Below the pieces are notes generated by a model. The model had not been told where the DNA came from and ran no database searches. It saw nothing but the letters and a program-made list of their open reading frames with translations. This document shows positions 1 to 64,000 of a stretch of DNA of 64,000 nt, one piece after another. Origin of the DNA: Mucor racemosus (taxonomy: Eukaryota; Mucoromycota; Mucoromycetes; Mucorales; Mucoraceae); the NCBI GenBank assembly GCA_027405735.1, contig JAPEHQ010000013.1, forward strand, positions 620,001 through 684,000, in the 5' to 3' direction. Positions within the stretch are counted from its first letter, which is position 1. Every line of letters starts with the position of its first letter. A program made the position numbers and the translations under genes.

Positions 1-1290
1 GAAGTCCTATTTTAAAACTTACTTTTCTGCATGAAGCAGATTGGTCATTACTTCGATAATTGGAGTTCTGGAAGAAGCTGTCAAATAAGGATCGAGTTTC
101 ATATTACCAATAGATACATTGAGTTCTTTTTGCTCCAAACCAAGCAACGACTGGACATAGATGTAAGCAAAGATTCGGCTTTATCACGGGTAAATATGCT
201 TACCTTCAAATCTAGAACGCCAAGGAATTCATGATCATCTCGAATAATATCCAATTGCTCTTTATCATCATTGTTATACACAAATATATGAGAATATCCA
301 TTACTCAAATATTGTAAAATATTAGATGAATTCAAAGTAGTGCTGGCATGTAATATCAACATGGCGCCAACAGGTGTTACAATTTTACCAACATAATTTT
401 CTTGCATGTCCAATACATTTTGAAGCATGTTGACAGTTTCATGTTGAAGAGTTCCATCATTGAAATGGGATTTATCATGAAGTTTAAGGAGTGCTCCAAA
501 TTCTAGAATATGAAACGTTAATTTGAATCACTCTGGTAAAGCATTTTTACTAGTTTCCTACCAGCAACGCCATAAGTAAATCCTGTATGCGTTCCAAGAA
601 GAGAATCTAAAAACTTGGATATTGGCCAGGAAATTACAAACCAAACGGCAATGAGTATTCTTACAGGAAATGCAAACATTGCGCCAATTGCTAATCCATG
701 TTTTGAAAATATAGCTTGTGGTATAATCTCTGCAAATAATACAAGCAATGCAGTAGATACAATGACAGAAATAAAGCCTTTACTGAAAATACCATCAAAT
801 AAAATAGGCAATGTTTCATTCAGTACTGTATTAGTCAATAATAAGGTTGCTAATAGAATATGTCCGTTTTTACGTATGGGAATAATGCGAGAAGCATAGT
901 ATTGCTGCTGAGGTGTACCTGCAATTTCCAGAATTGAAAGGTTTGTTGTATCCAATGACATCTAAAGATAGAACAAAATGTATGCATGAATATATGTATT
1001 CTTTATCCTTAACCTGTAGTAATAAATCTCTTACCAAGCCAAGTGTAAGACCTTTGATAATAATATACAAGTTAGTATTCAAATTGGTTCTTTATCTAAT
1101 TAAAGTAAACAATGATTTTTTTTATACCTGCAACAATGCCACTCATAGCTACAAGAAAAAAAATTGCTACAATTTGTCCCCAAAATTCCGCTGATTTTGG
1201 ATCAACCTCATGTTCTTCTTCAGGTCCTGCCAATGCCAATTGAGCAAACAACGATATTAAAGCATAATATATAGAAGGTTTTAGTAGCAT
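1..1290 (-). CDS. CNNM/MAM3-type DUF21 plus CBS transporter, 3' end cut by window
   Basis: Membrane protein of the CNNM/Mam3/CorC family (DUF21 followed by a CBS pair), linked in yeast and animals to divalent-metal handling at vacuole or plasma membrane. I join five exons on the minus strand: 1290-1128, 1051-1035, 961-562, 502-204 and 150-23, giving about 335 residues before the window ends inside the next intron. The start has a signal-like hydrophobic stretch, then an acidic patch and the DUF21 core with the family hallmark GLTLGLMSLD. Several hydrophobic helices follow (around LLATLLLTNTVLNETLPI and VFAEIIPQAIFSKHG). The CBS part has VGKIVTP and GYSHIFVYNNDD. The hallmark is split by a 17-nt micro-exon (1051-1035) that supplies GLTLGL. 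A donor-like GTAAGT at 22 shows that the gene continues outside. Family assignment is firm; transported ion unknown. Confidence 0.88.
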
Positions 1291-2233
1291 TAGTTGGTTT
1301 TTGAAAAAGTGAAAAAAGTAAAAAGAAGAGAAAAAAAAAAACTGTTGAAATGTGAGTTTATCTTAAATAGACATGAAAACAGCGGGCATGATGTGGGCCC
1401 CCTCCTTTATGATATGTATACATATGAAATTGATCATCATAACCTATACATAAACATATAAATATATAATTTTTACTAATATAGTAACCACAAGAAAACT
1501 CACAGACTCCTTTAAATGATATTATTTTAAATGTTTTTTCTTTTTCAGTTCCATAACCGACATATTATTAATACAGAATTATGCAATTTTAATACTGGAC
1601 ATAATTTTAGGTTATAGATTTAATATTAAGGATTTTATATTTATAAAAAGCTGTAAATTACACAATGACCCGAGGATCAGCTTGATTATTATTGTCGTCA
1701 GCTTATTTTATTCATAGCCATCGATGGTGAATGAACCGGTAATCATTAAAAATAACCACGGTACATCTTATCGAGCCGGTAAAACTTTAGCAATGGGATT
1801 TTAGTAATTCAGGTACTGATAGTGATAATGCAAAATTCGATTTCCGTTCGATTTTCGATGCTTTGATAACAATGAACAATTTTTTCATGATACTTTTTAT
1901 GACAGCAAAGTGCATTAAACTTTGAGTATGCTTTCTCATAAATACAAGGCATACTACAGTATTTTTGTTTTTGTGTTAGCGTGATTAAGATTGAGCATTT
2001 GACTCATTTGCAAGGAGTTAACTATTCTTATCGGTTGTGGCAATATACAGGTAATATAATAATAATAAGGTTGTTTTTATCGAGTTAAACAACGCCTCCT
2101 TCAATAAAGCATTGAACAGTGCAATTTTCAAAGAATCTAAAACATAAATAACTTGGTACTCGTCAAAAGGAGCCAAGACATTTTGATTAATATGCATTAA
2201 TATTAATGATACAACGTCAATCAACGTCAGCTT
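1291..2233. other. Intergenic, AT-rich, no gene supported
   Basis: Upstream region of the CNNM-type gene and downstream region of COG3. A 68-codon open frame at 2018-2224 (minus) has no recognisable family and lies just after the COG3 stop, so I do not call it. I see no RNA gene or clear repeat here. Confidence 0.5.
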
Positions 2234-5200
2234 TTATTGATCTTTTATTTGAGATACCCAAACTGCTACTGATTCAGCAGACATTGGTCTTTGTGTCAAT
2301 ACTTCAATTCTTCCTCCTTCCTTTGATTCTATATCAATTCTAATTAAAAACGATTTATATTGTTCAACAATACTAGTTTCTATAGGTTTTAACAAAATTT
2401 GTTCCATCTTTTGATCGTTGACATATTCTCGTAATTTCTTTATCACAAATCGAATGCGTTCTTCTACTGCTTCCATAAATTGATCAGTAGATTCCTGAAC
2501 ATCCTCTTTATATATATATAAAAAAAAAGATGAAATGTCAATTGAAAATTGCATCAAAACCATGCACAAGACTTACTCTGATTCAATTTCTGCACAGGGG
2601 AATCTTGACCATTTGGTGATTTAGGTAACACTGCGGGTGGTAGAATAGTCGATAACTATTTTACATGCAAGTTAACAATTTATCTATACATTGCTGTGAT
2701 AGTTACCTTGATCAAAAATGCTGTAAGAGGTTCTACCGCACCATCAACACAATTATTGATAAATTCCTCACACACTTTTTTGATTTGAAAATCGATTTCT
2801 CTTCTTGAATCTAGACTAACTTCTACTACACGAGGCATGCCCTTTTGAGCCAAGCCGATGAGAGCATTTGGGTTAAACATGAGTGATTTCTGTTGCTGCA
2901 AAGATGATAGCGAGTCTATTATGTGCATGGCATTAAAATGATGTAATATTGTGTGTTTACATGATTTTACCTGTAACATGAGAGAAATCTAACGTTTTTC
3001 CTGCATGCACTATATTAGCTTCAAAAGGAGCGAGTTGTTCTTTTAGCACAAGCAGGTTTTTTATCAAAAATAATTCGCCATCAAGTCTTGATTTGAGTGT
3101 AGTTACTGATTCACCAGCTTTTTGAAGTGATTCATTGCATAGGGATACAGCTTCTTGAGCTAAATCTTCAAAGACTCCATTCTACTTGCAAAATATGAGC
3201 ATATACAAAAGCACTGGTAATTTATCCACAACATACCTGTACACATCTATATAACTTTGATAAAATCCACAAAGTCTTTTGTAATGTAGGAAACCAACCT
3301 CTTGTTTCATCATTACCATCAGCAAGTAAATTAGACTTTGCTGATCGAATAGAATGGGTATCTGAATTATCTTCCTCGGTGATTGCTAACGTTGCTGCAG
3401 TAGTTGTAATATTTGCATCTAATACAACAGATGTTTTTTGTTTATCTTGATCTTCATGCTGATCTTTATGTTGACGTACATTTTCAAAATCTTGCGGCTT
3501 TGGTTGGTAATTTTGAATGTCGTTATGAATAAACATTTGTGCTCTGAATACAAGTCTACCTTGTGCATCTTCCAAGACGTTCTGAATCAGATGGCCAAAT
3601 TTAACTTCATTCTTATCATCCATAATCCCTAATACTAAATATCTATTTAATATAAAGTTTTGTTTGGCTCTTTTGTTTTATTTACCCAGATCATTTTCAT
3701 CTTGCATAACATACATTAAAAATACATTACAAAGTTCAGAAAGTGTAATAATATCATTTTCATGAATAATTCGTGGTCGAAGATAATCATATAAATGGCT
3801 CGTTAGCAGGTCCAAATAGTTGCTATGATACAGTTGTTAGTAATGGAAAATCCTTTAAATAAACATGTCATCTTACTATAATTCCTGCTCCCCTGATTTT
3901 TGAAAGAAATTATAAAACAGATTGTATTCATCAGAGCAAAGACTCATCATATAAGCACACCCATTCTTTGCAAAACCAAGTAAATCTTTATCGCTAGGAC
4001 CTAATTGTTGGATCTTTTTAGAGATGAGAGGACTCAATAATTGCTGTCTTGTTTGGAAATAAGCATGTAACATATCCTCATATAATGATTGATATTCTTT
4101 ATGGTCGCATCTCTTTTCTACTTGTGCCGTTAAAGATCGAATTGTAGGTGCAATAGTTTTAAATTTAACGTAATACATTGCAATTTGTTTTCCCATAGTA
4201 GCATCTTTAGTATTCACTTGCTTGTACACATCATATCCCAATGTTTTAAGTGTAGATACTACATACATTTTGATTAATGTAATTCCTCGAGTCATGCATT
4301 GTCTGAAACGCATTAGATATAATTCAGAATCATGATATGTATGCTAAATTATTGTTTGTTTCATAAATCATTAAGCGTGTTGTGTATGTGTATAGAAGAG
4401 ACTTACATGTTCTTGCATATATTCTATACATTCATCCAATTTCTCGAGCATTGGTATGAAATCAGGTTGTAAACAAATATCATCACCTGGCGAATTGAAT
4501 AGTTTTGCAATAGGTTCTAATTGATTAAAGTATTCCAATCTAGCTGCTAATCCTTCTGCTAAACGAGTTGACCTATGTTGTTCTTCCAACAAAGTTTCAC
4601 ATGCTGTTTGAATAGATCGAGTTCTAACATCCACAAACGAATAATCCTTTTCCATATCATCAAATAATTGGCATGTTGTCTTTAAATCCTCTAAAAATTC
4701 ATCGCATGCGTTCTGATATAGTTCCACTATCGATAAATGGTTGCGATATACATCTTCCTGTCCTTTCTCCATTTCAGATTCCATAACTGCAAACCAATCG
4801 AAAAATTCTTGCAATGTCTCTATGGGTTTCTCACTGCCAATTTCGCTTGCTACATGTTTCTCTGCTGCTGTATCTGCTGCTGTAGCTTCAGCAAGTAAGT
4901 TGGCAGTGGATAAGGTCCTTGTCATAGGTGCTGAATTACCGCCTGCTAATAAGCGAGATGCAAGGACGTGTGGATTGAGTGGACTTGATGATGACACGGG
5001 CACTTGTTCTGGTGATAATCCGCCTGATGAATTCGACATGTTGCTACCAAGTGATGGTGATCCTAATAATTTATCACCAAAATACTAAAATTTTTATATA
5101 AATATATAAATATATATATATATGCAAATAAATTCATTTATATAGTTACCCAGTTGGAGGGAAGTGGTAACTCTGTACAGGCATCTTGCAAATCGTATAC

Positions 5201-5278
5201 GCTTTTCTTTTCTTTATCTGTAAGCCTGGTCTTTTCTTCCCATTCTTCTAGAGATATACCGCGCGTTACTCTTGCCAT
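2234..5278 (-). CDS. COG3: Conserved oligomeric Golgi complex subunit 3 (Sec34)
   Basis: Subunit of the COG tethering complex, which acts at the cis-Golgi in retrograde vesicle capture. Nine exons on the minus strand join in frame to 857 residues: 5278-5150, 5084-4407, 4343-3877, 3822-3686, 3628-3237, 3181-2971, 2915-2707, 2655-2577 and 2505-2234. The Sec34 core shows EFFDWFAVMESEMEKG, a coiled-coil stretch with RTRSIQTACETLLEEQHR, then LEYFNQLEPIAKLFNSPGDD and PMLEKLDECIEYMQEH; after the next intron comes MRFRQCMTRGITLIKMYVVS. These are characteristic of COG3 from yeast to human, and the length fits the family. The acidic, glutamine/histidine-rich insert near exon 5 (about 3330-3500) looks like a disordered loop. 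Start chosen at the ATG giving MARVTRGISLEEWEEK. Head-to-tail with the CNNM gene on the same strand. Confidence 0.93.
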
Positions 5279-6667
5279 AATATTATTATTTAGAATAAAG
5301 GTCCATTGTTATAAGTTTGGTATTCTTTGCTTCTACATTTCCCAGATGTTTAAAATCGGAGCACCGAATTTTTGCGACTTGATTTTGAGCTACCAAAGGG
5401 GGTTTTTTTTTTTTACTTTTCAGGGCAATATTATGCATTAATAATAAGATTTACATCAAAAATATTATATATGAGTAGTCTCAAGTAATGTAATTATAAT
5501 TATAACAAGGTGTGAGTTGTTTTCATAATATTTTTGCCAATAAATGAGTGCTATAATCAAGCCAAAAACAATAAAACCGGAGCTTAAAAACATAAATCGC
5601 AACTGGATTATTTCTCGTTCAATTTGACATTTTTCGAAAAAATTGCAACTTTAAAGAATTATTTCGTGTCTAAAGCTATAGTAACTATAAAAAGTAAAAT
5701 TAAGTATTTATGTATATTCTAATACCTTTTTTACGCTGGTGTTTTTTTATTATACATTTGTCAGCAAAAAACGTTCAATATTTTAGAAAAAGTCAATTTT
5801 TAATTATTCATAAGACAAGTCAAAAAAGTAGGCATAAAACGTTTAATTAAACAACTTTGTATGAAAAATATTGTTATTTCAGATAATTTTTGCCAGTTAA
5901 TGCCTTAGTAAAAAATCTCATTTTTGGGGCGAAAAATTGAATTTTGTCCAAAATCAAAATTTAGACGAGGTATACCTCATGGAAAATCGAGTTGAAAAAA
6001 AATATTTGGGAAATTCTATTTTATTTCATTGAATTACATCTATTGAACGAGGACTATCATTTGGTGCATTTCTGAGAGTCAAGGAACGCCGAAACGCCAC
6101 AAACACATCGATTAAGATATCAATTTAAGTAAATTTTGGCAAATTAGCAACGTATATCTGGCTATATCTTAGGTAAAACTACATTCAGAGCATATATCTA
6201 TGGAAATACGACTTTCTCTGCCTCGAGACTATTCAAAAATATTATAATTGATGTGTAACAATTTAAGTTTGGAGCCCCAATTTGCCCCTGAAACGTCGAC
6301 TTTCATTGGCTTGTCATTCATGACAACTCAAACACACCTTCCGCAATATAAGATTGAGAATGCATAATAAATCAAAACAAATAATTCTTATTGTAATCGT
6401 ATCTTTGTTAGTATGGAATTATCGATTTTAAAAGTACTATTTTGTATAAATCATGTGAGTTTAAGGTTTGTTCTCCCATGATTCAAGATCTGAAAATACT
6501 GAGAGGGTATAGCAAGCTAAGTAGTTCAAAAAGGAAAGAGAGATTTGATTAGTTGACTGGGTAACAAATGTGGAAGGATTTTACTTACCAAAGGTGAATT
6601 TGAATTTAGAAGATTAAACAATGAATTGATTTAGTATTGAGTTATGTCTAATGAATATAAACTTACC
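5279..6667. repeat. Intergenic with a diverged dispersed repeat
   Basis: Between the COG3 start and the Fanzor stop. The stretch 5800-6000 resembles, in inverted orientation, 46700-46480: both carry GAGGTATACCTCATGGAAAATCGA and a similar run around CCTTAGT and CTCATTTTT. It is non-coding and AT-rich. The part just below 6667 is the 3' flank of the Fanzor gene, where a guide RNA would be expected in this family, but I cannot identify one by eye. Confidence 0.5.
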
Positions 6668-9600
6668 TCAAAGAGCCGAAGCTCTCGTCGTACTACCCCC
6701 AACGGAGGGCCAGCTTGTCTGCTGTTTTCTATCCGAAAATGACAGAGCTAATTGAGAAAACATTGCTTGTTTCGCTGTTGTGTTTTTTGGATCAAAGCAA
6801 GGAAAGGTGTAACCAAGCATAAGCTGAGCAGCACCAGCGAGGCCAATCGCTAATGCAGAAAGACAATCCCTGCTCATGACGACAGACTTATTTGGGCAGA
6901 CATCGTTCAAACAAATGAATGACCCATTAGTCTTCTTGACTGTACCATCTTTTGCAGTATACGGATGTGATAATTTGCTGAAACACCAAAGGCAGGTCTG
7001 AGAACTGTTGTGTTCATTAGTAATCAATGTAGGCGTATATCGAGAATGTCTCAGTTCTTTCCAATATCCACCAAATCGCAAATGTCCTTTAATAGGAGAC
7101 CTGATTGCATGCCCACGATCTCCAATAAACATAATAGGGGACGATGATTTCGTAAATTTTCGTTCCTTTGATGCAAGTCTATCATAAAATCGATTTTTCG
7201 TTAATTCTAATCGTCTTTTTTTATTAGCACTCGATCTCGAAAAGTAAAATTGACGAATACATGACTTGGCTTGGGAATGGCGAGTGAATGTTGCATCCAG
7301 TTCATCAATTGTACCACATTGCTGTATACTGGACTCAGAAAGATCGCTTTCAAGATCAGCAACATTTTGACCTAAGACTGTGAGGCGCTTTCTTCTATTG
7401 AGCGAAGACGAAAAAGAAGCAAGACCACTATGTTGGCGGAGGGCGGCACTCCTTACCTTGAATGATGTGGGCAATTTCTTCAACTGAGCGTCTTCTTTCT
7501 CTTCCATATAAGCGTCTTCTAAAATTTGTGCATTGAAAATTAGCCACAAGCAAGATATTAACGAGCATTAAATTACCTTGATCTTGTAATACTTGAAAGC
7601 GATTGTACAAACGAAGATGATATTTCAACCTATCGACACCAAAAGCAACTGTCTCCGTGACATTAATAATACCGTTGTCTGTCCCTGAAAATACAAGTTG
7701 GCCTTTATCTACTTTTTGATCAATAATACACTCCTCCACCTTGTGATGGCAAGGTTTGTTGGGCTCGACTGGTATTATCTGTCTTCTTTCGGCAGAGGAG
7801 GTAGCGTCATATCTCTGCTTGTAGATGTTATTATTGGCACTGGACAGTTCTTGCTTTGCTTTCACTACTTCTTGAATCAATTGTCTCTTCTTTTTCTTGG
7901 CCACTTGTATCTCTTTATGCAGCGAGTCTCTATCTATATTTTCATCATTCCATTTTTTTTTCAGTTGAAAAGCACTTTCTGAACCAAGTAGATATTTATT
8001 AAGTGTAATTTGAGCGTTCTTCAACCTTTTCTCTATTGTGGTCTTCTGGTCAATCAATGCTGCAATTCTGCTGTTGATCTCATTGCTTCTTGTGGATGTC
8101 TGAGTCACAGGAGGTTGCTGTTTATTCTTCTGTTTATGCTTTTGGTAATTTCTAGTACCAAGGATTCTCACACACTGAAGTCCAGGTAGTACATGCATAC
8201 GGTAGGCGAATTGCAACCCGTAGCCAGCACATATTGTTTTTAGACGATCTATGTCGAAAAAACTACTAAACACAGCATCCTTTTGAGACGTAACTGAAGC
8301 CGCACGAATGACGTTCCCTTCGAAATCATGGAGTACCATCTTATGTTCCAGCTTTCGAGCACAAAACAAAGAGTGTAATGTAGTAGCATCAATCCATAAC
8401 GCGTGCAGATTTGTAGGCCTGATGATGGGGGTCAATTTCACCACTTGCTCATGGTAACCAACAGAACGCAATACTTGATTAACCATCAAGAGAAAGGGAA
8501 TTTGATGTGAAAAGACATGGTATGTGGCTCTAGATGCCATGTATGGCTTTACGAATTTAATAATCTTCAAGATGACCTCCACTTCTTTGTCGCTAATGTT
8601 GCTCAATTTACCAACAAAATATGCTTTGCAAATTGTTTTTTCCTCAAAAAGAGCTGCTCTTGTTATCTGCTTTAACTGGTTTATTCTTTTTCGCGAGGTG
8701 TCCTCTTCTACCAAAATATCTTCCATGTCAACATCTTGAATCTCTTCTTCTACCAACGCTTCTTGCATTTTGATACCTTGCTCTTCTTCTTGTTGACGTT
8801 GCTGCTCTCGTCTCACTTGCCGCTTTTGTTTCTAGAAGAAGGTTGTTTAATATACTTGTTCAATTCGATTGTTCATCAATCTTACCTCTCTTTGCAAAAC
8901 ATCTGCATATGAGTTCAGCCTTTGCTGACACAAGCTAGCTTTCCATTGCTTAACAACCCAATCTCCTCCTTTCTCGATATAACGATTCCTTCTTTTAATC
9001 TCGTCAGCGAAAAGTCTTCTGCGTCCATTATAAGTTTTGTTGATGAGTGACATCGAGTTTACTGGAATGGCACAATTGTTGTTGGGAGGCTGTCTATTCT
9101 TTCCTTTATTCTTTCCTTTGAGCTCCTCGCGTTTTTTCTTGAATTCTTGATCACGAGCAGGAGATAAATGGACAATCAATAGAATATTCAAGAGCCTGTT
9201 CAATGCTTTGTTTACGATTGTATTATCTGCCCACATATTCATGAAATTGGCGATATAAACATTTCTTGCCATTTTCATAACGTGAGACGACAAATCATTG
9301 TAAACATTCTCCTCATCACGCCCAAGTAAATTTACTATTGCTTTATGAAGTCGTGCCGTATTCAGGGTGGATTTGCTAATTCCTTTTGATCCAAAGTAAG
9401 TTGAATGGATTTGATCAAAGTGAGCCTCTTGGAATAATGCATTGTACTCTTCTTTCAGGCTATCAGTCTGCAGGAATTGACTATTTAAGGGCTTAGGCAC
9501 AATCACATCCTCGTGTAGATATCCTACTGGTAACACTGGATTGAGACTTTGTCCCTCTTGGTGCACTAATTGAATATTGCCGCTATTTGTGATAAATTGA

Positions 9601-10280
9601 TTGTCTTTGAAAAGCAGCAACATTTTCATTACTTGCTTGCTGAAATCAGCCAAGTAATCTGAAGCTTGTTCAATGGTTTTATTGATAGTACCAATGAATG
9701 TTGATCGACAATTTTGTGGCAAATCCTTTCGAATAACTGATGAGAAGGATGCAGAGCAAGTTCTATGTGTTACGTCGTCTTCTACTTCATTATCATCTAT
9801 TTCTTCCGGTTCTTCTTCATCTACTTCTTCTTGCTCTTCAACGCCTTCTTGAGCTGCAGTGGATTCTTCTTGTATCGTTACTGAATCTTTGAGGGATTCA
9901 AAATTTTCTTTTACATAGTCTTTCCAATGTCCAATGCTTTTCTTTTTGGTTGTTCTTGTTACACGATTTAGATACACTACAATTGAATTTACTGGTGCAT
10001 TGATGCTCTGTTCAGCGCTCGAGACCACACCTCTTGGAAGTTGTTTTAACTGCATCAATGTTTTGTATAAATCATTGAAAGACTCGTTTTCATCATGGCA
10101 TGTTTTGATATGCTTTATGATTCTATGTCTAAATTGAGTTTTCAATGAGTTCATATAAGCTTCATCATCATCAGTTGTTGCTCTTCTACGACTAGTTGTT
10201 TGTGTTTCCAAAGTTGCTGGTAAATTTCTCCTTGTAGTGCCAGGAACGTATATATTTAATTGTTTTCTTTTTATGTGCAT
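6668..10280 (-). CDS. Fanzor (eukaryotic TnpB-like RNA-guided nuclease) homologue
   Basis: Fanzor proteins are eukaryotic relatives of bacterial TnpB and cut DNA guided by an RNA encoded next to the gene. Three exons (10280-8886, 8831-7577, 7518-6668) join without a stop to 1,166 residues. The N-terminal 465 residues are family-variable, with an acidic tract around 9770-9850. A coiled coil lies near residues 728-796. The RuvC-like C-terminus shows FSGTDNGIINV (candidate catalytic Asp850), IMFIGDRGHAIRSP (around 1012-1025), then TNEHNSSQTCLWC (candidate Glu1052, Cys1059/1062), CLNDVC (Cys1086/1091) and MSRDCLSALAIGLAG (candidate Asp1101). Order and spacing match the Fanzor RuvC-I / GDxxxxRG / N-E-x-N-(T/S)-S / zinc-ribbon / RuvC-III layout. 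The frame stays open to 10322 through a non-ATG codon; I prefer ATG 10280 (MHIKRKQLNIYVPG). All candidate catalytic and zinc residues are present, so it may be active. The stop TGA abuts a donor-like GTAAGT. Catalytic roles are by family analogy. Confidence 0.85.
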
Positions 10281-10489
10281 TGAGATGTTATTACAATAGA
10301 CAAAGAAGAAAAGAAAGATCAAATGTTGTCGATGCTAATACATTCAATGTTGGCCAACAGCGGGGTTTCCTCGCTCACGCTGTGGGGCCAAATCAATCCA
10401 AATGATTTATTTGGTTTTGCAGAATGTCAAGTTCGCAAGTTGTTAAAAAAGGTTAATTGCAGATATATGAACTTTTTGTTGTTTTGATA

Positions 10490-10666
10490 TTATACCGTAC
10501 ATACCCTAGTGAAACTTTCAGTATAAGGTACAAACGTTGGGTGGTTTTGATCTACAGCATCCATGAGAACATGTTGGTTTTCGATTTCTGCTTCGATTTC
10601 TTCTTCATCTTCAACAATAAGACGTCTTTTACAAATATTATTCTCGGTAGGGGATGGGGAGCTCAT
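10490..10666 (-). CDS. Short acidic ORF upstream of Fanzor, possible extra first exon or leader
   Basis: A 58-codon ATG frame reads MSSPSPTENNICKRRLIVED, then an acidic run EEEIEAEIENQ. It ends either at TAA (10490) or at a donor-like GTATGT after PYTESFTR. It lies about 210 bases before the Fanzor ATG on the same strand. Its phase does not fit the acceptors I can see in front of the Fanzor frame, so I cannot join them. It may be an upstream exon of the same gene, a separate short protein, or chance. The composition is not low-complexity noise, hence listed. Confidence 0.35.
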   Translation of the reverse strand: MSSPSPTENNICKRRLIVEDEEEIEAEIENQHVLMDAVDQNHPTFVPYTESFTRVCTV

Positions 10667-10946
10667 GGTTTTTTTGTATAAAAATAATGCTTTAAGTAAA
10701 ATATTGATGACGAGTATGTAGATTTTGATTATTTATTATTTAGTAGCTAACATATTAGGTAAATCTACAGGAGAATCAAAAGATAGTTTTCTTTATTTAT
10801 AGTGTTTTAAGGGCTATTAATACAAATAAACCAAAACAAACTACTGTGCGACTCTTATTGCCAACATGTCAAAGGCTTTTCACAAGTCAAAACTTGTGAA
10901 TACTACTACTGTCCTTGCATATTTTTCAGTATAAGCAACTCAAACC

Positions 10947-11113
10947 CAGTATCTTCACCCTGAGACTCAACCAGACTCAAGGTATTTTCTATCTGACTTC
11001 GAAATTAAGCGGGTGACTCAAAAATGCTTTTTAATTTTTCAATTTTACTGCTTAATTTCGAAGTCAGATCGAAAATACCTTGAGTCTGGTTGAGTCTCAG
11101 GGTGAAAATACTG
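10947..11113. repeat. Near-perfect 64-bp foldback (inverted repeat)
   Basis: Arms 10947-11010 and 11050-11113 are reverse complements over 64 bases with only about two mismatches, around a 39-base loop. The arm starts CAGTAT, contains CACCCTGAGACTCAACC and ends GAAATTAAGC. It lies about 670 bases upstream of the Fanzor ATG and about 250 bases upstream of the secreted-protein gene. It could be a MITE/foldback transposon or a transcribed hairpin. No target duplication is obvious. Confidence 0.85.
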
Positions 11114-11365
11114 TTATATGCAATAGGAAACAGTTTTCAAGCAGCGTTTTTGACATGAGATATTGCACATCTATTAATGCCTTTGGAGTATAAGAGGAAT
11201 AAATATAGAGCATTGTAATTTTATTTCATACAAAGGTGAAAACATCTAAATATGCATACTTATTACAGGGAATGCTTTGGTATCAGTCTTGATTCAAATT
11301 GAATATAAAAAGAGACAATGTATAGATTACATTTTCTATCAATAAAAAATACATTAAATTTTGAA

Positions 11366-11993
11366 ATGAAGTTGATCTTGGCGCTTTTATTTACAATTGC
11401 TGCTGTTGTCTCTGCAGCAGCTACTACACACGAGCGCCGAACTGAAAAGGGAGAAGCTATGATGATGTATGGTTACAATCCGCCTCGAGTCAATCCAGAA
11501 CATTGTAAGGGATTCCGTATTGATTATCCTGCTTCACCAGGATTAGGATTTGAAGCAGATTCGCATCAATATCTTAAATGGACAGTAGATGAAGATATTC
11601 CAAATTCACCAAATATCATTACTCGTATTCGTATTTTGAATTCTACTCAACATAATCACCGTGTCATTGGCGAAAATATCAGTAGGTTACATGCTAACAA
11701 TGACAACAAGCGCTTATATTTACTAACTTGATTTGATAGCATTGTATAACAAGAAAAACACTGGCTCTGTTTTTTTCCCACTTGAAGTTGACGATGTTAC
11801 TGGATTTTATCATTACCGCATCATGGTAAATTACGTTGGTCAACCCGTTCACTGCGTTTACGAATCTGTTCCATTTATGGTCGTTCAAAATCCTTACAAG
11901 AACTTCTTGGCTGGAGGACAGCCTAGTGCCATTAAAAATCCTAGTTACACATATTTAACAACACCTATAGAGAATCTTTATGATTTGAAATAG
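11366..11993 (+). CDS. Small secreted protein, possibly Kre9/KNH1-like domain
   Basis: Two exons, 11366-11681 and 11740-11993, join to 189 residues; the intron carries a perfect TACTAAC branch point. The protein opens with a clear signal peptide (MKLILALLFTIAAVVSAAA). The mature part has beta-rich segments: HQYLKWTVDEDIPNSP, IITRIRILNSTQHNHRVIGE, NKKNTGSVFFPLEVDDVTG, YHYRIMVNYVGQPVHC and ESVPFMVVQNPY. The W-x-x-D, I-x-I-x-N and final tG-Y-x-(Y/V)-R-(I/V)-V pattern resembles the immunoglobulin-like N-terminal domain of fungal Kre9/Knh1 and related Ser/Thr-rich surface proteins, but I hold this loosely. I chose the second ATG (11366) because it starts exactly at the signal peptide; an upstream in-frame ATG is at 11318. 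No GPI or membrane tail, so probably secreted or wall-associated. Confidence 0.75.
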
Positions 11994-12145
11994 TAAAATG
12001 ACGTAGTTTTTTTTCATTTCTTCGTCTTGGCTAACATGTCTATTTATAACTTTTGGCTTTGTCTTTGCTTTGCCTCGCTCAATAAAAAGAAAACCTTGGA
12101 AAAAATAGTTGTCTATTTGTTTTTCTTCTTTATACTTTAATATAT

Positions 12146-14155
12146 ATGAGTAAAATGAATTTTAAAGATTTACAGTTTTCTATTGGTAAATTTAAGGCTG
12201 ATGTTAGTTCTCAAATTGCAAAAAACAATCCATTACAAAAGCAAGACACCAAGGCGCTATCTCTTTGGATCTTTCAGGAACGAAATGATCTAGCTTCGAT
12301 GCGTACTATGGCTTATGAGCGTTCTGAAACACACAAGGCCCTGAAACAATGGGTAAAGGAGGAAGCTGACGAAGAGAAATCAGAAAATGGGCGTGATTTG
12401 GAGGTAAATGTTTTGTTTGTGTGTGTTTGAGAGAGTGTTTGTCCTGATTTTTGTGATATAGGACATTGTTGGTGATAAATTATGCCGTTTATTCGATAAA
12501 CAATATGAAATTGATCAAGCTTATGCTGGTAAGATTACTAAAATAAGGACTTGACACTATATTAACTTTTTTTCGAATGAATAGCTAAATATCAACAATA
12601 TCGACATGCTGTTAAATCTATTCGTGACAGAGAAGAAAAACTATCAGATCAACGGGAAAAGAAACGTTCACTTCAATCTCGTATTTTAAATTTAGGCAAA
12701 ACCAGCCCCAAATCGCCTAAATTGTTAGAGTTCCAAAGGGAATTAAAGTCCTTGGCACAAGATACACACGAAAGTGAAATGGATTTAGCTGATTTTAAGC
12801 GATTTGCGCTCAAGGAAGCATTTTATCTTCGATTCAATGCTTTGAGCGAATACGCCGAGAAAACTGCTTTAATTGCAGGTTTTGGTAAATATTTGACTGA
12901 TTTGATCGAAATTGAACCCACTCCACCTACACAAACGCATCGTAGTCCTTACAAGAATGGTCCTGAAGCTGCAATTATTTTTGCTGATGCTATAAATGCT
13001 TTGGACAATTGGAAGCCTGTTGCCGAAGATGAACGTCCTACGTTCGCTAACATTGCTGAGGACAAGAAAGGAAAATCACCCGTGTCACCTATTTCTCCTA
13101 CTAATGCTACATCGAGCAGCAAGGTTCCACCAGAACTCCCACCTAGAAGATCTACTCAAGAAAATATTCCAACTTCTCCAGATGGCCCCTCTCAACCTTC
13201 AGGATATACAACAAATGAAATTACGTCTGTAACTGGTGATTTAAAGACTAATACAGAAACTGAAATTGATTTGGATAAAATTGATTTATATGATGCACCT
13301 CCTCCCGCCTATGATGGCCCTCCTCCAGCATCATCTCCATTGAATTCCGATGCTTATTTACCACCTAATCAACAGCAATATTTGAATGATAATAATAATT
13401 ACACTAATCAATCATTTAATTCACCTTATCAAGCTCATGCTAATTTGCCCCCTCAACAGCAACAACTTTATTCCCCACATCCTAGCCATATCAATTTAAC
13501 TGATTCCCCTGTACCCATGCACCAACAACAACATTTCTCATCACCTCATCAACAAAATGCTTGGTCAAACCCTCAATATCAATATCACCAAGACAGTAGT
13601 TTCTATGATCCCTCCAACATGATGTATAGTCAAGTTAATTATCAACAATTGTATCGTCAAGTCAGTCAACGTCAGCAACATCATGCTCATCGACCTTATG
13701 CTGAATTCCAACAACAATTCAATCAAGATCCTCATAATAATACTGGTCAACAACAAAGACAAAGAGTAGATGCTGGTGGTTTCCGCATTCCCACTGCTAA
13801 TACTCGCTCAGATACTGCTGGTGGTGTTTCTTCTGCTGAAGATGAAAAAGAAAGATTAGCCCAACACTATAATCAACAAGAGGAACAATATAATAACCAA
13901 AATAATAATATATCTCATTATGGTGGCGGTGGTTCTCAATATAGTGAATCTCAATATGGTGGATCAGCCCATTTCCAACAAGGCTATGTCGCACAGCAGC
14001 CTCTATATCAACCACCACATCAACAAGAACATCCAAGTTCTCCTGCACCAGCACCCAGTTCACCACCATCTCAAACTGTACAACAACAAATACAACAACA
14101 ACAACAACAACAACAACAAGCTCCTAATTATGAGCAGAAATATCAAGAAGATTGA
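12146..14155 (+). CDS. Eisosome core component, PIL1/LSP1-type BAR protein
   Basis: Builds the cortical eisosome scaffold under the plasma membrane. Three exons (12146-12403, 12462-12528, 12585-14155) join to 631 residues. The first ~270 residues are a Pil1-type BAR domain: LSLWIFQERNDLASMRTMA, KLCRLFDKQYEIDQAYAA, KYQQYRHAVKSIRDREEKL, a conserved SPKLLEFQRELKSL region and FNALSEYAEKTALIAGFGKY, all close to yeast Pil1/Lsp1. The C-terminus is much longer than in yeast (about 360 extra residues), disordered, rich in proline and glutamine, with DAPPPAYDGPPPA (a PPxY-type motif that WW domains bind) and a terminal polyglutamine tract from CAA repeats at about 14080-14120. A (CAA)n tract of this kind is length-unstable. 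The BAR assignment is firm; the tail's role is unknown. Confidence 0.92.
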
Positions 14156-14220
14156 TTTAATGTAATAAATAAATAATGTAATTTAGCTGATCTATTTTAA
14201 AATAAAATGATTTATTCCAC

Positions 14221-14254
<34 letters not shown>

Positions 14255-14664
14255 CTCAGAAATTTTATTGCACCATGAAAAAAGTTGCATAAGGAGAAAT
14301 TTTCAATAAAAGCCATTTAATGTAAAATAAAAAATAACTTTATATATTTATCACGTTGGACAACATTCCTTATTAATTAACCAAAACTTGGCTACTACAG
14401 TGTTTTACTCTAAAAAATTGCTTAAAAACCACAGGGACGTACAAAGTATTTTTTATAAAGAAATGAGATTTTTATTTTTTGTTTGTAGTACAGTTGAAAA
14501 AGAAAAAAAGAAGTTTAGGTTGTGTTTGCATGAAATTAAATGATAAAGGACAGGACGTTGTTATTTTAGTATATTTTTTGTGTGTGTTTTTTATAATAGA
14601 AAAAATGAGAGGGGGTGGATATGATGAAATTTATATATACAAAATAATTTTTAGAAATTTTTTT
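14156..14664. repeat. Intergenic with 33-base poly-T run
   Basis: Downstream of the PIL1-like gene. A pure T run occupies 14222-14254, just after a likely polyadenylation region (AATAAATAAATAATG at about 14163 and AAAATAAAATG after it). No gene seen; short open frames here are low-complexity. Confidence 0.7.
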
Positions 14665-14973
14665 TTAATGAAGATTAACAACAACATGCATCCATTCATG
14701 ATGTCTGTTAGCAAAGTGTAAATTGATCCATTTGTGTACAAAGGCCCCGTGAATTCTAACCAGCAGACGCTCAGAGCACATTGGGCAAGTTCTGTAAGAA
14801 TATTTTTTATCCACTGAATTTGTTGATGAAGATGATGAAGATGAAGATGATGAAGCAGAAGAAGATCTTCTTAATGATGTGCTTGTCTTTGGTTGCAACT
14901 TGTTTTCTAGGCTTTTTTTACTCAAGATATCAAAAGATGTTGATCTTAAAAGAGGTGAGCTAACAATGGACAT
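14665..14973 (-). CDS. Small serine-rich protein with CxxC...H...H zinc-finger-like end
   Basis: A single-exon 102-codon frame. It begins MSIVSSPLLRSTSFDIL, passes a basic patch and a pure serine run (about residues 40-50, encoded by a TCA/TCT-rich tract at 14820-14860), and ends YRTCPMCSERLLVRIHG, then HKWINLHFANRHHEW. The CPMC pair followed by histidines at suitable distance could bind one zinc, but I do not recognise a named family. Upstream (14975-15090) is purine/pyrimidine-rich, as often found near promoters of small fungal genes. It could be a regulator fragment or a lineage-specific protein. Confidence 0.55.
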   Translation of the reverse strand: MSIVSSPLLRSTSFDILSKKSLENKLQPKTSTSLRRSSSASSSSSSSSSSTNSVDKKYSYRTCPMCSERLLVRIHGAFVHKWINLHFANRHHEWMHVVVNLH

Positions 14974-15304
14974 GGTGTATATAATTTTTTTTTTTTGTTT
15001 TGATGAATAAAATGTGGGTATATAATAAAGTTAAGAATGCATAAATGTATATTGAATAAAAAAGAAAGGGGGAAAAAAAGAGAGGGAAAGTATGAAGAAA
15101 TTGGCTGATCTTTTTATATCAAAATTTAAAAAGTACAGACATTGTCATGGGAAGAGTGAGAGATATACACACGTACACACAACTTATTTTAGTATACATT
15201 TACTATACATACAAACAAACAAATCTACTGCAACATCTAACCGCCATAATTTTGATTCCAACTGTATCATATAATAATACATCTATTTGTTCTCTTAGTA
15301 ATTG

Positions 15305-15353
<49 letters not shown>

Positions 15354-16090
15354 ATTTACCATTCTGTATTGTACCTTTATTCAAGGAATTGACGTAGTTG
15401 AATATAACCTCGTTACTAAAAAACGCAGGTTACACTTGTGTGCGTTTCTTTTTGTGTGATAATATATTCCTAAATATATTATAACGTGATGTATATTTAT
15501 TATTTTAAGCTTGGCTTGACGATAAAGATAATGTATAACAAGTGTTTTAGGATACAGCATTAGATAAAGTAAACGTATGATGCTTATAATATGCAAACCA
15601 TTTCATTTATATATTATAAAACACTTCGGCTTATTCTAATCATCTCATTTGGTGCCTGAATGCATTAAGCTAAATAAGCATAAACCCCCATGATTTTATT
15701 TATAAAAGTACCGGTTCAATATTCGGATGGATTCCCTCTTTCTTTTTTTTTTTTTTTTTGTTATATGGTTTAACCTTTTAAGAGGGTTACACTGCTTTTT
15801 TAAAGGAGCACTGACCTATGTAAATTCCCTCGTTTATTTTTGTCCTGTACATGGATGTTACCCTCATCCATTTAATAAGGAAAAGTATGGAATCAAGTCA
15901 TGATGTAATTTGCATTATAACCTAATGTATTATAAATTTAGTTAAAACAAAATATGCGTTATAGTATGTATATACATAAAAATCTTTTTTTATTTCATTC
16001 CCCTAGATATGGGTTTACTGTATGTTCTCAAATGACTATTTCCTTTTGGATTGATGAAAAGGTCATAGGGATGGTTTTTCTTTTAAAAAA
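14974..16090. repeat. Intergenic with a (TC)n microsatellite
   Basis: No gene supported. A perfect (TC) dinucleotide run of about 42 bases lies at 15310-15352, and a T run at about 15743-15760. The rest is AT-rich with no recognised repeat. Confidence 0.7.
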
Positions 16091-16099
16091 GCTAGAGAT

Positions 16100-17215
16100 A
16101 CTCGTAACTTAATTGATCTACTCGATATTTGTAAAAAAAAATAAAAAAAAAAAAGACGTTACGATCTTCATACTTGATAGTAATGTATTTGCCAGGAATA
16201 TTTTCTTTTTTCGATTCTTCATGATACGACTCTAAAAAAGTTTTATTTCCTTGTAAATCCAAGTATTGGCAATAAGTATGCCCAGAATCCAATTTAGTCA
16301 AATGATTATGGTTGAAGAAGCCCAAAATCATCTCGAATTCTTTTGATCCGTTGTCTACAGCAAATGCTCACAGATTGATCTGTAGTAAATCCACACAACT
16401 GTTGGAAATGTAATCAAACAAGCTGTAAATTGATCCATCAGTTTTATTTTGGTAAATTTGGCGCTTTCATTGCATACGGATTTCCTCAAAACAATAAAGC
16501 TTATCTAATGCCTGTCCATTATAAAAGTGATATTCTCCAAAATGAGCTTTTTCAAATGTACGAGCTTACTAAATAAAATAGTAAGAGATAATATTGGTTC
16601 TTTAAAGAGTCCCCTTTCATAAATAATCAGGGTACATGTAATCTTCTTCACACATCCCATTGCCATAAAACCCCAAATATAATTGTGTAAGGCCCTTTAA
16701 TCCCAAATAACGATTATTAAATACTTTTTGGAAGCTCAAAATCATGTATTACTAGTTCCTTCACAGTTACGTTGAAACTTTCAGTATCGCAAACTGTGAT
16801 AAAATTAAAAACCTTCTTTACAGATAGGAAAATCTGGATCAGCTGTGGATTTACAAATAATCGATTCCTCTTTAAAAATTAGAGCTAGCATGATAAGCGA
16901 TAGTTTGTGTAATTATATTTTGTGATTTAGTAAACCCATGATTAATCACCATAGCATCGCCATTAACATATATAGCTATTTGAGCAGCTCTTCTTCATCC
17001 AAATATAATAACGCCTCCTTCTGCATCTGATACTAGTAAAGTTCCATCAGCTTCTAAGCTATTAGCGGGCAAATGTTCACCAAAGCGGTAGATTTGCCCT
17101 TTCAGAAATGCACAGCTTGTAGGTCTTCTAGGCGATGCTACCACAGATTCGGCATTTGGAATTAATATATTGGTAACTGCTAATAAAAAAATAAATCCAG
17201 ATGTCTTTACATCAA
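16100..17215 (-). pseudogene. Broken gene for a secreted protein, unrecognised family
   Basis: The minus strand shows long coding-like stretches with stops and frame breaks. At the top is a signal-peptide-like start, KTSGFIFLLAVTNILIPNAE, whose ATG is lost (GATGTAAAG at about 17208). It continues SCAFLKGQIYRFGEHLPAN and EADGTLLVSDAEGGVIIFG, meets a TGA, goes on RRAAQIAIYVNGDAMVINHG, and then stops again near 16880. Lower down come ARTFEKAHFGEYHFYNGQA, DGSIYSLFDYISNSCVDLL and MILGFFNHNHLTKLDSGHTY in more than one frame. The order and strand are consistent with one ancestral secreted protein that decayed by point stops and small indels. I do not recognise the family. Confidence 0.6.
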
Positions 17216-17276
17216 AGAATTGAATAAATGAAAGGCAGGTTTACATTTATTGCCATAATATGTACTTATATACTAG

Positions 17277-17460
17277 CCGTTCAATCTCGCTATGCTCAGT
17301 TATGGCGTCGCTCTGCGGGCTCGCTTTTGCAATTTTTTTAATGAATTTATCATGACTGACAGCTCTACCTCGTTACACTCGGTTACCGTCTCTCTAGTCG
17401 AAAAATGTATGTTTTTATAACAAATATCAATGAGATTTATAAACATCCTTTTTTAAAAAC
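17277..17460 (+). repeat. Dispersed GC-richer module (copy 1)
   Basis: Begins around TTCAATCTCGCTATGCTCAG and continues with CGTCGCTCTGCGGGCTCGC, TTTTGCAATTTTTTTAATGA, then CTCTCTAGTCGAAAAA. Related copies lie at about 18498, 33150, 33266, 33371-33590 and 61853. The module stands out from the AT-rich surroundings. Its first half recurs alone; the longer form with the CTCTCTAGTCGAAAAA part recurs at 33371-33590. Confidence 0.7.
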
Positions 17461-17514
17461 CATCTTTTGTAGTACATTATTAAAAAGCATCTGCTATCCC
17501 TCCTATTTACTCAT

Positions 17515-17760
17515 TTAGACACGCAGACGATTATGTACATGATATAAAATGGTCTCCTACGCACCCCGCCTTGTTTGGTACTGTAGATGGAACTGGCAAT
17601 TTGATTTATGGAATTTGAATGCAGATACCGAGGAACCATTTGTTAGTAACCAAATTTGTTCTGGCAAAGTATTGAATAAATTAGCTTTCGATAAAATAGG
17701 GTAAAAGACAGCAATAGGTCCCAGTGATGACCATGTTCATGTTTATGACATTGAAGGGGT
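17515..17760 (+). pseudogene. Dynein intermediate chain C-terminal fragment (copy A)
   Basis: Reading forward gives [20 protein letters not shown] and TVDGTGN; then, after a 1-base deletion, [32 protein letters not shown], one TAA stop, and KTAIGPSDDHVHVYDIE. This is the last WD-repeat region of cytoplasmic dynein intermediate chain (family pattern WSPTHPA-FG-VDGTG, DLWNLN-DTE-P, ALNKL-WDK, AIG-SDG-VYVYDI). Broken by one frameshift and one stop, and embedded in repeated DNA, so it is not a functional gene. Confidence 0.85.
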
Positions 17761-18633
17761 TTGACGAAAAACCAATGTAAATCAACTCTAGTGCGATAAT
17801 TAGAACGTACGTCTATATGGCCAACAAGTAAAATAATACACAGAATCAACAGATTTAAATATTTACAGTAATAAACTTGAATCAAGTGAGTACAGCATCA
17901 TAGATTCTTGGAAAAGTTCTCAAATATCGTGAAATCTCTTATTTTTCAGATTTGCAGAGCTTACAAGCGGAATATTAAATTCAAAAACCATTCTTGTCCA
18001 GATCATCAATTTGGACATTTTTTAATTTTTTTTTTCTAGTTTTGCAAATCTAGAGTGAATTATACTACCAATTATAAAAACAAAAAATATACACATATAA
18101 AAAATTTAGCGCTCTATTTGCTCAATAAAAAATAACAAGTCTTTTTATTGCAAAATATTACATGAAAATCCTTTAATCAAAAAACCGTTTTTGGGCCAAA
18201 AATGCTAAGTTTCATTACTTAACATTTAATATTAAGCTTTTATAAAATGTGTATTAGTCATGGCTACAATTCTCTCTCACAATGTAGTGTATTTAAACGT
18301 TGATTTTGGTATCAAAATTTGATTTTTCTGTTTTTTTATCAAAATCATGAGTGTTGGTAAGGATAAAATGAGTCCCGAAAATGTCCGCTACAAAGTCTGA
18401 ATATTCAGATCTCACATGGTTAAATATAAAAAAAGTTTAAAAAACCCGCTTTTTTATTTAAAACTTAGATATATACCATAGTATAAGAGACTTAGCCATT
18501 CAATCTTCTTGCTATGCTCAATTACGGCGTTGCTCTACGAGCTTACTTTTGTAATTATTTTTTAATGAATTTATGATATGACAGCCGGTTTTTCTGGTAG
18601 AAAATGCATGTTTCTGTGATAACAGATATTGCC

Positions 18634-18988
18634 TGATGTGAACTACTGGCAGTCTTTCACACATCAAATTGAATTAGTAATGAATAACATGAATCTGGTG
18701 TGAGAACCAAGATCATGAAATATAGAAACTTAACTATAATTTAAAATCACAAACAACAATTATAGATAATTGTATAACCTGAATTAGTAATTGCTGATCC
18801 CTTTTCCCATCAGCTTTAAAACCAAGAAGATCAAATTACTGCATTAGTAATTTGAATTAGACATTTAATATAAATACCACAACGATCCATCGAGTAGATG
18901 AATCGTTGCTTTACTTTATACCTTTAATAAACTTAGAAGAGTTATAATTGTATTTCCCATCGCTTTTTATAATTAAGTTTTTGTAGCA
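18634..18988 (+). mobile_element. Solo LTR, 355 bp, target duplication TTGCC
   Basis: Starts TGATGTGAAC and ends TTTGTAGCA (TG...CA ends), flanked on both sides by TTGCC (18629-18633 and 18989-18993). Copy C of the host repeat lacks this segment at the matching place (around 61985, CATTGCTCGTTTTG). Contains a TATA-like TTTAATATAAATACC. No internal retroelement coding region remains. Confidence 0.85.
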
Positions 18989-19777
18989 TTGCCTATTTTG
19001 TTTAGTTTATGGGTTGATGCGCTGTAATGCTGCTTTTACATTGGCCGAATTGTGCAATTTAGCAAGGTTTTAATTGCGCTAAATAATGTAAAACCTTGAA
19101 AATCCTTTTATACGTGCGTTGTTTCTCTCTTTTTGTTTTCATACTCCAAGGCTATATTGACTGTTTGATAAGGCATATCGGAATATCAAGCTGGTATTCT
19201 TTTGTCTTTTCTTGTATCTGAATACGTATTCTAATATAATGGGCTAATGTTTTTAATATAGGTAGCAGTCGTTATATTAGAGACTGATATTTTCATTTAA
19301 TTGCATTCTAAGATCAAATATCATTATTTATTACTATATTCTTGGACGTAGTACTGTATTTCTTGATTACCAGATCAAATTAAAGGCAATAATATTTATA
19401 TCTACTCAATGAAAAGCTAGAACTGGCTACAAACCCAGGAAATGTTCCAGAAAACTGATAAAATTTTTAAATGATGATATAGAAACAAAAAAGAAAGAAT
19501 AAACTAATGTTTTGTCTAATAACCATAGTTTTGATCGTAGCTATACTTGAAAACAAATCTTTTTACAGCTGACAATCGTAAACTAAAATAGTACGTTTAA
19601 ACAAGGTTAATTTGTTTAAATTTTATGAGTGATAAAGTAACATCATCTATAATCTTAGATTTGGCTTGCTTATAAATTTAAGCAGTGAGTGTTATTTAAG
19701 TTCATGCCCGAGCAAAAACCATTGTTGCTGCAAATATTACAGCTACAAACATATCTACAAATGATAATAATCGTGAA

Positions 19778-20125
19778 TGTTACGCCAGGAGATTATATAA
19801 ATCTCAAAGCTAAAATATGTACTAAATCATTTAATAAAAATAAAGGAAAACTGTTATAAAATGAAAGAGCACACTAAAACTAAAGAACTTTATTATAAGA
19901 TCAAACCATCTTCTTTTATATTCACATTCTCTAATTATATAACCTGTTTAAAGGAGTCTATTTATATATATACATATATCCAATCAAGTCTAGGTGACAC
20001 ACACTAGTTCCACATTTTTGTATAAACGGAGCTTCATAACATAATACACAGCAATGTAGAACTTAACATATCAAACTGTGTCGTAATCTTAACCAAGGAA
20101 TGCACCCAGATCTGTGGATGCAACA
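19778..20125 (+). mobile_element. Solo LTR, 348 bp, target duplication GTGAA/GTAAA
   Basis: Starts TGTTACGCCAGGAG and ends GTGGATGCAACA. The flanks GTGAA (19773-19777) and GTAAA (20126-20130) differ by one base; copy C keeps the empty site (AATCGTAAATATATTGG near 62727). Inverted relatives lie at 34386-34614 (continued at 34975-35089) and 34615-34969, so this LTR family has at least three copies here. Confidence 0.85.
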
Positions 20126-20136
20126 GTAAATATATT

Positions 20137-20536
20137 TGTCATGAACCTGTCAAGCTTAATCTATTATTATACTACTATCCTAAACATATCACACATTATT
20201 ACCTTATCCGAATTGCATATCAATCCCCAGCTTATGCAAGACATTCTATTACTACCCGCACTGCGGCACAACCAATGACCACATTACAATCTCAACTTAC
20301 TCGCATTCAAGTTATAGAGTAATTCAGTAACACTGTGTCCCTGAAGTCTAGTTCATGAAGGGAACTAGACTCTTGAATAATTTAGTATAAATAACCATCT
20401 TATTTTCATAATTCCTTTTATTTTCTTCGTCAGTTCTCCTCATCATTTTCCTTATTATATATTCTGAAATAAACCTTAACATAACAAATAAGTCTTTATC
20501 TGTGTCTCCTGCCCCTTATATAATATAAGCCTGATA
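20137..20536 (+). mobile_element. Solo LTR-like insertion, 400 bp, target duplication ATATT
   Basis: Starts TGTCATGAACC and ends AAGCCTGATA, flanked by ATATT on both sides (20132-20136 and 20537-20541); copy C reads straight through as GTAAATATATTGGC. The 3' end is TA rather than CA, so it has probably mutated. Contains a short hairpin TCTAGTTC...GAACTAGA and a TATA-like TAGTATAAATAACC. Confidence 0.75.
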
Positions 20537-21010
20537 ATATTGGTTCTTGCATGTACTTTTGCTCTACATCAACAACGTACTGAATTGTTGTATTGTCTAT
20601 AATCTATATTAATAAAAACAAATGTAATTTAAAAACACATTTCAATAAAAAATGGAATGAAATTTTGAGAACGGCACGATGCTCATGTACAAATCAACTT
20701 GTGCCCATACGATCAGCTCATTATGCTCATGGTCAGATTTTTTATTATGCACAAATAGGGATAATGATATGCTTATGGGCAATTCTACTATTATGCACAC
20801 ATGGGATTAATATCATGCACACAGACAGAATCTATAATTCTGCACAAACAGGAGGATTAGCGTTGTGCTTGTGTGTAGTTTCTTTTTTGTACCCATGTGC
20901 ATCTTGTAATCTTCTTAACCATATTCAGTGGGTACAACAGCTAAGGCTATAGTGAGCAGCTCATCTGGGCACAACAAAATCATTATGTGCAGCACAGGTC
21001 GGCCGTAGTA

Positions 21011-22300
21011 GTGGTTTCATATATACAGTAAATCATTTAAATTTGTGATTTTATGAACTTTTTTTGAATCCGGTTGTATCATCTTATACTTTTCAAGTTA
21101 AATCCGTTATTAGGCTTGTTATATCAGAATCCATATATGGCATTACCGATGTCTATTTTCATAGTCTCAGTCCTGGGTGTACCCATATCGTCATTTTATT
21201 ACCCGAGATTGCCGTCTATTTGTGAAAAAATGAAAATAAAACACGTAATAAATAATATATAAGATGTTGTTTTTTTATTCTTTTAAGATAAGATAAAGAT
21301 CTTCATGGCTAATGAAAGTCTTTTGCTATTTATATTAATTGTCTAATCTAAAATAAATATACATCCATTCAAGTCTGATGGTATCCAAGTTCTTCAAATC
21401 ACTATAAATACCCTCATACTTTTCAATTATTTTAACTCTTCATAAATCTTCTGTAATAAAAACTTTAACTGATTATAATTGTATTTCTACTGCTTTTATT
21501 TTTATATTTTTTTTATTTTAGTAAATAACTTCGTCATTAACTGCAGACATTACACTACCAAATGATATATGCTGATTCATACTAATATAAATTTTCTACC
21601 AAGCTTCTATCCTAGCAACTTATAGTTAAAGACCAATCAACATAATGTGTATTTAATCACACCATTATGATCAAGGACCCATGAACTCTATTAATACACC
21701 GATTGGTTACTATCAAGATTTATGTCTAACAAGGGATATTACTGGCTATGTATGGACCTAGGAATGCTTACCTAATCTCTCTGATAAAAACTATATAAAG
21801 AGGACATTTATTTATTACAAAAGTTCTCAAGTAGAATTTAACTTGATAATAAAACCCTAATGTTATCTAGTCGAATTCCTATTGTTTTTTTATACTTTTT
21901 TTCCGTGAATATTTCTATCTGTTCCACAGTTTCTACTCTTCCTAAACACTGAATTTCCAGATGCAACTGCATCTGTTGAATATCACTTGAGTTTCTGTGC
22001 GTTGTAGCTCATGTTATACTACTAACTCCAATTTTGGCATATATTGCTTTACTTTCATCCATATTCAATTTTGTGTTATACAGCTTAATATTAATATAAT
22101 ACTAACATTGAGTTTTGCTTATATCTCCATCAAAAATTGGCATTTTTTCCAAATGATGTCTACTACGAATTTCTAGAAAGCGCTGTTATCATTTTCAAAA
22201 AGAAAAAATACATCTTAATTTGCTGCATTTTCCAGCATAGTAAAAAACTGGCGAAGAATACATGTCCACAAATATGGGAATTAAAATTGTAGACCAAAGG
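21011..22300. repeat. Repeat-rich region with an LTR-like segment
   Basis: No gene. The segment 21347-21540 (starting CTAAAATAAATATACATCC) is found again, inverted, at 33655-33840 with high similarity. It has a TATA-like CACTATAAATACCC, as LTR promoters do. A second LTR-like stretch, 21640-21880, carries AAACTATATAAAGAGGAC, but I find no second copy in the window. Confidence 0.6.
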
Positions 22301-22480
22301 AGAGTGACTAGCTTAACAACAAGTAGCGCATGTGCTACAAATTGAGTGCGACACGCATATTCGTGAGTTCAAACCCGCCAAAGGGGACGCCCTTTGGTAT
22401 TAGGATAATATGAATTTCGAAAGAGAGTCTCCGATGACCTTGCTTCTCATCATTGAATATGATCCTCCTTTTTTTTTATT
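22300..22480 (+). mobile_element. Probable tRNA-derived SINE
   Basis: The head has a pol III A-box-like TAGCTTAACAAC (about 22308-22320) and, about 50 bases on, a B-box-like GTTCAAACCC (22367-22376). A non-tRNA body follows and ends in a T-rich tail (CTCCTTTTTTTTTATTTTCC). This head-body-tail order is that of tRNA-derived SINEs. I cannot fold a full cloverleaf, and only one copy is visible in this window. Confidence 0.45.
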
Positions 22481-22791
22481 TTCCTTTATAAGTTTTGCAT
22501 ATGTCTAGCCAATTTTTCCTTTTTAAATTAATGCACATGATTAGACTACACATGATATACATACTAGTAAATTTGGCTGGCAAAACTCGGCTCGACACCA
22601 ATACTGTCAGCATCGATGGGTCATTGTACATTCAGCAAGTTCGTGAGTAACAAGTTGGTTACCTGCTACTTACACCTATTAAGATCAGGAAGCCAATCAG
22701 TTCTTCTCAACGAATATGAATCCGAATGACCTCCCGTTGCAATGGCAGATGCTTCTAGCTCTGATCCGCAGAATTGCAAAAGGTTTAGCCT

Positions 22792-23845
22792 TGTCGTATA
22801 TATCTTTTTAGGTTTGATGAATAATACTTAAAAAAGAATACAATTAAAAGAGAATGAGTAATGAATCAGTTCTTCGACTGCATAATAAAAACAAGATATT
22901 GTTTATTTAGATATAAAAGTATGGCCTTTTATATTGATTTGACATTGAGATCCTGAGATGTAATGTCAGGCACTATTGAACCGTTAGATATGTTTGATAT
23001 TAATCTATGGATTGAAATGGATCAATCATAATTTAACCGTTCTTGCAGAGCTTGTGAGTTGACTTGTTTCAATGCTGCGCTAAATGTGCTTGGATGTTGA
23101 TTTGATAGCTACTTGATTGATTAACCACTGGGATAAAATAATATGGTGTCATAATTGAGGTCCAAGTGTTCTTGGTGTCGTATATTTTCAGGATTGATAA
23201 ATATTACTTAAAAAAGAATACAATTATAAAAGAATGAGTAATTAATCAGTTCTTCAACTGTATAATAAAAACAAGATATCGTTTATTTAGATGTAAAAGT
23301 ATGGCCTTTTATATTGATTAGACATTGAGATCCTGAGATGTAATTTAAGGCACTATTGAACTATTGGATCTGTTTGATAGTAATCTATGGATTGAAATGG
23401 ATCAATCATAATTTAACCGTTCTTGCAGAGCTTGTGAGTTGTGTTGTTTCAATGCTGCGCTAAATATGCTTGGATGTTGATTTAATAACTACTTGATTGG
23501 TTAACTGCTGGGATGAAATAATGTGGTGTCATAATTGAGGTCCAAGCGTTCTTGGTAATTACTGGATTAAACTTGGTACGCTAGGAGTTTCTTATATCCG
23601 ATATCAAGACTTGCACTTCAATACATGTCGTAGTCAATAGATTGTAAGATGTATTGATACTGTAGAAGGTGATAATGTATGATACTAGTAGGTGGAATAC
23701 AACACTTGGTAATTACTGGATTAAACTTAGTACACTAGGAGTTTCTTATTATTTATAATATCTAATATCAAGACGTTGCACTTCAATACAACATGTCGTA
23801 GTCAATAGATTATAAGATGTATTGATACTGTAGAAGGCAATAACA
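22792..23845 (+). mobile_element. Outer solo LTR of the TGTCGTATAT family, split by a younger copy
   Basis: Left part 22792-23175 and right part 23710-about 23845 together make one older LTR of the 529-bp family (TTGTCGTATAT... to ...ACTGTAGAAGGCAATAAC). It is more diverged than the inserted copy and has lost its exact 3' end. The split is the insertion at 23176-23704. Confidence 0.8.
23176..23704 (+). mobile_element. Solo LTR, 529 bp, target duplication CTTGG
   Basis: Starts TGTCGTATATTTTCAGGATTG's first bases and ends GTGGAATACAACA, flanked by CTTGG (23171-23175 and 23705-23709). It sits inside an older LTR of its own family. A near-identical copy with exactly the same length is at 58249-58777, which points to recent activity. 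Confidence 0.92.
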
Positions 23846-24495
23846 TAATATATGATTCATATTTTTGCCAATCGTCACTCTTCCAAAAAAAGCCGAACAA
23901 TCTCCGGAAGCGGCCATCTAATGATATTATTTCTAAGCTTTAAATTTCTAGAGAAAATCACCGGACAGCCCGGAAGCGGTTGTTTAAACATTCTAAGCAG
24001 CTATAAGATGCAGGTATCGAGATTTTATACAAAAATTAAGGTTCAACAGTATTGCTATTAATTATTCATAGGCTTTTTTTAAGTAAAGCATAAATACAAC
24101 CTACAACATTATTAGCCTTGTTTTATCAATATCAATAAGAATTGAACAAGAGTAAAAGGTGGAGTTTATTCAATATACAATGTGAGGATATATGTAATAG
24201 TAGTGTCATAGAACGGTAATTGTCATTATAGTAAAAGTTTATTATTTGAATCACAAATTAAATGTCAATCTCGCGTACATACAATTGACATCCTGTACAA
24301 CCAAATCAAAGTGTATTCAAAGATAGAACCAAGGAACTTGTTGATAAACAAGTCCATAAATTTTTACATTCATGAAGAACCAATAACTTTGCCATCTACC
24401 AATGTACATAACAACTCAACACATTTCATCAACCTTTCTAGATAATCATTGGTCAGTTACAATGATCCATTACTTTTAGATTTTCCATTCCCTTT
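23846..24495. other. Intergenic, no gene supported
   Basis: AT-rich spacer. A 69-codon open frame at 23852-24061 covers the end of the LTR and has no family features. Nothing else seen. Confidence 0.5.
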
Positions 24496-24702
24496 CACTA
24501 CGGCCAAATGTTTCAGCTCATGAGCTGATTGATCAGCTCATTTGGGCTGACATTTTTGGTGTAAATTTTCACTTCAGTGAATATGGTTAACTTCTTATCG
24601 ATCAGCCCATGAGCTGAAATGTAATTTTAGCTCATATGCTCATCCAACTGTCTATATGGGCTTAAACATTTCACCTCATATGCTCATTGAACTGACTATA
24701 TA

Positions 24703-26347
24703 CAGTGACCCCCAAAACTGTCCCAATGTTTCCTAGTTTTGAGTTTAGTATGATTTTCAGGTACAACAAATATATTTAAAGTACGACATATTTTATATAT
24801 TTCGGAAGATCAATTAATTTCCTTTTATATTAAATTTAAAAAATCTCGAATTTTATTGGTCCGCTATATTTATACCCTGTCTGGGACAGCATATGCATTG
24901 GGACAGTTTTGAGAGCTTACGCGGGAAAAAATATAATCCTATTTAATAGTCCGTCCAAAGGCCGTTTCTTTCCAAATATACTTTCACACAATTGGGCATG
25001 CTATCAAAAACTTTTTGGCACTCCTCCTGTTTAATGGTGTTGTACCAAACCTCAGTTACACGCTCCGAAAGATCAAGGATTCATTTGGGCGCTGTTTTGT
25101 ACTCATTAAGCCTCCTCTTTAATAAGATCCACATATTTTCGATCGGATTCAAGTCAGGAGATAGCGGAGACCAATTTATTACTTCATAGTCTTGATCCAA
25201 TAGATATTCCTTGACTAAATTTGACGTATGCTTTGGAGCATTGTCATGCTGGAAAATGATCTGATCACGACGAAGGCCTAATTTATCCAAAATAAAATTG
25301 AAAGTCCGCTACAAATCGTTTTCAAAGATTTGTTTATACAAATGTCGATCCACAGTACCCTCAATTCTGCATATCTATCGAACTCCGGCATACGTAATGG
25401 CCCTCCAAAACATGACACTCCCACCGCCATCTATAACGGTCATCTTCACATAATTAGATTTCAAGCTCTCACCGTCTCAAATCCAAAGCCAGCTTCTTCC
25501 ATTTAAGTTAAATCTATTAATGTTGGTCTCATCTGATCAAATCACCCTTTTCCGTTCGTTGGAAGTCCAATCCTTGCGAAGATGACACCATTCTAAACGC
25601 CTTTTAATATTAGCCGGAGACAGCATAGGTTTTTTAGGCTTGATAATTGCTCCTATGCTCCCCCTACGGAGCGATTTCGGACAGTTTCTGGGCTTTTATT
25701 AACTCCGACATTACTCTCAAGTAGTTTAAAATGTTACTTGAATCTTTGACTGCTTTTTTTGTTGCTTGGCGAACACAAAACCTTTCATCAGACTCAAACA
25801 GCAATTTAAGTCGACCCCTTTTAGACATACCCAAACTTGTGCAACACCGTTTTTTAATTTTTTCCACAACAGGCTTACCTACATGCAATATTTCCGCAAC
25901 TTGTCGCACTGATTTACCGGTGTTTAAAAGACTAATGGCATCATTTTCCTTATTCTCCTGAAGTTTTTTCATATTAATTTTCAATAGGCCAAAGCACCAG
26001 AATCTGTATATGAAATATGCATCTTTTTTATTTTCTTTACCCAATTAGGTGTTTATTTACTGATTTCCAAGCGTTCAAGATACTAGTGCGAATTATGGTT
26101 CTACAATCATCGATTATCTAAAAATCAAAAATGGCTCTCAAAACTGTCCCAATGCATATACTGTCCCAAATTGGGTATAAATTCAATTGACCAATAAAAT
26201 TCGAGATTTTTTTAATTTAATATAAAAGGAAATTAATTGATCTTCAGAAATATATAAAATATGTCGTACTTTAAATATATTTGTTGTACCTGAAAATCAT
26301 ACTAAACTTAAAACTAAGAAACATTGGGACAGTTTTGGGGGTCACTG
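24703..26347 (-). mobile_element. Tc1-type transposon (1,645 bp), inactive
   Basis: Flanked by TA on both sides (24701-24702, 26348-26349), with inverted terminal repeats of about 214 bases starting CAGTGACCCCCAAAACTGTC. The inner end of each repeat again carries CATTGGGACAGTTTTGAGAG, so each arm has the transposase-binding-like motif twice. The two arms are still highly similar, while the transposase inside has stops. Confidence 0.93.
24940..26044 (-). pseudogene. Tc1-type DD34E transposase, broken
   Basis: Minus-strand reading. The N-terminal helix-turn-helix part has NTGKSVRQVAEILHVGKPVV and SKRGRLKLLFESDERF. The catalytic part shows SDET (first Asp), HDNAPKHTS (second Asp) and SPDLNPIENMW (Glu); the Asp-to-Glu spacing counts to 34 residues, the Tc1 signature. 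At least three or four stops interrupt it, for example after LSEIAP at 25664, before SDET, and around the WLWI and AGVR regions. All catalytic acids remain, but no full-length protein can be made. Confidence 0.92.
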
Positions 26348-26519
26348 TAAGCTTAAACATTTCATCTCATGCTCATCAAACTGCTTATATGGGCTTAAAC
26401 ATTTCAGCTCATATGTTCATCGAACTGCCTATATGAGTTTAAACATTTCATCTCATGCTCATCAAACTGCTTATATGGGCTTAAACGTTTCAACTCATAT
26501 GCTTAATTTGAAGCTCTTT

Positions 26520-29500
26520 TGTACTCATATAATAATGCCTATTGGCTTATTTGGCTTTTTTTCTTAAAAACGGCATAAATGTATTGCAGATACAATTCTT
26601 CAAACCATAATTTATTTTATTATTTAGTTGCATATGGTATTCAATTGATAGTTGAATAAGTTTACCATGCCGAGACAAATCAAATACAAATTTATCTAGA
26701 CTATAAAAAATGGTGCATTAGTTAGCGGTACAAATTAACTAAACTTGCTGGCACATTTATGTTATGATCTTACATATTAATATTCTTAACATCTAATCTT
26801 GCAACCATCTATGTATTGAAAAACAAAAAAAAGTTATTAAGCAGCATGTGAACAGAGCACACCTTTTTCTTATGGAATTTTACCTTTTTCACAAACACAT
26901 TATGTCCAAATTATGATAATGAGCCAATTTAATTCTATAAAATTAAGCCTGATAATGTTCGAAAGCAAACTGATTGAAGCCGGCCATGATGAGAAAAAGT
27001 TTATGAATGCTCAAATATAATGTTTGTAGCTCACAAACTGTAAACTAAGTATAAAAAATGTATTCAATATAAAAACAATTGTATTTTGCAATGATTGAAC
27101 TTTACACTATTGGCCGCTTTTGGTATATTTCTGTAACTTTCATGAGTAGTTTAGTTAGGTTATCTCTAAATAAAGTAAGGATAAGCACTGTTATTGTCGT
27201 ATATAAGCATGATTGATGAAAGGAATTGTATTATGCATTATACTTTACCTGTCTTAAATTAGGAATTCTTGGATTTCATACTAGTCAGTCAGCCAGTCTT
27301 TGAAAGGTATATACATAGTAGTATATAGCTATCAAAGAAATGCTGGTTTGCTTGACTGGTTAAATATCATCAAAAAAGAGGGAATCAGCAGGATACAAAA
27401 TATAAAAAGTGAGCATTCCCATATTTTTCGTAAGAAAAGAGAATAAAAATGCTTTTAATATGGATAGCAAGGCTTTAGATTATTTAGTTCAAATATATAA
27501 AACCTCGCTAAATTATCAAACTGAGCCAATCTTGAGGCTGCTTTGTACTGTTTTTTAAATTGAATGCTAAAACAGAATATGCAATATGCTACACAAACCA
27601 TCAAACATAAAATTCTTGACTCTATACTATGATGCAAAAATTCTTACATGCAAACGAGTGTCTTTTTGTTTAAATGTAAACTTCAATGGGAATTGCCACC
27701 ATAATCTAAATTGCCTTTGGAATACATTATCTTGTAAGTATCTCATTGAAATTGCTTTGAGAAACGTACAAACTGTACATTAGTAACGAGGATTGCATTG
27801 GTAAATCGTGTAGTGATTTTGAATTAAATTTATCTTAACTAAAACAACTTTTGAGGTTGATTGCTTTAGCTAAAAAAAAATGGCAATTTCCGAATTGAAA
27901 TGGCCTGAAATGGCTCATAAATAGAGATAAATTCAGTGTAAATTTAAGTGAAATTTGTAGTTTATTATCTGCATATCACAAGGTTATATATTTTTATTGA
28001 TTCAAATCATTAATAGACATGTCTTCATTGTCGAAATCATAACAATTTCATGTTGTTTTGACCAGACAAGTAAGCTTTTTACAATGAATTTTAATTTTTA
28101 TGACCCAAATTTGACGCAACCAATTATACAATGTATAATTCAAAATAAAGCCCAAATATTTCTCTTTAACATGATATTTTTTTTATTTTATTTTTAATAG
28201 TAAAAATGTTGATTTTACATCCAAAATATGTACCATTTCCCTCCCCCACAAAGTCTAATTGTTGCATATATGTCATTTTTTTGCTGCAAAATGCAATATG
28301 CTCGATCCACAAAAGCTCCAAATACTCTTAATTACCTTTTCTGCCATCATTTAAACCACTTTGTCAAAGCATATCCTCATTTCCTTGATCATTTTCTCAT
28401 AATATCAATATCCATGAAACCGAATCCAGCCTCCTTTTCGTTTATTTTCAGCGATAATCCACATAGTTGAAATGCAAAACACATTATCAATCAATACAGC
28501 AGTAGTTACTACTAGTTTCAGTTACTACTATTTACCATAAAAAATCTATTCATAAAAATCAAAAATGTCGAATACTATCGTAGCAATACCACATAAAATA
28601 GTACAAGAACCAATAATTTGTTTTAAAAATACCAGTGTTTCTGCTCAAATTCCTAGTAATTCCTCTTTTAACGTGATCTTGATATCCAGGGGCACAAATA
28701 CGACTGTTTAAAATTAAATAAGCTTGAAACCGCCGGTGTATTGATGGGTTCAATCCATGTATTACATTCAAATCATATTTATGTAACTTATAAACATATA
28801 CAAAAAAAGAATAAAAAAAGATTTGAACCATAATGAAAAGTTTTTATTAGCAGTCTTGTGGCTCTTTTGTAAACAAAGGGGAACTCTACTATATTCTTTT
28901 GCATTGCAATATAGCTTGTAGTAGCTTCAAAACTGCTGTACATTTTTGATTTTTTTGGTGTTAAAATTGCGGAAAATGTATAATTTTTTTTAGATAAATT
29001 TAAAAATTTACATCTTTTTTTTATATGATAGATAAACATAGGTTTATATAGTATTTAACCATCTAAATAAGTGTTTTAAGATATCTTTATGTCTATTGGC
29101 GATATTTAATCAAAAAATTCAGAAAATTGAATTTTGTAATTTTCTCTGAAAAATAAATTAAATTTTGCGCTATATATGCTACTTTCTCTGTATAATTTGA
29201 AAGCGTACAGCCAAGCAATCCAAGTTTATTATGGGGATGATAATTTTTCTGCATATTTTCCGCAAGCAATTGCAAATTACGCAGGAATCTCAATGGCCTG
29301 CAGTTTCTGCAGTAACTTTCCGTGCGGATAATGCAGGCATTGGGATTTTTGCATGATTATTGCACGCGAACTACTAATAATTACAGGAGCGTAAGTAAAT
29401 TTCACAAATTTGCTACATAGTAAATATGATATAAATAACATAGTTAATGATCTACCTGTACACAATTGTTGAAATACTCTTTGCGTATATCATTGAATGA

Positions 29501-30920
29501 TGATAAGTGAGCATATACATATTGACTCACTATGGAGAAAATATCGAAAAAATAGCTCCGCTCGAGCAGAAAAAATAGGTTTCCATGCAGAAAGCGTGCT
29601 GAAATGGTCCTTCCCGAATTATTCTGCACGCAAATGGCTGCTGAAAATGCTAGCGCTGACTGATTACTACAATTATTAGACTAAAAAGCAATTGCTTGCG
29701 TTTTTTCTGCAAGAAGTTTAATAAATTGAAAATAAAAAAAAATAAAAAAAAAAAAAATAGGCAGCACCTAAAATTATGGCTGCAACACAAAAAAAAAAAA
29801 GCAATGCATGCGTGAAATGATTATATATAAATGTTGGAACCAGCAGTGTCAAGCAAACTTGCCGTAAAGACATTATTGGAAGTAATGACACTATAAGTAC
29901 AGTAGATGAGGATTCTGCAATTTTATATTTCACCAATCCAACAACAGATTCCGTCTCATAAAGAGAAAAACTGCTGTTTTCTTTCTTTTGAAACAACTCA
30001 ACTATAGTTATGGTAGAATCATAAGTTGCAACTGTATTAGTTTTGGCCGTATTCGCTAGTATCAAAAACCTTTGAATACCACTGCTATAATGACAATAAG
30101 TACATTAAAAACATTCAAGATGCATCTACATTAGCTAAATGAGTGTGAATATTGAAGGTTCCTTCTGAATTGCTGTTAATTAGTTTCTATCAAAACAATC
30201 AATGGAACTGCATTGAAAACAAAAAAGTCTACTTCAAAAGAGGATTTTAGTGAAGAGAAAAAAATGATAGCCAGGCTCCCACAACTACTACTGTATAATG
30301 TACTTTCAAGATTTTTAAAGAATTGTTTTTGCATAAATAAAAAAGCATTTAACACTGGTTTTTTTTTCTATTATTATTCAATATCTAAGATATACAGGAA
30401 CATTTTTATTTTAAACCTTTTAGTTGATTAAACATTACACAACAATACAGAATCGAAAAATCGAAAAACGTCGTCTCTCGTTGGTATAATATTATTCAGG
30501 GTGCTACCACATTAAAATCACAGTCTTGGGTACACCAAAATTCATTATCATTCCTTCATAAATACTATCCTCATGCAACTTATCTTTCTTTTGTATACTA
30601 TTATTATACTAAGCATATTAATAAAATACTCTATTTCATTATGATGATAAATTAATAACAAAAATTGTATAAAAATTCAAGTCTGCTAACTGCTTATTTC
30701 ACAAGGTAAATATATACTTATTAACATGAAATGACAACTCCTGCTTAATATATTAATAATTTCGCGTCTATTTTCTTAGTTTTATAGTTGTATGATTGAT
30801 GACAAAATTTGTTCCAACAAAGCCCAAAATACTAAATTACAGAAGCCTTATATTGGATAAAGTGGATCAATTATAAACATTTCAATGGTATTACATTTAC
30901 AAAAGTGATCCTAGAGAATT
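26520..30920. other. Long AT-rich stretch inside the putative 7.8 kb element, no gene supported
   Basis: Several open frames of 60-115 codons occur on both strands, without family motifs. A coding-like remnant on the minus strand at 28690-28790 (VIHGLNPSIHRRFQAYLILN) and another at 29850-30060 could be decayed transposase or host gene pieces. The stretch 29180-29700 is richer in short CG-containing words (TTCCGTGCGG, GCACGCAAATGGCTGCTG) that look like subterminal sequences of another DNA element. I cannot identify it. Confidence 0.4.
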
Positions 30921-30924
30921 ATTT

Positions 30925-31415
30925 AAAAATAAGACTGGTTGTAAATCAGTTTATGGTGCTCGATGCTGCTTATCATATTTAATTCAGTGTGATGGTACCA
31001 AGTTCATTCATCTTAATGGAGATTTTGGTGGGATGATTTACACTTGAAAATCAACTTGAGATGATCAAAATGTTGCTTTTACTCAATTCAGTACGATGAT
31101 ATCAAATTTATTTATCTTGGTGGAGGTTTTGGTGGGATGTTTTACACTTGTAAATTAGTTTATGGTGATCAAAATGTTACTTCTGTTCCATTTAGTATGA
31201 TGGTACCAAGTTTATTTATCTTAATGGAGGTATTGGTGGGATGTTTCACACTTAAAAATCAGCTTGAAATGATCAAATGTTGCTTATATTCAATTCAGTA
31301 CTATGATACCAAGTTTATTCATCTTTGTGGAGGTTTTGGTGGGATGTTTTACGCTTCAAAATCAGTTTATGGGGACCAAGATGCTACTTATACTCAATCC
31401 AGACTATAGTGCTGA
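30925..31415 (+). repeat. Tandem repeat, about 104 bp, 4-5 units
   Basis: Units are marked by GGTGGGATG at 31027, 31131, 31235 and 31338 (spacing 104, 104, 103), by (A)AATCAG(T/C)TT(A/G) and by ACCAAGTTTATTCATCTT. The unit length is not a multiple of three and the frames are broken, so it does not encode a repeat protein. Copies differ by roughly 10-20 percent by eye. Confidence 0.88.
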
Positions 31416-32342
31416 TTACTATTAAAAAGATCAATCCCTACATCTCTACCCTAATATTCTTTGTCTTTACATATACAATATTTCTGTTAATGTAAATGTA
31501 TCGACTACCATACCATTATTACAGTCCTAATGCAAACGAAATTACTTCTTCAATTAATATACCATTTTTACTGCGAAAAAAACTCTCTAAAAAAAAGCAA
31601 CGCAATTACGCACAAATGAATTACAATTTATTAATCAAGAGTGTATTTTTGTATTTTTTATATGTTTATTAGCTACACATGATGGGATCTATAGTGAATT
31701 ATCGTACTTTTATGCACATAAAATAAAAGAAACAGTATAATAATATATACTAAAAAAAGCCAGTTATATGTTTATGACCAGAACAGATATTTAAATGTTA
31801 TTTTTCATGTTGGTGGATGTATATTGATAATGTGATGGTATGTATTTATTTAAAAGATTGATTCACTATCAATTCTTATTATTTTAATCTGGTTTTAGCT
31901 TATTGAATTTATAAATTGCTTTGTATTTATCTGTTTGTTTTCATTATAGACTGTTATATGTATCTGCAAGTAATAGTTGTTGATAAAGCTGAAGAATTCC
32001 TTTGAAATACAAAAAAGCTTAAAAACGCTCAAAAAACCTGGTGCGCTCATTTGGTCTCTTTATGAATCTCATGAGCTGAATTCATTTTATCTCATAATTT
32101 GAAACTGTTGTATCTCAATGATGAAGCGGCCGATTTAAATGAAAGTAACTCTTATGCACTTTAATTTACCACAGGTATCTCTAGTATTAATATTAATGCT
32201 GTTGTAATACTTTTTATAATTGGTAAAAAAATGTTGATCTGAAACTTAAGCAGATTTGGGCTACTTCATAAGCACAATGTCTGATTTTCAGCCCGTTTAA
32301 GCTGATCAATTAGCCCATGAGATGAAACATTTGGCCGTAGTG
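31416..32342. other. AT-rich region up to the right CACTACGG end
   Basis: No gene. From about 32020 there are short repeats with (G/C)CTCATTTGG, CTCATGAGCTGAA and AGCTGATCAATTAGCCC, matching in style the subterminal region at 24500-24660. This is the right flank of the putative large element. Confidence 0.5.
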
Positions 32343-33220
32343 ATGGCAATAGGTTCCAGTGATGGCCACGTCCCACGTTTATGTTTATGTTTATGATATT
32401 CGAGAGGAGGTAAGACTATACCTCAATGTAGATTACCTCTAGTGCAATAATTATAAAGTAAGACTATATTATCATCAAATAAACTACCACACAATATTAA
32501 CATGTATAAAGATTTACAGTAATAAGCTTGAATCAAGTGAGTACAGCATCGTAAATTCTTGAAAAAGTTCTCACGTATTATAAAATCTCTTATTTTTAAG
32601 ACTTACAAGGCTTATAAGCGGAATATTAATTTAGAAAATTATTTTTGTCCAGATCATCAATTTTGACATTTTTTAATTTTTTTTTTATGGTTTTGCAAAT
32701 CTAGAGTTAATTATACTACTAATTATAAAAACAAAAAATATACACATATAAAAAATTTAGCGCTCTATTTACTCAATAAAAAATAACAAACCTTTTTATT
32801 GCAAAATATTACATGAAAATCCTTTAATCAAAAATCCGTTTTTCGGGCAAAAGTGCAAAATCTCATTACTTAAAATTTAATATTAAGCTTTTATAAGATA
32901 TGTATTAGTCATAGCTACAATTCTCTCTCACAATGTAGTGCATTTAAACGTTGATTTTGGTATCAAAATTTGATTTTTCTGTTTTTTGATCAAAATCATG
33001 AGTGTTGGTAAGGATAAAATGAGCCCCAAAAATGTCCGCTAAAATGTCTGAATTTTCAGATTGTACATGGTTAAATATAAGGAAAGTTAAAAGAAAACGC
33101 TTTTTTATTTAAAACTTGGATATATCATATATAAGAGAGTTAGTGCTTTAACCTCGCTACGCTCGCTTCTTCAATTTGTTTTGTGATAAATGCTTTATAT
33201 TAATAGTATTTCGATATCGA
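32343..33220 (+). mobile_element. Copy B of the dynein-fragment repeat (5' truncated)
   Basis: Begins directly after GGCCGTAGTG with ATGGCAATAGGTTCCAGTGA (dynein AIGSSDGH remnant), followed by the same donor-like GAGGTAAGAC and non-coding body as copies A and C (32400-33120). It also includes the GC-richer module near 33150. The dynein piece is shorter and more damaged than in C. Confidence 0.8.
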
Positions 33221-33259
33221 TGCACTCGTTTTTGCAATGCGTACTATGATTAAGCATTA

Positions 33260-33840
33260 CAAACAGTCGTTTAATCTCGCTATGTTCGATTATGGCAAAG
33301 ACATTACCTTGTGAGCTCTTTTTGAGCTTTTTTATTGAATAATTAACGCATTATTATATATGATGATAGACGCATAATATCGCTACACTCAATGATGGCG
33401 TTGCCCTGAAGGCTCGCTTTTGCAGTTTATTTAATGAATATATTATATGACTGGTACCTCTATCCTGCTACTCTTGATTACTGTCTCTCTAGTCGAAAAA
33501 ATATACGCTTTTATGGTGTTTATTTAATGTAGCAGATATTAATGAGGTTTATGAATAGTCTTTTTTAAAGAAAATTTTGATCTTTGGTAGTATATTATAT
33601 GATAAAGAAAAATAAGCAAAATTGAGGCCTAGTTCATCGGTTTTGCAGTAAATTACGATGTTAATTTACTAAAATAAAAAAAATATAAAATAAAAGCAGT
33701 AGAAATACAATTATAATCAGCTAAAGTTTTTATTACAAAAGATTTCTGAAGAGTTAAAATAATTGAAAAGTATGAGGGTATTTATAGTGATTTAGAGAAC
33801 TTGGATACCATCAGACTTGACTGGATGTATATTTAGTAAT
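33260..33840. repeat. GC-richer modules and an inverted LTR-like segment
   Basis: Two further copies of the module (TCGCTATG/TCGCTACACTC, GGCTCGCTTTTGCA) at about 33266 and 33371-33590, then an inverted copy (33655-33840) of the LTR-like segment at 21347-21540. After this, to 34385, I see only AT-rich unique sequence; an open frame at 34108-34425 lacks motifs. Confidence 0.6.
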
Positions 33841-34614
33841 CTTCCAGTTTTGAGTACATTGTTATTGATTTGATATTTTAAGGGGTAAATTGTATAGAGC
33901 ATTGACCATAAGGGATTGTATGTCAAGTGTGACAATATCGACCTTTTGGGAAATGGTTGTTTTTGTTTATTTCTGTTATATCTATTTTATGTAACCTTGA
34001 TTTTTTAAGGGGTAGTTTTTATGTGCTTGAATCTTATTTATATTGATAGTGCAACTACGATATAGATGAGTAGTTGACTAAATTGATATCTTTGTTTATT
34101 ATCATTATTGATTTGGATAGAATCCTGTTTTGATATATATGTCATTTGTGTAATTGATTGCGCCGTGATCAAGGGTGCTATCATCTACACGACATGTATG
34201 GTTCAAAAAGGGTATTTCATATTTTTAGCATGCGTTTGTTATTGTGTTCAATTGAAGCGTTTGTTTATTATCGTTGTTCACATTTCAAGTGGCATCATAT
34301 TTTATGAGCGACACTTGAAATTTAGGTTGTTTTTATTTTATCAAGCGTTTTTAGTATGTAATTCCACTGCAGGTTTGTTTAAGATTAGTTGCATCCACAG
34401 ATTTGGGTGCATTCCTTGTGGTTAAGATTACGACACAGTTTGATATGTTAAGTTCTACATAGCAGTGCATTATGTTATAAAGCTCAGTTCATACTGTACG
34501 TATTGAGGAATGTGGAACTAGTGTGTGTCACCTAGACTTGATTGGATATATATATATATATATATATGTATATATTAATAGACTCATTTGAGACTAGTCA
34601 TATAATTAGAAAAT

Positions 34615-34969
34615 TGTTGCATCCACAGATCTGGGTACATTCCTTGGTTAAGATTACGACACAGTTTGATATGTTAAGTTTTACATTGCTGCTGTGTATT
34701 ATGTTATGAAGCTCCGTTTATGCAGGAATGAATATGGAACTAGTGTGTGTCACCTAGACTTGAATGGATATATGTATATATATAAATAGACTCATTTAAA
34801 CAGGTCATATAATTAGAGAATGTGAATATAAAAGAAGATATCTTGATGTTATAATAAAGTTCTTTAGTTTTAGTCTGCTCTTTCATTTTATAACAGTTTT
34901 CCTTTATTTTTATTAGATGATTTAGTATATATTTTAGCTTTGAAATTGATATAATCTCCTGGCGTAACA
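34615..34969 (-). mobile_element. Solo LTR, 355 bp, target duplication AAAAT, inside a same-family LTR
   Basis: Reads TGTTGCATCCACAG ... CTCCTGGCGTAACA on the plus strand, flanked by AAAAT at 34610-34614 and 34970-34974. The host LTR continues in register on both sides (ATAATTAGAAAAT / AAAATGTGAATATGAAAG). Confidence 0.93.
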
Positions 34970-35089
34970 AAAATGTGAATATGAAAGAAGATGTTTCGAT
35001 CTTATAATAAAGCTCTTTAGTATTAGTCTGCTCTTTCATTTTATAACAGTTTTCTTTTATTTTTATTAAATAATTTAGTACATATTTTA

Positions 35090-35835
35090 TGTTGCATCCA
35101 CCGGTTAATCGTAAGATAATGAACCTTTTGATTTGTAATCCTTATTTTCAAGAAGTCAGCTAACTGATCTATGATAACATTCTCGATTGTTCTTATTTTC
35201 TAAAGCAAGTGATTTATCGAGACTTTATAAATTAAAATCAACGTAAAAAGTACCGTTTATTAGAATGAATTAAATATGGGTTTATATAGTTATTGGAATT
35301 GTGTGATAAGATCTAATGGACAGGGATCAATTAGATGTGACAATAGATATTATTATTAATGTGTATGGATATAACATGTTATGTTTCAGTGGTAATATTG
35401 CTATAAGTTATGTTTCATTGTTAGTTCCTGGGTGACAGGAACCAGTTACTGGATAGATAAGATCTGCTAGATTTGTCGGAGATCTTCTATATATCGAATG
35501 TTGTAATTCTGATAGATCAGCAAGATCCGGGAAGCTGGATATGTGAGACATATTCACTTGTTGGATTTAGTTATATAAAATAAGCTGAACTTAAATGTGC
35601 TGTGTTACTAATGTACATAAAATGACCTGACAATGGAATGTCAGAAAGATATAATCGATCCAAAGCTGATCTTACAGATAATTGTAATATAGAATTTGTA
35701 TATAAATAGGACAAATTATTGATATTAAATAAAGATTCTCTTCAGTTTTTGTGTGTGATTTAATTTAACAAGTTCCTTTATTAAATTATACATTTTTTCT
35801 TGCCATAATATTTATTCTAAATCTTTGGCATTTCA
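35090..35835 (-). mobile_element. 746-bp LTR-like insertion, target duplication TTTTA
   Basis: Ends TGTTGCATCCACCGG and TTTGGCATTTCA, flanked by TTTTA (35085-35089 and 35836-35840). Its middle (35217-35540) matches, inverted, 59743-60020. Contains an imperfect hairpin around CAGGAACCAGTTACTGG and a TATA-like GTATATAAATAGG read forward near 35700. No coding region. Confidence 0.85.
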
Positions 35836-35879
35836 TTTTAGCTTTGAGATTGATATTATAATCTCCTGGCGTAACAAAC

Positions 35880-37433
35880 GCTTTTTTTACATTCATGTAA
35901 TAGATCAATTGGTTGTCAAACTGGATATATAATACGGAGGATTATATTTCTGACTTCGATTCTATGATTGGTTATGAGAGGTTGGTGTTACTAATTGTAA
36001 TTGCTATTATTACTAGTATACGATTATTACCTATGATTGATTATATGGTATTATATAATAATTGGTTATAAGTAACAATGATAAATAAGTAATAATATAT
36101 ATTTATTTGGATTGTGGTTATAAATATAAGAGGAGGAAGGAAGAACAGATAAATTTACTAATATCCAATTGATCCGTTCTTGGTTGTTATTTATATGTGC
36201 GATTTGCTTATGTAATGTAACTGGATCATTACAATTCATTTCATTATGCTCGTTGAGCTCTGTCGGACCCAATTTTTTTTTCGAAATATTGATTTTTTGT
36301 GGAAATATCCTTAAAAATATGTACAAAGAGATACTGTCATTTCTAATCTCGATTTTTCCCTTGCATACCCTTATCCCAAATTCTGAATTTGAAAAAAAAA
36401 TTGGACAAAATCTCATTTTCTCTACGACAAATGTAGTTAAAAGGTTCAGTAATGACTCAATCGATAGATAATTTGCTGTAAATCATTTTCATTACTTGTA
36501 TTTGACACAGGCTTGTAAAAAGTGATGTGTATCTTTGAAAAAACCTTCAAAATTTCAATTGCATCTTACGTAAAATTTATTGTAAAACATTTGTTTAAAT
36601 TTTATATCCATAAATGCAGAATTTGAAACTGTACAAAAAATGTTTAGTACGCTATCTCAATTTACTTTGTAGTTCATGAGCTATTAAACAATTTTGTTTT
36701 TTGAATCATTTTCTGATCGATTTACAACAACAAATCAATTTTGGAATTCAGTTACCATAGGTTTTAAGCTGTAATATCGACCATATTTTGATTATTTCGG
36801 CGAAAAATCAATATTTTTGGCTAAAACAAAAACTGTAGAGTAGCTTTTGGTTAGATCTACCTTGTGTAGTAAAAATGGATTGATTTTATAAAGAAAAGGC
36901 TTAAAAGAGATACTTTTTAAATCCTCCTTTATTAATTATTTAATAAATCATGCATAATATATAATGTACAATAAAATGTCATTTCTACTTCTCTATTTAT
37001 ATTATTTGATTACTGATATTATCTGGCAGTTGTTCTGTTGGCTATTAGTTATTCTGTGATTTTGAATATATTGTTGAGTTGCTGAGTCCTTAATTTACCT
37101 GATTGATCAAGAATGGCTCTTATATTGATTTTGACTGCCTCAGTTGTCAATCATGCGTTCAAAACAACCCTTAGTTGTTCTACTTGATTCGCATGTATAT
37201 TATATGAATTCTATATAGCCTATTAACAGGTAAGCGCCAGCTTCTCTATATGGATAGATTCGCTTTCATAGCTAGTGTCCTAGTGATAACTTTAATATTG
37301 ATTATATGCTGCATATCCCATCATCATCCACAAATAAAAAAAAAAATTAGTGTGTCATTGTGATGATACAAGCAATGTTCTATACATATACATTCGATTT
37401 TATTATAAATGGACCCGCAATAATAAAACTAAA
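35880..37433. repeat. Intergenic with a 640-bp dispersed repeat (copy 1)
   Basis: The part 36230-36880 is repeated in the same orientation at 56185-56840, with landmarks CTCGTTGAGCTCT, GGAAATATCCT, TTCTCTACGA(C/A)AAATGTAG and TCAATATTTTTGGCT. It is non-coding in both places. The remaining spacer to the gene end at 37434 shows nothing. Confidence 0.75.
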
Positions 37434-39426
37434 CTAATTTAAATCATCTTCAATAAAGACAATACCATCCTCATTCAAAGCAATATCTAGTAATTGACCA
37501 CTGGCATCTTTTTTCACTTTAGCACTAAACGACAAATCATATACATCAAAAGCAAAGTCTAAATCTCTTTGACTCTCCAAACGAATATAGCGGTATCCTG
37601 TGTCAGTTACAATAAATCTACATTCCAGTAGTTCCCCATTTTCCGACAATGTTGGCTCATCAATGTTTTGACAGTTGACGCTTGGTGCTGGATGTAATTT
37701 TATCTGTATGTAACAAATAAAGTATTAGACCTTGAATTGCTAAAAACTTGACAAGACTCTTACCCATAAAAGTCCATCGTATGATATTTGAATATTCAGA
37801 CTACTTCTGTAACTATAAGGATGATTCACCAAAAATCGATATATCAAAGAAGTACGCATTGGCATCAACATATCTAATCCAATATAATCCCCAGCACGAA
37901 TATTTTGAATAGACTTCCAAGATGTTTCTTCTTGCAAATCTACAGCATTTGAATATCGATACTGTTTATAGTCTCCCAACATATAATCATCATGCATCTG
38001 CTTTAATACGTCAACGTAAATTGATGGGTTGTAGGAAAATAATTCAATATTTGGAAATAACTGTTTGTTTGTTAAAAACAAACATCGATCATCTTCACAA
38101 CAAGCCCTTGCATTGCGGTCAAATGTACTTTCCAGGTAAGGTTCAAGTGGTACAATGCCTTCTCCTTCTTCCAAGTCATTATACAGTATAGTTAAACCCA
38201 AATCCTATAGGGTTTATATTAATATATAGTGCAGCATATTATTCTTAGATGTCTTGTACCATATGCTCTGTTTCCTTTTCAGTTAATTCTTTGGCTGCTA
38301 TTGCTATCAATTCATTATTATTTCCTTCCAATTGATATGGAACTTGGTTTATATACATCATAAAATACATGTCAGCAAATTCGTCGACTACTGATGTTTT
38401 ATCATAATTCTGTAGAAATTTTGAGACCATTGCTTTTGCAACAAATGTGCCTGCTTCGATATCAATAAAGCAGGTATGCAACTGTAAACCTTTTTATGGG
38501 TTAGTGATATATGCGTATACAAATATGCATACAGATTCATCAATAAATGTTTTACCTGTATTTGAGAAACAATAACGCCATTGAGAGTTTATAAAAGATT
38601 TATGATCAGTTGATTCACCATGGATCAGGTTGGGAGATCTTAGGAAATTAGCATAGGTGCTTCGTAATTGTAATGATTTCCTCGGTATATCTTGAAAGTA
38701 ACAATAAGGCGTCTTTGAAAGACGACATGCATGGTATCTTGCAGATGAACCCATTTGAATAGGTGCATTTACGATTTGAAGCTTATTTGGCGTACAGCCT
38801 TGTGCTTGAATCATCTATATACATTCACATATTAATTGATGTTGATCGACATCTTTAAAAACACAACTCACATCCATGGTCATATTTACTGTTGGATCAT
38901 CATTCCACACTATAAATTTAGAAAACATATCATATTGGCACAATTGTTCTAGTATAGGTCGAGTTGTAGACTCGACGTCTTTTTGATTCTTCAAAAGCAC
39001 CACTGCTGTAGTTTGTGATCTACCCTCATCAGGATATACTTTATCCAACAAGTCGACTTCATCCAGAGGATCGCTATAATGTTCTTGCTGCCAATCTTGA
39101 TATTTTTTGCCACTGAAAAAACCGACATGGACTAATAATACAATGCAACCTGCAAATAAACAAATAGCAATGAAAATCAATTCTATCAAGCCTGCTTGTT
39201 GATATCTTTTGGTTAATCGACGTCTCCATACAGATAAATGTTTGCGCAATCTGCTTTCTTGCCATAATCTTTGAATGTATGGTGGTATACGATGCTGAAA
39301 TGGGTCTGAACTAATGTTAATGTGAATGCCTCGCAAGTTATTGTTGTTATTTTGTTGTTGTTGGCGCCGAGAAGACAGAAAGAACTTTTGTCCAAAGGGC
39401 TTTTCATGCCCAGCTACTGAACGCAT
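37434..39426 (-). CDS. Type II membrane protein, putative Golgi glycosyltransferase-like
   Basis: Five exons (39426-38872, 38814-38556, 38489-38260, 38204-37764, 37703-37434) join exactly to 584 residues. A basic, asparagine/glutamine-rich cytosolic head is followed by one transmembrane helix (about residues 79-103, IELIFIAICLFAGCIVLLVH) and a large lumenal part. The lumenal part opens with a GT-A-like pattern: TTAVVLLKNQKDVESTTRPI, LCQYDMFSKFIVWNDDP, then IVNAPIQMGSSARYHACRLS and YCYFQD. Later it has HTCFIDIEAGTFVAKAMVSK and DEFADMYFMMYINQVPYQL. This resembles a group of fungal type II proteins with a glycosyltransferase-like fold that I know only as uncharacterised. The canonical DxD is not clear (YFQD could serve). 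A Golgi location is inferred from topology. Confidence 0.75.
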
Positions 39427-39889
39427 TATATGGAAATATTATTTATAAAAAATTTAGAAAAAAAGGGAAATATACAAGTATTATATTGATCAACCAATTT
39501 TTTTCCCTCTCTTGCTTCGAAAATTAAAAAAAGGGGATATTTATATTGTTATAATTAAGAGAGAATTAAAGGAGAACAAAAGGAGGAGGGCCCATTTCAC
39601 AGACTGCTGAAAGCGCATCAATTTGAAGTGCCGATTTCAGTAGAACCGCTTATTCTTTGGTTTTATGCATATAGCAATCATCAATAATAGAACATAAAAA
39701 ATGCGACATAATCTCTACATCATTGTCTTTACATTAATACCAAATATTATATATATATCATATCTGGTTATTTCACAAAAATTCTTTAAAAAATAACAAA
39801 TGTATGATACTCAAGTCACATCAGTAGAAAGAATTACATGTTTGGAATATTTGTGTTTATTAGTAGTTGTTCTATACAGTTTATGTGAG
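39427..39889. other. Intergenic, no gene seen
   Basis: Promoter region of the type II membrane protein gene and 3' region of NSA1. A purine-rich stretch (AGGAGAACAAAAGGAGGAGG, about 39570) stands out; nothing else. Confidence 0.5.
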
Positions 39890-41424
39890 TTATTCATGCT
39901 TTCTCTTGCGATCCTTGGCCAATTCCATAGCTTCCCATAAGGCTTCATCCTCCTCTTCCTCTTTCTCCTCTTCAGTTTTAACCTTGGGTACAGGATATTC
40001 GAATTCTTCATCCACCAACACACAAGTCAAGCGTTGCTTTAAATAAGCTTTATCCTCAATATTACGATATACAGTAGCAGTTTCATGCACTCTTAAGAAT
40101 CTGTCTAGTGATACACTTGCAACAAGATGTTTTTTAGGTTCTTCTGTTTCATCATCGAATGTAGGTAAAGGTACTGTCACCAAATCAGAGGCAGCACCTG
40201 TGAATCCCTTGAATTGAGCTGATCTCTTTCCTGTACGAATATCAAGCATACCCACTGTACCCATTGTATCAGAATATAAAACATGATTGAAATCAGTACC
40301 AATAGATAACACCTTTATAGGATGCTTTCCAATTTCAATGTCTGTGATGGGTCTACGTGCAGCTTTTGTATCATACAAACGGAACTATTGACAACTGGTA
40401 TAAGCTAAAGAAAATACCAGAAACTAGACAAAAACACATACCTGATGATAATGAGTAGCAACTGCAACTTTGGTTGCCTCCTTGTTAACGAATTGAAGAT
40501 CGTGGATCCAAATAGGTTGTTGAAGATCCAAGAAATCGTTCTTTACATTTTTGGCTTGGAAAAGCAAACCAGCATTTCTAGGTGATTTTTTCTTGTGAAT
40601 AGAAGTGTTTTTGTTGGGTCCAGCAGCATCAATTTCCTCACGCTCTTTTTTAGTTTTAGCAATTGCCTTGATATCGTATATACATAAATCACGCTCTTTA
40701 CCACCAATGGCAAAAATGTTGGTTTGTGTGGGATGGGCACGCATAATCTCAATATCAGCACCTAAATTTAATACAGTTCTTGTTTCGTTCTTTCTAGATT
40801 TCAAAGGAGTGTATGAAAGATCACCTGTAGATGTACAGACACATAGATGTCTATTTTTTTTGTAAATTAATAACTTGGTTGCTATGGTAATTTTTCGTTG
40901 CCATGGTAATTTTTCGTTGCCATGGTAAACGTACCTGTCATGGATAAAAAGACCGACAAAACGACCCTTCTTCTCATCATCTACACCGACATGCTCATTA
41001 TTGAATTCTCTGAGCACTTCTCCAGTTTCAGGAGACATGAATTGAATTGAACCATTTCTACGTCCAACGAGCAACTATATAGGAAGATTAGTTTCTCATC
41101 AGATCAAATATATCTCAAGAAAAAACCTACAACTTTCGCATCTTCCCACATGGCCCATGATAACTTTTGAACAGCATTTGCTTTATCAACTTTTCCAAAT
41201 GTACCAGTCAAAGGTTGAAGAACTTCCTTCTTCTCCTTTTCCTCGGAGCCTTCAACTTTCTTTGCTTTTTTATGGCGGTGATTTTCCTCTACCTTGGGAG
41301 GAAATGAAATCCCTGTGATTTGGGTTAGATGAATGTCAGGAATTTTTTTCACAAATTTCTATTTGATATTTGCTAATACATTACATTTGATTAAACCACT
41401 TTCATCACCAGTAAAGTATTTCAT
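39890..41424 (-). CDS. NSA1: Ribosome biogenesis WD-repeat protein NSA1/WDR74
   Basis: 60S pre-ribosome assembly factor acting in the nucleolus. Five exons (41424-41385, 41312-41131, 41074-40935, 40850-40442, 40384-39890) give 421 residues. Diagnostic segments: MKYFTGDESGLIK at the start, LLVGRRNGSIQFM, CTSTGDLSYTPLKS, the signature AKNVKNDFLDLQQPIWIHDL (yeast AKNVKNDRLD...PVW), RLYDTKAARRPI, VASVSLDRFLRVHE and a lysine/glutamate-rich tail ending KDRKRKHE typical of nucleolar proteins. The first exon is only 40 nt. The 72-nt first intron must be removed, since it holds an in-frame TAG. Divergent with the parvulin gene across 191 bases. Confidence 0.92.
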
Positions 41425-41615
41425 TTTTCTTTCTATAGTTTATATGGTAATGAGAAACACAATATCGAGAAAAAAAAATCGAAATGAATCTTTGACATTT
41501 GCACCTTCAAAGTATTTTCAGTCACTTTCACAACATACGCCACTATGTATTATGCTAATGTGTACATTCCTTTCTCCTCTTCTTTTGAATTTTATTCTGT
41601 TGATATTATATTAGT
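41425..41615. promoter_or_regulatory. Divergent promoter between NSA1 and the parvulin gene
   Basis: Only 191 bases separate the two start codons, so both promoters must lie here or overlap the genes. AT-rich with no classical TATA position that I would defend. Confidence 0.6.
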
Positions 41616-42421
41616 ATGGCAAAAGGAAAGCAAGCAGCTGGAAATAAAGGAAAAGGAGGTGGAGGAGGTAAATTTTTTGCATACGTGTGTCAATATCTTT
41701 TTTTTTTCCTTCACTAAGCATTATAAACACGTCCAACTAATAGACAAGGAAAAGAAGGATGATGGCAAGTTGAAGCCCGCTCAAAGTGTCAAGGTAATTT
41801 TAATGTAATCTCGAGATATTTGGAGTCGATGTTGATATATTCATTACTCAATAGGTTAGACACATCTTGTGTGAAAAGCATAGCAAGGTAATGTATATTA
41901 CAATTGATCATTTGACATGCATTAACGTACATCAAATGTAAGGCTATGGAAGCATTAGCTAAAATCAAGGAGGAAAACATGAGATTTGACAAGGTAAAAT
42001 AGACGACTAGGTTACAACACGTATATATATATATATATTTAAACCATCTATTTTAGGTTGCTGAATTATACAGCGAAGATAAAGCCAAGACAGGAGGTAA
42101 CAACAGCTATATTTATATTTACATTATGTTGAATCAAATTTAAATCAAGGTGCTCTTGGCTGGATGAACCGTGGTGGTATGGTTGGTGCATTTCAAGATG
42201 CAGGTAATAAAATAAAAAAGATGTTATTTTTGTCAAAACTAATATATCGTATTGTATAAAAAGCATTTGCTTTACAACCTAGTGCTTGTGATAAACCTAT
42301 TTTAACTGATCCACCAGTAAAGACAAAGTTTGGTTATCATATTATTATGGTGGTAAAGTTGAATTATATCATTCTTATTTCGATAAAACTAACCCATTTT
42401 TAATAGGAGGACCGTAAATAA
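41616..42421 (+). CDS. Parvulin-type peptidyl-prolyl isomerase (PIN4/Par14-like)
   Basis: Catalyses cis-trans isomerisation of peptide bonds before proline; the PIN4/Par14 group is nuclear and linked to ribosome biogenesis and chromatin. Eight small exons (41616-41667, 41744-41793, 41855-41887, 41943-41993, 42057-42096, 42150-42203, 42264-42352, 42407-42421) join to 127 residues, close to human Par14. The basic glycine/lysine N-terminus [16 protein letters not shown] is followed by the parvulin fold: [53 protein letters not shown] and the final [14 protein letters not shown]. The usual active-site elements (RHIL, GWM-RG-MV-AF, FGYHII) are intact. Eight exons for 127 residues is unusually dense. 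Its divergent partner NSA1 also serves ribosome assembly. Confidence 0.93.
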
Positions 42422-42597
42422 AAATTTCTGTATTTTTTGTGCAACCTCAGACATGAATAATAAAGTTTATAATTTTATAGCAGTAATTTATTTTTTCATA
42501 TATGTACAAAACGTTGTTGTTTGGCTTAGGATTAAGAATGTATGTATAAGTGGTAATAGTATAAATGTGTATATAGACAAAAAAGGTATTTTTTTGC

Positions 42598-42978
42598 TTA
42601 AAAGAGCCAATTACGTACTCTTTTGAATGATTTCGATAATTTGTTTTCTTGTAATGGCATTTGTTGTTGTCGATGACGAAACTTCTCCTTTAGAGATTCT
42701 GATAATTGAAGAGTTTGTTTGAATCGGAGCGATGAGTTGCGTCGTACCTTTCCTTTGTAAATGAGATCATCTTCAGCTAGCTCCATTTCTAGTTGAGAAT
42801 CATCCCAGCGTTTTGTAGGTGGAGTTGGTTCAGAATGTCTTTTTTTCGATACTTCGAAAGCATTGTAATTGCAATTGTAATTGGAATGATTACTGGTAGA
42901 TGTTCTAGGTGAAGTATTGGTTGATGTATCGTTGCTTGATATAGAAGAAGAGAGTGAAGGCATTGAACGATGATTCAT
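42598..42978 (-). CDS. Small serine-rich basic protein, unknown
   Basis: Single exon, 126 codons. The first third is Ser/Thr/Asn-rich (MNHRSMPSLSSSISSNDTST). It continues KRHSEPTPPTKRWDDSQLEM, ELAEDDLIYKGKVRRNSSLR and a basic amphipathic end KSFKRVRNWLF. The composition suggests a phosphorylated regulatory or adaptor protein: RRNSS, RHSEP and SFKR would suit basophilic kinases. No named family. It faces the parvulin gene tail to tail. Upstream of its ATG is a T run and an AAAGAGAGAAAGAGAG tract, a promoter style shared with other small genes here. Confidence 0.55.
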   Translation of the reverse strand: MNHRSMPSLSSSISSNDTSTNTSPRTSTSNHSNYNCNYNAFEVSKKRHSEPTPPTKRWDDSQLEMELAEDDLIYKGKVRRNSSLRFKQTLQLSESLKEKFRHRQQQMPLQENKLSKSFKRVRNWLF

Positions 42979-44471
42979 TTTTTTTTTTTTTGTTTAGTCT
43001 TTAAAGATAAAGAAAGAGAGAAAGAGAGAAAGAGAAGAAAAACCAACATCCAAGGTATATATACATTACAGAAAAGGAAATTAGAAGGATATTTTACACG
43101 TGGTGAGGCCCAAAATAAGCATTCTCCTTTCAAATAGTAAAATAAACACCCATAATTTCACTTTGTTTGCCACATGGCATGACATGACATTTTTCTTTTT
43201 TAATCAAGTTTCTACAATTGATATAAAATAACATGTTATTAAAAAATGATAAATTATATCGTACAACAACAATTAGCAGTGTAAATTGCTGGCATGCAAG
43301 GTTTCTTTTTTTTTTTCTGTGTAGCATATAAAGGAGTTGAAAAAGAAAAAAAGAAAGGTTCATATGTAATGCGATTATACATTTTATTAGGGGAATTCAA
43401 TAAATAACCGAAAAAAGAAAATCTTGTATAGAAAATGCATCTCTTTCTCTTTTTTCTCTTTGTATGCAGTATCATGTAATAAAATCAGTTGGGATTTATT
43501 CAGCAAAAGACAGCATGATTTTTGGATAAAAGGCTTTTCGTGTAGAGATTAAATTACTACTGCTGCTGTCTGCCATTTTATCGAGGCACTCTTTTCTTTT
43601 TGTTACACGAATCTTATTTCAATATCATTTAGTACAATATACTATGTATGAAGTGAATGCTTCTTTTTCTCCATGTATCATTCAATGTTTGCATTTAAAA
43701 AACATCAACAAGCAGTTTCATATTATGTTTATTGGCCATTAAAAGAACTAATTCCATGTAGGTCTGATGTATTGAATAGAATAAACATAAACAATCATTG
43801 TCTGTTTAATAATAATAAAAAAGGTCGAGACCTTTTCTTTACTAATTTAAAAGCATGATTTACTCATGTATATGTTGTTACTAGTAAATTAACGGCTCCT
43901 CTTAAACCCATTTGCTTTTATCCTTTTATGCTATAAACATGAATCAATCGGAACAGAGATAAACCATGTATTCAATCTCTTCTTCTGCATTTTAATGAAT
44001 GACAGAAAATTCAAAAACGAATCAGGGGTAAATGAAAAAAATCTAATTGCAATTGCATCAGAAAAAATGACAGATACGTATGATTTCACGCCGGGTGCCC
44101 CTATACATACATATATAATGGCATTGTAGCATTTACATATTTCCATGGTCATTTGGAACAATAATATAGTAAACTCCCTCATCCCTCCTTCTGATCTATT
44201 GTGTTTTTTTTTAATATGTATTTTGTCACACCTCGAGACTCGGTTCATTTACAGGTTAAAAAACGAGTTCCCGTTCCTAACAATCTCCCTCCTCTTTTAC
44301 CAGTGTAACTTGGTTTTGTCACAAAGCAAATATAAATATACATATATATAATGGACGAACAACTGACGCTTTGACTATACGACTCCTTTATCCTTCTCCT
44401 CTTTAAATCAAAAAGCAAACATAAAAAAAACTAAAGTTACGATATATATATATATATATATGTTCTTTATT
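42979..44471. other. Intergenic, no gene supported
   Basis: Contains a GA-rich tract (43010-43040) upstream of the serine-rich gene. Frames at 43130-43475, 43673-43858 and 43931-44351 are AT-driven and lack motifs. A (TA)n-like run precedes 44462. No RNA gene recognised. Confidence 0.5.
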
Positions 44472-44966
44472 TTATACCAAGTTTGGTGAAGAGATAGATC
44501 TTTTTACTTGCTTGTTATGATTTGGTCGATAAATAGATATCCTGTGACGCAAAGTATTTGTTAGTTTTCGATTTAATGTCCCAAACTTGGTTTTTTGTTC
44601 ATCTTTGGATGGTGTTATTGATACAGGTGATGGTTCATTTAATAAATGATCAAATTGTGGAAAATTAGTAGTCAGTTGCTGTTGATCTGGGCCAAAGAAA
44701 TCAAGTTGTAATAAACTACGAGATTGCTCAAATTCAACTTCAATTTGAGGTATTGTTTGTATATCACTTTCTGTTGATGTATTATGTGGTGGAGGTGGAG
44801 GTGATGAAGGGGTTAATGGCTGTTCATTTGAAACGGATGACGTAAAAGAGCTCTTTACTGATGGATTTAGTGTTGTAGATGTAGCTGCTGTTGGTGATTG
44901 TTGTTTCAATGGTGTTGTTCTTTTCTTATTGTTTTGAAAGAAATTAAATACTTGAGTGAATATCAT
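44472..44966 (-). CDS. Hypothetical low-complexity protein
   Basis: Single exon of 164 codons, rich in Ser, Thr, Pro and Gln. It holds a polyproline stretch (SSPPPPPHNT), the segment IPQIEVEFEQSRSLLQLDFF and a basic C-terminus KFGTLNRKLTNTLRHRISIY, then VKRSISSPNLV. The KRSISSPNL end resembles 14-3-3/basophilic-kinase sites, but this is only suggestive. The even codon use and the absence of stops across 495 bases in this AT-rich context favour a real gene. No family recognised. Confidence 0.5.
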   Translation of the reverse strand: MIFTQVFNFFQNNKKRTTPLKQQSPTAATSTTLNPSVKSSFTSSVSNEQPLTPSSPPPPPHNTSTESDIQTIPQIEVEFEQSRSLLQLDFFGPDQQQLTTNFPQFDHLLNEPSPVSITPSKDEQKTKFGTLNRKLTNTLRHRISIYRPNHNKQVKRSISSPNLV

Positions 44967-47235
44967 ATAGTTTGTATAGGAAAAATGAATAGAAGTAAAA
45001 GAGGGAAAAAAAAGAAAGAAAAAAGCACTAAAAGGCTATTTTAGTATTAAAATGCAACAAGGTTTTTAGTACACATAATTTTATAAACACACAACCATAT
45101 GTCAAGGGAAAAAAAAAAAAAAAAAAGGGCAAAGTTGTTATTGTTTGCAAGTGTTTGTTGCTTTTGGGTTGTAAATACTTTATAAGGGTAACAAAAATAA
45201 ATCGTTTGGATTTGAAGCGCATTTTGATTCTTTTTGTAATTAAATTATGCAAAATCATGAAATATTCATTGTACAATAGCGAATTTAATGACATATGCAC
45301 AGAATAAGCTAAAACAAGCACACATATTTTATGTGCATTTGCTATAAAGAATAACAATCAATTAAGAAAAATCAGGCCACATGGGTCGATGCCATCATGA
45401 CTTAGATATCGGTCAACAAAAATCAGCTGAATAAAACAATTTTGAGAGTATTATATCCTTAAAGCATATTCAGATGTATACTACATTACATTTCACCAAT
45501 TATTGCTGTGCCAGTTTAAACTATAATGTCTCTAGTGGTACTTGATATTTTTTGTTTTTTGAAACAGTGCTAAATGGAGCTCTTTTTAGCTCTTATTTGA
45601 AAGGGAGGGTACTGATGCTGGATTACCAAGCGGCAGTTAAAATTACTATACTCTCTATCTTCCTTCCACAGGAGTACAAATCAACATTACTCACCCTTTG
45701 AGCTTTTCAACATCAATGAATTCTTCTTTGATGGCAATAAATCCAACTTTTTTCAATAACACAATTGGAACCGAAAAACATGCTCCATTACGTCTCATAC
45801 AAACACAAGATAAAAGCGCATCGTAAATGAAATTTATGTATGCAAACCAATATTTAATGTTGAACGCTCGTCAATTACATGAACGAAATTTGCAAATAAA
45901 ATTACAATATGTGTAAACACTTGTTGCAACAACGATTCGCTATCAGCAATGCTCAAGAGTACCAAGGAAATATGATAATATTTTTTGAATGCAATTAGAA
46001 ACTTTTCTAATAAAGCGTAAGATTGCATAATAATGTGCAATCTTAAGCAATTCGAGCAAAAAGCGCCTCTTTTTCTTTTCTTTGTGAAACAAAGTTTTGA
46101 TAGAAAGCAACTTGATTGGAACTATTGAAGCTCGTGGACAGGCAAATCAATCTATAATTTACACCAAAAATTGATTTTATTGGTAAATGCGAATTTTTGA
46201 AAGCTCTTCCAATAGCTAAACTTGTCTAAATAGACAAGCATTTAAAAAAATGTTCTCATTCGATTATTCTGGAATCAGGCACATTCTTGTTAACAAATAG
46301 AATCAGTTGGTTTCAAAGAAACGTGCAGCGGAATCCCTCATTGTTTCACCAAAACCAGCATAAATTAGCGTTTTAAATCGCGTCGTTCTCATCAACTATA
46401 CACTTTCTGATGCTCAAAATTATACCAAACAATCTCTCTCGACCGTTAGATGTATCCTATAACATTTTTTGAGATTTTTCAAAACATTTGTTTTTCGTCG
46501 ATTTTCCATGAGGTATACCTCATGGAAATTTGAAAATTTCAGTTTTTCGGATTTTTAACCCGAAAAATGAAACTTTGCACTAAGGTATATAGTAGTACAA
46601 AATGACCATAGGAGTTTGTTGCTTCATGTAAAACTTTGTACTTGAAGATTGCATATCATTAATTTTGACTTTTGCTCAAAAAACCGAATTTCTTTATTTT
46701 GAGGATAACTTGATATTTTATGAAAAAAATTTAAAATAAAAAATTTTGTAGAATAAAGTAAATAGAATAGTATTGGTTTTATTAGAGCTCAAAGGCACTT
46801 TTTTTACCAACTTTGGGGAGAAATAATTCTTTTAATTTCAAAAAGTTTCAAAAGTACCATTTTTGGACGAAATCCGAGCAGTTCAGATTTTAACATTTGA
46901 ACTCAGCAACCTTCGTTATTTTGACCAGATCAATAATTCTATACGTTGATTTAACCCTTTTGGAGTGAGCATGCTCTGATTTTTTTTAGAGAGAGGTGAG
47001 TTAGTAGATGACTGATTTATATTTGGACAACAAAAGTAGTTTAAACAATATCCTAAATCAAATTAAATGGCGTTTTGATTGAATATGATGCACAAACATG
47101 TATTCACCGAGAAAGACAACCATCGTGCAACAATCATAATGTCGATGAGACATTTTTTCGCCTTTAGATACATGCCAGAATATCCTAAATCAACTTATAG
47201 GCATTTTCTTTGCTTATAAAATTTATAGACGACAA
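44967..47235. repeat. Long intergenic stretch with a palindromic dispersed repeat
   Basis: No gene supported; an open frame at 45834-46040 (minus) has no motifs. At 46503-46528 there is a perfect 26-base palindrome centred on GAGGTATACCTC; the same core with its right-hand flank occurs at 5967-5990, and surrounding sequence matches in inverted order. A 22-base poly-A run is at about 45108-45126. Confidence 0.6.
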
Positions 47236-48308
47236 ATGATACAACGGTATTTAGGATTGGCAGCATCATTTTTTGTTTTTGCCTCGTTCATCCTCGAGTT
47301 ATTCGTGATGATCGGTCAGTTATCCAACAAACCTTTCTTAAATCTGATTTATTTCTTGAAAGCGAACAATCCACAATACAATTTAAGCTATGGATTTGGG
47401 CTATGGTAAATTTAAAATACCAAGAGAAACATAAAACAGATCACCTAACAAACAAACAAATATTGTGTAGGACATATTGTCAGGGAACTGATAATGGACC
47501 AGTGCAGAATTGTAGTTCGGCAAGAGCCGCATTTGACTGGTTCACTGCCCCAGGATTTTCTGATATGCTGCCCACATATGCATCGAGCAAGCGTATCCAG
47601 GCTCTATTCTTGGCAATGTTTATTCTTTATTTTATTGCCTTAATTTTCAGTTTTTTATTATGGATTGCTACATTACCTGTCTCACTTTGTTGTTGTACTA
47701 AGAGATTTCGACACAACCCAGGCAATCGACCCATGGATATAACCATGGCATTCATTTGCGGTATAAATTTCTTGATCATATTGGTAGTTTTAATACTGGC
47801 ACTTGTATTAGTCATTACCAGTGTCAAGACGATATCAGGGGCTAGTATTTATTGGAATGGATATGCAGGTAATGCCCTTTGGTTAACTATTGCAGCAGTT
47901 GCATCATTATTTTTAGCCACTATTTGTTATTTATTTAAAGCATGCTGTCATCGTGGAAATTCATTTAATGATGGTAGTAACAGCGGTACCAGAGTTTCCC
48001 CTAATACGAATCACGCTTATAAAAGTCAGCCATTTGATTTGACACCTCATCATCAACCTTATTACTACAACAACAACAATTCGCTCATGATAGCAAATCA
48101 ACAACAACAGCAACAACAGCAACCTACACTTCCTCAGCCATATTTATTACGACAACAACAACCTACTAATAGAAATAATTTGTATCCTCGACAACAACAA
48201 GATGCATCCATCTCGAGTTTATCTCAGCAATATTCTCCAGGATTACAACCTCAATATTTAGCACCTATTTATGGATCTAATGAAAATCTACAACATAATC
48301 ATCATTAG
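47236..48308 (+). CDS. SUR7/PalI-type (claudin-like) tetraspan membrane protein
   Basis: Two exons, 47236-47405 and 47471-48308, join to 335 residues. The first helix is LGLAASFFVFASFILELFVM. Then comes an outer loop with Y-GFGLW, a cysteine pair (W-TYCQGT ... VQNCSSARAAFDW) typical of the Sur7/Rim9/claudin fold, and three further helices (LFLAMFILYFIALIFSFLLW, FLIILVVLILALVLVIT, WLTIAAVASLFLATICYLF). The cytosolic tail is disordered and rich in Gln, Asn, Tyr and Pro. Such proteins mark eisosome/MCC membrane domains (Sur7) or sense pH (PalI/Rim9); I cannot choose between them. A frame without the first exon would begin inside the intron, so the first exon given here is important. Confidence 0.85.
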
Positions 48309-48636
48309 TTTTTAATAAAAAATCGGTACCTGAACCAATCATTTCATGTATTAAGAGGAAATGATGGTTTCCGAAGGTGATACTTGTGATCTTTCAGTCT
48401 AAAACGAGTAATTTATAACGGGGTCATAATATAATGTTCCATACAGAAGTATATATACATATATATTTATATATATAAAAAAGCGAGTAGAGAGAAGAAT
48501 AGTAAAATGATGATTTTTTTTTATTCAAAAAAAAAAAAAGAGCTGGTGTATATATGTAATATGTATCAATGTTGTGCGTGTAAATTATGTACAAATAAAT
48601 TAATTTAAAAAAAAAGGGGAAAAAGAGGGTATCACA
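48309..48636. other. Convergent intergenic spacer
   Basis: Between two gene ends that face each other. AT-rich with A and T runs (48518-48540); likely holds both polyadenylation sites. Nothing else seen. Confidence 0.6.
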
Positions 48637-49461
48637 TTATTCATCTTTTGGGGAGACTAAACCTAATTTACGTTTTTTTGATAATAAAGGTCGCTTATAA
48701 GGATTATAATGAGGAGCATTATTTGATTTTTTATGGGGCTCAATTGAAGATGTGTAAGGAGGCGTTAGAGGCAGAACGAGAGATTGATTTGCTGGTTTTT
48801 GGTTATTAGTTGTAGTAGGAGTACGAGAAGGAGTAGTGATGGGTTTTGTAGTATTAGCTGTAGTTGCTGCTTGGATAATTGGTTCAATTAGCTCTACGAT
48901 TGCTAATGATGTATTCATTGAATGTGATAATAATTGATCTGCATATAACTGAATATCTTCCAATGGTATATATAATTGAAAATCAAGTAAAAATAGCAAC
49001 TCCAACTCGAGTTGATTCAACTCAACCAAAGGAATTCCTCCGACTTTAGCGTACCTACTATTAGCGTAAAAGATATCTGAAGTGAATTTGGATGCAACAA
49101 CGATGCTGTGAAACAACAGTTAGTAAATGTATATTACATGCACCGAATAAGATTTTTTTTTTTACCTAGTAATCAATAATCTATGGATATTATATGAATT
49201 TATAGTAAATCCATCGTCTAATTTTGTCATTCTATCGAAATAAATCAACATGGACAGTAAAGCTTCGTTTGTAAATGGAGCAAATTTATGAATTCTTGTT
49301 AAATAAGATAAAACTGAAATGTTTGGTATAGCTCTTGAATGAAAATAAGTAATTTGAGTTGTTGGTAATTGATTATTGGTAGTCAACATTGAATCAAGTA
49401 AATTTGAGACTATTTTTATCAAATGTTGAATAGGAAAATCAACGATATTCATTATGGCCAT
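48637..49461 (-). CDS. PHO80/PCL-type cyclin
   Basis: Cyclin partner for a Pho85-type kinase. Two exons (49461-49166 and 49105-48637) join to 254 residues; the intron has a TACTAAC branch point. The cyclin box shows TQITYFHSRAIPNISVLSYL, TRIHKFAPFTNEALLSMLIY, FDRMTKLDDGFTINSYNIHR, LLITSIVVASKFTSDIFYAN, RYAKVGGIPLVELNQLELEL and LFLLDFQLYIPLEDIQLYAD. This is the Pho80 pattern (SYL-RI-K, YIDR, HR-LI--V-VA-K--SD-YYSN--YA-VGG-S--ELN-LE--FL-L-DF-L). The C-terminal ~90 residues are Thr/Pro-rich and end in a basic stretch. I chose ATG 49461 (MAIMNIVDF), as upstream codons are hydrophobic UTR. Which kinase or process it serves cannot be told. Confidence 0.9.
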
Positions 49462-49749
49462 GGTGGTTATAAGAGAAAAATGAAAGGCATGTATAATAAA
49501 GAAGAAAGAAAAAGAGTAAAAGAAGCCTTCTTTTATATACACTGTAAAAAAAGAATATGGGGAATTCATTCATTAAAACCCTTTTTTCCAGGCAGTTTAT
49601 TTTAAGCTTATACAAACAATTGTTGCCTCCCGCGTGCCTCACTTTCACACAATTGATTGGATTGACCACAATTCAAACAGAGTGTCGAATTAAAAATTAG
49701 CTCAATTTTTTTCTTGGTGTTTCTTTTTGGTTATTCCCTCCATGGTAGG

Positions 49750-50550
49750 ATGCCTTTAAATTCATTGTTAAAAAGGGAACTACAGCTACAAGAAAAAATA
49801 GACAAATTACAAAAAGAAATAAATCAGTTAGAGAAAAAAGTGGATTATAATAATCAAGATTTAGTATCCAAAAAACTAACAAAAAATGAATTAAAACAAT
49901 TCAAGGCACCAGAGTGGTGTATTCCGATAAAGGCCAATGTTATGACATTTGAGTGGGATGTATGTGTGTGTGTGTGTGTTTTTGCACATATTGTTTTATA
50001 AAACTAAATACCATTTCAGCTTTTAGCAGAAACAACCCAATTCGATGTCATTTTAGCTGATCCACCATGGCAGCTTGCTACTAATACACCTACACGAGGT
50101 GTTGCTATTGCTTATCAACAATTACCAGATATTTGCATTGAAGAATTACCTATACCAAAACTGCAGAAAAATGGATTTCTATTCATGTGGGTAATCAATA
50201 ATAAATATGCAAAAGCATTTGAAATGATGGAAAAATGGGGATACACTTATGTGGATGATATTACCTGGGTTAAACAAACAGTAAATCGACGTATGGCAAA
50301 AGGACATGGATATTACCTTCAACATGCAAAAGAAACATGCCTTGTAGGTAAAAAAGGTCAAGATCCACCCAATTGCAAACATGCAATAGCTTCAGATGTC
50401 ATTTACTCTGAAAGAAGAGGCCAAAGTCAAAAGCCTGAAGAATTATATCAACTGATTGAAGAATTAGTACCAAACGGTAGATATTTAGAAATATTTGGTA
50501 GAAAGAATAATTTGCGTGATTATTGGGTAACAATTGGAAATGAGCTATAA
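49750..50550 (+). CDS. MT-A70 family adenine methyltransferase (METTL3/IME4- or MTA1-like)
   Basis: Transfers methyl from S-adenosylmethionine to the N6 of adenine. Two exons (49750-49959 and 50020-50550) join to 246 residues. The N-terminal coiled coil (RELQLQEKIDKLQKEINQLE) is followed by APEWCIPIKANVMTFEWD. The catalytic domain has FDVILADPPW (the DPPW active site), ATNTPTRGVAIAYQQLP, NGFLFMWVINNKYAKAFEMM, EKWGYTYVDDITWVKQTVNR, GYYLQHAKETCLVGKKG, SQKPEELYQLIEELVPNG and LEIFGRKNNLRDYWVTIGNE. The C-terminus is METTL3-like, but the protein lacks the CCCH zinc-finger part and is less than half the size of METTL3. The short form with a coiled coil recalls MTA1/AMT1, the DNA 6mA enzyme of ciliates and early-diverging fungi. 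The intron contains a (TG)n run. Confidence 0.9.
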
Positions 50551-50580
50551 GCCTTTATTTCTTTTTTTTTTTTCATTTTA

Positions 50581-50898
50581 TCAGGAATACATAATACGTT
50601 GATAATAAAGACGAACAGCTGTAACTTGTGCCATTAATTGATTATGCTTTTCATTGCATTTGTCAATATAGTTCATTACTCGCATTAACCTTTGAGATCT
50701 CTGTTGACTTTTGATAGGATCATAAATGTAACCTCCAGTTATTTCGGCTAAACTAATATGAATTACTTCTGGGCTGTCTGATTGATGTAATGGTGGTGGT
50801 GGCGCTTCTACATCGACAAGTTTGATTAAATCATCTTGCGATTGTTGTGGTATAGATTGTGGTGTATAAGTTTGATTTGATGATTGGTTTGACATCAT
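50581..50898 (-). CDS. Small hypothetical protein, tail to tail with the methyltransferase
   Basis: Single exon, about 105 residues. Glutamine-rich head (MMSNQSSNQTYTPQSIPQQS), then LVDVEAPPPPLHQSDSPEVI, HISLAEITGGYIYDPIKSQQ and a helical end RLMRVMNYIDKCNEKHNQLM, AQVTAVRLYYQRIM. The structured C-terminal half and single ATG make a real gene likely. I find no family. Only 30 bases separate its stop from the stop of the methyltransferase gene. A further 14 in-frame codons upstream (start at 50928) are hydrophobic and probably untranslated. Confidence 0.55.
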   Translation of the reverse strand: MMSNQSSNQTYTPQSIPQQSQDDLIKLVDVEAPPPPLHQSDSPEVIHISLAEITGGYIYDPIKSQQRSQRLMRVMNYIDKCNEKHNQLMAQVTAVRLYYQRIMYS

Positions 50899-51055
50899 TT
50901 TTAAGCAAAACAAGAGCAAAAAGAGCACTTATTTAATCAAACAGTTTCGTACAAAAAAGGGGGTCTCTATATACGGTATATGTATATATATATATCCATC
51001 AAATTTTACATACAGGAAAGTGACCCGTTTAAATAAATTTTTATTAAAATAGCTA

Positions 51056-51460
51056 TTATTGATTATGATAAACTGGTGGTGGTGATTTTGGTAATAATGT
51101 AGTACTTGTAGTATTATTGTATTTAGTGATAAGATCATCATCTACTGTAATACTTATAGTAGACATACTTTTATTTTGACTAGTCAATAATGGTTTATTA
51201 TTACCATGATAAAGCATGGGTGTTGATGATCTACGTCGTCGACTATCAAAAGAAAGGCTTTCACTATTCTTCAATGCAATCATATGATCTGGGCTGTCAA
51301 TCATTATAAAATCATGCCATAAATGCTGATCTCTCTGTTTAGTAAAATAACTTCGTTTCTTGTATAGAATTATAATTAATGAAATAATAATAATAGATAG
51401 TAATACAGTTAAAATAATGAATAAGGCTTCTTCTGTAGGATTTAAATGAATAATTGCCAT
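51056..51460 (-). CDS. Single-pass membrane protein with C-terminal PPxY motif
   Basis: Single exon, 134 residues. Short outer N-terminus (MAIIHLNPTEEALF), one transmembrane helix (ILTVLLSIIIISLIIILYKK) and a cytosolic tail with WHDFIMIDSPDHMIALKNSE, an arginine cluster SRRRRSSTPML (basophilic-kinase-like site) and the extreme C-terminus LLPKSPPPVYHNQ. PPVY is a canonical PPxY ligand for WW domains of Rsp5/NEDD4-type ubiquitin ligases. Fungal adaptors of Rsp5 are often small single-pass proteins of this shape (as Bsd2, Tre1 or Ear1 in principle), so an adaptor role is a fair guess but only inference. No named family recognised. Confidence 0.65.
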   Translation of the reverse strand: MAIIHLNPTEEALFIILTVLLSIIIISLIIILYKKRSYFTKQRDQHLWHDFIMIDSPDHMIALKNSESLSFDSRRRRSSTPMLYHGNNKPLLTSQNKSMSTISITVDDDLITKYNNTTSTTLLPKSPPPVYHNQ

Positions 51461-51938
51461 ATTTTAAGAATAGCAATACAGGAAAGAAAGAAATGTATAA
51501 AAAGATCAACTTGTAAAAAGACTAGACAATATATTAATGTTGTCAGATGAATACATATGCTCAGAGCCAACAAACTTATTGCTGACAGGAGAACATTTAC
51601 TGTATACATCTCCTTAAATTTGTGTAGTATATCTCCCCCCCCCCCTCTTTAGATGATCCTATATATCCTCTTTTTTTTTTTTTTTTTCATTATGCATCAC
51701 ATACAGATATACTTATCAAATATATTTATGCATCTAATATTCTAATGCCAATGCTCCTTTGTATATATATATACATACAAAACTCCTTTTATGCCGTTCC
51801 TCGCCCTGATTGCTAACATACATTTCCGAGGAATAAAATTATCCAACATGTTTCCCCGTCTAAAATCCAAAATCAATTGAAAACTCATTTATTTTGTGGT
51901 ATCTTTTTTTTTTCTGCCAAGCTAATTAATAGAATATT
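51461..51938. other. Intergenic with C12 and poly-T runs
   Basis: Contains a run of about 12 C (51634-51645), very unusual in this AT-rich DNA, and a T run soon after (51671-51687). No gene seen. Confidence 0.6.
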
Positions 51939-52303
51939 TTAAAGATAAACACCAGCTGCGTTGGAAGCAAAAATGGTACCAAATCCAAGAAGAATAGATG
52001 CTACGGCAGCAGTTTGAAGTTGTTGAAGAAGAGGTGTCTTATTTCCTTGACTATTATTAAACAGAAACAGGTATTAGTGTTATGCATTTCGTTACCATGG
52101 TAACATATATATTTTTACATGATAAAAGTTCCAGCTGCCAAGAGACCAGCAGCGATGGTAACCAAGGTAACTACTGGATATGCAAAAGCAGGAATAGGTG
52201 CACTAATAGGGGAACCAGCCATCCAGTCGTCCTATTTTTCATGGTGTTAATCAAAATCAATCAATAAATTTGAATATATCATCAAACTTACGAGTGCAGT
52301 CAT
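51939..52303 (-). CDS. OST5: Oligosaccharyltransferase subunit OST5/TMEM258
   Basis: Small membrane subunit of the ER oligosaccharyltransferase, which adds N-glycans to nascent proteins. Three exons (52303-52292, 52231-52119, 52050-51939) join to 78 residues; none is long enough to stand out as an open frame. The protein begins MTALDDWMAGSPISAPIPAF, has helix one YPVVTLVTIAAGLLAAGTFI, a loop QGNKTPLLQQL and helix two AAVASILLGFGTIFASNAAG, ending VYL. This matches TMEM258 in plan and motif (P-VFP-LT, ...VASLFMGFG...VGIYV). The first exon is only 12 nt (MTAL). Divergent with MIM1 across 195 bases. Confidence 0.88.
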
Positions 52304-52498
52304 TTTGGATAATGTTATATATGATAAAAGAGACAAATGAAATCAAGACGTGTAATGAAATGTTATATATATTTCGTTAATAAACCGTGATATGATTGGA
52401 TGATAATCTATAAACCCTCTGACGTTTTAATAATTCCAAACATTTCACGAGATTCTCAACTCCAATTCACACCTCTTTTTTTGCCAATAAACAAAACA
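52304..52498. promoter_or_regulatory. Divergent promoter between OST5 and MIM1
   Basis: The 195 bases between the two start codons must contain both transcription starts. AT-rich; a CCGTGATATGATTGGATGATAA stretch shortened here as CCGTGATATGATTGG marks the middle. No motif that I would name. Confidence 0.55.
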
Positions 52499-52819
52499 AT
52501 GTCAGCCTCAGTAAAATCTAATAATACCGGAGCACTTATTCAACGTGAAGCTTGGTATCGCAACCCTACCGTTATTTGGATTCTCAAGGCAGCAGCTATT
52601 AATTTCGTATTGCCCTTTTTCAACGGTGTCATGCTTGGCTTTGGTGAAATTTTAGCAAATGAGGTTATTTTTAAATATGGTTGGTTTGGCTACGCTAGAC
52701 CTCAATTAGGTATCAATGCTATTCCTGCAAGCGCAACAAAGGATTTTAGAAAATCCATCGAAACACAAATCAAACACGAACAAAAGAAGGAAAAGGATGA
52801 GCTTTTACTTTTAGATTAA
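52499..52819 (+). CDS. MIM1: Mitochondrial outer-membrane insertion factor MIM1/TOM13
   Basis: Mim1 helps insert helical proteins into the mitochondrial outer membrane and supports TOM assembly. Single exon, 106 residues. The conserved core is GALIQREAWYRNPTVIWILK, AAAINFVLPFFNGVMLGFGE and ILANEVIFKYGWFGYARPQL, with one transmembrane helix containing glycine-spaced positions (F-NG-MLGFGE), as required for Mim1 self-assembly. The C-terminus is charged (QIKHEQKKEKDELLLLD). The ATG at 52499 gives MSASVKSNN; an in-frame upstream ATG at 52400 would add 33 residues with no family likeness. Confidence 0.9.
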   Translation: MSASVKSNNTGALIQREAWYRNPTVIWILKAAAINFVLPFFNGVMLGFGEILANEVIFKYGWFGYARPQLGINAIPASATKDFRKSIETQIKHEQKKEKDELLLLD

Positions 52820-53849
52820 ATACAATCAAAATAATCTGGAACACGCTATTTGTATAGATTTTTATACCTTTTTCTTTAAAATAAATAAACTGCATGTATA
52901 CTTTAAATATAATTATATTAGGGTGAAAAAGGAGTCTAATGCATTTATTGAACATGTTATTTTCATTAAATATATTAATGCGATTACCACATTGATGACA
53001 AAGGAAGCGTAGCAGTGGCGCTTTTCTTTTTTATCCCGATACGGCGACGCTCGGTTTATCTTTGATTAACACCTTATTTTGATAACTATTTCGTAGATGC
53101 ATGTTGCTCGTTAGTTAATACTGTTGTACTATTGTACAAGTTTAAAATTAGCCCACAATTGCTAAATATCATCGATAATAGTAGCAGAAATTCAACAAAA
53201 ATCTGAGAACAAAAATCTATAGCACAATTTTAAAGATTTTTTTCGACTGATTTTAATGCGATATTTAGATTTTCTACACATGGATGCATTTTGTAGCATA
53301 TTAAAAGTATTCTAGTATTTTTTAGGTGTAAAAAAATATATTATATTTGATATTTGGAGTAGAAACTTAATGGATATGATATTATTGCATAAAATAACAG
53401 AAACAACTTTTTAAAAGCCGATGATTTCGGTTTAAAGACGAATTTACGTACTTTCTTGAAATTGACATCGATATCAGCACTTGATTTCTTTAATTTTAGT
53501 TTAAAAGCTATGTTACAGTCTCTTTATGTTAATTGTTAGAATGAATTTCATATCGAAAGAGTAAAATCACTATTTCAATAAGAAGAAAATGCATTTTTCA
53601 TGCTCCTTTACTAATGAATATGCATACGTACATTTATATAAAGATTAAGATCTTCCTTCGTGGTTTACAGTAACTATTATATCTCAGTAATTTAAATAAT
53701 TATGCATCATTATTAAGCATTATCAATATTAAAGTTTTGATTATTTATGTCTCCATAAATGTATGCAGATCTTAAAAGGACGCTAGAATATATTATTATA
53801 AAAAGCATCTTTGATTCTTTTATTTATTGAATTAATTTTTGCTAATCTT
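52820..53849. other. Intergenic, no gene supported
   Basis: AT-rich spacer between MIM1 and the glycosyltransferase gene. A frame at 52770-52955 (minus) overlaps the MIM1 end and lacks motifs. No repeat shared with elsewhere in the window was noticed. Confidence 0.5.
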
Positions 53850-55625
53850 ATGAAACTACCATCACCATTAGCTTTACTAATATCAAGTTGCGCTTTTCTC
53901 TTCAGTCACGCGTCATGCAATACGGATCAAGTAACTGAAGCGTTGCAAACATTCAAACAACCAAAAAACATTGCTTTTAATGTATTTGGTGGTGGATCAT
54001 CTCATGCAAACTGGGTTTTATCAATTGTAGAGGAACTCTCAATGAGAGGACACTTTACACTGTTTATTACAAAAGTATGTCCTTTGATTTGATATTCATA
54101 TTACACGATTAGTTTATAAACTTATTTATATACAGGATAGCCATGAAAAATTTGGAAAGAACTTTCCTTCCATTGAAACAATTTCATTAGGTGATGACTC
54201 CAAAAATATAAAATCATTCAAGGGGCTTACGGAAAATATCAGACAATCATCATTAGCATCTGCAACTGAAGCTATTTTAAAAGTAACAGAGTCAACATTT
54301 GAAGAAGGTAATATTAAAAATACAAGTCGACGCACATATAAGCTAATATTCACTTGTTTTTAGATTATCGAGATACTTTAGAGCTATTCAAGTCAAGGAA
54401 CATAGATGTTGTAATCTGTGATCATTTTAGCATTAGCTGTCAAGAAGCTTGCACAACACTCAAGATACCATTCCTTGTAACATCGAGTGTCGGTGTAAGC
54501 CCTGATACCTCAGCACCCTACATCAACAGCAATGCCTTATTTCTCAGGGTCCCATCTATTCTTGAAATGACATTTTATGAACGTATTTACGACATATTTA
54601 TCGTCCCCATCAAAGTATTCAAGAGATCGTACAAGCTAATCAGACAACAAAAGCAGAAATTCCTTTCTTTGGGTATAAAAGATCCAGTTTATCCACCTGA
54701 AGCGAGATGGAAAAACTCTATTAAAATGTTCAATACTGCATTCGGCTTTGAACCAGCTAGGCCATTGGGTCCTCTTGTAGAATTCATCGGCCCAATCATC
54801 CCAAAGACAACCGTGAGTGTGTTGACTAAAGGTTTGGACCATTTCTATACGAGCCATCAACGAGTTGCATATGTTGCATTCGGACAGCACGCGGTATCCA
54901 CTGAGAGTGAAATAACAGTGCTTTTAGCTGGATTATTGGAAGCTTATGAAGTTGGGGAGATTGATGGGATTATTTGGTCTACGCGAGGTTTAGGGGAAAT
55001 CTTTCCTGCGAAATTAGTTACTCAATCTAACACAACATACGAGGTGGATGAGTTCTTTAAACAAGGCGAAAACAGTGATATCGTATTTCTAGATTGGGCA
55101 CCACAAACAGCAATTCTACAACACACTTCCACAATCATGTTTATTACACATGCTGGTGCAGGCTCTTTACACGAGGGATTGCACGCTGGTAAACGCCTGG
55201 TCTTTTTCCCATTTTTTGCTGATCAACCTGTTAATTCCCGTTTGGCAGAGAAATTTGGGTTAGGTCTCAAGGTGGATTATTTAGGAACTCGAGAGGAAGC
55301 TGCAAAGGTAATTCAACGTGTAGCAAAAGATGAGGATGGTTATTTTCAAGCAAATGTCAATAGATTTCAAGCATTAGTTCAAATTAAAAGTAAATCAGGT
55401 GTGAATAGAGGTGCAGATCTGGTGGAAGAAGTTGTGTTTATGCATCAGAACACTGTGCTTCATCATCGTAGAGATGTAAAACATGATTTGCCATTCTTTA
55501 AAGCATATAATTTGGATGTGTGTGTATTTGCTTTAGCAACAATAGGTTTGTCATTATGTGCAGTTCTGTGCTTGTTGAACTCCTGGTTCAAAAGAGATCA
55601 TTTTAAAAAACTTAAAAGTCAATGA
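53850..55625 (+). CDS. UDP-glycosyltransferase, GT1 family, ER type I membrane protein
   Basis: Transfers a sugar from a UDP-sugar to a lipid or other acceptor. Three exons (53850-54074, 54136-54307, 54364-55625) join to 552 residues. Signal peptide LPSPLALLISSCAFLFSHAS; N-terminal acceptor half with NIAFNVFGGGSSHANWVLSI and VVICDHFSISCQEACTTLKI. The donor-binding half carries the UGT signature: VAYVAFGQHAVSTESEI, FLDWAPQTAILQHTSTIMFI, THAGAGSLHEGLHAGKRLVF and FPFFADQPVNSRLAEKFGLG. The tail has a transmembrane helix (VFALATIGLSLCAVLCLLNS) and lysines at the end (KRDHFKKLKSQ), as in animal-type ER UGTs. An in-frame ATG at 53811 adds 13 residues; I prefer 53850, at the signal peptide. Acceptor unknown; sterols or sphingolipids are possible. 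Confidence 0.92.
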
Positions 55626-57565
55626 ATATATTTAAATGGTATATACACTGAATCCAAATAGTCCTATAAACTCCTAATGTAGCCATATTTTTTGATATTT
55701 TTAATGAAAGTATTTAAACCGGAATTTTATTATATATAATGACAGTGGTATAGATGCAATCTATTGTTTTTTCTTGAAAACTGGGTTTTACTTTTCATCG
55801 CTGCTATACTTTTTGTTTTCACTAAATAACACCAAGAAAAAATTATATGTCAATGTACCTGAGATGTTCAGCTTTAATTCAAAAATAAGTGTCCGGAAAT
55901 ATCCTACTTTTTACAGTTGGTATTAATTTTTCAGTGCTAAGGTTTCAGATTTTTACGCGTATTTCACTGCTAATGGATTGAAAACTTCGAGGCTTCATAT
56001 CTCTAGAAATAATTAAGCTATACTAACACTTTTTAATAATAAAACTTACTTATTTTAAAGTGCTTTATAACATATTTTAATATAAAAAAATTCTGAGGAC
56101 TTTTATTTTTTTTCATTTTTTTGGCATTTCTATAGTAGATTTCAAAATATTGGATAAATTGTGCAACATTTTTTTTGCATTCATGTCATTAAGCTCGTTG
56201 AGCTCTCTTGGACCTAATATAGAGCTTTTCAAAATATTGATTTTTCGTGGAGATATCCTAAAAAATGTGTACAAAAAGGTACTTCCATTTCTAGCTTCCA
56301 TTTTTCCCTTATATACCCTCATCCTAAATTCTGAATCTAAAAAAATTTTGGATAAAATCACGTTTTCTCTACGAAAAATGTAGCTAAAAGGTTTTGCAAT
56401 AGCTCGATTGATAGATAGTTTTTTTGCGCATTATTCCAATTACTTATATTTTAAATATGTTTATAAAAATTAATGTGTATCTTTAAAAAACCTCCAAAAT
56501 TTCAATTGCATTTTACACAAAATTTAATGTGAAATGTTTGTCTGAATTTTATTTAGATGGATGCAGAATCCAAAATTGTACAAAAGCTATTTAATATGCT
56601 AGGTAGACTTACTTTTCAGTTCATGAGCCATTAAACGATTCTGTTTTTTTTAATCATTTTTCATTCATTTCAACAAATAAATTTTGGAGCCCCGTGATCA
56701 TAGGTTTTTAGCTGTGCTAGCTGTGATAAGAACTATTATTTTAATTATCTCGATGAAAAATCAATATTTTTGGCTGAAGTAAAAAATTCAGAGTAGCTTA
56801 GAGTTGGATCTATCTTGTAAATACAAAACATTAATACCTCAATTTAGGTGCTCAATTTTTAATTATCAATTTTAGAACAATCTTGGTCAATTTTGGTCAA
56901 TGTCTGGCTAGTGCACTTATTTTCCGATATTAATATTTCTATTTCCCGAGAGAGATCAGTGGCCTATAGAGTGAAGGTACATCTTCTTTAAAGATTTTAC
57001 GAAATTTGACTTAATATTGTATGAAAACATTCGAAAATCGTTTAAAGCCCATCTGAAATCTATTTTTTACAACCGCAAAAAATCCTTAACCGAAGCCCTC
57101 ATATCTCAGCAAATTTTGATATTAATAACTTCAAACTTTACATAAAAGTAGGAACGCATCTTTGACACGCTGATCTTAAAGTGAGAGTTATACATATGAC
57201 ATATGTAGATAACAATTATTTCCAATACAATAAAATAAAGACTATAAGTGATTAGGGGGCGTCAATCTCAAAATATCAAATTATTCGTTTTATGATTGAT
57301 TTAAAATAAAATGAATAAATTGAAATACATCTACCACTTTTTAAAAGTAGATCCTAAAGTATATTCGTTAATTCGTATATGGTTGGTCAAAAACCAGACC
57401 ACGTTCCTCATTGCCACAGCCTGTTATACTTCCATAATGTTGAAAAAATACAATTAGTTTTTGTCTAGTTTTATATCATATAACATCTTAATCCTGGTTA
57501 GAACTCGTACAAGGCAAAGAATATTTAATTCTTTAAAAAAGCATTGAAAAACGCATAGAAATCAG
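55626..57565. repeat. Intergenic with a 640-bp dispersed repeat (copy 2)
   Basis: The segment 56185-56840 matches 36230-36880 in the same orientation (CTCGTTGAGCTCT, TTCTCTACGAAAAATGTAG, TCAATATTTTTGGCT). Flanking sequence is AT-rich and non-coding. No gene supported. Confidence 0.75.
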
Positions 57566-59737
57566 ATGAAAGAAAGATGCAATTCACTGGATGCAATTTC
57601 CAGAAACATCGAAGCTACTCAAAGTAGTGATGAAAATCCTGGAAAAACTGATAATGATAGCAGTGAATTGAAGGAAGCTTTTAAGGGATTGCAAAGAACA
57701 GCAGAGATAATTGATCCTACAAAGCCTGGCATTCAGTTAATCAATAAGAAACGATATTTGTTTATGGACAAAAAGTATCATGCAAGAAAAACCATTCAAC
57801 TGCAAAAATCCAATGAATTTTGGAATTATAATACTGATGAAGATTCCGAACCTATGTTCGTATGAACCATGGCTCTTTTGAAAAGTTACATCATCTAATA
57901 AAATTAAGCAAAGAATATACTTCTCGTCAGCCGCCTCTCAAAATGCAGGTGTGCGTTACCCTTGATATTGGAAAGCTTGTCCGAAAATGGGGGTTCTCTA
58001 GTAAGTTGGAGTTGAAATGTCAAAACGGTCTTAAGAAATAATCTTGCCAAAATATTACACTTTTTATTAACAATACATCCAGAGGATGTATTTATATACT
58101 TTTCATTATAACTATTACACAGAATTACTATCTAAGAACATTACACCAATTTACTAAGACGCATGTGAATCAACGTGTACACCTGTTGATTTACTATAAT
58201 ACCGAATATTGACTGCGACCTTGAATGTGCGACCTAGGATATGATATTTGTCGTATATTTTCAGGATTGATAAATATTACTTAAAAAAGAATACAATTAT
58301 AAAAGAATGAGTGATTAATCAGTTCTTCAACTGTATAATAAAAACAAGATATCGTTTATTTAGATGTAAAAGTATGGCCTTTTATATTGACTAGACATTG
58401 AGATCCTGAGATGTAATTTAAGGCACTATTGAACTATTGGATCTGTTTGATAGTAATCTATGGATTGAAATGGATCAATCATAATTTAACCGTTCTTGCA
58501 GAGCTTGTGAGTTGTGTTGTTTCAATGCTGCGCTAAATATGCTTGGATGTTGATTTGATAACTACTTGATTGGTTAACTGCTGGGATGAAATAATGTGGT
58601 GTCATAATTGAGGTCCAAGCGTTCTTGGTAATTACTGGATTAAACTTGGTACGCTAGGAGTTTCTTATATCCGATATCAAGACTTGCACTTCAATACATA
58701 TTGTAGTCAATAGATTGTAAGATGTATTGATACTGTAGAAGGTGATAATGTATGATACTAGTAGGTGGAATACAACAATATTGACATAACAGGAGTTACA
58801 TATACGTTTTCTATTTTCACCTAAATTGACTATTCGCATTATTATTATAGAGGGGTCTGTGGATCACTTAACTTCTAGATTCATAGAAGCTGTATTAAAA
58901 TATGAGAAACTATTTTTGACCTAGCCTAACGAAGAAAAAAGGATTTCTATCAGTAAAAGGAACGGTTATTCCCATGTTTTTATGGTTTTATAGACGGGAG
59001 TGTTATCAAACTGGCATATACTCCAACATGGAGGCATGAGGATTTCTTTTGTCACAAGCAATTTAGTGTGATACAATACCTAGCAATTTGCGATGATAAA
59101 CGTAAAATTAGACTTTTTGAGACAGGGTATATGGGAAGCTCTCATGACATGCGGCTTTTATTTAAGTCAAAGCAACTTTGTTGAAACTACTGATCAAAAT
59201 TTTACTGATAATCAATAAGTTTTAGGAGATGCTGGTTTTTCTCAATTTGATTACCTCGTGGCCGTGAGCAAAAAATTCAGAAACGGAGAGCTTCCCAAAA
59301 AAAGACATAACTTTGACAATCATATCTCTCGCCTGAGAGTTAGAAATGAAAATGCCTTTGGAACTTTGAAAGAAAGATTTCAATGCTTGAAGGAGTTACG
59401 TATATTTATACAATCCGAAAACGATCTTATTTGTGCTAGCTCTTGGATACGTGCTTTTGTAGTTTTAAACCTGTTCTTGATGAATCAGCAAGGTGAACAT
59501 AAAATTTTGACAGATAGACTTCGTGAAAACATGGAAAGAAAAGTGAAAAAACTTCAACAAAAATTCGATAGATCAATGAGAAACCTTGAAAGAGACGAAG
59601 ATAAATCTCATAATAACGAGCAAAATAATGAGACGATTATTGAAGAAATGTTTCTTTTTGACCAAAACGGCGCAGAGAAAAGAAAAGTCGTGATGCGGAT
59701 GATACTTACTAAGCTGAAATATAAGTTTAATTTTTGA
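57566..59737 (+). pseudogene. PIF/Harbinger transposase pseudogene, split by a solo LTR
   Basis: An upstream open frame (57566-57865; ends SEFWNYNTDEDSEPMF-like) runs by a 1-base loss into MNHGSFEKLHHLIKLSKEYT, SRQPPLKMQVCVTLDIGKLV, a typical Harbinger N-terminal block. After a 529-bp LTR (58249-58777) it resumes: EGSVDHLTSRFIEAVLKYEK, then in shifting frames the blocks for DGSVIKLAYTP-WRHEDFF, ICDDKRKIRLFETGYMGSSH, DMRLLFKSKQLC and LGDAGFSQFDYLVAVSKKF. It ends with an intact 159-codon frame (59258-59737) RHNFDNHISRLRVRNENAFG, TLKERFQCLKELRI. The DDE acidic positions are recognisable (GDAG, RNENAFG), but several stops and frame changes remain. Host-derived or intact Harbinger elements are ~400 residues; this one is dead. 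Confidence 0.85.
58249..58777 (+). mobile_element. Solo LTR, 529 bp, target duplication ATATT
   Basis: Starts TGTCGTATATTTTCAGG and ends GGTGGAATACAACA, flanked by ATATT (58244-58248 and 58778-58782). Nearly identical to, and the same length as, 23176-23704. It separates the two halves of the Harbinger pseudogene. Confidence 0.94.
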
Positions 59738-59742
59738 TGGTC

Positions 59743-60090
59743 TATCAGAATTACAACATTCGATATATAGAAGATCTCCGACAGACCTACCAGATCTTAT
59801 CTATTCAGTAACTGGTTCCTGTCATCTAGGAACTAATAATGAAACATAACATATTATATCCATACACATTAATAATAATATCTATTCTTACATCTAATGG
59901 ATCCCTGTCCATTAGATCTTATCACACAATTCCAATAACAATATAAACCCATATTTAATTCATTCTAATAAATGGTACTTTTTACGTTGATTTTAATTTA
60001 CAAAGTCTCGATAATAAATCATTTGATAATAAATCATTATTATTATCAAATAAAATAAATTTATTCAAATTACCCTTTGTATATTTCTTT
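59743..60090 (+). repeat. Partial copy of the 746-bp LTR-like element
   Basis: The stretch from CTATCAGAATTACAACATTCG to about 60020 (AAGTCTCGATAATAAATCA) matches, inverted, 35217-35540, including AACTGGTTCCTGTCA and ACGTTGATTTTAATTTA. Ends are not complete. It lies directly between the Harbinger remnant and the TIR element. Confidence 0.75.
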
Positions 60091-62883
60091 ACTACGGCAG
60101 AACTATGCTTCCCATGGGCATAATGATCTGCACAGATGGGCAGAATAAAAACTTTTATGCAGATCAGGCAGCCCAGATGAGCAGAGCAATGAGATCAAGG
60201 TTTTTTAGTCAATTTACTGTATTAAAGTATATATCAGTCATAATATAATTAATAATAACGAAGATAATTTGAATGGTTTAAAACAGATGTGAGTTACTCT
60301 GATTCAACAGAATTTTTTTATTGACGAGATATATCAATTTGAAATTTGAAGATTGAAAGAGTTCTGCCCATGTTCTTTGTTCGGGTACCAAATGGAAACA
60401 ACGACAACAACCTGTTTTATAAAACTAGAAGTATTTATGCCTTTGTAGATTCCTGTTTGTAACGCACAAAATCTTTTTTCTTCCCTACTCTTTCCTCAGC
60501 TCTTTTACTTACGTTTAAAACTACAGCAAAAAGACTAATATTTTTTTATAAACTGAAATCAAGTAGCAGGTACAATTACATGTTTTTCGTTTTTCCTATT
60601 GTTATTTGGAAATAAATTATCAACTATTAATGTTAGGGCACGTTATAGTATCTTTCTCGAACAAAAAAAAAGCATCCAAAACTTAATCATTTTGTTCCAT
60701 TATCTATGTTATAACCAATGCTTTTTTGGTCTAAAGTCAATATCTGCCTGGAGAAAAACTGGTGATTATAAAAGTATGCATAGTATTGACTTGATTTGAA
60801 TGAATGAATAAACTCATGTTAGCCTATTTAGTTTCTGAAAAGCCTTTATTTCTATTTAGTGGCCAATAGCTAAGAAGAGGAAAACAAGATGCTGTCTTGC
60901 ATATCACTACCAACTATCAAAGGTAAACCATAATTATTACTTATTAGCTTGTTATTAATAATTAATTTTACTAATAAATCAATTTTTATAGGTCAAAAGT
61001 AAGTTTGTTCTGGTAAAGCATTGAATACGTTGGCTTGGGAAAAAGAGAATAAAAAGGCGGCAATAGGTTCCTGTGATGTCCATGTTTATGTTTATGGTAT
61101 TCGAGAGGTAAGACTAAAACTTAATGTAGATTACCTCTAGCGCAATAATTATAAAGTAAGTCTATATTATCATCAAATAAACTACCACACCACAATATTA
61201 ACCTGTATAAAGATTAAAGATTCACAATAATAAGCTTGAATCAAGTGAGTACAGCATCGTAAATTCCTGAAAAGTTCTCAAGTATTATAAAATCTCTTAT
61301 TTTTAAGACTTACAAGGCTTATAAGCGGAATATTAATTTCGAAAATTATTCTTGTCCAGATCATCAATTTTGACATTTTTTGATTTTTTTTTTTGATTTT
61401 GCAAATCTAGAGCTAATTATACTACCAATCATAAAAACAAAAAATATACACATATGCAAAATTTAGCGCTCTATTTGCTCAATAAAAAATAGCAAACATT
61501 TTTATTGCAAATTATCACATGAAAATCCCATAACCAAAAATCCGTTTTTGGGCCAAAAGTACAAAGTTTCATTACTTAACATTTAATATTAAGCTTTTAT
61601 GAAATGTGTATTAGCTATGGCCACAATTTCCTCTCACAATGTAGTATATTTAAATGTTGATTTTGGTATCAAAATTTGATTTTTCTATTTTTTGATCAAA
61701 ATCATGAGTGTTGGTAAGGATAAAATGAGCGCCAAAAATGTCCGCTACAAAAACTGAATTTTCAGACCGTACGTGATTAAATATAAGAAAAGCTTTTTAA
61801 GAAAAACGTTTTTTTTATTTAAAACTTAGATATACCATAATATAAGGGACTTAGCCGTTCAATCTTGCTCTGCTCAATTACGGCGTCGCTCTACGGGCTT
61901 GCTTTCGCAATTTTTAATGAATGTATGATATGACAAACGATTTTTCTGGTAGAAAAATGCATGTTTATATGATAACAGACATTGCTCGTTTTGTTTAGTT
62001 TATGATTCATGCGCAGTAAAGCTGCTTTTCCATTGGCTGTAATGTGCAATTTAGCAGGGTTTTAATTGCGCTAAATAATGTAAAGCCTTGAAAATCCTTT
62101 TCTACATGTGTTTTCATATTTCAAGGATATATTCACCGTTTGATAAGGCATATCAGACTATTATCAAGCTGGTATTCTTTTCTTTTATTTGAATCCGCAT
62201 GCTAACATAAGGGGCTAATGTTTTTAATATTGGTCGCGGTCTATATTATAGACTGATATTTTCATTTAACCGCATTCTAAGATCAAATATCATTATTTAC
62301 TGCTGTATTATTGGACGTATTTCTTGATTACCAGATCAAATCAAAGGCTATAGTATTTATATATATTCAATAAAAAGCTAAAACTGGCTACAAACTCACG
62401 AAATGTTCCAGAAAAGTGACAAAATTTCAAATGATATAGAAATGCAAAAAAAGAATAATCTGATGTCTTGCCTAATAACCATAGTTTTGATCGTAGCTAT
62501 ACTTGAAAACAAATCTTTTTACAGTTGACAATCATAAACTAAAATAGTAAGTTTAAAGAAGGTTAATTTGTTTAAATTTTATGAGTGATAAAGTAGCATT
62601 TATAATCTTAGATTTAGCTTGCATATAAATTTAAGCAGTGAGTGTTATTTAAGTTTATGCTCGAGCAAAAACCATTTTGCTGTAAACATTATTACAGCTA
62701 TAAACATATTTACAAATTATGACAATCGTAAATATATTGGCTTTTGCGTGTATTGCTCTACATCAACAACACATTGAATTGTATTGTCTATAATCTATAT
62801 CAATAAAAGCAAATGTAATTTAGAACCCCATTCCAGTAAAAAATGCAATATGCCCATGGGAAGCGCAATAGTTCGGCCGTAGT
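60091..62883 (+). mobile_element. Transposon copy C, 2.8 kb, with TIRs and captured dynein exon
   Basis: The left end reads ACTACGGCAGAACTATGCTT, then CCCATGGGCATAATG. The right end, inverted, reads ACTACGGCCGAACTATTGCG, then CTTCCCATGGGCATA, so terminal inverted repeats of about 38 bases close the element. Next to the left end are GCACAGATGGGCAG-type subterminal repeats. Inside are the dynein fragment (61000-61110) and the conserved body shared with copies A and B. No transposase is present, so it is non-autonomous. No clean target duplication is visible (left CTTT, right GTAA). Confidence 0.8.
60885..61110 (+). pseudogene. Dynein intermediate chain exon fragment (copy C, best preserved)
   Basis: The frame SGKALNTLAWEKENKKAAIG, SCDVHVYVYGIRE runs without stop from about 61015 to 61105 and ends at a donor-like GAG|GTAAGAC. 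An acceptor-like TTTTTATAG lies just before, and a possible earlier exon end (ATCAAAG|GTAAACC) near 60920. The retained splice signals show that genomic DNA rather than spliced RNA was captured. It equals the terminal WD repeat of dynein intermediate chain (ALNKL-WDK-G-KAAIGSSDGHVYVYDI). Confidence 0.85.
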
Positions 62884-63371
62884 GTAAGGAAATCATTCGG
62901 TAATTACTAGTAGAATTACCCGTCTTTCTTCCTCTTTACATCCTTATTTATTTCCCTTAATAAATATCTAATTTAGAAATAAGAACACCAGCCTCCCCTC
63001 AACCAATGTTCACCGATCTTTAATATTAAAAACCATATCATTAGCATATATGATAGCACAATAGAGCAATATAATGCTAAGAATGGATTGTTTGTCTGGA
63101 GCTTATCGTAGTATGTATTGAAAGATATGACATAAAAAATACATATTGTTTGTTTGTATGATTAAAGTGACGCATTTTTCAACATATGTGGTGCGACAAC
63201 GGCGTTTTTATAGGAACAATGCGAGAAATATGATAGAATTTGAAGCTACTTTCGTATACTCATACAAATAGAAATGATGTCAAGTATTTATGATATATAC
63301 ACTGCGTCATATGCATTCAGTATATCGTAAATTTGTGTTTTCTCGAGATTATAGTAAATTATTTGAATGCA
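62884..63371. other. Intergenic up to the last coding region
   Basis: AT-rich; no motif recognised. An acceptor-like TTTGAATGCAG at 63361-63371 precedes the last open region, so an upstream exon could lie here unseen. Confidence 0.45.
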
Positions 63372-64000
63372 GGTACATTAGAGCAGTATTTGTACCGTAC
63401 CGGAGACTCAATGGTCAATCAACAATTGCCGAGACCACGATCTAGTAATCCATTTTGTCTTTTTTATTCCAATAAAATAATGGAAGCTCAAACTATACCC
63501 CTACAATTTCAATTGTTATTCAACTGGGAGATAGAATCTACACCAGATGCTTTACTCAAGCATCGGACTAGAATGTATCCGACTTTCAAAGCTGAATTAA
63601 ACAATACACCTATCTATCGACTAATTCATCACGAATTTGAACGCCATTATATATCTGCAGGGCAATTGTTTAAAGCAAACGGTATTACACTTACAGAAGG
63701 TTTATTCTTGTTTGATCTCAAAATGACAGATTTCGAAGTGGACTTTCTGATTGCGCAATTTCCTTACTGTGATTTATGGGTTAGTGTAGACCAAGCTAGA
63801 CATATGGCGCTTGCATTAGGCATTGAACATGAATTAGGATTATTACTCGGCGAGGAATTCGACACATGTTTTTCGTCTGATAATATAAGTCGAAACGAGA
63901 TTATGCATAATTGGACAGTGCCAACAATACCCCATCTTCAATATTCAACTCGCGCATTACTGGAAGCAACGTTTGATTCAGTAGAGATGCCACAGCCTTC
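63372..64000 (+). CDS. Partial gene, possible APSES/KilA-N-type DNA-binding protein
   Basis: An open frame runs from an acceptor-like site (63371) or ATG 63411 to the window end, at least 196 residues from the ATG. It reads MVNQQLPRPRSSNPFCLFYS, later HRTRMYPTFKAELNNTPIYR, LIHHEFERHYISAGQLFKAN, GITLTEGLFLFDLKMTDFEV, DFLIAQFPYCDLWVSVDQAR and HMALALGIEHELGLLLGEEF. The order of a 'sAgqLfkAnGI' block followed by 'lWVsvdqArhmAlalGI..eLglLL' is like the KilA-N/APSES domain of fungal regulators (a short fold ending W(I/V)--E-A--LA--YG). I hold this at moderate confidence. Base composition here is clearly more GC-rich than in the repeats. The 3' end lies outside. Confidence 0.6.

Follow-up and report, generated by a model that had tools for sequence, protein, structure and literature searches.

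Results

Gene Model and Neighboring Genes

The window, i.e., the whole stretch of 64,000 nucleotides of the Mucor racemosus genome analyzed here, carries a minus-strand gene at 10280-6668 with three exons and a frame of 1,166 codons free of stops, which confirms the gene model of a first-pass annotation. Both introns (54 and 58 nt) are of the GT..AG type. The coding features are as follows:

8886..10280, minus strand: exon 1, residues 1-465
7577..8831, minus strand: exon 2, residues 466-883; carries RuvC-I D850 at 7677-7679
6668..7518, minus strand: exon 3, residues 884-1166 and stop; E1052 at 7013-7015, D1101 at 6866-6868
6896..6994, minus strand: C4 zinc ribbon, C1059-C1091

Placing a third intron at 7456-7395, for a total of four exons, was rejected, as the frame was broken at 916 codons. 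All motifs named in the annotation could be located, i.e., GTDNG at D850, NEHNSS at E1052, and SRDCLSA at R1100-D1101, and the ribbon cysteines are C1059, C1062, C1086, and C1091. The left neighbor is COG3, as had been claimed (Pfam COG3_N, E 2.6e-31); the tested piece of the right neighbor, the putative secreted-protein gene (window 11366-11728), had no Pfam match.

Similarity to Fanzor Proteins

The signature of Fanzor/TnpB proteins is given as D-X(125,275)-[TS]-[TS]-X-X-[C4 zinc finger]-X(5,50)-RD by Bao and Jurka (PMC3627910). The window protein matches it with D850, S1055-S1056, C1059, C1062, C1086, C1091, and R1100-D1101, and none of 20,000 shuffles of this protein matched the signature as rendered for our analysis. 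Among 23 family sequences tested, eight showed the full signature. Most others are fragments, with P0004 and P0005 lacking the C-terminal half and P0003 ending inside it; P0009, P0010, P0017, P0018, and P0019 deviate in a cysteine or the TS pair, or terminate early. The three acids and four cysteines are conserved in the subfamilies A, B, and C described below and in P0001/P0002. In Fz, TnpB, and Cas12a, the catalytic glutamate is placed in the loop that connects the fifth strand with the TNB domain (PMC11423790), and E1052, just before the ribbon, agrees with this position. The sequences at the corresponding places are DEFMTSRICNIC and WQRDINAAKNML in canonical Fanzors of this genome and NEHNSSQTCLWC and SRDCLSALAIG in the window family.

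Curated profiles all stayed under threshold. A Pfam search with the whole window protein yielded nothing above the cut-off (best E 0.05), a PDB sequence search nothing significant, and an NCBIfam search with L058, two exon-3 pieces, and P0001 nothing of note. The zinc-ribbon family PF07282 was matched below the cut-off by six of 23 members (best E 0.085), the window protein being absent among the matches, and a profile-profile test of the family was non-significant. A predicted model of the RuvC half (23 sequences) was closest to viral 'transposases'; its first PDB fold match was SpuFz1 of Spizellomyces, a weak one, and Fanzor- or TnpB-type proteins were matched in two structure libraries. Coiled-coil fold matches (PI3K p85, Rad50, prefoldin, and others) were set aside, as they were confined to the model's long helices (108-220), and a full-length fold of P0001 (11 sequences) was discarded (pLDDT 41.8). 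Taken together, the published signature, the motifs kept in relatives, and the fold comparison support the annotated Fanzor identity, and we regard the predicted protein as Fanzor1-like.

The same genome also contains five canonical Fanzor-type genes above the PF07282 cut-off (L001-L005, L038-L042), four of which are near-identical. A piece of L001 matches SpuFz1 in the PDB with an E of 5.9e-4.

Relatives, Subfamilies, and Protein Size

Public relatives were found at least in Mucor circinelloides, Rhizopus arrhizus, Mucor plumbeus, and Parasitella parasitica, among the 7,994 candidates with the most words in common, which were scored. Relatives of the C-terminal half comprise 15 proteins from Mucor velutinosus, M. 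fragilis, Rhizopus microsporus, R. delemar, and Phycomyces blakesleeanus, and the Fanzor motifs are kept in relatives from Mucor, Rhizopus, and Phycomyces. Viral contigs contained no relative of the window family and none of the canonical Fanzor piece. Besides the window-type genes (subfamily A), we could identify two further subfamilies in the genome. Subfamily B comprises 13 genes, which are 43-50% identical to the window protein and have introns at the same two places. Subfamily C comprises ten intronless places with single frames of 1,167-1,196 codons, eight of them stop-free in the aligned part, and is 30-31% identical to P0002 across P0002 residues 98-1062. One example is:

C13:1772372-1775266: subfamily C gene, intronless

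The family represents a widespread Fanzor-like lineage that is overlooked by standard profiles.

The longest family members seen have 1,082-1,196 residues, and given the single frames of subfamily C, this large size does not depend solely on the splicing model. Published Fz1 lengths are mostly 600-700 residues, with some of up to ~800 (PMC10711439). The RuvC aspartate of SpuFz1 is D383 (PMC11423790); as its counterpart here is D850, the window protein has ~470 more residues before RuvC. This N-terminal half, which had been suggested to carry an extra function, is conserved and constrained, and has no family match in Pfam.

Copies of a Transposable Element

The window-type gene is present at 23 places in the 53.2-Mb genome; a 24th match is a 75% remnant and was kept outside this set. 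Homology across the 23 copies stops at 6502 and 11113, beyond which the flanks are unrelated:

6502..11113, minus strand: whole element, 4,612 bp; 3' end TATACCCTCT at 6502 and 5' end CAGTATTTTCACCC at 11113, from the 23-copy alignment

What had been described as a single inserted gene is actually one of several copies of a transposable element, and a Crypton has the same ends. Of the 23 copies, 18 have an intact frame (broken in L008, L021, L023, L036, and L037), subfamily B is split at the same two places, and subfamily C reads colinearly as one intronless frame; the 1,166-codon frame is therefore not a product of chance. Coding sequences differ between copies by a median of 1.6% (22 of 23 copies, L036 omitted), which, along with the intact frames, supports and sharpens the earlier suggestion of recent arrival or maintenance. 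Diversity among these 22 copies was 0.014-0.017 in the exons and 0.61-0.63 just beyond the ends. Relative to the majority base, 176 amino-acid-changing and 137 silent variants were counted, i.e., 0.41 per site relative to silent, with ratios of 0.37, 0.54, and 0.32 for exons 1, 2, and 3 (all descriptive counts that include the broken copies).

In a search for empty sites elsewhere in the genome, the joined flanks of L013 and L026 matched only their own two halves. Frames crossing 21 joined flanks were of ordinary length (29-48 codons) and thus uninformative, and no tRNA was found next to copy L024. At one locus (L021 with L056, C2), genes of subfamilies A and B are arranged head to head. Outside the element, near its left end, an 84-base repeat is shared with 79% identity between window 5904-5987 and L025 178-260.

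Element Ends and Target Site

In gene orientation, the element starts with CAGTATCTTCACCC and finishes with TATACCCTCT, followed by CAGTAT from the target. The insertion point is AA^CAGTAT, and CAGTAT is found at both junctions:

6496..6501, minus strand: CAGTAT from the target at the 3' junction, from the 3' junction comparison
11108..11113, minus strand: CAGTAT at the 5' junction, with AA in the flank before it (11114-11115)
10947..11113, no strand: 5'-end palindrome with 64-nt arms, one mismatch, and CAGTAT at both outer ends; DNA fold z -20.2

All 24 3' junctions (23 A and one B) have [CT]AGTA, and 20 have CAGTAT. At the 5' junctions, AA precedes in 19 of 21, the two exceptions being the B copies on C13 and C12. 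The element contains no inverted terminal repeats; with short direct terminal repeats and a fixed target, its ends are Crypton-like. The length of the 5' palindrome varies between copies and is shorter in, e.g., L020 and L024; L017 and L021 have another sequence at this position and deviating ends, and L016 is without the outer arm.

Among the 19 copies with both junctions read, six deviate from the common form at the 5' end. In four of these (the window, L009, L013, and L018), the deviating end copies the element's own 3' flank over 10-14 bases; L006 and L015 have variant ends that do not agree with their own flank. Agreement between 5' end and own flank was above permutation across all 19 copies (p 0.0002). 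We infer from this pattern a crossover within the shared target, after which mismatches would be resolved in favor of either strand's sequence, as would be expected of a tyrosine recombinase.

A Sibling Element with a Crypton Recombinase

Searching the genome with the 5' end revealed three further places, on C26, C13, and C12. The C26 locus (~7.6 kb) comprises CAGTATCTTCACCC, a predicted recombinase gene, a B gene with three exons and 43-50% identity to the window protein, and finally GATATACCCTCT, the element end, followed by CAGTAT. Sibling recombinases match PF16787 with E 3.7e-44 and 4.9e-42 (the latter on C26), and in the C13 copy the next exon matches PF12550 (1.1e-7). We take these two families (NDC10_II and GCR1_C) to be domains of fungal Cryptons; the sibling elements thus carry the Crypton domains, and the recombinase is absent from the window element. 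The motif THANL in C26 reads THANR in C13 and C12, and the C12 recombinase does not lie in a single frame. As this partner recombinase is present at three genome places only (94-100% identity), each adjoining a B gene, ten of the 13 B and all 23 A elements are without an adjoining recombinase. The Fanzor1-like gene of the window belongs to a recently active, multi-copy Crypton-type family in which some elements carry the recombinase and others lack it, both having the same ends. Our preferred reading of the window element is that of a putative recombinase-less, non-autonomous partner of the 7.6-kb sibling, moved in trans, and the Crypton recombinase is the likely engine for both.

A second family of Crypton-type recombinases occupies ~40 places (C1, C2, C8, C11, C13, and C19), mostly as 412-codon frames 34-35% identical to the partner recombinase. 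In seven pairs the spacing is 2,904-2,906 bp, which looks like the insertion of a 2.9-kb element beside itself.

The 3' Non-Coding End

Since the element stops at 6502, only 6502-6667 of the interval 5,900-6,800, from which a guide RNA had been proposed, is element DNA:

6502..6667, minus strand: 3' non-coding end, candidate guide-RNA scaffold and/or recombination site; conserved between A and B

From stop to end, A and B are identical at 109 of 160 aligned positions, with a score of 65.5 and a maximum of 29.5 in 500 shuffles. Blocks common to both are TGAGGTA.GT, TACTAAAT, TTGGTAAGTAA, ACTAATCA, and TATACCCTCT. The 3' end is not the sole conserved non-coding part, as similarity of A and B also exceeds chance over the 300 bases upstream of the start (0 of 200 shuffles reach the score). 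Intron controls were weak, with 11 and 147 of 500 shuffles reaching the observed score (the B intron-2 slice being one base off). An Rfam search of window 5000-12000 yielded no match, and folding of the 3' end as a guide scaffold gave nothing unusual or stable (z 0.10 and -1.00). Neither Rfam nor folding gave evidence of the proposed guide RNA in the element part of the interval.

A splice-donor-like GGTAAGT right after the stop and branch-site-like blocks are common to A and B (window 6502-6667; L057 2579-2765). The shared blocks resemble splice donors and branch sites, so that the transcript may be spliced at its 3' end, close to the end of the element.

Discussion

A giant Fanzor-like gene fills a multi-copy element whose two ends are both common to a recombinase-bearing Crypton sibling with a second Fanzor of the same kind; this is new. 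In kind, the combination of Fanzor and Crypton is already known: Crypton recombinases are named among Fanzor1 partners (PMC10711439), and Bao and Jurka 2013 (PMC3627910) placed Fanzor1 in Mucor, Rhizopus, and Phycomyces and described the Fanzor-coding MCi-2 elements of Mucor circinelloides, with no recognizable TIRs, 11-12-bp direct repeats, and, in MCi-2A, a partial Crypton transposase. The Crypton status of MCi-2 was left open by these authors since Cryptons were then not known to make TSDs. In the largely open-access full-text literature searched, there was no other account of Fanzor with Crypton or Fanzor with Mucor. The window element resembles MCi-2 in coding for a Fanzor, in its Crypton link, in lacking TIRs, and in its direct repeats. 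By its published description, the MCi-2 repeat is ATAATTNNNN(N), compared with the target AACAGTAT here, where crossover within the target would explain the repeat.

With the Fanzor1 proteins of Spizellomyces (SpuFz1) and Parasitella (PpFz1) and with GtFz1, the window protein shares the C-terminal signature, the catalytic glutamate beside the ribbon, the transposon home, and the fungal host. It differs in that its family lies under the PF07282 threshold, has a ribbon of the form C-x2-C...C-x4-C, and has a longer, helical stretch between RuvC-I and RuvC-II; an insertion (FRI, ~100 residues) at this position is also described for PpFz1. Outside the motifs, similarity to Fanzor1 proteins is too low for a protein tree. 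Crypton DNA transposons are matched by the sibling's tyrosine recombinase with NDC10_II and GCR1_C and by the direct terminal repeat without TIRs, whereas in the window element the Fanzor-like gene stands without a recombinase. IS200/IS605 and IS607 elements with TnpB, and their TnpB-only relatives, likewise combine a recombinase with a RuvC nuclease, nuclease-only derivatives with the same ends, and a fixed target. The system here, however, is eukaryotic and has a spliced gene, and the Crypton tyrosine recombinase belongs to another class than the recombinases of either bacterial group.

We consider it probable that the locus holds a mobile mucoralean element that encodes a very large Fanzor1-like protein and is moved as a Crypton, by means of a recombinase acting in trans and RNA-guided cleavage of the empty site. 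This best explanation builds on the gene, copies, exact ends, target site, and recombinase-bearing sibling as observed, and movement and cleavage would proceed as follows. The recombinase, acting in trans on window-type elements, would excise the element and reinsert it by crossover at CAGTAT. The Fanzor-like protein would be loaded with RNA from the element 3' end, the 3' flank serving as guide, and would cut the empty site after excision, with repair from an intact copy restoring the element. CAGTAT also occurs at the 3' junction of an occupied site; to restrict cutting to the empty site (AACAGTAT + flank), the target-adjacent motif would therefore need to include the conserved AA that precedes CAGTAT. 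We infer RNA guidance of the window protein, and cleavage of the empty site would be the most likely, though unproven, role of this giant Fanzor1-like protein. We put forward only tentatively, and with some doubt, a two-part Crypton system of early-diverging fungi in which excision by a tyrosine recombinase proceeds via AACAGTAT, a giant 3'-flank-guided Fanzor cuts the emptied site and forces the return of the element, and AA separates empty from self.

A rather unlikely reading is loss of RNA guidance in a Fanzor-related RuvC nuclease, which would have acquired another role via its large N-terminal half, e.g., as transposition helper, end-binding protein, or regulator. The ~470 additional residues compared with SpuFz1, their constraint (ratio 0.37 in exon 1), and a 3' end without a stable RNA fold would fit such a loss, but the three acids and four cysteines are kept in all three subfamilies and in P0001/P0002. 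Moreover, no other non-coding stretch tested is as well conserved as the 3' end, which fits a guide scaffold and equally a recombination site.

That the large protein itself is the transposase and the sibling's recombinase an accidental passenger is much less probable still. All 23 window-type and ten of 13 B-type elements do lack an adjoining recombinase gene, and 13 of the 23 + 13 would not be needed to explain the copies if the protein acted alone. The ends, however, bear the hallmarks of site-specific recombination of the kind that a Crypton recombinase performs, i.e., short direct repeats, a fixed target, and crossover-like end exchange, and TnpB is dispensable for transposition in bacterial elements. 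We give marginally less credit even than this to an unrelated zinc-ribbon family that came to resemble Fanzors by convergence in a C-terminal motif. The lack of any profile above threshold and the non-significant profile-profile test would agree with it, but the whole published signature is present with correct spacing, the glutamate has the position known from Fanzors, in the loop ahead of the ribbon, Fanzor/TnpB-type proteins were matched in two structure libraries, and the gene sits in a transposon.

The elements from which Fanzors are known mostly have a missing or unclear transposase; in the case of SpuFz1, it is reported that no transposase was found flanked by its repeats. The family described here combines known ends, a known target site, and a recombinase-bearing sibling, which makes excision, reinsertion, and guide choice accessible to tests within a single system. 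The family also offers a possible answer to an old doubt on Crypton-linked Fanzors in Mucor, as short 'target duplications' can come from crossover inside a shared target. If the tentative two-part system holds true, the N-terminal extension of 470 residues would represent a module so far unseen in any RNA-guided nuclease.
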